37,649 nt of DNA from Candidatus Woesebacteria bacterium GW2011_GWC1_42_9 (GTDB taxonomy: Bacteria; Patescibacteriota; Microgenomatia; UBA8517). Under the pieces are notes generated by a model. It did not search any database, was not told the DNA's origin, and saw only the letters and a program-made list of their open reading frames with translations. The position numbers were made by a program, and so were the translations under genes. Positions 1-37,649 of this stretch are shown here, piece by piece. The stretch spans positions 1 through 37,649 of the forward strand of contig LCET01000006.1 of NCBI GenBank assembly GCA_000995185.1, in the 5' to 3' direction. How positions within the stretch are numbered: the first letter of the stretch is position 1; the number at the start of each line of letters is the position of its first letter.

Positions 1-555
1 AGTGCTAGAAAGGTCTGAGGCGATTAAGCTTACTGTGAATGAGCCAACGTCAGTGCTCACTGTTTGAGAGCTAAATCCTGATCCTGGGGGAACATTGCTT
101 GCCTTTGAAGGTAATGGTGCGGGCAGAGTTTGGGTAATTTTGTCTTTCTCAGCGTTTATTTTTTGTGTGAGCTCATTGAGGGTTGATTCCGCTTGGGAAT
201 AATCCTGCTTGGAAAGCTCGGTGAGCGCTTTTGTGTAGAGGTTATCAAATTCCTCTGAGATATCTGATGATTCTTTTAGTTTCAATAGCTCTTCGTATGA
301 CTCAACAGATTTTAAATACACTGTCTCAACGCTTTTTATTTTATTTTTAAGTTCTTCGTTTACTTTGTATGGATCTTCTTCTTTTAATTGCTCTAATTCG
401 TTCTCGATTGATAATAACTTATTGTTTGCTGTAGCAAGGTCGCCACCTGTTTTTGAAACAAGCAAAATAGAATTAATTATAATAGCCAGCACGAAAGAAA
501 GGACAATAATAAATAAAATGGGTCGTGTGGTTAGATTTTTAGTTTGAAGTCTCAC
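1..555 (-). CDS. Membrane-anchored coiled-coil protein, C-terminus outside window (possible phosphodiester-glycosidase-like protein)
   Basis: An open frame of 185 codons runs from a GTG at 555 to the window edge without a stop, so the C-terminus is missing. It begins MRLQTKNLTTRP and has one hydrophobic segment at about residues 13-35, so the protein is probably anchored in the membrane and faces outward. A charged helical stretch rich in E, K and L (about 45-130) looks like a coiled coil. It is followed by a short Pro/Ala/Ser linker and then by what looks like the start of a beta-rich domain (SGFSSQTVSTDVGSFTVSL). That order resembles Patescibacterial proteins in which such a stalk precedes a NAGPA-like phosphodiester glycosidase domain. 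The domain itself is not in the window, so this function is a weak inference. The start overlaps the 3' end of the upstream hydrolase gene by 17 bases, which suggests co-transcription. Confidence 0.6.
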   Translation of the reverse strand, partial: MRLQTKNLTTRPILFIIVLSFVLAIIINSILLVSKTGGDLATANNKLLSIENELEQLKEEDPYKVNEELKNKIKSVETVYLKSVESYEELLKLKESSDISEEFDNLYTKALTELSKQDYSQAESTLNELTQKINAEKDKITQTLPAPLPSKASNVPPGSGFSSQTVSTDVGSFTVSLIASDLSST

Positions 556-1501
556 TTATGTCTACTTTAGCTAAATTTGCGATCGTTTGGAAGTGGGGGA
601 GATAGTTCCCAGTTTTATCTTTCCATGAAAAGACATCAAAAGGTGCTGACTGGTATGAAAGCAAGAAAGGAGTCACTGCCATGATCCGGCTATCGCTCCA
701 GACATTATTAAAAGCGTATAAATACTTGCCTGAAAGGTCAGAGTTAGTATTTATCCACCCGGTTTCGGTGATAAATACTGGAATGTTTGGATAAAGATCA
801 TATTTTTTGAGATGTTCAAGCTCCCATTTGTATCCGGCAATGCTCATTTTCCCAGTATCGTATTGACTGCCTGAATAATTTGGGTTTGGATATGAATGGC
901 TTGTTAGACCATCAAAAATAGTGAAAATGAGTTCATCGCTTTGGTGCATTAAAGTATAAAAATCATGTGCATCCATGGTGGTAGAGGAGTTATTAGCTGC
1001 TAGATCAAGTCCTGCAGGTAGGACAAAAAAATCGGTTGAAGCTTTTTTAAGCTCTTCCCAGTAGGTTCGGGCAATTTCTGCATATTCTTGAGGATTAATT
1101 TCCCCGCCCCATTCTTTGGCGTGGTTTGGTTCATTGAATAAAACCACAAAGCGATCATTCGTTGGCCAATCGAGCGAGTTTAAGAATTTTGCCCAATTTT
1201 CTGCCTCGTTTTTGTTTGGTTTGATCCAATGGTCTCCCTCAGTGCGCGTTGCGATCCTGATAATAGGGATGAGTTTTAAGCGCTTCATTTCATTAAAGAC
1301 TCCTTGCCAGCGGGTATGATCACGCTCGTCTTCACGGATTACCATGGTCACAAAGCCATTTTCTCCAACCAAATTAGAGGCATCTATTAAATCTGCCTCG
1401 CTTACGATATGGATCCCAAATTTATTGTTTGTTTGAGCCTCTACTTGTGATGTGAAAATAACTGTAAGTACCACAAGCACCGCTAGTGATTTTTTGATCA
1501 T
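539..1501 (-). CDS. Secreted clan GH-A glycoside-hydrolase-like protein
   Basis: The 320-residue protein has an N-terminal signal peptide (MIKKSLAVLVVLTVIFTSQ, cleavage likely near VEAQT). The rest is consistent with a TIM barrel. Clan GH-A places the acid/base Glu in an N-E-P triplet at the end of strand 4; here it is VVLFNEPNHAKEW. The nucleophile Glu lies at the end of strand 7; here it is FITETGW. Both carboxylates are present, so it is probably catalytically competent. The substrate cannot be told; cellulase- and glucanase-like families share this pattern. It is divergent from uppP across only 37 bases, and its 3' end overlaps the next minus-strand gene. A TATAAT box ends 8 bases before the ATG, consistent with a leaderless or nearly leaderless mRNA. 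Confidence 0.75.
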   Translation of the reverse strand: MIKKSLAVLVVLTVIFTSQVEAQTNNKFGIHIVSEADLIDASNLVGENGFVTMVIREDERDHTRWQGVFNEMKRLKLIPIIRIATRTEGDHWIKPNKNEAENWAKFLNSLDWPTNDRFVVLFNEPNHAKEWGGEINPQEYAEIARTYWEELKKASTDFFVLPAGLDLAANNSSTTMDAHDFYTLMHQSDELIFTIFDGLTSHSYPNPNYSGSQYDTGKMSIAGYKWELEHLKKYDLYPNIPVFITETGWINTNSDLSGKYLYAFNNVWSDSRIMAVTPFLLSYQSAPFDVFSWKDKTGNYLPHFQTIANLAKVDISETSN

Positions 1502-1509
1502 GAGAAGGT

Positions 1510-1531
1510 ATTATATCAAGTATTGTATACT
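1510..1531. promoter_or_regulatory. Compact divergent -10 boxes for the hydrolase gene and uppP
   Basis: On the minus strand TATAAT occupies 1515-1510, 8 bases before the ATG at 1501. On the plus strand TATACT occupies 1526-1531, 7 bases before the uppP ATG at 1539. Both starts lie where transcription would begin, so both messages should be leaderless. No convincing -35 box is visible for either direction. Confidence 0.55.
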
Positions 1532-1538
1532 CAAGCAT

Positions 1539-2276
1539 ATGAACTTCGTTAGTGCGGTTATACTTGGCTTTTTGCAGGGAATGACGGAGTTTTTGCCTGT
1601 ATCATCTTCGGGCCATTTAGTGATCGCCCAAAGCTTTATCCCAGGCTTTACCCAGCCCGGAGTATTGTTTGATGTTATTTTGCATCTTGGGACAACTGTT
1701 GCAGTCCTCTTTTATTTTCGAAAAAAAATATATTCAATCTCTAAAGAAAAAATTATAGTATTAGTTATCGGGACGGTACCGGCGGGGATAATTGGTGTTT
1801 TATTTAATACCGAGATAGAGGCTCTATTTAGTAGTGTAAAGCTTGTTGGTCTAGCGCTTTTGGCTACCGGACTTATGGATTTTGGGACTGACAGATTTTC
1901 CGGGAGGAAACAAGTAGTGAGCAAGCTGGACGGCTTAATGATTGGGATAGGGCAAGCCTTTGCTATCCTTCCTGGGGTCTCGCGCTCCGGAACAACGATT
2001 TTTGTGGGCACTTCTCAGGGAATAAGAAGGCAAGAAGCGGCGGAATTTTCATTTTTACTTTCGGTTCCGGCCATAATTGGAGCAGGGGCTGTAGAACTCG
2101 TCTCTCATGGGGCGACTAATAATCTCTCAATATTTGTCTATCTGGGAGGGCTTGTAAGTTCGTTTTTGACCGGAATTTTGTCGATTTCATTAGTTTTGAG
2201 GCTATTGGCTGAAGAAAAATTCAAGTATTTTGCGGTCTACTGCCTTATCATTGGCATTGCGGTGTTGATTATTTGA
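1539..2276 (+). CDS. uppP: Undecaprenyl-diphosphate phosphatase
   Basis: UppP (BacA family) removes one phosphate from undecaprenyl diphosphate so the lipid carrier can be reused for peptidoglycan and surface polysaccharide. The family signatures are both present: TEFLPVSSSGH at about residues 16-26 and ILPGVSRSGTT at about 145-155. The protein is hydrophobic throughout with several transmembrane helices, and 245 residues is close to the usual 260-270. The frame is open further upstream, but I chose the ATG at 1539. It gives the normal UppP N-terminus, and a TATACT box ends 7 bases before it. The stop is TGA, evidence that UGA is not recoded here. The 3' end overlaps the convergent kinase gene by 40 bases. 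Confidence 0.95.
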   Translation: MNFVSAVILGFLQGMTEFLPVSSSGHLVIAQSFIPGFTQPGVLFDVILHLGTTVAVLFYFRKKIYSISKEKIIVLVIGTVPAGIIGVLFNTEIEALFSSVKLVGLALLATGLMDFGTDRFSGRKQVVSKLDGLMIGIGQAFAILPGVSRSGTTIFVGTSQGIRRQEAAEFSFLLSVPAIIGAGAVELVSHGATNNLSIFVYLGGLVSSFLTGILSISLVLRLLAEEKFKYFAVYCLIIGIAVLII

Positions 2277-2629
2277 GCTATTTTTGGCCCAAAAAGGACT
2301 ATCCCCACGATTATAGCGACTCCGGCTGCAAGTAAGACCGCCGCCGCCGCGACGTCTTTTGCGATTTTGGCGAAGGGATGAATTCTTGGGCTAACTAAAT
2401 TAACGATTGCCTCAAGGCTTGTGTTGATTAGCTCAAGAATTATCACAAAGGAGATGGTAAATAAAAGTATGAGGCTCTCGATGTGGTCAAGGCCGATCGT
2501 ATATCCCAAACCTAGAAAAAGCACCCCCGCAATGATGTGGATTCGGAAGTTTGGCTCACGTCGATATGCCGTTTTTAGCCCATCGAAGGCGAATCTGAAG
2601 CTTTTGGATATTGGTCGAACTTTACTCAT
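2237..2629 (-). CDS. dgkA: DgkA-family diacylglycerol/undecaprenol kinase
   Basis: This small integral membrane kinase of 130 residues has three predicted helices. The conserved active-site region is seen as ELINTSLEA (about 66-74, two Glu and an Asn) and AKDVAAAAVL (about 90-99, Lys-Asp). The N-terminal SFRFAFDGLKTAYRREPNFRIH also matches the family. In Gram-positive bacteria such enzymes mostly phosphorylate undecaprenol rather than diacylglycerol. The neighbouring uppP and PAP2 genes favour that role, but the substrate is an inference. It converges on uppP, with overlapping 3' ends. A possible TAAGTT -10 box ends 6 bases before the ATG. Confidence 0.88.
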   Translation of the reverse strand: MSKVRPISKSFRFAFDGLKTAYRREPNFRIHIIAGVLFLGLGYTIGLDHIESLILLFTISFVIILELINTSLEAIVNLVSPRIHPFAKIAKDVAAAAVLLAAGVAIIVGIVLFGPKIAQIINTAMPMIRQ

Positions 2630-2675
2630 TAGTTAAACTTACCACAGAGGGCTTTCGATATGCTACGATAATCTG

Positions 2676-3347
2676 ATGAAGCATAAATATTTTGTTGCTC
2701 TAGCAGTTGTCATGATCAGCCTCATATTGATCGCTACATGGAGACGGGCAGTTCTGATTGAGTCGTCTTATCAAGCGTCAATCCCGTTGGACTTCTCCGG
2801 AGAATTTGATATGAGTGATTTAGTCGGGGTTTATGAAGGAGAGGCTTCAACTGTTCCAAGCTCTGTTTTTGCTCTACATCCTCAAAAAGCGGTATTGGGC
2901 GTTGCCGAACCGAGCGAGCGTTGGGTGGAGGTTGATCTTAGTGAACAAAAACTTCGAGCCTGGGATGGAGGCAGTTTGTTTCTTGAGACGCTTGTTTCTA
3001 CGGGTTTGCCTGGGTACAAGACCCCGACAGGAGAGTTTCGAATTTGGATTAAGTTAAGGGCAACCAAGATGGAAGGAGGAACGGGGCGTCTTTACTATTA
3101 TCTCCCGAATGTCCCTTATGTGATGTATTTTGGGAGTAACAATGTGCCAAACTGGAAGGGTTATGGTCTGCATGGGACTTATTGGCACAATGATTTTGGA
3201 ACCCCTCGCAGCCATGGGTGTGTCAATTTGCCGACTCCTATGGCGGAGAAGCTTTATTACTGGACTAGTCCGGTGGTCCCCGAGGGGAAGACAATGGAAT
3301 ATGCTTCGGCAGACAATTTGGGGACACGAATCATAATTCATGACTAA
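2676..3347 (+). CDS. L,D-transpeptidase (YkuD family), membrane anchored
   Basis: The 223-residue protein has one N-terminal transmembrane helix (about 5-22) and a C-terminal YkuD catalytic domain. The catalytic motif is intact: H166-G-T-Y-W-H171 followed by S179-H-G-C182-V-N, where Cys182 would be the nucleophile. The domain probably starts near RWVEVDLSEQ (about 82) and includes the typical GYKTPTGEFRI segment. Such enzymes form 3-3 crosslinks in peptidoglycan or attach proteins to it, outside the cytoplasmic membrane. A TACGAT box ends 6 bases before the ATG. The 3' end overlaps the PAP2 gene by 8 bases, so the two are almost certainly co-transcribed. Confidence 0.92.
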   Translation: MKHKYFVALAVVMISLILIATWRRAVLIESSYQASIPLDFSGEFDMSDLVGVYEGEASTVPSSVFALHPQKAVLGVAEPSERWVEVDLSEQKLRAWDGGSLFLETLVSTGLPGYKTPTGEFRIWIKLRATKMEGGTGRLYYYLPNVPYVMYFGSNNVPNWKGYGLHGTYWHNDFGTPRSHGCVNLPTPMAEKLYYWTSPVVPEGKTMEYASADNLGTRIIIHD

Positions 3348-3786
3348 CCCATTCATCACTTTTGTAGCTAGTTTTCTTCTTTGGTTTATGCTCGGCGGAG
3401 TTATCGTGATGTGGTCGATTGGGAGAAGGGTGACTAAGGAACAATTAATTAATGTTTTGTTTGCTTGTCTTGTTGCCTGGGTGATCGCTGGGGCAATTAA
3501 GACAATTATTGGGAATGATAGGCCTTTTGTAGTTGAAAACCTTGAGCCGCTTACTCTTACTATCCCCAGAGATGGGGCGTTCCCTTCGGTGCACTCAGCC
3601 GTCGCTTTTGGGATGGCCTCAAGTGTTTGGATTTATGACCGGAAGGTTGGAATAGGATATTTTTTGCTTGCTTTATTCGTGGGGGTAGGAAGGATTATGA
3701 GCAATGTGCATTTCCCGCTTGATGTGATCGGAGGAGTAGTTATCGGCGTTATGAGCGCTTTTGCGATTAAGAAGATTCGTGCTTGA
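3340..3786 (+). CDS. PAP2-family membrane phosphatase
   Basis: This 148-residue membrane protein carries all three PAP2 motifs. K54-x6-R61-P is the first. P82-S-V-H85-S corresponds to the PSGH motif with Val in place of Gly. R118-x5-H124-x3-D128 is the third. The catalytic His residues are therefore present. PAP2 enzymes dephosphorylate lipid phosphates, and several act on undecaprenyl diphosphate. Sitting beside uppP and a DgkA-type kinase it is a second candidate for lipid-carrier recycling, though phosphatidic acid phosphatase activity is equally possible. It starts inside the L,D-transpeptidase gene. Confidence 0.85.
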   Translation: MTNPFITFVASFLLWFMLGGVIVMWSIGRRVTKEQLINVLFACLVAWVIAGAIKTIIGNDRPFVVENLEPLTLTIPRDGAFPSVHSAVAFGMASSVWIYDRKVGIGYFLLALFVGVGRIMSNVHFPLDVIGGVVIGVMSAFAIKKIRA

Positions 3787-3811
3787 CTATTAGCACTTAA
3801 AATTATAGACT
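3783..3811 (+). promoter_or_regulatory. Leaderless sigma-70-type promoter of lon
   Basis: TTGACT (3783-3788), a 17-base spacer and TAGACT (3806-3811), then exactly 7 bases to the ATG at 3819. Transcription should start at or within a base of the A of ATG. No Shine-Dalgarno site precedes the gene. Confidence 0.7.
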
Positions 3812-3818
3812 GCTAGCC

Positions 3819-6218
3819 ATGCGTACAGTTCCTGTAGTAGCTATTCGAGGGTCGGTTGTCTTCCCGCATACCGACTCTATTCTCACTTTCGGCAGAGACA
3901 AATCTGTTGCCGCAGTCAACGCTTCATTTCAAGATAATCGTACAATAGCCATATTTAGCCAGAAAGATGCTCGGGTTTTGGACCCTGTATTTGAAGATCT
4001 TTACCCGGTTGGGACTATTGCTACGATAACTCAAATGATGACGACAGAAGGAGATATCCATGCTATGGTCCAAGGACAAGAAAGGATTCGCTTGGTAGAA
4101 AAGATTTCCCATGACCCTTATTTGGTGGCTAAAGTCGAGGAGATTACCGAGATAGAAACTGAAGGGAAAGAAGTTTTGGCATTATCTAAACAACTCGAGG
4201 AGCTTTTTAGAAAAGCTATTAATTTAGGGAAAGGGGTGGAGGTAACAACGATCATGAGAATTCTCTCTCAGCAGGTTCAGCCAAGTGAATTGGTTGATTC
4301 CATCGCTTCATTGTTAAGCATGAAGACTAAAGATAAGCAAAAATTGCTTGAGACATTTTCAGTGAAAGAACGCCTTAAGAAAGTTGTTGAGCATTTATCT
4401 CATGAGGTTAATGTGTTGGACTTGGAGCGGGTGATTTCTTCAAAGACCCAAAAGAGGTTTGAGGACCAGATGAGAAAAGCGATGTTAAGGGAGAAAAAAC
4501 GTACGATCGAAGCGGAGCTAGGTGAAGGTGATGACGAAGATGGTACTGAGATAGAGGAATATACAAAGAAAATAAAATTAGCAAAAATGCCTAAAGACAC
4601 TGAGAAAAAAGCATTGAAAGAGCTTGGAAGGTTAGAAAAGATGAACCCTCATAATCCCGAAGGAGGATATATTAGAAATTATTTAGATTGGCTTTGCGAT
4701 ATGCCTTGGCAGGTGAGCGCCGAAAAGAAAGTATCGATTAAAAAGGCCCAGAAGATCTTAAATGATGATCACTATGGTATTGAGCGGGCAAAAGAGAGAA
4801 TACTTGAATTTATTTCGGTAATGCAGCTGAAAGAGGGGAAATCAAAAAAGAAAAATGCCGGCACAAGTGATGCACACCCAACCATTTTGTGTTTTGTCGG
4901 AGCACCCGGTGTTGGTAAAACCTCAATTGGAAAATCCATCGCCAGGTCTCTTGGGCGTAAATTTGCTCGTGTTTCACTCGGAGGGATCAGAGACGAAGCT
5001 GAGCTTAGGGGACACAGAAGGACATATGTCGGAGCGATGCCGGGGAGGATTATCCAGAGCGTTAAAAATTGCGGGATCAATAACCCGGTTTTTATGCTTG
5101 ATGAGATAGATAAATTAGGGGCTGACTTTAGAGGGGACCCGGCCAGTGCCTTGCTTGAAATTCTTGACCCTGAGCAGAACAGAGAATTTTCGGACCATTA
5201 TTTAGAAGTTCCTTTTGATTTGAGTAATATTATGTTTATTTGTACGGCGAATGTTTTGGATACGATCCCCTTGGCCCTTCGCGATAGAATGGAAATAATT
5301 AATTTCCCAGGGTATATCGAAGAAGAAAAATTTAATATTGCAAAGCGTTATCTGTGGCCAAAACAACTAAAACTTCATGCAATGGATGATCGAAAAATAA
5401 AAATAAGCGATAGTGCCTTGAAGCTGATAATAAAGAGTTATACAAAAGAAGCGGGTGTAAGAGAACTTGAGAGGAATTTGGCACGGGTAATTAGAAAGCT
5501 TGCGAGGCAGATAGCGGAGAAGAAAAAATATTCTAAAATGATCGAGGAGAGAGAAGTTGTAAAATTGCTTGGTCCGAGGAGATTTAGCTCGCAAATTGTG
5601 GGGAAGGAAGATGAAGTAGGGATGTCTACAGGATTGTCGGTTACTTCTTTTGGGGGAGAAATATTATTTATTGAGGTTGCCCTAACTCCAGGGAAAGGGA
5701 AAATGCTTTTAACTGGGCAATTAGGCGACGTAATGCAAGAATCTGCTAAAGCGGCTTTTACTTGGGTGAAGGCCCACTGGCAAGAACTTGGTCTTAGAGA
5801 GGGATTTGGAACGTCTTTAGATGTTCATATCCATGTGCCTGAGGGGGCGATCCCCAAAGATGGCCCATCAGCTGGGACTGCACTAGCAACGGCATTGGTT
5901 TCTGCTTTGGTTGGTTTGCCTGTAAGGAGAGATGTTGGGATGACTGGCGAGGTGACACTTCGCGGGAGAGTTCTTGAAATTGGGGGGGTAAAAGAAAAAG
6001 TGATTGCGGGGCACAGAGCGGGGCTTTCTACAATAGTTTTACCGAAAGATAATAAAAAAGACATGGAGGATATTCCTAAAAATGTTAAGAAGGGCTTGAA
6101 GTTTATATTTGCGGAGAATCTTAGTGAAGTATTAAGAGCTTCCTTGGGTAAATGGCCGATTAAAAGGGTTTCTCGCGGGCGCTCTATACCCGGCCCAACT
6201 TTCCTAGCCAGTGCATAG
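3819..6218 (+). CDS. lon: ATP-dependent protease Lon
   Basis: Lon degrades misfolded and short-lived regulatory proteins in the cytoplasm as a hexameric ring. At 799 residues it is of normal length for LonA. It has an N-terminal substrate-recognition domain (PVVAIRGSVVFPH), a long coiled-coil linker, and an AAA+ module with Walker A GAPGVGKTS at about 361-369 and Walker B VFMLDEIDKL. The C-terminal Ser-Lys protease domain has the catalytic dyad as Ser684 in DGPSAGTAL and Lys727 in GGVKEK; the spacing of 43 matches the E. coli enzyme. The gene has its own promoter with a leaderless start and is closed by a bidirectional hairpin. I see no heat-shock operator. Confidence 0.97.
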   Translation: MRTVPVVAIRGSVVFPHTDSILTFGRDKSVAAVNASFQDNRTIAIFSQKDARVLDPVFEDLYPVGTIATITQMMTTEGDIHAMVQGQERIRLVEKISHDPYLVAKVEEITEIETEGKEVLALSKQLEELFRKAINLGKGVEVTTIMRILSQQVQPSELVDSIASLLSMKTKDKQKLLETFSVKERLKKVVEHLSHEVNVLDLERVISSKTQKRFEDQMRKAMLREKKRTIEAELGEGDDEDGTEIEEYTKKIKLAKMPKDTEKKALKELGRLEKMNPHNPEGGYIRNYLDWLCDMPWQVSAEKKVSIKKAQKILNDDHYGIERAKERILEFISVMQLKEGKSKKKNAGTSDAHPTILCFVGAPGVGKTSIGKSIARSLGRKFARVSLGGIRDEAELRGHRRTYVGAMPGRIIQSVKNCGINNPVFMLDEIDKLGADFRGDPASALLEILDPEQNREFSDHYLEVPFDLSNIMFICTANVLDTIPLALRDRMEIINFPGYIEEEKFNIAKRYLWPKQLKLHAMDDRKIKISDSALKLIIKSYTKEAGVRELERNLARVIRKLARQIAEKKKYSKMIEEREVVKLLGPRRFSSQIVGKEDEVGMSTGLSVTSFGGEILFIEVALTPGKGKMLLTGQLGDVMQESAKAAFTWVKAHWQELGLREGFGTSLDVHIHVPEGAIPKDGPSAGTALATALVSALVGLPVRRDVGMTGEVTLRGRVLEIGGVKEKVIAGHRAGLSTIVLPKDNKKDMEDIPKNVKKGLKFIFAENLSEVLRASLGKWPIKRVSRGRSIPGPTFLASA

Positions 6219-6236
6219 TTATTTTATACAATAAAA

Positions 6237-6275
6237 AACCACCACGGTGATTTGTGGTGGTTGTTTGTGTTTTTT
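6237..6275. terminator. Bidirectional intrinsic terminator between lon and the phosphorylase operon
   Basis: Arms AACCACCAC (6237-6245) and GTGGTGGTT (6254-6262) form a perfect 9-base-pair stem with an 8-base loop. A T-rich run follows on the plus strand (6263-6275, ending in TTTTTT). A run of six A before the stem gives the T-tract for the minus strand. It lies 19 bases after lon and just after the convergent phosphorylase gene, so it can end transcription from both sides. Confidence 0.85.
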
Positions 6276-6278
6276 CGC

Positions 6279-7163
6279 TTAGGCGTTTTCGATTGGGAAT
6301 TTTCCTAAGCCAGAAACTTCAAATTCTCTACATTGGCAGTTGCCAGTGTGATCGTTGATGACGGCTTTCATTGCGTTAGTGATCAACCTTGCTGTTATTG
6401 GTGCACATTCGCGATAGAAATTGGCCATTGCATCGGGACAGTCCCCAATCCATTCATGTCCATTTTCTGCGAAATTGCTGACGATGTTGATGGACGCGAA
6501 ATGGATTTCGGCATTCCTCATCGCAACAGCTTCATGAGCGACAGTTTGCCCGACAACATGGGCACCGTTATTTCTGAGAATTGATATCTCAGGAACAGTT
6601 TCAAACCGTCCCCATGGGGTGCATGCGTAGACGCCGCCGTCTTGGAAAGATAGACCTTCTTCCTTACAGGCTTTCATTAGCGATCTGCGAAGCATTTCAC
6701 AAAATGGTTTGGCCATTCGGAAGAAAGTTTTGTCCTTGTCCCTTGGCACCCTACCGACAGAGCTTGCAAACATTGGTATTGTCGGTGCCATAAAGAAATC
6801 ATCAGGAATGACTATACTCCATGGCGGGAGCGGACCACCTTCAAGATTTTGGATTCCTCCGACCGAGGCATCAACCAGGGCGTATTTCACACCAGCTTGC
6901 TTGAAAATCCAAGCCGTTTGCTTCGCAGAGATATTTGGTGGGATCATCTCCTGATCGTTCGGATATGAACCATGCATGGCCACTCTCAAAACGTGCACGC
7001 CGTTTATCTCCAAAAGCTTATATGGAGACGAAACCCCAAATGGGGTTGAGAATCCTTTGATGTGTTTCACTACCCGAATGCCCTTGTCGGTTTCTTCAGG
7101 AAATTGGATCGCCCAAGTGTTTGATCCGCCGATAAGTCCATATCTTGCTTCTAAATTGCTCAT
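6279..7163 (-). CDS. Nucleoside phosphorylase family protein (PNP/MTAP-like)
   Basis: The 294-residue protein belongs to the purine nucleoside phosphorylase / methylthioadenosine phosphorylase group. It begins with the phosphate-binding start ARYGLIGGSNTW. It has PPWSIVIPDDFF, equivalent to the GDLVIPDD segment. Near residues 182-230 is the characteristic GVYACTPWGRFETVPEI run, followed by NNGAHVVGQTVAHEAVAMRN. Such enzymes split a purine nucleoside (or methylthioadenosine) with phosphate into base and ribose 1-phosphate in the cytoplasm. Which nucleoside is used cannot be read from the sequence. It is the last gene of the importer operon: its ATG overlaps the upstream stop as ATGA, with a GGAGG site before it. 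Its sibling is the gene directly upstream. Confidence 0.85.
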   Translation of the reverse strand: MSNLEARYGLIGGSNTWAIQFPEETDKGIRVVKHIKGFSTPFGVSSPYKLLEINGVHVLRVAMHGSYPNDQEMIPPNISAKQTAWIFKQAGVKYALVDASVGGIQNLEGGPLPPWSIVIPDDFFMAPTIPMFASSVGRVPRDKDKTFFRMAKPFCEMLRRSLMKACKEEGLSFQDGGVYACTPWGRFETVPEISILRNNGAHVVGQTVAHEAVAMRNAEIHFASINIVSNFAENGHEWIGDCPDAMANFYRECAPITARLITNAMKAVINDHTGNCQCREFEVSGLGKFPIENA

Positions 7164-8113
7164 ATTTGTGCCTCCGTCATGGCTGAGCTAAACACTTCGG
7201 GTGCCTGGTGAAGGCTTGTGATACAAGCACATTGACTTCCATTTGGCACTGAAATGTTTTCCAAAAGATTCGCTTCCATTTCAAAAGCGACCTCTGGAAA
7301 GTTGTTGACATATAAACGATAGAGACTTTCGGTGATGGATTCTTCCATAGGCAATCCCTGGGCGACATTGGCCACCATGTGATAATAGGCGACATGGATC
7401 CCAAGGAGTCTCGCTAAAACCGGGTTAATACAATCTCCATGCAGACTGACGATTGGCGGCTTGTCAGGTTCAAATGATGAAGCCATCTTGTTAATGGCCA
7501 TCCACATGAGAATGTCGTAGTTTGTCTCAAAAGTTATCCCATCAGGAACAACTAGAGCGACCCGTACATTGTCAGGTGTATGAACTTTCCCAATTTGCCT
7601 GAGATGTTTTTGTGTCTCTTTCTGAAGATCCTCGGCGAGAACGGTGCAAAAAGGATCGTCAAGGGTGAGATCGTATTTCGGCCACGAAGTCTCATATTCG
7701 GTTCCAGGAAGCCCTCGATGATTAGGCGAAGTTCTAAAGCTCCAAGGAAGAACAATGTCTCCAGGGAGGATTTTCCCCTCTTTTCTCCAATCGGCAATTC
7801 CCGAAGTTCCGCCGATGATGAGGACTTTTACGCCCGCTTTCCAAAGGATCCAGAAGACTTTGTGTTGAGTCTCGTGTAGGTGCCAGTCTTGCCCGCTTAC
7901 ACCTCCATATGAGGGTATCCACAAGATGTTTCTACCCATTGTGTTAAAAACTATCGTCCTTGGGCCGATTCCGTATGGTGTGTCTGGGCGGCCATCAAAA
8001 TTGCATTCCCACCCCCTTTGAATGTACCCAAGCTTCACTCTATTAACAGAAACACCCCAAAGGGGACTTCCTGTTATAGAGGCGAAATCTGCCTTTCCTA
8101 AGGTGTTTTTCAT
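7160..8113 (-). CDS. Divergent nucleoside phosphorylase family protein
   Basis: The 317-residue protein is a distant paralogue of the next gene. Common features are an early GSPLWGVSVN segment, GVKVLIIGGTSGIADW followed by KILPGDIVLPWSF, and a late GITFETNYDILMW that aligns with the RFET region of nucleoside phosphorylases. Several residues around the purine site differ from the sibling, so its substrate may differ or it may be a non-identical partner subunit. I chose ATG 8113 over the longer open frame. An AAAGGAGAT site precedes it, and the ATG overlaps the permease stop as ATGA, while the extra upstream residues are antisense to nothing conserved and lie inside the permease gene. The role is inferred from fold family and operon. 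Confidence 0.7.
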   Translation of the reverse strand: MKNTLGKADFASITGSPLWGVSVNRVKLGYIQRGWECNFDGRPDTPYGIGPRTIVFNTMGRNILWIPSYGGVSGQDWHLHETQHKVFWILWKAGVKVLIIGGTSGIADWRKEGKILPGDIVLPWSFRTSPNHRGLPGTEYETSWPKYDLTLDDPFCTVLAEDLQKETQKHLRQIGKVHTPDNVRVALVVPDGITFETNYDILMWMAINKMASSFEPDKPPIVSLHGDCINPVLARLLGIHVAYYHMVANVAQGLPMEESITESLYRLYVNNFPEVAFEMEANLLENISVPNGSQCACITSLHQAPEVFSSAMTEAQI

Positions 8114-8859
8114 GAGCTTATCTCCTTTCTCCACCGATAGATTCGCTTTTCGATGAGTTTCACAGATAGGTATGCACAAACCGATAGAGCACTTGCGATT
8201 AGAGTAACCGCAAAAAGCATATCGGTTCGGTATTGAGACATTGAGCGCACTATAAGGAAACCGAGTCCCTCTCTTGCGAAAAGCCACTCGGCCACAATTG
8301 CGCCGATGATACTGCCAGTAAAGGCAATTTCATGGGCGGCAATATAATAGGGCATCGCCGAGCTCCAACGCACTTTCCAAAATACTTGCCACTTACTGGC
8401 ATTTAGAGTTTGCATGCGGTCAAGAAGCACTTGGTCGACAGATTTTAGTCCCTTGGTGACGTTTGCCAAGATTGGGAAAAATGTTACCAAGACCACGATA
8501 ATTATCCTAGGCAGAGGTGTATCCCCAAGCGTTATGACTAAGATACTTGCTATGGCAACGAATGGTACGTTTTTGATTACGACGGTCCAGGGAGTGAAAA
8601 AATCCTCCAGCCAGTTTACATAGATGAAGGCTATTGATAGCCCTACAGCTATGAAATTTGAGACCGCATAACCTGTCAGCGCGCCGATAAGTGTAATTTT
8701 GGTGTGATGCCAAAATACACCCTTGTCCTCCGCGAGTACCCTTATTACCAACTTTGGAGGAGGTAAAAGGAAAGACGGAGGATGAAATAGACCGATGACG
8801 ATTACCCAAAATACAGGCAAGGAAATCATCATGATTAGGTACGCTTTCCACGGCTTCAT
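8110..8859 (-). CDS. ABC importer permease (SsuC/TauC/ThiX-type)
   Basis: The 249-residue inner-membrane permease has about six transmembrane helices. The cytoplasmic coupling loop is recognisable as AAHEIAFTGSIIGAIVAEW, the EAA-type motif of binding-protein-dependent permeases. It is followed by LFAREGLGFLIVRSMSQYRT, which is typical of the nitrate/sulfonate/taurine/thiamine-precursor group. It would form a homodimer with two copies of the ATPase encoded just upstream. ATG 8859 lies 1 base after the ATPase stop and is preceded by GGAGG. It overlaps the phosphorylase gene by 4 bases, tying transport to the enzymes. Confidence 0.9.
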   Translation of the reverse strand: MKPWKAYLIMMISLPVFWVIVIGLFHPPSFLLPPPKLVIRVLAEDKGVFWHHTKITLIGALTGYAVSNFIAVGLSIAFIYVNWLEDFFTPWTVVIKNVPFVAIASILVITLGDTPLPRIIIVVLVTFFPILANVTKGLKSVDQVLLDRMQTLNASKWQVFWKVRWSSAMPYYIAAHEIAFTGSIIGAIVAEWLFAREGLGFLIVRSMSQYRTDMLFAVTLIASALSVCAYLSVKLIEKRIYRWRKEISS

Positions 8860-8860
8860 A

Positions 8861-9619
8861 TTATCCTCCGTTTACCATCTCATATAGAACTTCGCGAATT
8901 TTCCGCTCGTATTCCAGAAAACAGTCGCTGACTCTGGTCATACGATTCCTTGGCCTGGGGAGGTTAATGGTAAATTCCATATAAATTTCCCCAGGTGTTG
9001 GCGAGAGTACAATTACCCTGTCGGAGTGAAAAATTGCTTCCGGGACGCTGTGGGTGATAAAAAGGACTGTTTTGTTTGAATTAAACAGCACCTTCTTTTC
9101 AAACCACTCCGAAAGTCTGTCGCGGGTCATCATATCCAGTGCCCCAAAAGGTTCATCCATCAGAAGGATCTTTGGATTGTGGATCATCGCGCAAGCGATA
9201 TTAACCCTTTGTTCCATCCCGCCTGAAAGTTGTCCGGGGTATGAGTTAAGAAACTCTCCAAGGCCAAAATCGTTCAAAATTTCCTGTGGCGATTTTGCCC
9301 CGTTTTTCCTGCCGGTTATCTCAAGCGTGAGCATCACGTTATTAAGCGCGGTTCTTGACGCAAGTAAAGCCGGCTTTTGAAAGGCCACTCCAATTTCATG
9401 GCGCTTGCAAAGCTCAAGAGGTGGGTACCCGAAGGTCTCCACCTCTCCATTACTAGGTTTCTCAAGGCCGGCAACTATTCGGAGGAGGGTTGTCTTGCCG
9501 CAACCAGATGGTCCGATAAGCGAGACAAATTCTCCTTCCCGCACTTTGAGATTAATATTGCAAAGTGCATGCACGCTGCCGAACCATTTATGTACTGCGG
9601 TTAGCATTATTGCGGTCAC
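8861..9619 (-). CDS. ABC importer ATP-binding protein (SsuB/TauB-type)
   Basis: The 252-residue ATPase is complete. It has Walker A GPSGCGKTT at 36-44, a Q-loop in GVAFQKPALL, signature LSGGMEQ at 131-137, Walker B ILLMDEP at 151-157 and the switch His in FITHSVPEAI. The family couples ATP hydrolysis to import of sulfonates, nitrate, taurine or pyrimidine/riboflavin-type compounds. The start is GTG at 9619, preceded at the right distance by AAAGGAGG. Its neighbours in the operon are the binding protein upstream and the permease downstream. Confidence 0.93.
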   Translation of the reverse strand: MTAIMLTAVHKWFGSVHALCNINLKVREGEFVSLIGPSGCGKTTLLRIVAGLEKPSNGEVETFGYPPLELCKRHEIGVAFQKPALLASRTALNNVMLTLEITGRKNGAKSPQEILNDFGLGEFLNSYPGQLSGGMEQRVNIACAMIHNPKILLMDEPFGALDMMTRDRLSEWFEKKVLFNSNKTVLFITHSVPEAIFHSDRVIVLSPTPGEIYMEFTINLPRPRNRMTRVSDCFLEYERKIREVLYEMVNGG

Positions 9620-9638
9620 GGCTAACCTCCTTTATATG

Positions 9639-10685
9639 TTAGTCACCGCATTTGATCTGGCCGTATTGAACAAGCATTGCCACCATATCATCCCAAACGT
9701 CAGGGCTTGTGGCCATTAGACCCAGACCGTCATTGCCGATAACCAAATGTTCCTGCTGTTCGAAGCGCCCGACCGCGATTTCAGCGGATTCTTCCGGGTT
9801 ATCCAAAAGAAATTGAATGCCGCGGTAGGTCGCGCGCAGGAAACGGTTAACGATGTCTCGGCCTTCTTCAGCCTCAAGCATTTCGGGGCGGATGATTATG
9901 ACGTCGCTATACTCGTCATAAACCCAGTCGCGGTATTGCAGGCCATTCCATTCATGTCCTTCCTGCTCAAGCATCCGCGGCTGGTTCATGATCCAGCCGG
10001 AGTAGAAATCACATTGACCGACCAGCAGACAATCAGATGTGAATCCGGCGTATGAGACTTCCACCTGATCTCTGGGGATTTCGTACATATCCAGAAGCAT
10101 GTTCAAGTAGACATCAGCATCAGATTGGATTGCCACTGTTCGACCGATTAGGTCCTCTGGAGTTAGTTCGCGCCCCAAAAGTTCCGGGTCAATGGTAATG
10201 TAGGTATATGGCATTCCTTTAAGGAATGTGCCCACAACTACTACGTCCACTGGTGTCTCTGACATGATCGCGCGGGGAACTGCTGCTCCTCCCGGGACGA
10301 CGGCAATATCAATTACTCCGCCGCCGAGGGTGAGCAGGTGATTGATTCCTGGTCCGCCAGCGACGAGCTCGATTTCGAGTCCTTCTTCCGCAAAATACCC
10401 AAGCTCCTCCGCGATGTACCATGGGGCCTCTTCGTCGTTTAACACCCAAGGCATCCCGACCCGCAGGTGAACCGTTTCATCTAAGGGTACGATGTCAGCT
10501 AAGTCTTCGTCAGTGGGGACAAACTCGTTGGTGGTGTAGCCTGATGCTGGAAAATTCTCCAGAACACAGGCCATTGCCTCCTCATAAGTCATTGGTTCTT
10601 CATCCTGCGCCTGAACGGCGAAAGACCCGAAAAGTAGCGCGATAATGATTAAAGCCATCCCGATTGTGAACTTCTGCGTGAACAT
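9639..10685 (-). CDS. NMT1/THI5-like ABC substrate-binding protein
   Basis: The 348-residue exported binding protein has a signal peptide with a hydrophobic core (MALIIIALLFGSFAVQAQ) but no lipobox Cys, so how it is kept near the cell is unclear. The fold is suggested by LRVGMPWVLNDEEAPWYIA, AEELGYFAEEGLEIELVAGG and GVIDIAVVPGGAAVP. These match the NMT1/THI5-like group, whose members bind thiamine-pyrimidine precursors, riboflavin, sulfonates or related small molecules. The ligand here is unknown. Linkage to phosphorylases points to a nucleoside or nucleobase. The gene is noticeably GC-rich compared with its surroundings and has a very strong TAAAGGAGG site, both consistent with foreign origin. 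Confidence 0.85.
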   Translation of the reverse strand: MFTQKFTIGMALIIIALLFGSFAVQAQDEEPMTYEEAMACVLENFPASGYTTNEFVPTDEDLADIVPLDETVHLRVGMPWVLNDEEAPWYIAEELGYFAEEGLEIELVAGGPGINHLLTLGGGVIDIAVVPGGAAVPRAIMSETPVDVVVVGTFLKGMPYTYITIDPELLGRELTPEDLIGRTVAIQSDADVYLNMLLDMYEIPRDQVEVSYAGFTSDCLLVGQCDFYSGWIMNQPRMLEQEGHEWNGLQYRDWVYDEYSDVIIIRPEMLEAEEGRDIVNRFLRATYRGIQFLLDNPEESAEIAVGRFEQQEHLVIGNDGLGLMATSPDVWDDMVAMLVQYGQIKCGD

Positions 10686-10723
10686 TTGAAACCTCCTTTA
10701 AGTTGTGTTTGTAAAGTGAGCTC

Positions 10724-10740
10724 TTGATTATAGTAATCAA
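10724..10740. promoter_or_regulatory. Perfect 17-base palindrome in the leader of the importer operon
   Basis: TTGATTA-TAG-TAATCAA lies 39 bases before the binding-protein ATG, with both 7-base arms matching exactly. It could be an operator for a dimeric repressor or a hairpin in the leader RNA. On the minus strand it also contains TATAAT, but I see no -35 box at the right distance. Confidence 0.5.
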
Positions 10741-10752
10741 CAGCATGGCTAC

Positions 10753-10770
10753 GTGCCGCAAAGGCGACAC
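10753..10770 (-). ncRNA. Structured leader RNA segment upstream of the importer operon
   Basis: On the minus strand GTGTCGC-CTTT-GCGGCAC can fold into a 7-base-pair hairpin with one G-U pair. It lies inside the roughly 120-base leader (10686-10806) between the terminator-like hairpin and the binding-protein gene. The rest of that leader is GC-rich and holds no convincing gene. A riboswitch is possible, but I do not recognise a known class. Confidence 0.35.
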
Positions 10771-10806
10771 CCAACCTTCTGTCGACTACCTGATGTTAAA
10801 GGGCCA

Positions 10807-10884
10807 TTAAAAATCCCCGCCTCGGCGGGGTATGCTTTTTAAACGAAAAACACTAATTCTGGTTAATACTGTCTTTTTATTCAT
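10807..10884 (-). CDS. 25-residue leader peptide of the importer operon
   Basis: This small frame starts at ATG 10884 and stops at TAA 10809-10807. A textbook site CTTTGGAGGAACTAAA precedes the ATG, one of the best in the window. The peptide begins MNKKTVLTRISVF and ends SIPRRGGDF; it is basic and has no membrane segment. Its last codons are the terminator hairpin itself: CCC-CGC-CGA-GGC-GGG encode PRRGG. A ribosome finishing the peptide would cover the hairpin, which is the geometry of translation-coupled attenuation. A promoter with the correct spacing lies just upstream. That it is translated is inferred from the site and layout; nothing else is known to me about this peptide. Confidence 0.6.
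   Translation of the reverse strand: MNKKTVLTRISVFRLKSIPRRGGDF
10815..10830. terminator. Terminator or attenuator hairpin inside the leader peptide frame
   Basis: CCCCGC-CTCG-GCGGGG forms a 6-base-pair all-GC stem with a tetraloop. On the minus strand it is followed by ATTTTTAA, giving an intrinsic terminator that would stop both read-through from the phosphoribosyltransferase gene and transcripts from the leader promoter. A second T-run follows on the plus strand. Confidence 0.7.
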
Positions 10885-10921
10885 TTTAGTTCCTCCAAAG
10901 ACAAGAGGTATTTCTCTGTAT

Positions 10922-11509
10922 CTACACCTTATGGGGTAATTGGTGCGTTGTCAACTGGTGATTATCTTTAAAAATGGGGAGAGTAGAGATATGTAGGAGA
11001 TTATCGAATTTATCAAAAGTTTCTCCTTGTTTTATTGCAACGGAATAAACCACTACTTTTGCCCCAACTTTCTCCATCAAGTGGGAGATCATTCTCATTG
11101 TTACCCCGGTAGACAAGACATCGTCGATGATGGCAACTTTTTTGTTTTCCAGGAGCTTGGCGTCCGGACCATTTAAGACTAAAGGCTTGATGTGTTTAGG
11201 AAAGTGGCTTAAAGGCTTTACGATCACTGGCGAGGTCATGTAAGTCTTAATGCTTTTTCGGCAGACCATAAAGCGCTTGTGTCCTAAAATTTCGGCAATT
11301 TTTTGGATTAAAGGGACTACTTTTACTTCGGGGCCAACCAGATAGTCAAATTTATATTTTGTTAGATCCTTGGCCATCTTTAACGCAAGCTTGTCGACAA
11401 GCTCTACGTCTCCGAGGATTGAGAAGCTCGCAATCTTGGTGCTGCGCCCAACTTGGATTAGGGGAAGCTTTCTGGTTAATCCAACGATTTTAAGAGTGTG
11501 GTACTGCAC
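10922..11509 (-). CDS. Purine-type phosphoribosyltransferase (Apt/Xpt-like)
   Basis: The 195-residue type I phosphoribosyltransferase has the PRPP-binding motif as KVAIIDDVLSTGVTMR (about 125-140). Its VGPEVKVVPLIQKIAEILG and RKSIKTYM segments resemble adenine and xanthine phosphoribosyltransferases. It would convert a purine base plus PRPP to the nucleotide in the cytoplasm. Adenine, guanine, hypoxanthine or xanthine cannot be distinguished from sequence alone. The start is GTG 11509, with TATAAT ending 8 bases before it. There is no in-frame ATG nearby. The gene lies directly upstream of the importer and phosphorylase operon, so bases released by the phosphorylases could be captured by this enzyme. 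Confidence 0.8.
   Translation of the reverse strand: MQYHTLKIVGLTRKLPLIQVGRSTKIASFSILGDVELVDKLALKMAKDLTKYKFDYLVGPEVKVVPLIQKIAEILGHKRFMVCRKSIKTYMTSPVIVKPLSHFPKHIKPLVLNGPDAKLLENKKVAIIDDVLSTGVTMRMISHLMEKVGAKVVVYSVAIKQGETFDKFDNLLHISTLPIFKDNHQLTTHQLPHKV
10926..10954 (-). promoter_or_regulatory. Promoter of the leader peptide and importer operon
   Basis: On the minus strand a perfect TTGACA (10954-10949), a 17-base spacer and TAAGGT (10931-10926). Transcription would start near 10919, giving a leader of about 35 bases before the small ATG at 10884. It overlaps the last codons of the upstream phosphoribosyltransferase gene. Confidence 0.65.
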
Positions 11510-11517
11510 TAAGGAAA

Positions 11518-11523
11518 ATTATA
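11518..11523 (-). promoter_or_regulatory. -10 box of the phosphoribosyltransferase gene
   Basis: TATAAT on the minus strand ends 8 bases before the GTG start at 11509, as expected for a nearly leaderless message. No clear -35 box is seen. Confidence 0.5.
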
Positions 11524-11542
11524 CTAAATCGGCTTAAATTGG

Positions 11543-11548
11543 TATAAT
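11543..11548 (+). promoter_or_regulatory. Possible -10 box for the tRNA transcript
   Basis: TATAAT at 11543-11548 precedes the tRNA-like fragment by 11 bases and the intact tRNA-Glu by 67 bases. TTATAC at 11519-11524 is a weak -35 candidate at 18 bases. Confidence 0.4.
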
Positions 11549-11559
11549 TCCGGGTACAA

Positions 11560-11602
11560 GGCCCCATCGTCTTAGCCTTTGGTTAGACGGTTGGCTTTGA
11601 CA
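11560..11602 (+). pseudogene. tRNA-Glu 5'-half-like fragment
   Basis: The first 13 bases (GGCCCCATCGTCT) are identical to the start of the intact tRNA-Glu 56 bases downstream. A D-stem can form perfectly (GTCT with AGAC), but no anticodon stem, T-arm or 3' acceptor strand follows. It looks like a partial tRNA duplication or a decayed copy sharing the same transcript. The 3' boundary is approximate. Confidence 0.5.
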
Positions 11603-11615
11603 GTGTATTACACAT

Positions 11616-11688
11616 GGCCCCATCGTCTAGTGGCCTAGGACAGTAGGTTCTCATCCTACAAACCAGGGTTCAAATCCCTGTGGGGTCA
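11616..11688 (+). tRNA. tRNA-Glu (anticodon CTC)
   Basis: A 73-base cloverleaf: acceptor GGCCCCA pairs with TGGGGTC (one G-U), discriminator A. The anticodon stem GTAGG/CCTAC encloses loop TTCTCAT, reading anticodon CTC for Glu. The T-arm is CAGGG-TTCAAAT-CCCTG. The 3' CCA is not encoded, so it must be added by a CCA transferase. Confidence 0.95.
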
Positions 11689-11696
11689 CAAAAGGG

Positions 11697-11702
11697 TATA
11701 CT
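11697..11702 (+). promoter_or_regulatory. -10 box of the MgtE-domain gene
   Basis: TATACT, 9 bases after the tRNA end and 10 bases before the ATG at 11713. Any -35 box would lie inside the tRNA gene; none is clear. Confidence 0.45.
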
Positions 11703-11712
11703 GAAACTGGTT

Positions 11713-12288
11713 ATGTCGACAAAAATAACATCCTTGCATCGACAAGCTTCAGATTTAAATGTAGCAGATGCTCACTTTGCAAATGAAATAAGAAGAAGAG
11801 TCCCTTGGATGCTTTTTTCTGTTCTGGCAGGAATTGTAATGATTTGGATAGGTCAAGCGTATGAAGGGGTATTGTCTCAAAAAGTCCAACTGATATTTTT
11901 TATTCCGATGATCGTTTATATGAGCGACAGTATCGGAACTGAAACTTTAGCGCTCTTTGTCAGAGAATTAGCTTTAAAGCGTTTAAGTCTCAAACATGTA
12001 TTTCTCAAGGAAGTGCTTGTCGGGTTTTCCTTGGGATTGGCCAGCGGCATTCCACTTGGATTATTTGGTTACGTTTGGCTCAGAGATGTCACTTTATCTA
12101 TAACGATTGCAATTACTTTGATAATCAATGGCGTGATCGCGGTACTAATAGGCATGCTGCTTCCAATTATTTTTGTGAAATTAGGAAAGGATCCGGCACT
12201 GGGCACGGACGAAATTACAACTGCTATTTCAGATAACCTTAGTATGGTTGTCTACTTGCTTGTGGCGACTTTCATGCTGTTTGGCTGA
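11713..12288 (+). CDS. MgtE-type magnesium transporter, membrane domain only
   Basis: The 191-residue protein corresponds to the C-terminal transmembrane domain of MgtE (SLC41 group), with about five helices. The family end KLGKDPALGTDEITTAISDNLS is clear; DPA and TT around it line the ion path in MgtE. The cytoplasmic N domain and CBS pair that gate MgtE by sensing Mg are absent, leaving only a short soluble N-terminus. If functional it would be an ungated channel or would rely on another regulator. The frame is open from 11680, but ATG 11713 avoids overlapping the tRNA and sits 10 bases after a TATACT box. Confidence 0.8.
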   Translation: MSTKITSLHRQASDLNVADAHFANEIRRRVPWMLFSVLAGIVMIWIGQAYEGVLSQKVQLIFFIPMIVYMSDSIGTETLALFVRELALKRLSLKHVFLKEVLVGFSLGLASGIPLGLFGYVWLRDVTLSITIAITLIINGVIAVLIGMLLPIIFVKLGKDPALGTDEITTAISDNLSMVVYLLVATFMLFG

Positions 12289-12325
12289 AGAGAGTAGTTC
12301 TACTGGCTATTTTTAGATAATAATG

Positions 12326-12331
12326 TATACT
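12326..12331 (+). promoter_or_regulatory. -10 box of the zinc-ribbon gene
   Basis: TATACT ending 17 bases before the ATG at 12349. A second candidate TAATAT at 12337-12342 ends 6 bases before the ATG and would give a leaderless message. Confidence 0.4.
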
Positions 12332-12348
12332 CAAACTAATATAAAGAT

Positions 12349-12639
12349 ATGAGAGACTTTAATCGGGGAGGTAGATCAGAAGGAGGACGCGGTCGCGGCA
12401 GGAGGTTTGACGATAGAGGCTCGCGTGGTCCAGTTGAGATGCATAAAGCTATTTGTGACAACTGCGGCAAAGAATGTGAAGTTCCATTTCGTCCTTCAAA
12501 GGATAAGCCAGTTTATTGCGATGATTGTTTTGGGGAGAGGCGTGAATCTCGCGAAAGAAATGGCGGAGGGAATTCAAAGCAACTCGATCTTATAATTGAG
12601 AAATTAGACAAAGTCCTCGAAATAGTTACAAAAGAGTAA
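12349..12639 (+). CDS. CxxC-x17-CxxC zinc-ribbon protein with RGG-rich N-terminus
   Basis: The 96-residue protein has three parts. First comes an Arg/Gly-rich tail (about 1-28, with repeated GGR and RGR). Then a zinc ribbon CDNC-x17-CDDC (about 36-60) contains the family-typical PFRPSKDKPVYC. Last is a short helical end (QLDLIIEKLDKVLEIV). Proteins of this CxxC-x17-CxxC type are common in Patescibacteria but have no established function. The basic RGG tail suggests RNA or single-stranded DNA binding, as an inference. It is followed convergently, after 7 bases, by the cupin gene. Confidence 0.8.
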   Translation: MRDFNRGGRSEGGRGRGRRFDDRGSRGPVEMHKAICDNCGKECEVPFRPSKDKPVYCDDCFGERRESRERNGGGNSKQLDLIIEKLDKVLEIVTKE

Positions 12640-12646
12640 ATCTTCT

Positions 12647-13024
12647 TTAGTGTTTCTCGGCAACTTCAGCCTCAGCCTTTGTTTTGTGGACTGTCCCTTC
12701 GGGGTGATTCGGTGGGCTATATATTGTATATAATTTTAAATCTTTAGTCTGTGAGGCATTAATGACGTTGTGTTCTGAGCCTGAAGGGATAACTACGGCA
12801 TCTCCATCGCTAACTACATATTCCTCTCCATCGATAATTACTTTTCCCTCGCCTCCCTCAAATCTAAAAAATTGATCCAAATTATTATGCACCTCGGCAC
12901 CAATTTCTTCACCTGGTTTAAGCGACATGACAACCAATTGCGAGTGTTTACCGGTAAACAAAACCTCTCTAAAATTAGTATTTTTGAGAGTCAGCTTTTC
13001 AATATTGTCTTTATACCCCTTCAT
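12647..13024 (-). CDS. Small cupin-domain protein
   Basis: The 125-residue single-domain cupin shows the two half-motifs. The first is GEEIGAEVHNNLDQFFRFEGGEG, with one His and an Asp/Gln in place of the usual second His. The second is DAVVIPSGSEHNVINAS, with His. A full metal site may therefore be incomplete. No substrate can be assigned. I chose ATG 13024 (MKGYKDNIEKLTL), which overlaps the SOD stop by 14 bases, over an in-frame ATG at 13057. The shorter start gives the usual N-terminus of this cupin group. Co-transcription with SOD suggests a redox or stress link. Confidence 0.75.
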   Translation of the reverse strand: MKGYKDNIEKLTLKNTNFREVLFTGKHSQLVVMSLKPGEEIGAEVHNNLDQFFRFEGGEGKVIIDGEEYVVSDGDAVVIPSGSEHNVINASQTKDLKLYTIYSPPNHPEGTVHKTKAEAEVAEKH

Positions 13025-13616
13025 AATTTTTTTCAACTTCTTGCCAATTAACGACATTCCACCAAGCTTTAACGTAATCAGCTCGGCGATTTTGATATTT
13101 CAAATAATACGCATGTTCCCAAACATCTATTCCGAGAATTGGCATGTTCCCATAAAGAAGCGGGCTATTTTGAAAAGATTGCCTGGTTAGTTCCAGTTTA
13201 TTATCTTTGTTAATTATTAGAAATGCCCAACCTGCCCCAAAAACGCCAAGCGCCTTTTCAGTAAATTTTTCTTGGAAATTGTCGAAGCTTCCAAATTCAG
13301 ATTTCAAGGCTTCAAAAAGCTTCCCTTCTGGACCTGCTTTCGGTTTTGGTCCCATTATTTTCCAGAAAAAAGAATGGTTTGCGTGACCGCCGCCACTATT
13401 TACGACTGTCTGTCTGATTTCTTCAGGGACACTTTTTATATCCCGTAAAATACCTTCAATATCTTTCTCTAAAAGCTCTTTATTGTTTTCCAGTGCCAGA
13501 TTTAACTTTTCAACGTATCCGGCGTGATGTTTGCCGTGATGCAATTCCATTGTTTTTTTGTCGATATATGGCTCCAGGGCATCGAATGGGTAAGGAAGAT
13601 CCGGCAGCTTGTGCAT
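13011..13616 (-). CDS. Iron/manganese superoxide dismutase
   Basis: The 201-residue enzyme converts superoxide to oxygen and hydrogen peroxide. The metal ligands are visible: His26 in MELHHGKHH, a second His in NHSFFWKIM, and Asp and His in DVWEHAYYL. Fe versus Mn cannot be settled by eye. The frame can start at GTG 13625, but I chose ATG 13616. A TAAAGT box ends 7 bases before it and a TTGTAA box lies 17 bases further up, the leaderless pattern of this genome. Presence of SOD indicates exposure to oxygen. Confidence 0.93.
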   Translation of the reverse strand: MHKLPDLPYPFDALEPYIDKKTMELHHGKHHAGYVEKLNLALENNKELLEKDIEGILRDIKSVPEEIRQTVVNSGGGHANHSFFWKIMGPKPKAGPEGKLFEALKSEFGSFDNFQEKFTEKALGVFGAGWAFLIINKDNKLELTRQSFQNSPLLYGNMPILGIDVWEHAYYLKYQNRRADYVKAWWNVVNWQEVEKNYEGV

Positions 13617-13623
13617 GGATTTC

Positions 13624-13652
13624 ACTTTAGATGATTTGTAATTAATTTACAA
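13624..13652 (-). promoter_or_regulatory. Leaderless promoter of the SOD-cupin operon
   Basis: On the minus strand TTGTAA (13652-13647), 17-base spacer, TAAAGT (13629-13624), then 7 bases to ATG 13616. The -35 box overlaps the stop of the upstream gene. Confidence 0.6.
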
Positions 13653-14423
13653 GCCTTTTAGCCTGGGCTGGTGTGTTCGTGTCACCTGTTTGTCGTCAAA
13701 ATTAAGAAGCCAGTTTTCTATTTCAGGTAAGTCTTCTTCTCTAGTTGAGATTTCTAAATATGAAAATTCTGGTGAGTTTTTTTCTCTGTCAAGATATCTA
13801 ATGAAAGACCTTGCCCGCCCTGCGGGTCGTAAGAGGGTTTCCCAATTGACTTCAAAGTAATTATTCCCATTGGACCTTGAGATCGCTTTTGCGGCGCCAG
13901 TAACAAGAAAAGTTTGCACTTTTGCAACTGTATCTTGTTCCCAAATTTTTGGCACATATTTTATGAGAGTGGGTGGATCGAATATAAAATAAGGTGGGTA
14001 AAAATGGAAATAAAGCGTTGTATTGGGGAGTTGTATGTGTACACAGCAATGTCTGTCGAAGTTGGTTTTATTTTTGGGTTGTGTCTCAATCAGAGGGTTA
14101 TTGGAAATTAATGCTTTTTCATGGGCCGTTGAGAGCTCCCATTCAGATTGCTGTGCTTTTTCTCCGCTCCACATTTCCCTAGCGATTCTCGCAGATCTTA
14201 CCCCCACCAATTTTTCAAAATATTTATGATCCTTTTTGGTGTAATCCCACTCAAGCGCTGCCCCCATTACCGCTCCTTCGATCCCTGATGGGCCATTTGC
14301 GCGAAGCGTGTTGTAAATCCCCTTTGTAAAGCACCTGTCACAGTTGATGGCATGATCGCGAAGCATTTGGTGTTCAAAGTCGCGCCATTGATATTCGTTT
14401 GGCCTCAAAAGACCAGGTGACAT
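13647..14423 (-). CDS. Unknown soluble protein of 258 residues
   Basis: I do not recognise this protein. It has no signal peptide or membrane helix. It holds a Cys pair in NCDRCF near the N-terminus and a HCC triplet near the middle. Its composition is rich in aromatic residues (a run of Tyr, Phe and Pro: YFHFYPPYFIFDPP). The first half is helical, while the second half looks mixed alpha/beta. ATG 14423 was chosen because GAGAGGGG lies 7 bases upstream and a promoter (TTGTCA, 18 bases, TATTAT) precedes it; a longer frame from 14489 would start within that promoter. A true Shine-Dalgarno leader is uncommon in this window. Confidence 0.6.
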   Translation of the reverse strand: MSPGLLRPNEYQWRDFEHQMLRDHAINCDRCFTKGIYNTLRANGPSGIEGAVMGAALEWDYTKKDHKYFEKLVGVRSARIAREMWSGEKAQQSEWELSTAHEKALISNNPLIETQPKNKTNFDRHCCVHIQLPNTTLYFHFYPPYFIFDPPTLIKYVPKIWEQDTVAKVQTFLVTGAAKAISRSNGNNYFEVNWETLLRPAGRARSFIRYLDREKNSPEFSYLEISTREEDLPEIENWLLNFDDKQVTRTHQPRLKGL

Positions 14424-14459
14424 TTTGATTCCCCTCTCTGAGTTAGACACTTTGAGCCC

Positions 14460-14489
14460 ATAATAGCTATAGTTGTGCCATCTTGACAA
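14460..14489 (-). promoter_or_regulatory. Promoter of the unknown 258-residue protein
   Basis: On the minus strand TTGTCA (14489-14484), 18-base spacer, TATTAT (14465-14460). This predicts a start near 14453 and a 30-base leader carrying the GAGAGGGG ribosome site. Confidence 0.5.
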
Positions 14490-14635
14490 GGGGATATTCT
14501 GGTAATAGAATACACAAGCTGTTTAATCTCTCCATGGAAAAATCATCGCAAATAATTACCCCTTTTGTAGTGATTGCCCAGGCAACAGATTGATTTTGAC
14601 CCATTCGTTGTGGGGTTAGACAGGTGGATAAACTT

Positions 14636-15100
14636 ATGAGTAAACAAATAAAAGTTACTAATGAAGCGCTTGCTGCGCTGGCGAAGGAGCTTGACGAATT
14701 GGCCAATAAAAAGAGGCCAAAATTAGTCGAGAGGTTGGAACGTGCCCGAAATGAGGGTGATTTGTCTGAAAATAGCGACTATTCTAATGCAAAGGATGAG
14801 CTTGAGTTTTTAGATGGGCGGATAGATGAGTTAAAGCATGTTGTAGAAAATGCCGTTGTTATTCATAAAAGAAATAAAGATGGACGTATTGGCGTGGGTA
14901 CCAAGGTAACTATTAAGGCAAACAGCAACAAGGAGCACATCTATGAGATTGTTGGTGATTGGGAGGCTGACCCAGTTAATAAAAAAATTTCTCATGAATC
15001 ACCTTTAGGGAAGCAGCTGGTCGGCTGCCAAGTGGGAGATAAGGTTGAAGTTGAGGCTCCAGCAGGGAATCTTGTGTACGAGATCGTTGCGGTAGATTAA
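14636..15100 (+). CDS. greA: Transcription elongation factor GreA
   Basis: GreA reactivates backtracked RNA polymerase by stimulating cleavage of the transcript 3' end. The 154-residue protein has the N-terminal coiled coil, with the acidic tip in RNEGDLSENSDYSNAKDE (Asp and Glu that reach the polymerase active site). The C-terminal FKBP-like domain has the usual SPLGKQLVGCQVGDKVEV. ATG 14636 has AGGTGG 8 bases upstream; an in-frame GTG at 14624 is the alternative. A TTGACC at 14596 is a possible -35 box with a poorly placed -10. The gene is followed by lysS after 22 bases. Confidence 0.93.
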   Translation: MSKQIKVTNEALAALAKELDELANKKRPKLVERLERARNEGDLSENSDYSNAKDELEFLDGRIDELKHVVENAVVIHKRNKDGRIGVGTKVTIKANSNKEHIYEIVGDWEADPVNKKISHESPLGKQLVGCQVGDKVEVEAPAGNLVYEIVAVD

Positions 15101-15115
15101 CCCCGCGTTTATACT
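15087..15115 (+). promoter_or_regulatory. Leaderless promoter of lysS
   Basis: TTGCGG (15087-15092), 17-base spacer, TATACT (15110-15115), then 7 bases to ATG 15123. It overlaps the end of greA. Confidence 0.6.
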
Positions 15116-15122
15116 TAAGCCA

Positions 15123-16568
15123 ATGGTGAAGAAGCGATTGACTGAGATCATGGATTTGCGCCGTGAGCGGGTTGAAAAATTTCGTGAACTTGGTGTTAAT
15201 CCTTATCCATCAAAACTGGAAAATAAAAATGTTTCTATAGCCAGTATTTCGGACAAAGTTGGTAAATTGGGATCAGTCGCAGGGAGGATCATGGGATGGC
15301 GGGGACACGGCAATAGTATCTTTGCAGACCTCAAAGATGACTCAGGGAATATCCAGATATTTTTTCAGAAAAAGAATTTGGGTGATAAGTTTTCGATACT
15401 TAAATTAGTGGACGTCGGAGATTTTATCTTAGTAAGTGGAAAAATATTTAAAACCCAAGCTGGAGAGGTAACTTTGGATGTCGGAAAATATCAGATTCTT
15501 TCAAAATCAATCCGGCCATTACCTTCTTCTTGGCACGGCTTGAAAGATGCGGAGGAGCGCTACAGACAACGTTATGTTGATTTATTATTAAATGATTCCC
15601 TCAAAGAATTATTTCGGAGAAAAGCGATTTTTTGGCAGTCGATGCGGGAGTTTTTAGTCAAGAAAGGCTTCTTGGAGGTGGAAACTCCAGTCTTGGAAAA
15701 TATCGCTGGCGGAGCTGATGCGAATCCTTTTGTGACGCATCATGATGCGCTTGATATTGATCTTTACCTTCGGATTTCAATGGGGGAGCTTTGGCAAAAA
15801 AGACTTATGGTCGCGGGCTTTGAGAAAACCTTTGAACTTGGAAGGCAATTTCGGAATGAGGGAATTAGCCGTGAGCATCTTCAAGATTATTCCCAAATGG
15901 AATTTTATTGGGCATTTGCTAATTATGAAGACTCCATGAAACTTGTTGAGGAAATGTACAAGTTTGTTGCAAAATCTACCTTTGGGAAGCTCCAGTTTAA
16001 AATTGGAAAATTTGAAATTGATCTGTCAAAACCTTGGAAAAAAATTGATTACGTTAAGACTTTAGAAGAATACGCCAATATTAATGTTATTAACTCAAGT
16101 GAAACTGAGCTTAAATCGAAATTGAAGGAATTTAAAATTGTTCCGGAGAAAAATGCATCGAGAGCAAAATTAATTGATCAAATATGGAAAAGCATAAGGC
16201 GACGGATCGAAGGACCGGTGTTTTTGATAGGGCACCCGGTTGAGGTCTCGCCATTAGCCAAAAGACAGGAAATTAATCCGGATTTTGTTGAGAGATATCA
16301 AGTAGTTTTGGCTGGGAGCGAGATGGGGAATGGCTACAGTGAGCTTAATGATCCGGTAGACCAGGCAAATCGGTTTAAGGAGCAGCAGGCAAAGCGAGAC
16401 AAAGGTGATACGGAAGCACAAATGTATGATTTGGACTTTGTCCGTGCTCTTGAATATGGCATGCCGCCGGTAACAGGCTTTGGAGTAAGCGAGAGGCTTT
16501 TTTCGTTTTTGGCAGATAAACCAGTCCGTGAGACGGTGTTATTCCCACTGCTTAGGCCGGAGAAGTGA
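15123..16568 (+). CDS. lysS: Lysyl-tRNA synthetase, class II
   Basis: The 481-residue enzyme charges tRNA-Lys. It has an N-terminal OB-fold anticodon-binding domain (VAGRIMGWRGHGNSIFADL, about 60-80) and a class II catalytic core. Motif 1 is around FLEVETPVLENIAGGADANPF, motif 2 is FELGRQFRNEGISREHLQDY, and motif 3 is at the C-terminus in FGVSERLFSFL. The AGGADANPF stretch is characteristic of LysRS rather than AspRS or AsnRS. In motif 3 the usual Gly-Ile-Asp-Arg is replaced by VSER, a modest deviation. Length is near the normal 490-500. Confidence 0.94.
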   Translation: MVKKRLTEIMDLRRERVEKFRELGVNPYPSKLENKNVSIASISDKVGKLGSVAGRIMGWRGHGNSIFADLKDDSGNIQIFFQKKNLGDKFSILKLVDVGDFILVSGKIFKTQAGEVTLDVGKYQILSKSIRPLPSSWHGLKDAEERYRQRYVDLLLNDSLKELFRRKAIFWQSMREFLVKKGFLEVETPVLENIAGGADANPFVTHHDALDIDLYLRISMGELWQKRLMVAGFEKTFELGRQFRNEGISREHLQDYSQMEFYWAFANYEDSMKLVEEMYKFVAKSTFGKLQFKIGKFEIDLSKPWKKIDYVKTLEEYANINVINSSETELKSKLKEFKIVPEKNASRAKLIDQIWKSIRRRIEGPVFLIGHPVEVSPLAKRQEINPDFVERYQVVLAGSEMGNGYSELNDPVDQANRFKEQQAKRDKGDTEAQMYDLDFVRALEYGMPPVTGFGVSERLFSFLADKPVRETVLFPLLRPEK

Positions 16569-16576
16569 ATGAGGTT

Positions 16577-16582
16577 TATAAT
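16577..16582 (+). promoter_or_regulatory. -10 box of serS
   Basis: TATAAT ending 5 bases before ATG 16588. TTAGGC at 16553 is a weak -35 candidate at 18 bases. Confidence 0.5.
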
Positions 16583-16587
16583 TACCT

Positions 16588-17820
16588 ATGGTGAATATTA
16601 ATGATCTTCGGGAGCACCCCGAGAAGTACAAAAAAGCAACTGCAGATAAACAATTCGATCCAAAAAGCGTTGAGATCGCTCTAGAGATAGACGTCACCCG
16701 CAGAGCGCTTATTAACGAGGTTGAATTATTGCGTGCAAGTGCAAACAAAGCAGCCAAGGAGAAGGATATAAAAAAGGGAAAAGACTTAAAAAATAAACTT
16801 AAAAAGCTTGGTCCAGAGTTGTCGGAATTAGAGAAAAAATTTGCAAATGCCTTGCTGCAAATTCCAAACCCCGCATTAAACGATGTGAAGGTGGGTAAAA
16901 ATGAATCTGGCAATGAAATTGTCCGTAAATGGGGCAACCCCAGAGAGTTTAAGTTTAGTTCCAGAAATCATTGGGAGCTGGGTGAAGAACTTGGAATTAT
17001 TGATACAAAAAGGGGGGCAAAGGTGTCAGGAGCAAGATTTTTTTATCTGAAGGGCGATGGAGTGCTTTTGGAGCGATCCCTTACTCAATTTGCATGGGAA
17101 ATTATTGAGAAAGAAGGCTTTCTGCCTATTGTGCCACCCGTTCTAATTACTAGAAAATCAATGTCGGGAATGGGGTATTTGGAACATAACGGTGAAGAGG
17201 ATATGTATGTTTTAGATAAAGACGATTTAGTGTTAGTCGGCACAAGTGAGCAGTCAATCGGACCAATGCATGCAGGAGAAACTTTTCCTTTAAAAGAATT
17301 ACCAGTTAGGTATATGGGGATCTCGACCTGTTTTAGACGTGAAGCAGGCTCATACGGCAAGGACACTAAGGGTGCATTTAGAGTGCATCAATTCAATAAA
17401 GTGGAGATGTTCTCCTTTGTTCATCCAGAAGATGGTGACCGTGAGCATGAATTTATGCTTTCAATTGAAGAAAAATTATTACAAAAACTTGGGATTCCTT
17501 ACCAAGTGTCTAAAATGTGTTCCGGAGATCTCGGCGCGTCGGCTGCCAGAAAATATGACCTTGAGGGATGGTTCCCAGGGGAGAAGAAATATCGGGAATT
17601 AACAAGCACTTCAACGACTACAGATTTTCAATCAAGAAGATTAAATATTAAATTCCAGGAAAAGGGCAAAACAAATTATGTCCATATGCTTAATGGAACG
17701 GCTTTTTCTCAAAGACCAATATTGGCAATATTAGAAAATTTTCAAAATAAAGATGGGTCAGTTGATGTCCCTGAAGTACTTCAAAAGTGGATGGGGAAAG
17801 GCAAAATTAAGAGAGATTAA
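16588..17820 (+). CDS. serS: Seryl-tRNA synthetase
   Basis: The 410-residue class II synthetase charges tRNA-Ser. The N-terminal antiparallel coiled coil that grips the tRNA long variable arm spans about 30-95 and is rich in Lys and Glu. The core shows the TSEQSIGPMHAGE segment, motif 2 in ISTCFRREAGSYGKDTKGAFR, the HQFNKVEMF stretch, and motif 3 as LNGTAFSQRPILAILENFQ. The last differs slightly from the usual NGTAVA-R but keeps the essential Arg. The end overlaps the convergent EEP-phosphatase gene by 14 bases. Confidence 0.95.
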   Translation: MVNINDLREHPEKYKKATADKQFDPKSVEIALEIDVTRRALINEVELLRASANKAAKEKDIKKGKDLKNKLKKLGPELSELEKKFANALLQIPNPALNDVKVGKNESGNEIVRKWGNPREFKFSSRNHWELGEELGIIDTKRGAKVSGARFFYLKGDGVLLERSLTQFAWEIIEKEGFLPIVPPVLITRKSMSGMGYLEHNGEEDMYVLDKDDLVLVGTSEQSIGPMHAGETFPLKELPVRYMGISTCFRREAGSYGKDTKGAFRVHQFNKVEMFSFVHPEDGDREHEFMLSIEEKLLQKLGIPYQVSKMCSGDLGASAARKYDLEGWFPGEKKYRELTSTSTTTDFQSRRLNIKFQEKGKTNYVHMLNGTAFSQRPILAILENFQNKDGSVDVPEVLQKWMGKGKIKRD

Positions 17821-18556
17821 TTTCTGAAAAAAGCGGGTAGTGGTCGGAGATTAGGGGATCTTTGATAGCCTGTGTTTTTAATTTTATCGTCTTTGATTTT
17901 GGATAGTAGAAAATTCTATCAGGATATGGGTTATAAATCCCCTCCTTATTCATCAATGCATTCACCATAGCATGTGAATATTTATTGTTTTCTGAATATG
18001 ATTCGGGAATGATTTTTTCAGTGAGGAATCTTTTTAATTTATTTTTGTAGTAGTTTGGCGGAGTATTTAAGTCTCCAGCTACGATCATGGGTCCATTCTC
18101 CTTAGCTACTTTGAGTACTTGACTGATTTGATTAAGTTTAAGTTTTAGATTGGCTACTTGTCTTGAGTGGTAAATGTGGACATTGATGACCGAAACTTTC
18201 TTTCCGTTAATTTCAAATTGAACCCTTAGAAAACCTTTTCCCGCAATTCTTTCGATGGGATTATATTGTCTTTTGATTTTGAAATAATGTATTTTTTTAT
18301 CGACTGGCCTGTATTTAGTTAAAGTGACTAAGCCCGATTTGTTGTAAAGCCATGATTTCGTGGAAACGAAATGGTAATTGGATAATTTATTTTTTATTTG
18401 ACTTATATATGGCTTTAACCATACCTCTTGGAGGTTAACTATGTCGGGGCGAGTCTCCGAGACTAATTTTATGAATTTAGTAAGTCTTTTTTGATTGTCG
18501 ATGCTCGCCGGCGGCGGCAGGAGCCACATATTGGAGCTTAATACTGAAATTTTCAT
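17807..18556 (-). CDS. Endonuclease/exonuclease/phosphatase family protein
   Basis: The 249-residue EEP-fold protein has the conserved metal and phosphate residues in order: SSNMWLL (Asn), NLQEVW (Glu), INVHIYHS (His), AGDLNTPP (Asp and Asn), DRIFYYP and ISDHYPLF (terminal Asp-His). This set is shared by sphingomyelinase-like, inositol phosphatase and DNase I-like enzymes. Nothing visible decides between DNA, phospholipid or small-molecule substrates. There is no signal peptide, so it is probably cytoplasmic. It is divergent from the next gene across 71 bases. Confidence 0.82.
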   Translation of the reverse strand: MKISVLSSNMWLLPPPASIDNQKRLTKFIKLVSETRPDIVNLQEVWLKPYISQIKNKLSNYHFVSTKSWLYNKSGLVTLTKYRPVDKKIHYFKIKRQYNPIERIAGKGFLRVQFEINGKKVSVINVHIYHSRQVANLKLKLNQISQVLKVAKENGPMIVAGDLNTPPNYYKNKLKRFLTEKIIPESYSENNKYSHAMVNALMNKEGIYNPYPDRIFYYPKSKTIKLKTQAIKDPLISDHYPLFSEINLS

Positions 18557-18561
18557 CAGAA

Positions 18562-18576
18562 GTCATATTTTATGAC
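18562..18576. promoter_or_regulatory. Palindrome between divergent genes
   Basis: GTCATA-TTT-TATGAC is a perfect 6-base inverted repeat with a 3-base centre, 5 bases before the EEP-phosphatase ATG. It might be an operator for either divergent gene, or chance. Confidence 0.3.
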
Positions 18577-18627
18577 AATTCTTAGATTTTTTCGAACTTA
18601 AGGGGTATCAGTAGATATTTTTAGTGT

Positions 18628-19293
18628 ATGATGGATGGGTTTATGGACTTTTTAATAGGCAGGAAAGTTCTAGCTGAAAAGGAATCCCAAGTGAATGGAA
18701 AATTGACAGTAGTGCGTGATTTAGCGTGGGGGACGCATATTATTTCTGGGAAGATTACTCAATCAGGAGGAGTTGCCAGAACGGTGTGGAAGACAGCTCT
18801 CAAAAAAGTCGACAGGGAAAGACCAAAAGTTAAAAGTTGTCTGATATTGGGATTAGGAGGGGGGACGATTGCTACACTTGCAAAGCAACTTTGGCCAAAT
18901 ATAAAAATAGTGGGAGTGGATATCGATCCGGTGATGATTAAGCTTGGCCAGAAATATTTGGATTTTGATACTGAGAATGTGACCATTGTTATTGCCGACG
19001 CCTATCATTTTTGCACCGATTTTAAAAGTGAGCCACACGCCGATGACACTTATGACCTTATTTGTGTTGATACTTATATCGGCGACGAGTACCCCAAGAA
19101 ATTAGAAAATAGAAAGTTTGTTTCTAGTGTTTGCGGGAAGCTTGCAAAAGGAGGAATTGTTTGTTTTAACAGACTTTATTACAGTGAGAAACGAAGAGGT
19201 GCAGATCAATTCGAAGAACAACTTAGGGGGGTATTTTCAAAAGTTGAACCAGTAAGGCCAGAGGCAAATATTATTTATTTCTGCGAAGCTTAA
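18628..19293 (+). CDS. Spermidine-synthase-like methyltransferase-fold protein
   Basis: The 221-residue protein has a Rossmann fold with LILGLGGGTIATLAKQLWP (about 71-89) binding the S-adenosyl group and GVDIDPVMIKLG downstream. The CVDTYIGDEYPKKLENRKF stretch occupies the place of the spermidine synthase catalytic Asp loop. It lacks the long N-terminal beta domain of full spermidine synthases, so it may be a methyltransferase or an aminopropyltransferase of unknown substrate. ATGs at 18628, 18631 and 18643 are all possible starts; I report the first. It ends 2 bases from the convergent bactofilin-like gene. Confidence 0.7.
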   Translation: MMDGFMDFLIGRKVLAEKESQVNGKLTVVRDLAWGTHIISGKITQSGGVARTVWKTALKKVDRERPKVKSCLILGLGGGTIATLAKQLWPNIKIVGVDIDPVMIKLGQKYLDFDTENVTIVIADAYHFCTDFKSEPHADDTYDLICVDTYIGDEYPKKLENRKFVSSVCGKLAKGGIVCFNRLYYSEKRRGADQFEEQLRGVFSKVEPVRPEANIIYFCEA

Positions 19294-19295
19294 AT

Positions 19296-20456
19296 CTAGA
19301 GGATTTTTTCTTTCCTGGATCGGGCGCAAGCTTCTTTACAGGCAATTGCCAGTGCGCCGAGCCCAAGAATTATGACCACAGCCCTAATGATCCATCCAAC
19401 AAACGGTAGACTTCCTAGAAGGTAATAGGCGAGAGTCCCCGCAAGCAGTGACCACCCCATTGTTGCTGGCTTATTTTTGAAGTAGGATACAATCATTTTT
19501 CCTCCCCAAATGATCACAAATATCCTCCCGATATAAAGATAGAGTATCCAGAGAATAATTGTGATCAACCCAAGTGGTAAGCCAATGAAGGTAATCATAA
19601 GGAGAACAGCTAGAATTGGTGCCAAGATAAGCAGAGTAAGGCCAATGGCCAACGATATAAATTTCCTGTCCGTGATTACTTTCAGAACGTTCTCGGATAA
19701 GTTTGGAGCTAGTTTTATGATTAAAAGTCCTACCAACAAAGTGGAGAGGAGACTGGTTATGGTCATAAGTGAACCAAATTTTGCTAAAGCTTTTTCGGGG
19801 TTCTTCGGCTTCGGGAGGCTTGTGGGAGCCTTTTTCTCTATATTCCCGAGGACCGTTGCGTCACTCGCAATTGAAGCATCTTCCTCGCTCCAGTAAGTGA
19901 CATTCCCACCAACTTGTGCCTTAGAGCTTAATCGGAGTGTTCCGACTCCCGCCATAAGGTTTCCAGCGACAGTATTATTAACACTGAGGTTCCCTGCTCC
20001 AATTGTCGCATCTTTGCCAATAGGTCCATTTAAATTAATATTTCCCCCTCCTATGGCGACACTGCCAACCACATTAGCATCATTTGATATCTCGATGTTT
20101 CCACCTGCGAGGGATAAATTCCTTCCAATGTTTCCATTAACTACCACTTGTCCGCCTGCGATCCTCGCATCTTGAGTAACTGTCCCAGAAACAGTAATAG
20201 CTCCTCCAGCCGCAAGAAGATCTCCATTAATGACCCCATCAATGAGCACTTGTCCGCCTGCGGCGTAAACATCCCCATTTACTGTCCCAGATATTTCTAC
20301 AATCTCGCCAGCGGCAAAGTAGTCGTGGTCGATAATCTCATTCGAACCTAAAGTAACAATTTTTTTTGTTTCCGGATTGGATTTGGCAAGGACAGTAATT
20401 GGTAAAACTAGAAGAGTAACTGCAAGAACTGAAGCCAAACCGATAATTTTCCTCAT
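19296..20456 (-). CDS. Bactofilin-like repeat protein with C-terminal membrane helices
   Basis: The 386-residue protein has a signal peptide (about 1-24). An extracellular beta-helix-like region (about 35-205) is built from short repeats such as ISGTVNGDVYAAGGQVLI, VSGTVTQDARIAGGQVVV and NGNIGRNLSLAGGNIEI. After a Lys/Pro linker, the C-terminal 160 residues contain four to five hydrophobic helices. The repeats resemble the polymer-forming bactofilin domain, but bactofilins are cytoplasmic, whereas the signal peptide here puts the helix outside. It may form a cell-surface or membrane-domain scaffold. A leaderless promoter precedes it. Function unknown. Confidence 0.75.
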   Translation of the reverse strand: MRKIIGLASVLAVTLLVLPITVLAKSNPETKKIVTLGSNEIIDHDYFAAGEIVEISGTVNGDVYAAGGQVLIDGVINGDLLAAGGAITVSGTVTQDARIAGGQVVVNGNIGRNLSLAGGNIEISNDANVVGSVAIGGGNINLNGPIGKDATIGAGNLSVNNTVAGNLMAGVGTLRLSSKAQVGGNVTYWSEEDASIASDATVLGNIEKKAPTSLPKPKNPEKALAKFGSLMTITSLLSTLLVGLLIIKLAPNLSENVLKVITDRKFISLAIGLTLLILAPILAVLLMITFIGLPLGLITIILWILYLYIGRIFVIIWGGKMIVSYFKNKPATMGWSLLAGTLAYYLLGSLPFVGWIIRAVVIILGLGALAIACKEACARSRKEKIL

Positions 20457-20462
20457 GACTTA

Positions 20463-20491
20463 TTTTTACACCTCGTTTACTGCTTGGTCAA
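20463..20491 (-). promoter_or_regulatory. Leaderless promoter of the bactofilin-like gene
   Basis: On the minus strand TTGACC (20491-20486), 17-base spacer, TAAAAA (20468-20463), then 6 bases to ATG 20456. Confidence 0.55.
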
Positions 20492-20503
20492 GTTTGTTGA
20501 TGG

Positions 20504-20509
20504 TACAAT
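20504..20509 (+). promoter_or_regulatory. -10 box of secA
   Basis: TACAAT ending 6 bases before ATG 20516, so a leaderless start is likely. It lies 13 bases from the divergent -35 box of the bactofilin-like gene. Confidence 0.5.
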
Positions 20510-20515
20510 AGGCTG

Positions 20516-23182
20516 ATGTTGGGGATTCTTTCGAGAATAGTGGATTTAAATGAAAAAGAGCTTAGACGCCTTAGGAAAATCGTTGACCAGGTAAATTCTT
20601 TTAAGCCTAAATTCGTGAAACTTTCAGGAAAAGAATTTAAGAAGAAAACTGAAGCTTTAAAGTCAAGGTTCAAAAAAGGTGAAAACCTAGAAAAGCTCCT
20701 TCCGGAAGCATTTGCCTTGGTTTATGAGGCCGCATGGAGGGTTTTGGGACTTAAAACCCATGATGAGCAGTTGCTTGCCGCAGTTGCCCTTTATGAGGGG
20801 AAAATTGCTGAGCAAAAGACAGGGGAGGGAAAAACTTTGACTGCGGCTTACTCCCTTTATCTTCGCGCGCTTGAAGGCCGAGGGGTTCACTTAGTCACGG
20901 TTAACGATTACTTGGCGCGGGTCGGGGCAGGGTGGAACGCACCAATTTATGACTTATTGGGTATGAGCACCGGAATAGTTGCACAGGAGCAAAAAAGCTA
21001 TATTTATGATCCCGGTTATAGCGACACAAGTCATGGCGATGAGAGATTAGAGCATTTAAAATCCTGCACGAGAAAGGAAGCTTATCAGGCGGATATAACT
21101 TATGGGACCAATAATGAGTTTGGGTTTGATTATTTAAGGGACAATATGGTCCAGGATATTTCGCAAGAAGTCCAAAGGGGACATTATTTTGCGGTAGTCG
21201 ATGAAGTTGATCAAGTATTAATTGATGAAGCGAGGACCCCGCTTATCATTTCTGCGCCAGATTCCGACCCAACCGATAAATATTATAAATTTTCTCAACT
21301 GATAGGGCAGCTTAATGCCGACACTGATTTTGTCATCGATGAAAAAGCAAAAAGCGCCACTCTTACCGAGCACGGGATTTTAAGAGTTGAAAAAATTCTT
21401 GGGGTGGATAATTTGTATGAGCGTGATTTTGAGGCGATTCATCATATTGAGAATGCTCTTCGTGCCAAAACCCTTTACCTAAAAGACCGTGAATATATTG
21501 TTAAGGAAGGCGAGGTAATTATTGTCGATGAATTTACCGGGAGACTTATGCCAGGGAGGCGCTGGAGCGATGGTCTGCACCAGGCGGTTGAGGCAAAAGA
21601 AAAGGTAACTATTAGACAGGAAAGTAAAACTCTGGCGACGATTTCATTTCAAAATTATTTTAGGATGTATGAAGTTTTGGCCGGGATGACGGGGACCGCG
21701 GTTACGGAAGCAGATGAGTTTAAAAAGATTTATAAGTTAGATGTGATCGCAGTGCCCACTCATGAGTCTGTGGCAAGAGATGATCACCAAGATGTGATTT
21801 ACAAAACCGCGCGCGCGAAATATGGAGCGATTGTTAAGGAAATTGAGGATAAGCGGAAAAAAGGACAACCGGTTTTGATTGGAACTACATCTGTTGAGAA
21901 AAATGAGATAGTACATTCTTTCCTTACTCGCAAGAAAATTCCTCATAATATTCTTAACGCGAAAAACCACGAACGGGAGGCGACAATCGTGGCAGACGCC
22001 GGGAAGCCAGGTGCGGTGACCCTGGCCACTAATATGGCTGGTCGCGGAGTAGACATAGTCTTAGGAGGTGCCATGCCGGATCGGGAGCCGGGGATTAGCC
22101 CTGAAAAATATAAAGCTTCTAAAAAATATGCAGCCTGGGTAAAGATGCATGAGTTGGTGGTCGGAGCCGGAGGACTACATGTGATAGGGACGGAAAGGCA
22201 CGAGTCGAGAAGGATTGATAATCAGCTTCGCGGCCGAAGCGGTCGGCAAGGTGATCCGGGATCAAGCAGATTTTATCTTTCATTGGAAGATGATTTGATG
22301 CGGATTTTTGGAGGAGAGCAGATTGCAGGAATCATGAATAGATTAAAAATTCCGGAGGATCAGCCGATTGAAAATCGTTTAGTAAGTAAAGCAATAGAAC
22401 AATCTCAAGTGAAGGTTGAAGGGTTCCACTTTGATCAAAGAAAGCGCTTGGTTGAGTACGACGATGTCGCTAACCAACAGCGCGAAATCATTTATAGTCT
22501 TCGCAAGAAAATTCTTAGATCGAAAAACTTAAAAGATGAAATTCTGGAGAAACTAAGAGAGAAAGTTAAACGAGACTTGGAGAATGGTTGGTTAGAGAGT
22601 GAAGCAAAACCAGATTATGATTTGATCATTGGCTCCATTTTTGAAATTGTTCCTTTTGATGATCGGTCGCGAAAAGGTGTAGCTCAAAGTCTTCGTAAAA
22701 TCGATGACAAACTTAAATTTGAAGAAGCGCTTTATAAATTGGTTGAGGATGCGCACCGGGTGAGGGAAAAACAAATTGGTGTGGAAATAATGCGCCAAAT
22801 TGAAAAATTTGCATATTTGGGATCGATTGACCATTTATGGATTGATCATATCGATCATATCGATGGTCTCCGCGAGGGGATAGTTTTGAGAGCTTATGGA
22901 CAAAGAGATCCTTTAATCGAATTTAAGAACGAAGCCTATGGTCTTTTTGAGCGACTACTGGACAAAATTAATGAAGAGCTTTCCCGAAGGATATTCAGAA
23001 TAGGGGTGAGGGAAGCAAAGGAACCAGAAATCCCGCTCGAAGCGACAGATACTAATGTTGATAACACTGACATGACTGGACTAGCGGAAAAGACTAAGCA
23101 GAGTAGGATCGGTCGCAATGACCCATGTTGGTGCGGCTCAGGAAAAAAGTTTAAAAAGTGCCATTACCCTATGCTTGGGTAA
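20516..23182 (+). CDS. secA: Preprotein translocase ATPase SecA
   Basis: SecA drives proteins through SecYEG using ATP. The 888-residue protein has NBD1 with Walker A QKTGEGKTL (about 100-108) and the DEVDQVLIDEARTPLIIS Walker B/DEAD-like region. It continues with the preprotein-binding domain, NBD2 with TNMAGRGVDI and LRGRSGRQGDPGSS, helical scaffold domains, and the C-terminal zinc motif NDPCWCGSGKKFKKCH that binds SecB or ribosomes. All key motifs are intact. An uncommon acidic insert near DADPTDKYYKF region was not resolved. It serves the many exported proteins in this window, including the TasA-like ones. Confidence 0.97.
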   Translation: MLGILSRIVDLNEKELRRLRKIVDQVNSFKPKFVKLSGKEFKKKTEALKSRFKKGENLEKLLPEAFALVYEAAWRVLGLKTHDEQLLAAVALYEGKIAEQKTGEGKTLTAAYSLYLRALEGRGVHLVTVNDYLARVGAGWNAPIYDLLGMSTGIVAQEQKSYIYDPGYSDTSHGDERLEHLKSCTRKEAYQADITYGTNNEFGFDYLRDNMVQDISQEVQRGHYFAVVDEVDQVLIDEARTPLIISAPDSDPTDKYYKFSQLIGQLNADTDFVIDEKAKSATLTEHGILRVEKILGVDNLYERDFEAIHHIENALRAKTLYLKDREYIVKEGEVIIVDEFTGRLMPGRRWSDGLHQAVEAKEKVTIRQESKTLATISFQNYFRMYEVLAGMTGTAVTEADEFKKIYKLDVIAVPTHESVARDDHQDVIYKTARAKYGAIVKEIEDKRKKGQPVLIGTTSVEKNEIVHSFLTRKKIPHNILNAKNHEREATIVADAGKPGAVTLATNMAGRGVDIVLGGAMPDREPGISPEKYKASKKYAAWVKMHELVVGAGGLHVIGTERHESRRIDNQLRGRSGRQGDPGSSRFYLSLEDDLMRIFGGEQIAGIMNRLKIPEDQPIENRLVSKAIEQSQVKVEGFHFDQRKRLVEYDDVANQQREIIYSLRKKILRSKNLKDEILEKLREKVKRDLENGWLESEAKPDYDLIIGSIFEIVPFDDRSRKGVAQSLRKIDDKLKFEEALYKLVEDAHRVREKQIGVEIMRQIEKFAYLGSIDHLWIDHIDHIDGLREGIVLRAYGQRDPLIEFKNEAYGLFERLLDKINEELSRRIFRIGVREAKEPEIPLEATDTNVDNTDMTGLAEKTKQSRIGRNDPCWCGSGKKFKKCHYPMLG

Positions 23183-24248
23183 TTTTGGCTGGTGTAGAAG
23201 CTAGTTTTTCCATAAGGATTGAGTAAAATCTTAGGTTGTGGATGGTGGCCAAGCGAAGAGCAGATATTTCTTTAATTCGAAAAAGATGCGCTAAATATCC
23301 TCGTGAATAATTTTTACAAAGGAGGCAATCGCAAGCTTGGCTTACCGGTCTAGTGTCCCCGAAGTGTTCCTGTTTACTTGGTACATAATATTTATAAAAT
23401 TTAGGGCTCCTGATATTAATTTTATCCATTGAAGTAGCTTCATAGATATATAGCCGTCCATGTCTTGCATCGCGAGTCGGGAGGACGCAGTCGAAAATGT
23501 GATATCCAAGTTGAACACACCCGACAATTTCTTCTGGCTTTCCAACCCCAAGTCCATAGATTAAGTAGTTTTTTGGAGCGATATCTGCAATTAGCTTTGC
23601 CACGTCATAATTAAACTTTCCATTTTCACTGATTGGCCACCCGCCGTATCCAAGACCGTCGAAACCAATCTCTATTAATTTCTCTGCGCAGATGCGTCTT
23701 AGGTCAAGATACTCTCCACCTTGTACGACACCAAACAATAACGGTTTGTCTTTTAGTTTTCTTTCCACGCATTGTTTTTCAAATTCGTCCTTCGATCTTT
23801 TTGCCCACAAAACAGTTCGTTCAACGGTTTCCCTTGCTTCATTAAAGTTAGCCTTTGGCGGGGTGAAGTCGTCAAGAACCACCATCATGTCTGTTCTCAA
23901 GCGAAATTGAAATTCGATTGATTTTTCCGGCGTGAGAAGAATTTTTTTATTATTTGTAAGATAAAAAGTCACACCTCTGTCGGTAATAGTCCCTTTCCTT
24001 GGACCAGATTTTGCCATCGACATGACCTGGAACCCTCCGGAATCAGAGATCACAAACCCATCCCAGTTCATAAATTTTCTTACTCCTTGATATTTGTCAA
24101 TTATTCTTCCCCCAGGGTTGATACTAAGATGAAGAGTGTTCACAAGTATCCCTGGTGTATTTGTACCCTTAATGTCGGTGCTGTCAGTGGCTTTTAGGAC
24201 GGCTCGGGTTGCGTCAGGAAAAAAGACTGGATAATTTATTTTTTTCAC
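23169..24248 (-). CDS. tgt: tRNA-guanine transglycosylase
   Basis: Bacterial Tgt exchanges G34 for preQ1 in tRNAs with GUN anticodons, the first tRNA-level step of queuosine synthesis. The 359-residue enzyme shows SDSGGFQVMS with the active-site Asp, VLDDFTPP, GVVQGG, YGLGVGKPEEIVG, and the nucleophile region FDCVLPTRDARHG. The zinc site is C-D-C-x2-C followed by His near the C-terminus. Whether the cell makes preQ1 or takes up queuine is not visible. The start is GTG 24248 with TATACT ending 7 bases before it. The 3' end overlaps secA by 14 bases. Confidence 0.95.
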   Translation of the reverse strand: MKKINYPVFFPDATRAVLKATDSTDIKGTNTPGILVNTLHLSINPGGRIIDKYQGVRKFMNWDGFVISDSGGFQVMSMAKSGPRKGTITDRGVTFYLTNNKKILLTPEKSIEFQFRLRTDMMVVLDDFTPPKANFNEARETVERTVLWAKRSKDEFEKQCVERKLKDKPLLFGVVQGGEYLDLRRICAEKLIEIGFDGLGYGGWPISENGKFNYDVAKLIADIAPKNYLIYGLGVGKPEEIVGCVQLGYHIFDCVLPTRDARHGRLYIYEATSMDKINIRSPKFYKYYVPSKQEHFGDTRPVSQACDCLLCKNYSRGYLAHLFRIKEISALRLATIHNLRFYSILMEKLASTPAKITQA

Positions 24249-24255
24249 CTTGACT

Positions 24256-24261
24256 AGTATA
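24256..24261 (-). promoter_or_regulatory. -10 box of tgt
   Basis: TATACT on the minus strand, 7 bases before the GTG start, consistent with a leaderless GTG message. Confidence 0.5.
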
Positions 24262-24269
24262 TCAAAATG

Positions 24270-24298
24270 TTGACAACTGCTTATTATTATGCTTACAT
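24270..24298 (+). promoter_or_regulatory. Promoter of the LytR_C-domain gene
   Basis: TTGACA (24270-24275), 17-base spacer, TTACAT (24293-24298), 12 bases before ATG 24311, so a leader of about 6 bases. Confidence 0.5.
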
Positions 24299-24310
24299 AC
24301 GGCCATAATT

Positions 24311-24976
24311 ATGGAAGAAAATCCACAGCAAGAATATGAGAAGACTTCACCGCAAGTGGTAAGTTTCCCAAGTACTATTGCAGGCTCAAAAAATAAACCT
24401 AAGAGGTCAAGGGGGATCATTGCAATCCTTGGAGTGATAATAATAGTGGTGGTGGGAGGGTTTTTGCTTTTGAAATTTACTGGTGGTTCCGGAAGTGAGG
24501 ATGCTTCTCCAACGCCGACAACGCAGGGACTGAGTACTTTTGCCACTCCAGAACCAAGTGAAGCTACTCCAGCGCCAGAGTCAAAATCAAAGGCAGATGT
24601 GGTAATTGAGGTTCTAAACGGGACGGGAAAGGCTGGCGATGCAGGTATTGCTAAAACTAAGTTGGAAGGACTCGGCTATGAGCAAATAACTACAAGCAAT
24701 GCCGATTCCCAAGAAGAGACAATCACAACAATCACTTATGATCGAGAACTGGATGATGCAAATATTGATGCAATCACGAGTGCCATAAAAGAGGCGTTTT
24801 CCGAAGTTAAAGTGAAAAAGGCCAGTCTCTCGGGGGGAGTCGATGCCCGAATTGTAACAGGGCCTCGCATAGGTGCAGATACTAGTAAGGCAACGACTAG
24901 CCCATCGCCCACTTCTATACCCACGCCAACTTCTTCTCCAGGTACTTCCCCCTCTCCTTCCCCAACGGGTAATTGA
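24311..24976 (+). CDS. Membrane-anchored LytR C-terminal-domain protein
   Basis: The 221-residue protein has a cytoplasmic N-terminal tail, one transmembrane helix (about 36-57, GIIAILGVIIIVVVGGFLLL) and a Ser/Thr/Pro linker. Next comes a LytR_C domain (about 96-180) recognised by VIEVLNGTGKAGDAGIAKTKLEGLGYEQI. It ends in a second Ser/Pro/Thr tail. LytR_C domains often follow the catalytic domain of LytR-CpsA-Psr wall-polymer ligases; here the catalytic domain is absent, so it probably binds the wall or a wall enzyme. It is divergent from tgt. Confidence 0.8.
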   Translation: MEENPQQEYEKTSPQVVSFPSTIAGSKNKPKRSRGIIAILGVIIIVVVGGFLLLKFTGGSGSEDASPTPTTQGLSTFATPEPSEATPAPESKSKADVVIEVLNGTGKAGDAGIAKTKLEGLGYEQITTSNADSQEETITTITYDRELDDANIDAITSAIKEAFSEVKVKKASLSGGVDARIVTGPRIGADTSKATTSPSPTSIPTPTSSPGTSPSPSPTGN

Positions 24977-25002
24977 CAAGATTTTCTAATCAAAGCTAAA
25001 AT
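24973..25002 (+). promoter_or_regulatory. Promoter of the small membrane protein gene
   Basis: TTGACA (24973-24978), 18-base spacer, TAAAAT (24997-25002), 12 bases before ATG 25015. The -35 box overlaps the upstream stop. Confidence 0.5.
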
Positions 25003-25014
25003 TAGCTCAATACC

Positions 25015-25428
25015 ATGCAAATTAATTTGGAGCGGATATCTGATATCCCAAGTAAGTTATCCCAGACGGCTCAGTATAACCTTCCAGGGGGTTACTCGTT
25101 TGAGCCGTCTTTCTGGCATATAGGGTTAATATTATTTTTGCTTTTTCTTTTGATATTGATGCTTGGTCAGTTGAGAGGGCGACTGGTAGGTTGGCAGCTT
25201 AAGGGAATAATCCCAGGGATGATGTTTGGGGCGGCAATGGTGTTAGTTATAGAGGGAGCAATGGTATACGGGTGGCAATCTGCACCGGATCCGGTTGCCG
25301 AAGTCCTTCATGTAGGCCGAGGGAAAATGGTTGACATATTGGGGGTTACTGACAGTTTAGAGTCCAAGATAAACGAGATGTCCTCTGAAGAGCTTTCTTC
25401 TCTCCGAGGTCTTGTTTGCACTGAGTAA
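25015..25428 (+). CDS. Unknown small membrane protein
   Basis: I do not recognise a family for this 137-residue protein. It has two hydrophobic segments (about 34-53 and 63-84) separated by a short basic loop (GQLRGRLVGWQLKG), so both ends are probably on the same side. The C-terminal 45 residues are soluble and partly acidic. It lies between a wall-binding LytR_C protein and prfB with its own promoter. Gene-like codon use and absence of overlap support it being real. Confidence 0.6.
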   Translation: MQINLERISDIPSKLSQTAQYNLPGGYSFEPSFWHIGLILFLLFLLILMLGQLRGRLVGWQLKGIIPGMMFGAAMVLVIEGAMVYGWQSAPDPVAEVLHVGRGKMVDILGVTDSLESKINEMSSEELSSLRGLVCTE

Positions 25429-25431
25429 TGT

Positions 25432-25437
25432 TATACT
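25432..25437 (+). promoter_or_regulatory. -10 box of prfB
   Basis: TATACT ending 9 bases before ATG 25447, giving a leader of about 3 bases or none. Confidence 0.45.
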
Positions 25438-25446
25438 AACCACAGT

Positions 25447-26490
25447 ATGAATGAGCTCAAAAAGAAAGTAAAAGAATTGAGCAAACAATTTATGGAATTT
25501 AAAAAATCGTTTGATATTGATGGGAAAAAAAGTGAGCTGGCGATTTTAGAGAAAAAGGCATTAGACCCAAAAATTTGGGATAATCAGAATAATGCAAGGA
25601 GGGTTATGCAGGAGATGGGAGAGCTAAAAAAAGACCTTGAGGAAATTAGCTCGATGGAAGCAGAAATAAGTGCAGTGTCTTCTTTGGAGGATGTCCGTGA
25701 GATAGCTAAGAGGCTAAAAAAGCTCGAGTTGGCGACATATTTATCAGGTGAATACGATAAGAAGGATGCGATAGTTTCAATTCACGCAGGGCAAGGAGGA
25801 ACGGAAGCAATGGATTGGGCAAGTATGATTTTTAGAATGTATATCCGATACTCCGAAGGGCGAGATTGGAATGTTGGCGTAATTAGTGAGACGCAAGGTG
25901 AAGAAGCTGGGATTAAAAGTGTCACTTTCAAGGTTGCGGGTACTTATGCTTATGGATATTTGAAACATGAAGCCGGCACGCATCGTCTGGTGAGACAGTC
26001 TCCTTTTAATGCCGATAAATTGCGGCAAACTTCATTTGTTTTAGTGGAAGTGCTGCCCGAGATTGAGGATTTGGATTTGCCTGATATAAAGATCCGAGAC
26101 GATGATCTTAAGTGGCAATTTTACCGATCAAGCGGACATGGCGGGCAAAATGTAAACAAGGTATCGACTGCAGTCCGTTTAACTCATATCCCGACCGGGA
26201 TTGTCATAACGGCGCAAACTGAACGTAGCCAGGAACAAAATCGGGCAAATGCACTTACCCTTCTTCGTTCGAAACTTTGGGCAAAGGAACAGGAAAGAAA
26301 GATTAAGGAAAAAGAAAAATTAACTGGTGAGTATTCGCCTGCAACATGGGGGACTCAAATAAGGTCATATGTACTCCATCCCTATAAAATGGTGAAAGAT
26401 TTGCGCACAGATGTGGAGACCTCAGACACAGATAAAGTGCTTGATGGAGGACTTGCGGAGTTTATTGAAGCGGAGTTGAGACATTTGTGA
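25447..26490 (+). CDS. prfB: Peptide chain release factor 2
   Basis: RF2 ends translation at UGA and UAA. The 347-residue protein has the RF2 tripeptide S185-P-F187 for stop-codon reading in RQSPFNADKLRQ and the catalytic G232-G-Q234 in SSGHGGQNVNKVST. The gene is one continuous frame, so the programmed +1 frameshift that autoregulates RF2 in many bacteria is absent. Its presence together with TGA stops in this window supports the standard bacterial code. Confidence 0.96.
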   Translation: MNELKKKVKELSKQFMEFKKSFDIDGKKSELAILEKKALDPKIWDNQNNARRVMQEMGELKKDLEEISSMEAEISAVSSLEDVREIAKRLKKLELATYLSGEYDKKDAIVSIHAGQGGTEAMDWASMIFRMYIRYSEGRDWNVGVISETQGEEAGIKSVTFKVAGTYAYGYLKHEAGTHRLVRQSPFNADKLRQTSFVLVEVLPEIEDLDLPDIKIRDDDLKWQFYRSSGHGGQNVNKVSTAVRLTHIPTGIVITAQTERSQEQNRANALTLLRSKLWAKEQERKIKEKEKLTGEYSPATWGTQIRSYVLHPYKMVKDLRTDVETSDTDKVLDGGLAEFIEAELRHL

Positions 26491-26504
26491 TATATTAGAT
26501 TTGG

Positions 26505-26966
26505 ATGGAAGAAGTTCAAAATGTGCCTGTGCCGCCGGTCCCGCAAACGCAGGGGGTTGATGGAAATAAAAATATGTTAAAGAAAAAGGCGATACCGTTT
26601 ATAGCAGGTGTTTTGGTCATTCTTTTTGGCGTGGGGACGGGTTATGCCTTGGCACGAGGGGGCTTTGGAGGAGGATCTGGTACAGCCATCCCGGGGGCGA
26701 AGGAAACGGAAACTGAAGCGGGGGTGGACGATGAATCATTGTTCCCTGACCTGGCGGAAGGGATGCTGAAAGAAGGTGGATTTGACGGAGATGGGACTCA
26801 TCACCTTGATCGTGGGATGGGCGAGGAAAAAAATGTTTATTTGACTTCAACGGTGATTAATCTTCAAAGTTTTGTCGGAAAAGAAGTTCAAGTCTGGGGT
26901 GAATCGATTGCCTCTCAGAAAGCACCCTGGCTAATGGATGTAGGAAAAATTAAAATTAAAAAATAA
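26505..26966 (+). CDS. Unknown single-helix membrane-anchored protein
   Basis: The 153-residue protein has a short Pro/Val/Gln-rich cytoplasmic N-terminus and one transmembrane helix (about 30-50). A glycine-rich and acidic low-complexity spacer follows. The compact C-terminal stretch of about 45 residues (VYLTSTVINLQSFVGKEVQ, then VWGESIASQKAPWLMDVGK) is beta-rich and OB-fold-like. It cannot be assigned a named family. It lies 14 bases after prfB and 11 bases before ftsE, so co-transcription with ftsE is plausible. Confidence 0.6.
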   Translation: MEEVQNVPVPPVPQTQGVDGNKNMLKKKAIPFIAGVLVILFGVGTGYALARGGFGGGSGTAIPGAKETETEAGVDDESLFPDLAEGMLKEGGFDGDGTHHLDRGMGEEKNVYLTSTVINLQSFVGKEVQVWGESIASQKAPWLMDVGKIKIKK

Positions 26967-26977
26967 ATTCTTGCCCC

Positions 26978-27637
26978 ATGCTTAAATTTAGCGATGTTAA
27001 TATGAGCTTTGGCTCAGTTACAGCTTTGAAAGATGTTTCCTTTGATATCGACAAGGGTGAGCTGGTGTATCTCACCGGCCCGTCTGGTGCTGGAAAGACG
27101 ACTATTTTGCGGCTTCTGCTGCGGGAGTTTAAGCCAACTAGCGGGAAGATTATTGTTAATGGTCAAGAGATTCAGGATCTGCGGCGAAAGGACATCCCGG
27201 GACTTCGAAGAAGTATTGGAGCAATTTTTCAAGATTATAAATTGTTGTTTGACCGGACAGTAGCGGAGAATATAGCAATTGCTTTGGCAGTTAAGGGAGT
27301 ACCAGAAAATGAATGGTTTGACCATGTTCACGATGTTTTGAAGATGGTGGGCTTGCCAAAGCAGTCGGAGCTCTTTCCCTCACAATTGTCTGGCGGGGAA
27401 CTTCAGCGGGTGGCTATTGCAAGAGCTCTAGTAGTTAATCCGAAAATAATCTTTGCGGATGAGCCCACAGGGAATCTTGATTGGGAAACTGCGTCTTCAA
27501 TTATGGATTTGATTTATGGAGCGAATGATCACGGGAGGACTGTCATAGTTGCTACGCATCACCCGGATGTATTAAAAAGAAGAAAGGGAAGGAAAATTGA
27601 ATTAAAAAAAGGTAAGGTAGTAGCTGATACTAAATGA
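26978..27637 (+). CDS. ftsE: Cell division ATP-binding protein FtsE
   Basis: FtsE and FtsX form an ABC-type complex at the division site that activates peptidoglycan hydrolases outside the membrane. The 219-residue ATPase has Walker A GPSGAGKTT at 34-42, signature LSGGELQRV, Walker B KIIFADEP and the switch His in VATHHPDVL. Length is normal for FtsE. It overlaps ftsX as ATGA, as usual. The downstream hydrolase gene is the likely output of the complex. Confidence 0.95.
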   Translation: MLKFSDVNMSFGSVTALKDVSFDIDKGELVYLTGPSGAGKTTILRLLLREFKPTSGKIIVNGQEIQDLRRKDIPGLRRSIGAIFQDYKLLFDRTVAENIAIALAVKGVPENEWFDHVHDVLKMVGLPKQSELFPSQLSGGELQRVAIARALVVNPKIIFADEPTGNLDWETASSIMDLIYGANDHGRTVIVATHHPDVLKRRKGRKIELKKGKVVADTK

Positions 27638-28545
27638 GTCATTTCAGTACAGGATTTAAATCTTTGAGGCGGGCGCCGTTTCAGGCGTTAGCCGCTATTA
27701 GCGTGTTGGCAATTACTTTTTTTGTGTCTACTCTTCTTGTTTTGCTGGGATATTCTTCAAATAAGATTTTGCAGTATTTTGAAACAAGGCCTCAGATTAT
27801 TGCATTTTTGAAAGATGATGCCGAGACGGGAGAAATGCGTGCTTTGCAAAGCAGGCTTGAAGGTGATCTGCGAGTGAGCCAAGTTAACTATGTTTCCAAA
27901 GAAGATGCCCTAGAAATATACAAAGGGGCTACTACTGATAACCCTTTACTTGGTGAATTAGTGAGCCCTTCGATTTTCCCAGCAAGTTTAGAGTTTTCCG
28001 CCAGTGATCTTTCGTACGCAGAAGCGCTTGTCGGCGAAGTTAAAAGTGAGAAAGTTGTGGAAAGCGTGGCATTCACGGCAAGCCTTGGGGGGGAATCGAC
28101 TTTGGGAGATGTTATCGCACGCCTAAAAACAATCACTCTCTATATTAGAGTGGGTGGAGTGATCGCGATGTCGCTTCTTGCGGCGACTTCCTTGGTAGTA
28201 TTGATGGTGATTATCGGCATGAGAATTACTGTGCAGAGAAAGGAAGTAGAGTCCTTAAGCTTACTCGGGGCGGGTTCATGGTTTATTAGAGCGCCGATTA
28301 TGATAGAAGCTTTTATGTATTCTTTTATAGGGGTAATTATTGGCTGGACTGCGGCTTTGGTATTGGTAATGTACTCGACCCCTGGGGTAATCTCTTATTT
28401 TGGGCAGATACCGGTATTGCCTCGTGATACTTTGTTTTTCTTTGGATTATTCGGGGCGATCTTTGGGGGGGAGCTATTAATCGGCATGATAATTGCGACC
28501 TTTGGAAGCTACATTGCGATCTCGCGCTCTTTGGGTCGCAAGTAG
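27634..28545 (+). CDS. ftsX: Cell division protein FtsX
   Basis: The 303-residue membrane protein has the FtsX layout. There is one N-terminal helix (about 18-42), an external domain (about 50-165) that contacts hydrolases, and then three C-terminal helices (about 172-195, 222-250 and 265-295). The RKEVESLSLLGAGSWFIRAPIMIEAFMY stretch is the FtsX-typical cytoplasmic loop, here longer than the written motif suggests. It would transmit ATP-driven movement from FtsE to the wall hydrolase encoded 4 bases downstream. Confidence 0.93.
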   Translation: MSHFSTGFKSLRRAPFQALAAISVLAITFFVSTLLVLLGYSSNKILQYFETRPQIIAFLKDDAETGEMRALQSRLEGDLRVSQVNYVSKEDALEIYKGATTDNPLLGELVSPSIFPASLEFSASDLSYAEALVGEVKSEKVVESVAFTASLGGESTLGDVIARLKTITLYIRVGGVIAMSLLAATSLVVLMVIIGMRITVQRKEVESLSLLGAGSWFIRAPIMIEAFMYSFIGVIIGWTAALVLVMYSTPGVISYFGQIPVLPRDTLFFFGLFGAIFGGELLIGMIIATFGSYIAISRSLGRK

Positions 28546-28549
28546 TTAT

Positions 28550-29701
28550 ATGCAAAAACTAACAATTCTATTAGGAATAGTCTTAGTAATATTGTGGGTA
28601 TTGAGTCCATCATTCCCCGTATCAGCTCAAGAAGGCAGTGAATTAGAAAGGCTAAATTCTTTAATAAAAGAGTATGAAGATAAAATCAACTCTCTTCAAT
28701 CGCAAGCTGGCACACTTTCGAATCAGATTGCAGAGTTTGACGCCAAGATCCAGTTAACTAGATTAAAAATTGATCAAACGCGGGAACAAATCTTACTGCT
28801 TGGCGGTAGAATAGATCAGCTTGAAGTATCGCTGACTAATTTGAATGATGCCTTTGGGACCCGCGCGGCAGAGACTTATAAAATTGCGCGGATGGGTACT
28901 CCAATTACTTTATTAACTGCCCCAAACATAGGGAAGACTGTTGCCAGATTTCATTATCTAAAAAGAATACAGGAAGCTGACCGAGAGCTTTTGTCTCGTC
29001 TCCAGATTGCTCAGGAAACTTATGAGGACCAAAGAGAGGATTTTGTGGATCTGGAGCAGGTGTTAGGGGTGCAAAAAGAAGAGCTCGATGGTCAAAAAGC
29101 CGCCAAAGCAAATCTCCTGTGGGCAACAAAAAGCGATGAAAAGAAGTATCAGCAGTTACTGTCGGTAGCAAAAGCACAACTTGCGGCCTTTCGACGATTT
29201 GCCGCAAGCCAGGGAGGGGCGACCATTTTGGAGAACCAAACGAAATGCGACAGCTGGGGGTGCTATTATAATCAACGAGATTCCCAATGGGGAAATATTG
29301 GGATTGGCGGGTCTTCTTATTCGGTAGCAGAGTATGGTTGCTTGATCACCTCTGTCTCGATGCTTGCAAGCCATTATGGGAAAAGTCTTAAGCCAAGTGA
29401 TATTGCTGTAAAATCAAACTATTTTGTTCCGGATACTGGCTATCTTTATCACTCGGCTGAGGGAATGCCGTTTACTCTAACTACGGCATCAAAAAGTATT
29501 TTAGACTCGGAGCTATCTGCCGGGAGGCCAGTGATTGCAGGCCTATATTCAGGGCCGGACCATTTTATTGTTATCTTAAGAAAAGATGGTGATAATTACA
29601 TCATGCATGATCCGTTTATGCCAGATGGAGCGAATCGGCCACTAACTGATAAATATAGTGTTTCTGATATCTCAACCCTTAGACTTGTCAGCTTTAATTA
29701 A
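28550..29701 (+). CDS. Secreted coiled-coil wall hydrolase with C39-like peptidase domain (PcsB-like)
   Basis: The 383-residue protein has a signal peptide (about 1-27), a long coiled coil (about 30-215) and a C-terminal papain-fold domain (about 230-383). The likely triad is Cys264 in AEYGCLITS, His338 in GPDHFIVI and Asp354 in MHDPF, as in C39/BtlCP-type peptidases. In streptococci FtsX controls PcsB, which has the same coiled-coil plus Cys-hydrolase plan but with a CHAP domain. The 4-base gap after ftsX makes this the probable FtsEX effector here. I chose ATG 28550, which starts the signal peptide; an open frame reaches back to 28493 inside ftsX. Confidence 0.82.
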   Translation: MQKLTILLGIVLVILWVLSPSFPVSAQEGSELERLNSLIKEYEDKINSLQSQAGTLSNQIAEFDAKIQLTRLKIDQTREQILLLGGRIDQLEVSLTNLNDAFGTRAAETYKIARMGTPITLLTAPNIGKTVARFHYLKRIQEADRELLSRLQIAQETYEDQREDFVDLEQVLGVQKEELDGQKAAKANLLWATKSDEKKYQQLLSVAKAQLAAFRRFAASQGGATILENQTKCDSWGCYYNQRDSQWGNIGIGGSSYSVAEYGCLITSVSMLASHYGKSLKPSDIAVKSNYFVPDTGYLYHSAEGMPFTLTTASKSILDSELSAGRPVIAGLYSGPDHFIVILRKDGDNYIMHDPFMPDGANRPLTDKYSVSDISTLRLVSFN

Positions 29702-30533
29702 AACATTCAAATTAACTTTTCTTTTTTTGTTTATCGTATTTTTGTTTCCTTTGTGCATTAATGCGCAGGTAGTGATAAATGAAGTTTATCCAAACAGTGA
29801 ATGGGTAGAACTTTATAAAACGCAAAGTGGAGAAGTTTCTCTAGATGGTTGTATTTTATATTTTCATAATCCCGATGCAAATATCCAGAAAAAAACTTTT
29901 TCAGCCGATGATAAATTTTTAGAAAATGAGTTTTTTAAAAAAGTGGATAGTGGAGGAAGTTATATCAATGACGATAGCGACACAATAAGTTTAAAGTGTT
30001 TGTGGGGAGAAGATAGAATCGGATATGGAGATCAAGGAACGATTAATTCTCCGAAGGACAATCAATCAATAGGTAGGAATCCTGATGGAATTGGAAATTT
30101 TTATATCTTAGATAACCCGACTGCTGGAAGTGCAAATTCTTCTCCAGTTACTCCCACTCCCACTGCTTCGCCAACGCAAACTCCCTCTCCCACACCTTCA
30201 TCAACACCAACATCGACGCCAACTCCCACCAAAACTCCCTCTCCCACACCAACGCCTGCAAAAAAATCCCCGACCCCAACACCTCAGGTGGTAGATGATA
30301 ATAGCAAAAACACCGATGAGACAATATTAGGACTTAGGGAGGAGCTGAAGACCCCAACCCCCATTCCAGAGGGAGAGAAACAATCACGCAGGAATGTCCC
30401 AATAATTGCGGCAGTTTTTATATTAGCAGGCGCCGGATTTATGATTGCGGCGTTTTATCCCTTTATAAAAAAGCACTGGGATGGGTATAATAGTAGACGT
30501 GCCCAAAAGAAAAACATCCCCCATATTGGCTAG
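29658..30533 (+). CDS. Exported lamin-tail-domain protein with C-terminal membrane anchor
   Basis: The 291-residue protein has a signal peptide, a lamin-tail (LTD) domain at about 37-150 beginning VVINEVYPNSEWVELYK, and a long Pro/Thr/Ser linker (about 160-215). One transmembrane helix near the end (about 248-270) leads to a basic tail, a type I anchor. LTD domains occur in many bacterial surface proteins and nucleases; on its own the function is unknown. The start is uncertain: GTG 29658 overlaps the hydrolase gene by 44 bases, while TTG 29685 would give a more usual 27-residue signal peptide. Confidence 0.7.
   Translation: MFLISQPLDLSALIKTFKLTFLFLFIVFLFPLCINAQVVINEVYPNSEWVELYKTQSGEVSLDGCILYFHNPDANIQKKTFSADDKFLENEFFKKVDSGGSYINDDSDTISLKCLWGEDRIGYGDQGTINSPKDNQSIGRNPDGIGNFYILDNPTAGSANSSPVTPTPTASPTQTPSPTPSSTPTSTPTPTKTPSPTPTPAKKSPTPTPQVVDDNSKNTDETILGLREELKTPTPIPEGEKQSRRNVPIIAAVFILAGAGFMIAAFYPFIKKHWDGYNSRRAQKKNIPHIG
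30486..30491 (+). promoter_or_regulatory. -10 box of the VanZ-like gene
   Basis: TATAAT followed by exactly 7 bases to GTG 30499, with TTATAA at 30463-30468 as a weak -35 at 17 bases. It lies in the end of the previous gene. Confidence 0.45.
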
Positions 30534-30936
30534 ATTAGCCAAGTATTGGCTGCCGCCTATCGTGTGGGCGGGCATAATATATTCTTTTTCTTCCATACCA
30601 ATGTCTGGGACAACCCAGATTTATTGGAGAGATTTTTTGTTTAAAAAGACCGCCCATGTTGTTGAGTATGCGGTCTTGGCGGGTCTTCTCTATAGAGCGT
30701 TAAAAGAAAGCGGCATGGATAAAATAAGCGCGGGCTACACAGCAATTTTGATTTGTCTTCTTTATGGGGCAACTGATGAATTACACCAATCTATTACTCC
30801 AGGGAGGCAGCCCAAAGCACGCGACATATTTTTTGATACAATTGGGGCAGTTTTTGCAATTTATTCTATATGGAACTTATTACCAAAAGCGCCAAAGAGA
30901 CTTTTCAGTTTGGCAAAAAGACTGGAGCTTCTCTGA
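30499..30936 (+). CDS. VanZ-like membrane protein
   Basis: The 145-residue protein has about four transmembrane helices and the VanZ family block LLYGATDELHQSITPGRQ followed by KARDIFFDTIGA. The VanZ fold is seen in teicoplanin resistance and in many housekeeping membrane proteins; no antibiotic role should be inferred. An ATG at 30481 is in frame, but I chose GTG 30499 because TATAAT ends 7 bases before it. It begins inside the LTD gene and ends inside tsaE, so the region is tightly packed. Confidence 0.75.
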   Translation: MPKRKTSPILARLAKYWLPPIVWAGIIYSFSSIPMSGTTQIYWRDFLFKKTAHVVEYAVLAGLLYRALKESGMDKISAGYTAILICLLYGATDELHQSITPGRQPKARDIFFDTIGAVFAIYSIWNLLPKAPKRLFSLAKRLELL

Positions 30937-31319
30937 AAGACCATCTGCATGGAGGGGTGGTGCTGGCTCTCTCGGGCGCTCTTGGGAGCGGTAAGACTAC
31001 TTTTGTTCAAGGGCTTGCCGAGGGGCTAGGATTAGGCTCAAGAATTATTTCCCCAACTTTTATTTTGATGAGGAGTTATAATGCCAAATCCGTTAACTTA
31101 TACCATGTTGATTTATACCGTTTGGAAGGAGACATTGCTAATGATTTTGAGAATCTTGGAATAGCTGATTTTTGGGAAAAGCCAAATAATATTGTTGTCA
31201 TCGAGTGGGCAGAAAAGGCAAAAGATTTATTGCCCGAAAAAGCGATTTGGATAAATTTTGAAAACATAGATGGTGATAAAAGAAAGATTAAATTAATGGA
31301 TCATTATTCATTAATATGA
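30870..31319 (+). CDS. tsaE: tRNA threonylcarbamoyladenosine ATPase TsaE
   Basis: TsaE works with TsaB and TsaD to make the t6A37 base in tRNAs that read ANN codons. The 149-residue protein has Walker A GALGSGKTT at 36-44, SPTFILMRSY, YHVDLYRLEG and VIEWAEKA, all typical. It overlaps the VanZ-like gene by 67 bases and joins tsaB as ATGA. The t6A system is nearly universal, so its presence is expected. Confidence 0.94.
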   Translation: MELITKSAKETFQFGKKTGASLKDHLHGGVVLALSGALGSGKTTFVQGLAEGLGLGSRIISPTFILMRSYNAKSVNLYHVDLYRLEGDIANDFENLGIADFWEKPNNIVVIEWAEKAKDLLPEKAIWINFENIDGDKRKIKLMDHYSLI

Positions 31320-31564
31320 AATTATATATAGACACCAGTGATTCTGATAAATCACAAAAGCCTCTTGAGACTATTGATAAGACGCTTAAGAAACAAGGGA
31401 AAACCGCTCATGATATTTCCGAGATAGAAATCAATGAAGGCCCTGGTTCGTTTACTGGCCTAAGAATTGGGGCGGCAATTGCCAACGCCTTAGGGTGGGC
31501 TTTGAAAATCCCGGTGAACGGACAAGATGTCTCCAAAAAACCAATCACTCCAAAATATAAATAA
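31316..31564 (+). CDS. tsaB: Very short TsaB-like protein
   Basis: The 82-residue protein starts MKLYIDTSDS like TsaB and contains the family hallmark NEGPGSFTGLRIGAAIANALGWALKIPV. TsaB is normally about 220 residues with two ASKHA lobes. Here the segment between strand 1 and the GPGSFTG loop is compressed and the C-terminal lobe is missing. The stop codon is in frame and the following 70 bases are a promoter region, so no frameshift rescue is apparent. It may be a minimal TsaD partner or a decayed gene. Confidence 0.75.
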   Translation: MKLYIDTSDSDKSQKPLETIDKTLKKQGKTAHDISEIEINEGPGSFTGLRIGAAIANALGWALKIPVNGQDVSKKPITPKYK

Positions 31565-31577
31565 GTGATTTTGAGCC

Positions 31578-31606
31578 TTGCACCCGAAGCTGAAAGATAC
31601 TATAGT
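31578..31606 (+). promoter_or_regulatory. Strong promoter of the TasA-like surface gene
   Basis: TTGCAC (31578-31583), 17-base spacer, TATAGT (31601-31606). Transcription should start near 31613, giving a 25-base leader with the very strong site GAGAGGGGGTG before ATG 31638. This is unlike the leaderless genes around it and suggests high expression. Confidence 0.7.
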
Positions 31607-31637
31607 TTTTGTGTGAAAAGAGAGGGGGTGAATAATA

Positions 31638-32315
31638 ATGAAAACTTTACTTAGGGCTTTTGTTATTACGGCAGTCGCTCTCACAGCTTTGACGACTGCA
31701 ACTAGTGCATACTTCACGGCGAACGTAACAGCGTCTAATAACCAGATTACGACTGGTACGATGACCGCTTATGTTGGCTCCTGGCTGAATCCTACAGGAG
31801 ATGCCACAGGTCAATGGGTAGCCTACGCTGATGCAACCGGAAATTACGAGATTGGTAATTTTCCTGTTATAGCTAATGTAGAGCCAGGTGTTACACAATA
31901 CGGATATGTTGTAGTAGCGAACTACGGGTCGTTGCCTTTCCAATATCAAGGAACTGCATTTGGATCTTGGGTAAATACTACTGGTGCACTTGGTGAACCA
32001 TTGGTTAATAGCTTGATGACTGTTCCAAGTATTCACAGATATCCGACTGGTAATTGTGAAGGTAATCTTTATTGTGCTGATATCTATTATTGGTTAACTA
32101 ATGCTGGGTACACTAACGTTTCGGCGGGTAGTAATGATTTTGCTGGACCGATAGTTGGAGGAGCAAGTTCTGATTTCCAGTTGAATTTTAAAGAATTCAC
32201 TATTTACAGAGTGGATTTAACACTGGATTCATCTGCTAATAATAATTATCAAGGTCAGACATTCAATTACACATTGAATTTACAGACCAAACAAGTTAGC
32301 GCACCTGGCTTTTAA
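31638..32315 (+). CDS. TasA/camelysin-like exported protein
   Basis: The 225-residue protein has an N-terminal signal of the SipW-dependent type: hydrophobic core ITAVALTALTTATS, then AYFTANVTASNNQITTGTM, matching the pattern seen before the TasA/camelysin body. The mature part is beta-rich with NVEPGVTQYGYVVVANYG, the usual jelly-roll segment. In Bacillus, TasA forms matrix fibres after cleavage by SipW. A SipW-type peptidase is encoded next, so this is probably its main substrate and may form surface fibres. A strong promoter and ribosome site fit an abundant protein. Confidence 0.8.
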   Translation: MKTLLRAFVITAVALTALTTATSAYFTANVTASNNQITTGTMTAYVGSWLNPTGDATGQWVAYADATGNYEIGNFPVIANVEPGVTQYGYVVVANYGSLPFQYQGTAFGSWVNTTGALGEPLVNSLMTVPSIHRYPTGNCEGNLYCADIYYWLTNAGYTNVSAGSNDFAGPIVGGASSDFQLNFKEFTIYRVDLTLDSSANNNYQGQTFNYTLNLQTKQVSAPGF

Positions 32316-32337
32316 TTGAGTTGGTGTGTTAAGGAAT

Positions 32338-32365
32338 GTTGTCTCACTCTTTTGGGTGGGACAAC
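32338..32365 (+). terminator. Strong hairpin between the TasA-like gene and the signal peptidase gene
   Basis: Arms GTTGTCTCACTC and GGGTGGGACAAC form a 12-base-pair stem (two G-U pairs) with loop TTTT. No T-tract follows, so it may act as a partial terminator or as a 3' stabiliser that keeps the TasA-like message more abundant than sipW. Confidence 0.55.
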
Positions 32366-32382
32366 AGCCTTAGCATATTAAT

Positions 32383-33054
32383 ATGTCGAAAGTGGGTAAA
32401 AGATTATTTAAAGTAGTTGCGTGTTTCGTCCAAATACTTCTTGTGGTGGTTTTAGTGGCAATAACGATAATTAGCTTTGCTTATAAGCTTCCAATTTTGA
32501 GCCGTTTAGGCTTGACATTTTATACAGTTGTATCAGGGAGTATGGAGCCAACTATAGCAACTGGCTCTTTGATCTATTCTGGGAAATTTAGTTTAGAGGA
32601 TTTAAAGAAGGGAGATATTATTACTTTTGTTCACTCAGTTGATGGTGGGGGATCCTCGATCGTCACTCACAGGATAGATGATGTTAAAAAAGCGGATATT
32701 ATTACGTTTACAGCTGACAAAAAGGAACAGAAAACCACAAAAATCTCGTTTGTAACTAAAGGTGATGCAAACGGGTCGGTTGATCAAAAAGAAGTACTCC
32801 CGAACCAAGTCCTTGGTAAATACCAGTGGGGAATTCCCAAATTAGGCTACATCGCCGTATTTACTCAAACGCAAACAGGTTTTGTTGTTTTAGTGGTATT
32901 ACCCGCCTTAATCTTAATTGTATGGGAAATATTTTCTGTGGTTATGCATTTTAAGAAGAAATACCAAAAGAAATCTGAAGAAGAAGTTAAAGAACTCAAA
33001 AAAGAACTCGAAAAGACCAAGAAGAAAGTTAAGAAGGTGATAAAGAAAGTATGA
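32383..33054 (+). CDS. sipW: Signal peptidase I, SipW (S26B) type
   Basis: The 223-residue membrane peptidase has an N-terminal helix (about 8-34), catalytic Ser53 in VSGSMEPT, and His96 in IVTHRID where bacterial type I enzymes have Lys. Asp128 lies in TKGDANG. That His places it with SipW and ER-type peptidases. A second helix (about 165-190) precedes a highly basic coiled tail rich in KK and EE. It would cleave the signal of the TasA-like protein upstream and perhaps of the next two proteins. It overlaps the next gene as ATGA. Confidence 0.9.
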   Translation: MSKVGKRLFKVVACFVQILLVVVLVAITIISFAYKLPILSRLGLTFYTVVSGSMEPTIATGSLIYSGKFSLEDLKKGDIITFVHSVDGGGSSIVTHRIDDVKKADIITFTADKKEQKTTKISFVTKGDANGSVDQKEVLPNQVLGKYQWGIPKLGYIAVFTQTQTGFVVLVVLPALILIVWEIFSVVMHFKKKYQKKSEEEVKELKKELEKTKKKVKKVIKKV

Positions 33055-34340
33055 ACACAAAAGATTTTATAAAAATATCAATATCGAGTGTAAAAATCTT
33101 TGTTGCGGTTGCGGTGATATTTATGGTTAGTGTAAATGGTTTTCTTTTCTCTCAAGCGTATTACACAGTGAGTGTGACTGCTCATGGGAGTGTTGTCGCG
33201 GGCGAATGGAATTGGTGGGCACCTGTCTTGGTCTCTCCTTCTGATGGGACACTTGCCGGGATCAATAGTCCTTGGACAGTCAATCCTTTGATGGACTGGG
33301 AGGATGTTGCCTGGGGTAGTTCAATTACATATATTTATCAATCTTCGCACTCAAATGCAGTGAATTTAGATGGTAGCTTTGTTTCTCCGGCCTATACTTC
33401 TGGAGCATTAGCTCTCTCACAAATCCCGGCTCCCGGCACGCCTGATGGGGTATATTATTGGCACGTTAAAGCTTGCGATGCCATATTGGGTTGTGGTGAT
33501 TGGAGCGAGATGTGGGTATTGACGGTTGACAGAACCGTCCAAGAAGCAAACCCGGGAGACGTAGCGATAAATGAAATTATGTGGATGGGTTCAAGCAAGT
33601 CGTATGCAGATGAATGGATAGAGTTGAGAAATATGACTGGGAACGGGATAATTTTGAAGAATTGGGTGATAGAAAATGCTGGTGATTCTGGTACGCCGAA
33701 TATCATTATTCCAAGCGGGATAATCCCAGCCAACAGTTTTTATTTGATTAGTAATTATTCCGCCGCCAATGCTTCAAGCGCCCTAAATATTGAAGGGAAC
33801 ATGATTACTACTGGGATCGAGCTGGTAAATGTGGGAGAGCAATTGACTTTGAAAGATGCGACAGGAAAGGCAATTGATCAAACGCCGACTGGTCCTTGGT
33901 CCGAGGGTACGAATGCAACTCTCAAACAGTCTATGGAAAGAAATTTGGTTCCGGGAGATGGAATGCAAGGGATAAATTGGCACACATGTATAGCGATTGG
34001 CTGTAATGATATAACCTATTGGGATATTGAGGGTAATAATTATGGTACACCCAGAGCGGCGAACTTATCTGAAAATGATCCGAGTTTTGTAGAATTATTG
34101 GCACCGGAGGTGGTTTTTGTCCCGGATTCATCACCAAGTCCTACCCCAGAACCAGTTGCTGTCACTGACTTAATTATCGATGCTTTGCCACCATTGCCGA
34201 CGATTGAACCAACGCCCGCTCCATCGCCAACTCCGGAAGCCACCGCAAGTCCTAGTCCGGAACAGACGGCTACCTCGGAGCCTACTCCCGAGCCATTGCC
34301 AACTCCGCCTTTAACGTCGCCGCTACCATCAAATGAATAA
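33051..34340 (+). CDS. Large surface protein with SipW-type signal, lamin-tail domain and Pro-rich tail
   Basis: The 429-residue protein starts with a hydrophobic signal ending SQAYYTVSVTAHGSVVAG, close to the SipW substrate pattern. Next is a fibronectin-like region (about 55-165; VSPSDGTLAGINSPW, YYWHVKACD), then an LTD domain (about 175-300; VAINEIMWMGSSKSY followed by DEWIELRN). The C-terminus is a long Pro/Thr/Glu/Ser tail with no membrane helix or LPxTG sorting signal. It may be shed or held by partners. Start and end overlap neighbours by 4 and 8 bases, so it belongs to the sipW operon. Confidence 0.8.
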   Translation: MNTKDFIKISISSVKIFVAVAVIFMVSVNGFLFSQAYYTVSVTAHGSVVAGEWNWWAPVLVSPSDGTLAGINSPWTVNPLMDWEDVAWGSSITYIYQSSHSNAVNLDGSFVSPAYTSGALALSQIPAPGTPDGVYYWHVKACDAILGCGDWSEMWVLTVDRTVQEANPGDVAINEIMWMGSSKSYADEWIELRNMTGNGIILKNWVIENAGDSGTPNIIIPSGIIPANSFYLISNYSAANASSALNIEGNMITTGIELVNVGEQLTLKDATGKAIDQTPTGPWSEGTNATLKQSMERNLVPGDGMQGINWHTCIAIGCNDITYWDIEGNNYGTPRAANLSENDPSFVELLAPEVVFVPDSSPSPTPEPVAVTDLIIDALPPLPTIEPTPAPSPTPEATASPSPEQTATSEPTPEPLPTPPLTSPLPSNE

Positions 34341-35598
34341 ATTAAACCTAATTTTCTTCGAAACAAAAACATTATTTACCCTGCTTTTGGTTGTTTTAGC
34401 TTTTGGGAAATTTAGCCCTGTCCTGGCAGTTGATCTGACAGTTACTTGTGCAAGCGATGGCCCCTGCAGTATGGCCCCCTCTCCAAGTGCCGCCCTGTTT
34501 TATGATAATGTCTTGCCAGGGGACAGCGTTGTCCGGACTGTTACCGTCATAAATCAGGATCCAAATGATACTTGTAGTTTAGTTTTGGATGCATATTCGA
34601 ATGACAATGAAGAAATTTATAACGGTTTGGCGAGCCAGCTTTCGCTTAATATTGATGAAGGTACTTCTAATTGGTACATCGGCACTTTAGATGATTTCTT
34701 TTTAGCAGGGCCAATGTCTTTGGGTAGCATGCCTCCTTCATCAACTAAATATTTTGATTGGACAGTTGCACTAAATCCTGAAGCAGGGAACGAGTATCAG
34801 AATGCGAGGACTATTTTTGATTTTGATTTGGCTTTTGAGTGTTTAGGTCCGGCGACTCCAACGCCCACTCCAAGTAGCACGGTGCTTGGACTATCTGCCG
34901 CCGGCGCGCCGGTGTGCAATGATACTGTTCCGGCTTCAGCTCCCTTTTTGAGCGTGATTACGGCCGGCTCGAACAGCATGGATCTTGACTGGACGTCAGT
35001 CACTCCGGCGACTCATTATATGATCCGTTATGGACTTTCTTCTGGAAATTATATTTATGGGGCGCCTAACGTGGGGAATATAACCGGGTTTTTAGTAGAG
35101 CAATTGTCGGGAGGGACTACTTATTATTTCCAAGTGGCTGGAGTAAATGGCTGTATGCCGGGTCCATGGTCAAATGAAGCTACTATCACCCCGACTGGCC
35201 AGATATTGGTCGAGGCGCCAGCGCCAGGGTTTGAAGAGGTTATCCTGGGAGAGGCAACCATTGAGGGGAAGCCCACCCCTATTTCTGAGCCAGCGCCCGA
35301 GGTAGCAGGAGCTTCTGTTTGTGAAGATAAAGGGTACCCCTGGTGGATATTTTTAGTTATTCAATTAATCATTGGGGGGATTTATGCTTGGATGGCAAGC
35401 TCCAAGAAGGAGGAGTCGTTGACGCTTTGGATTCCTCCAATAGTTTTTGGAGTAATTTCACAGTTGGTGCATTGGTATTTTGGGTGCAATTGCGCGACTG
35501 GCCCGTGGTGTCAGTGGTATTGGCTCTTTAATCTGCTCATTGTTATCATTGGCATTATCGGAAGAGATGCTCTCGGCAAACTCCTTAAATCAGATTAG
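34333..35598 (+). CDS. Surface protein with TasA-like and fibronectin III domains and a multi-helix C-terminus
   Basis: The 421-residue protein has a signal peptide (about 1-33). A TasA/CalY-like beta domain (about 36-170) has FYDNVLPGDSVVRTVTVINQ. It is followed by a short Pro/Thr spacer and a fibronectin type III domain (about 200-285; APFLSVITAGSNSMDLDW, TTYYFQVAGVNGC). After a linker come three hydrophobic helices (about 335-415) with paired Cys in FGCNCATGPWC. It is the last gene of the surface block and could anchor fibres of the TasA-like protein to the membrane; this is an inference from domain kinship. Confidence 0.75.
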   Translation: MNKLNLIFFETKTLFTLLLVVLAFGKFSPVLAVDLTVTCASDGPCSMAPSPSAALFYDNVLPGDSVVRTVTVINQDPNDTCSLVLDAYSNDNEEIYNGLASQLSLNIDEGTSNWYIGTLDDFFLAGPMSLGSMPPSSTKYFDWTVALNPEAGNEYQNARTIFDFDLAFECLGPATPTPTPSSTVLGLSAAGAPVCNDTVPASAPFLSVITAGSNSMDLDWTSVTPATHYMIRYGLSSGNYIYGAPNVGNITGFLVEQLSGGTTYYFQVAGVNGCMPGPWSNEATITPTGQILVEAPAPGFEEVILGEATIEGKPTPISEPAPEVAGASVCEDKGYPWWIFLVIQLIIGGIYAWMASSKKEESLTLWIPPIVFGVISQLVHWYFGCNCATGPWCQWYWLFNLLIVIIGIIGRDALGKLLKSD

Positions 35599-35608
35599 GC
35601 TTCTTTGG

Positions 35609-35629
35609 TATACTTAATTTAGCTATCGT
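35609..35629 (+). promoter_or_regulatory. Candidate -10 boxes of pilB
   Basis: TATACT at 35609-35614 (20 bases before ATG 35635) and TATCGT at 35624-35629 (5 bases before it). Which is used cannot be decided; the second would be leaderless. Confidence 0.35.
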
Positions 35630-35634
35630 AAGTT

Positions 35635-37314
35635 ATGAAACTGTCCACTGAAACCCTTAAACAGATACTTGTTGGATCAAGATATGTTGACGAGCAGGAA
35701 TTTGATAATGCCTGGCGATCTTCTAAAGAACTTGGCAAGAAAATAGAGGACATTTTGATCTTTCGGGGATTGATTAAACAGGATGCACTCTCCAAGCTCG
35801 TCTCTCAGCACTTAAAAGTCCCCTATATTGATATTGGTAGGATTACTATTGCCCCAGAGATTCTTTCGCTGATCCCTGAAAAACTTGCCCGCAAATATCG
35901 AGTTGTTCCTTTGGCTCTTGAAGGAAGGTCGGTTAAAGTGGCGATGGAAGACCCAAGTGATTTTGAAGCCCTGGAGTTTATTAAGAGGCATACGGGGCTT
36001 TCCGTGATTCCCCACTATGCAAACGAGGAAGAGATTGTAAACGCTCTTGGTCAATACAAGAGGAATATTCGAGCTGAATTTGATAGGGTGATTGCTGAAA
36101 ACATAAAAATGGCTAGCCCCGAGAGCGATCTTCAGAAAGCGGCTGAGGGGCTCCCGATCATCAAGGTAGTCGATACCATACTTGAATATGCAGCGGCCGA
36201 GAGGGCAAGCGATGTTCACATAGAAACACAAAGCAACGATGTAATAGTTCGCTTTAGGGTGGATGGGGAGCTAAAAGATATTATTAGCCTTCCAAGGGGG
36301 ATCGAGGAAGCGTTGGTTGCTAGGGTAAAAATATTGTCAAATCTGAAAATAGATGAACGCAGAGTCCCTCAAGACGGCCGCTATAAGTTTAATATAGACG
36401 AAAATGTTATCGCTTTAAGGATTTCGATCATCCCAGGGTTTTATGGGGAAAATATGGTGATGAGATTATTAAGGGAGTCCTCAAGGCCATTAAGTTTGGA
36501 GGAATTAGGGCTCATGGGGAAAAATCTTGAAATTGTTCAAGCAAATATTCGCCGGCCCACGGGAATGATTTTGATTACCGGACCTACTGGTTCAGGGAAG
36601 ACTTCATCTTTATATTCAATCTTAAATATCTTAAATACTATTAAGGTTAAGATCTGCACGATTGAAGACCCGATCGAATATGGAATAAATAGAGTAAGCC
36701 AGTTTCAGGTTAATTCAAAGGTTGGTCTGACCTTTGCGACGGGATTAAGAGCATTATTGAGGCATGACCCAGATATCATGATGGTTGGAGAGATAAGAGA
36801 TAAAGAAACGGCGCAGATAGCGGTACATTCAGCTTTGACGGGGCATTTAGTGTTGTCCACTCTTCATACGAATGACGCCGCAGGGGCAGTGCCGAGACTG
36901 CTCGACATGGGAGTAGAAGGCTTTCTATTGGCGTCAACCTTGAATGCAGTTATTGCTCAAAGACTAGTCAAAAAGATATGTTCAGCTTGTTTACTAGAAT
37001 ATCAGCCCAACAAGGAGGATTTAGCCAGGTTGAGCCATAATCTCGGTGTCTCAATTGAAACTCAGAAGTTTTATAAGGGGAAGGGTTGCGGAGAGTGTCA
37101 TGGCACCGGCTATTCAGGAAGGATTGGGTTATATGAGGTACTTCCTATCACCGAAAAGATCCGCAGCATGATCACGTCAAATGTGGCAGGAGATCAGATT
37201 AAAGAGGAGGCGATAAAAGGGGGAATGATTGTAATGTCGCAAGACGGGATAAATAAAATTTCCTCAGGATTAACTACTATTGATCAAGTTCTGAAGGCCG
37301 TTTCACAATACTAA
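35635..37314 (+). CDS. pilB: Type IV pilus / type II secretion assembly ATPase (PilB/GspE)
   Basis: PilB powers pilin polymerisation. The 559-residue protein has an N-terminal GspE-N domain (about 1-150), an N2 domain and a RecA-like motor. The motor has Walker A ITGPTGSGKTSS, the Asp box ICTIEDPIEY, Walker B MMVGEIRDKETA and the His box TGHLVLSTLHTND. The zinc tetracysteine (CSAC and CGEC, about 28 residues apart) marks an assembly ATPase rather than a PilT retraction motor. It is followed after 2 bases by pilC. Such pili in Patescibacteria are thought to serve host attachment or DNA uptake. Confidence 0.95.
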   Translation: MKLSTETLKQILVGSRYVDEQEFDNAWRSSKELGKKIEDILIFRGLIKQDALSKLVSQHLKVPYIDIGRITIAPEILSLIPEKLARKYRVVPLALEGRSVKVAMEDPSDFEALEFIKRHTGLSVIPHYANEEEIVNALGQYKRNIRAEFDRVIAENIKMASPESDLQKAAEGLPIIKVVDTILEYAAAERASDVHIETQSNDVIVRFRVDGELKDIISLPRGIEEALVARVKILSNLKIDERRVPQDGRYKFNIDENVIALRISIIPGFYGENMVMRLLRESSRPLSLEELGLMGKNLEIVQANIRRPTGMILITGPTGSGKTSSLYSILNILNTIKVKICTIEDPIEYGINRVSQFQVNSKVGLTFATGLRALLRHDPDIMMVGEIRDKETAQIAVHSALTGHLVLSTLHTNDAAGAVPRLLDMGVEGFLLASTLNAVIAQRLVKKICSACLLEYQPNKEDLARLSHNLGVSIETQKFYKGKGCGECHGTGYSGRIGLYEVLPITEKIRSMITSNVAGDQIKEEAIKGGMIVMSQDGINKISSGLTTIDQVLKAVSQY

Positions 37315-37316
37315 TT

Positions 37317-37649
37317 ATGCCGTTATTTACCTATAAGGCCCGGGACACAAAGGGGGTCGTTATTGAAGAAACGATTCAAGCATCAAACAAAGAAGATGCG
37401 GTATTGACGATCCGAAGGAATGGTTATGAAGTCTTAGTGATTAGCGGGCTTGAAGGAGGGACAAAAAAATTTTTTAGTAGAAACATCTCCGTTTCCGAGA
37501 AAGCTACTTTTGCGAGATTTTTAGCGACAATGATTCGGAGCGGGATGTCCCTCCCTGAGGCGGTTGAAATGCTTAAGCAAGAGAATAGCAACCCGCGAAT
37601 GAAAAAAATATTGACGGACGTGGCTTATCAAACCCAAAAGGGGCAGAGT
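37317..37649 (+). CDS. pilC: Type IV pilus inner-membrane platform protein PilC, 5' part
   Basis: The frame from ATG 37317 runs to the window end without a stop (111 codons). It starts MPLFTYKARDTKGVVIEE, the normal PilC/GspF opening, and continues into SVSEKATFARFLATMIRSGMS with the first cytoplasmic T2SSF domain. PilC forms the membrane base on which PilB acts. It begins 2 bases after pilB. Confidence 0.92.
   Translation, partial: MPLFTYKARDTKGVVIEETIQASNKEDAVLTIRRNGYEVLVISGLEGGTKKFFSRNISVSEKATFARFLATMIRSGMSLPEAVEMLKQENSNPRMKKILTDVAYQTQKGQS

Follow-up and report, generated by a model that had tools for sequence, protein, structure and literature searches.

In leader-peptide attenuators of the trp type, a ribosome on a short leader frame decides whether a terminator forms. 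PyrR is an attenuation protein with a phosphoribosyltransferase fold, and its gene adjoins its RNA sites. In the PyrR-dependent pyr attenuators, a phosphoribosyltransferase gene is followed by an intercistronic attenuator and then by genes for nucleobase uptake or synthesis. In the SAM-II riboswitch of Sinorhizobium meliloti metA, a pseudoknot hides the Shine-Dalgarno sequence, and a first AUG, an intrinsic terminator and the gene come after it (PMC9373788). In Proteobacteria, NMT1/THI5-like transporters are controlled by a xanthine riboswitch, which links them to purines (PMC7373994).

The leader analysed here lies on the minus strand of a 37,649-nt stretch of DNA from Candidatus Woesebacteria bacterium GW2011_GWC1_42_9 (contig LCET01000006.1; hereafter the window). 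Like the pyr attenuators, it occupies an intercistronic position between a phosphoribosyltransferase gene and genes for nucleobase uptake or synthesis; however, the pyr systems combine pyrimidine genes with a PyrR hairpin, whereas purine genes and a pseudoknot are found here. As in trp-type attenuators, a ribosome on a short frame is proposed to decide the fate of the terminator, but the leader has no regulatory codons, peptide conservation or alternative antiterminator, and its sensor is placed upstream of the frame. In anatomy the nearest system is the metA SAM-II leader. Both carry an H-type pseudoknot over the Shine-Dalgarno sequence, then an AUG, a terminator and the gene (PMC9373788). 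The two differ in their genes (methionine versus purine), and the leader has no match to the Rfam SAM-II model. Furthermore, metA is translated from a second AUG, and the abstract of its report does not describe a conserved leader frame spanning the terminator (PMC9373788). The NMT1-motif xanthine riboswitch shares the link to NMT1/THI5-like transporters and purine metabolism, but it is a bulged hairpin described only from Proteobacteria (PMC7373994), and the leader has no Rfam match to it. In Mycobacterium tuberculosis B12 riboswitches with upstream ORFs, an RNA sensor likewise controls the translation of a short upstream ORF, which in turn affects the next gene; the coupling to ppe2 occurs by termination-reinitiation (PMC11260477), whereas action on an intrinsic terminator is proposed for the leader.

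No Rfam 15 family matches the leader at its curated score, and only chance matches were obtained. Neither SAM-II nor preQ1, which are other small pseudoknots, is matched, and the Rfam model of the PyrR-binding hairpin reaches 15.2 bits against a cut-off of 54. Neither a description of the element nor a report of any regulatory RNA class from the Candidate Phyla Radiation was found in the open literature that was searched. Cis-regulatory, riboswitch-like RNAs are a known kind; what appears to be new is this particular RNA family, together with a coupling that runs through a frame spanning the terminator.

The leader follows an adenine phosphoribosyltransferase (APRT) gene (10922..11509, minus strand), which belongs to the NCBIfam NF005592/PRK07322 subfamily (172 bits versus a cut-off of 143) and also matches Pfam Pribosyltran. 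The leader promoter (10926..10954) comprises TTGACA at 10954-10949, a 17-nt spacer and TAAGGT at 10931-10926; the latter matches TATAAT at only three of six positions, A2 and T6 among them. About 35 nt lie between this promoter and the ATG at 10884, with GGAGG at 10896-10892 as the Shine-Dalgarno sequence. The ATG opens a short ORF of 25 codons (10807..10884; MNKKTVLTRISVFRLKSIPRRGGDF), the stop of which ends at 10807. The ORF reads through an intrinsic terminator (10809..10830) formed by the hairpin CCCCGC-CGAG-GCGGGG (10830-10815) and the following ATTTTT, with the T-run at 10813-10809, so that the hairpin encodes P-R-R-G-G of the short ORF. The promoter, the consensus ribosome site and the frame with its embedded hairpin are all present as the first-pass annotation had read them. 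Taken by itself, the single sequence gives weak evidence for the leader, since a generic scan did not list the leader promoter and returned terminator-like sites at chance frequency. The possibility that the terminator hairpin is a genome-wide repeat was rejected because its perfect form occurs at just one other place in the genome. Two further features were observed nearby. The APRT protein carries a C-terminal extension, NHQLTTHQLPHKV (10922-10965, minus strand), that is absent in relatives, and its codons hold the leader promoter. At 11560-11690 on the plus strand, a partial copy of the 5´ half of tRNA-Glu (GGCCCCATCGTCTTAGCC) is located just upstream of an intact tRNA-Glu gene (11616-11689).

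The 5´ end of the leader forms an H-type pseudoknot, which is defined by comparison of relatives. In the window, an unpaired strand CAG-AGAAAUA (10909..10918) precedes helix P1, in which CCUCU (10904..10908) pairs with GGAGG (10892..10896), the Shine-Dalgarno sequence of the short ORF. The loop of P1 contains GUCUUU (10897..10902), which pairs with AAAGAC (10871..10876) in codons 3-5 of the short ORF to form P2. Each element has the same arrangement: an unpaired CAG-NN-UAAUA, a P1 of 5-6 bp, and a loop the last bases of which pair 13-34 nt downstream. The P2 sequences of relatives include GAUCUU/AAGAUC, GCCUUA/UAAGGC, GUAUCC/GGAUAC, UUCCUU/AAGGAA, UAGCCAA/UUGGCUA, UGUGCC/GGCACA and, at AUGGCA, GCC/GGC. 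When the loops were permuted among 17 sequences, none of 100,000 permutations reached the observed pairing between loop and downstream strand, and P1 behaved likewise. Two-sided changes are seen in all 11 helix pairs of an alignment of 20 sequences, which was trimmed by hand of its variable loop and linker bases because MAFFT was unable to align the variable loops; the trimmed sequences were used for both models and pair counts. P1 is 96.7% paired, and all six of its pairs show two-sided changes. The covariation score of 0.915 compares with 0.291 (sd 0.035) for shuffled alignments, and it falls to 0.236 or less after sliding by 1-3 columns. Conversely, the most conserved bases in these 20 sequences are the unpaired CAG and AAUA, with columns C5, A6, A11, A12 and A14 conserved at 90-100%. 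The retention of unpaired 5´ bases while the helices vary suggests, on comparative grounds, that this strand is a putative binding site, as expected of an aptamer or a protein site and not of a mere mask over the start codon. As in a riboswitch, the 5´ leader contains a structured, aptamer-like domain with covarying helices and conserved unpaired bases, and this domain is linked to an expression platform, either a terminator or occlusion of a start codon.

The search for relatives followed APRT orthologs through the family of the window, then its class and then its phylum, and 24 elements were found in 11 families of one phylum, three of them outside the class of the window. All 24 lie directly downstream of the same APRT gene family, a count that reflects searching around APRT except for the RNA-model searches, and an APRT gene precedes the RNA in every genome in which the RNA was found. 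Within the family of the window, two genomes (G022 and G021) again have a TTGACA/T promoter behind APRT, with a leader, a short frame and a terminator after it, and four others (G005, G018, G020 and G060) have a closely related leader after APRT. A TTGA-type -35 element occurs at the matching place in 20 of the 24 elements, with a mean promoter match of 8.6 of 12 versus 6.0 in shuffles (shuffle maximum 6.8), and its spacing puts the predicted 5´ end of the RNA only a few nucleotides ahead of where conservation begins.

This position next to a phosphoribosyltransferase gene raises the main rival reading, in which the upstream protein, in the manner of PyrR, responds to purine nucleotides or PRPP by binding the pseudoknot and in this way governs the genes that follow. 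Besides the constant APRT neighbour, no credible second copy of the element was recovered in whole-genome RNA-model searches, and guaB genes unlinked to APRT have no element upstream; the APRT profile also matches PyrR structures, although weakly. The searches were of limited sensitivity, however: RNA model R2, run over 374 genomes, missed many known copies, so that exclusive linkage to APRT is not proven. Its sole extra match (L124) was rejected for showing no sign of the element, as were putative second copies in G109 and G272, which lie within coding sequence or have no P2. Furthermore, the protein retains its PRPP loop intact and belongs to a catalytic APRT subfamily, its similarity to PyrR is distant, and APRT genes without the RNA exist at five loci (L105 in G050, L111 in G345, L117, L118 and L120). 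In G050 the RNA-less APRT gene is followed directly by purF, and at L117, L118 and L120 by an MTA-phosphorylase-like gene, which indicates that the operon logic persists without the element. We consider regulation by the neighbouring protein unlikely, although exclusive linkage to one gene would be unusual for a free riboswitch and counts against the reading that we prefer, a purine-responsive pseudoknot.

The short frame provides the second line of comparison. Fifteen elements combine a clear terminator with a start beside P2. In every one of them the frame is open to the terminator, with no stop codon ending further than 13 nt ahead of the terminator arm; the frames end just before the arm, in the hairpin loop or past it. 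Where at least 30 nt had to be covered, 10 of 10 frames were open, compared with 2 of 10 and 6 of 10 in the other two frames, with the start codon picked by its position next to P2 and not blindly. Shuffles gave a mean of 3.5 open frames of 10, and none of 20,000 was as good as observed. Two elements outside the class have UUG starts, and their frames likewise run through the terminator. As in leader attenuators, the frame, with its predicted translation, abuts or overlaps the terminator. Its recurring openness, together with the recurrence of the promoter, lifts the leader features beyond chance. The encoded peptides, in contrast, range from 6 to about 37 codons and share nothing beyond the first few residues, and no regulatory codons, codon run or residue pattern was found in those of relatives. 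By these sequence comparisons, it is the open reading of the short frame, and not the peptide, that has been conserved, and its translation is predicted.

These data bear on the idea of a classical leader-peptide attenuator, in which stalling at codons or on the nascent peptide senses the supply of Arg or a ligand. The strong ribosome site and the overlap of the short frame with the terminator are what such an attenuator would need. However, the variable peptides offer nothing common to sense, no competing antiterminator is present, and the covarying pseudoknot is left unexplained, which makes this reading very improbable. The first-pass annotation had proposed an attenuator with a leader peptide. 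Its coupling of short-frame initiation to the terminator hairpin agrees with the comparison, including the suggestion that poor initiation upstream would allow termination. The proposed sensing through Arg codons or the nascent chain is not supported, given that the peptide differs in every relative and only the openness of the frame is kept. A peptide shared among relatives that carry this operon was also a requirement of that proposal, and none was found: G147 and G459 share the importer genes of the window and encode different peptides. The attenuator survives this failure since the conserved part is the RNA. The covarying pseudoknot, the fixed place after the APRT gene and the purine role of the downstream genes had been missed.

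Terminators occur at the corresponding place in most other elements. There are exceptions: L113 lacks a start codon ahead of its terminator, a canonical terminator is missing from L102 and L116, and L192 is degenerate, having a weak P2 and lacking a start codon. G109 and G094 have no terminator, and there guaB itself begins with the AUG at P2. In G110, the AUG at P2 is located shortly before a gene of 248 aa, which is followed by a purA-like gene. A switch between antiterminator and terminator made of RNA only was rejected because complementarity of the terminator arms to their own leader is at chance level (p about 0.11 and 0.31). As neither arm has a conserved RNA antiterminator, the coupling is most simply, and probably, provided by a ribosome that translates the short frame. 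The pseudoknot could also gate translation and act mainly through mRNA stability or through Rho and other effects on untranslated RNA, with the terminator ending a small RNA linked to APRT. The promoter and terminator of the leader do delimit a unit of about 110 nt, and three elements misfit the ORF-terminator pattern; nevertheless, the conservation of an open frame up to the terminator and, in several genomes, the presence of genes that begin no more than about 15 nt from it make this alternative quite improbable.

The genes behind the element point to purines, although several of the names used here are our reading of the sequences and do not come from a family search. In the window, the putative regulated operon (6279..10685, minus strand) comprises five genes after the leader, which encode an NMT1-type binding protein (10685-9639), an ATPase (9619-8861), a permease (8859-8110), a protein of 375 aa that matches neither Pfam nor NCBIfam (8287-7160) and a protein similar to MTA/purine nucleoside phosphorylases (7163-6279). 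The same operon follows APRT and the RNA in G147, where three of the proteins are 48, 62 and 43% identical to those of the window. The 375-aa protein is 62% identical to its counterpart there; its gene is followed by a phosphorylase-like gene, and it may be a divergent subunit of a nucleoside phosphorylase. NMT1-type importers with nucleoside-phosphorylase-like genes follow the RNA in the window, G147 and G459, in the last of which the importer comes after APRT and the RNA, and are found about 4 kb downstream in G110. In three genomes (G217, G272 and G128), the distance from the terminator to the purF start is about 15 nt at most, too short for another promoter. The RNA is followed by guaB-purB-purA-XGPRT-guaA in G109 and by guaB in G094. 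A phosphorylase-BMP fusion (PNP-BMP) follows it in G022, G540 and G656, and ECF transporters do so in G043, G076 and G199, with an adenine-deaminase-like gene next in G199. The genes after the RNA in G005, G018, G020 and G060 have no assigned function. At three loci in the family of the window (L008, L009 and L007), the RNA is followed by genes for two small conserved proteins, about 125 and 90 aa in length and without assigned function. The importer genes of the window show a patchy distribution, with homologs in Caldilineaceae. Joint inheritance of the leader with a Chloroflexota importer was rejected, as no such leader was found upstream of 18 importer homologs (16 of them from Caldilineaceae).

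In the window, the T-run ends about 120 nt before the importer start, and a TATAAT is present near 10735. The short frame might accordingly be a chance ORF over the ordinary terminator of the upstream gene, with the importer driven by its own promoter farther downstream. However, this TATAAT overlaps the end of a second predicted hairpin and has no good -35 element, and the covariation, promoter and open-frame statistics disfavour such a reading, which is hardly credible. The second hairpin (10732..10790, minus strand) is long and near-perfect, has no T-run and lies between the terminator and the importer gene. Counterparts occur past the terminators at L004, L107 and L193 (G022, G147 and G459), making four genomes with the window. 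Its stem is GACAGCAG...CUGCUGUC in G022 and similar in G147, and it may represent a further regulatory, processing or operator element.

The pseudoknot, the promoter, the conserved open frame, the terminator and the gene context are established by sequence comparison; the ligand, the direction of control and the coupling through the ribosome are inferred. In the reading that we find the most probable, and somewhat better than evenly balanced, a purine-responsive pseudoknot, either a riboswitch or a protein-bound RNA, gates the short frame, and translation of the frame prevents termination. The first ~50 nt of the leader would fold into the H-type pseudoknot, with the conserved unpaired 5´ strand as the sensor. 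The signal that stabilizes it would probably be a purine-related metabolite or, less likely, the neighbouring phosphoribosyltransferase protein. In the stable pseudoknot, P1 would hide the ribosome site and P2 the first codons of the short frame, which would then stay silent, allowing the terminator to form and turning the importer operon off. When the signal is absent, a ribosome translating the short frame would arrive at the terminator or pass through it, the hairpin would not form, and RNA polymerase would read on into the operon. The peptide itself would be without function. In some relatives, the guaB start codon would be covered directly by this pseudoknot, and it is from this start occlusion that the direction, off when bound, is deduced. 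The fuller proposition is about as likely to be right as wrong: that the element represents a new riboswitch class across the phylum of the window, in which a purine-sensing pseudoknot gates a non-conserved frame and a ribosome at the terminator switches the operon on, while the same aptamer acts directly on guaB elsewhere.

This case shows that single-sequence readings of leader peptides can name the wrong sensor. Defined by covariation across 11 families, the RNA is small and directly testable. A platform that leads from a sensor through short-frame translation to a terminator would join riboswitch logic with ribosome-mediated attenuation. The RNA also marks purine-scavenging genes of reduced bacteria, including two types of transporter without an assigned substrate.
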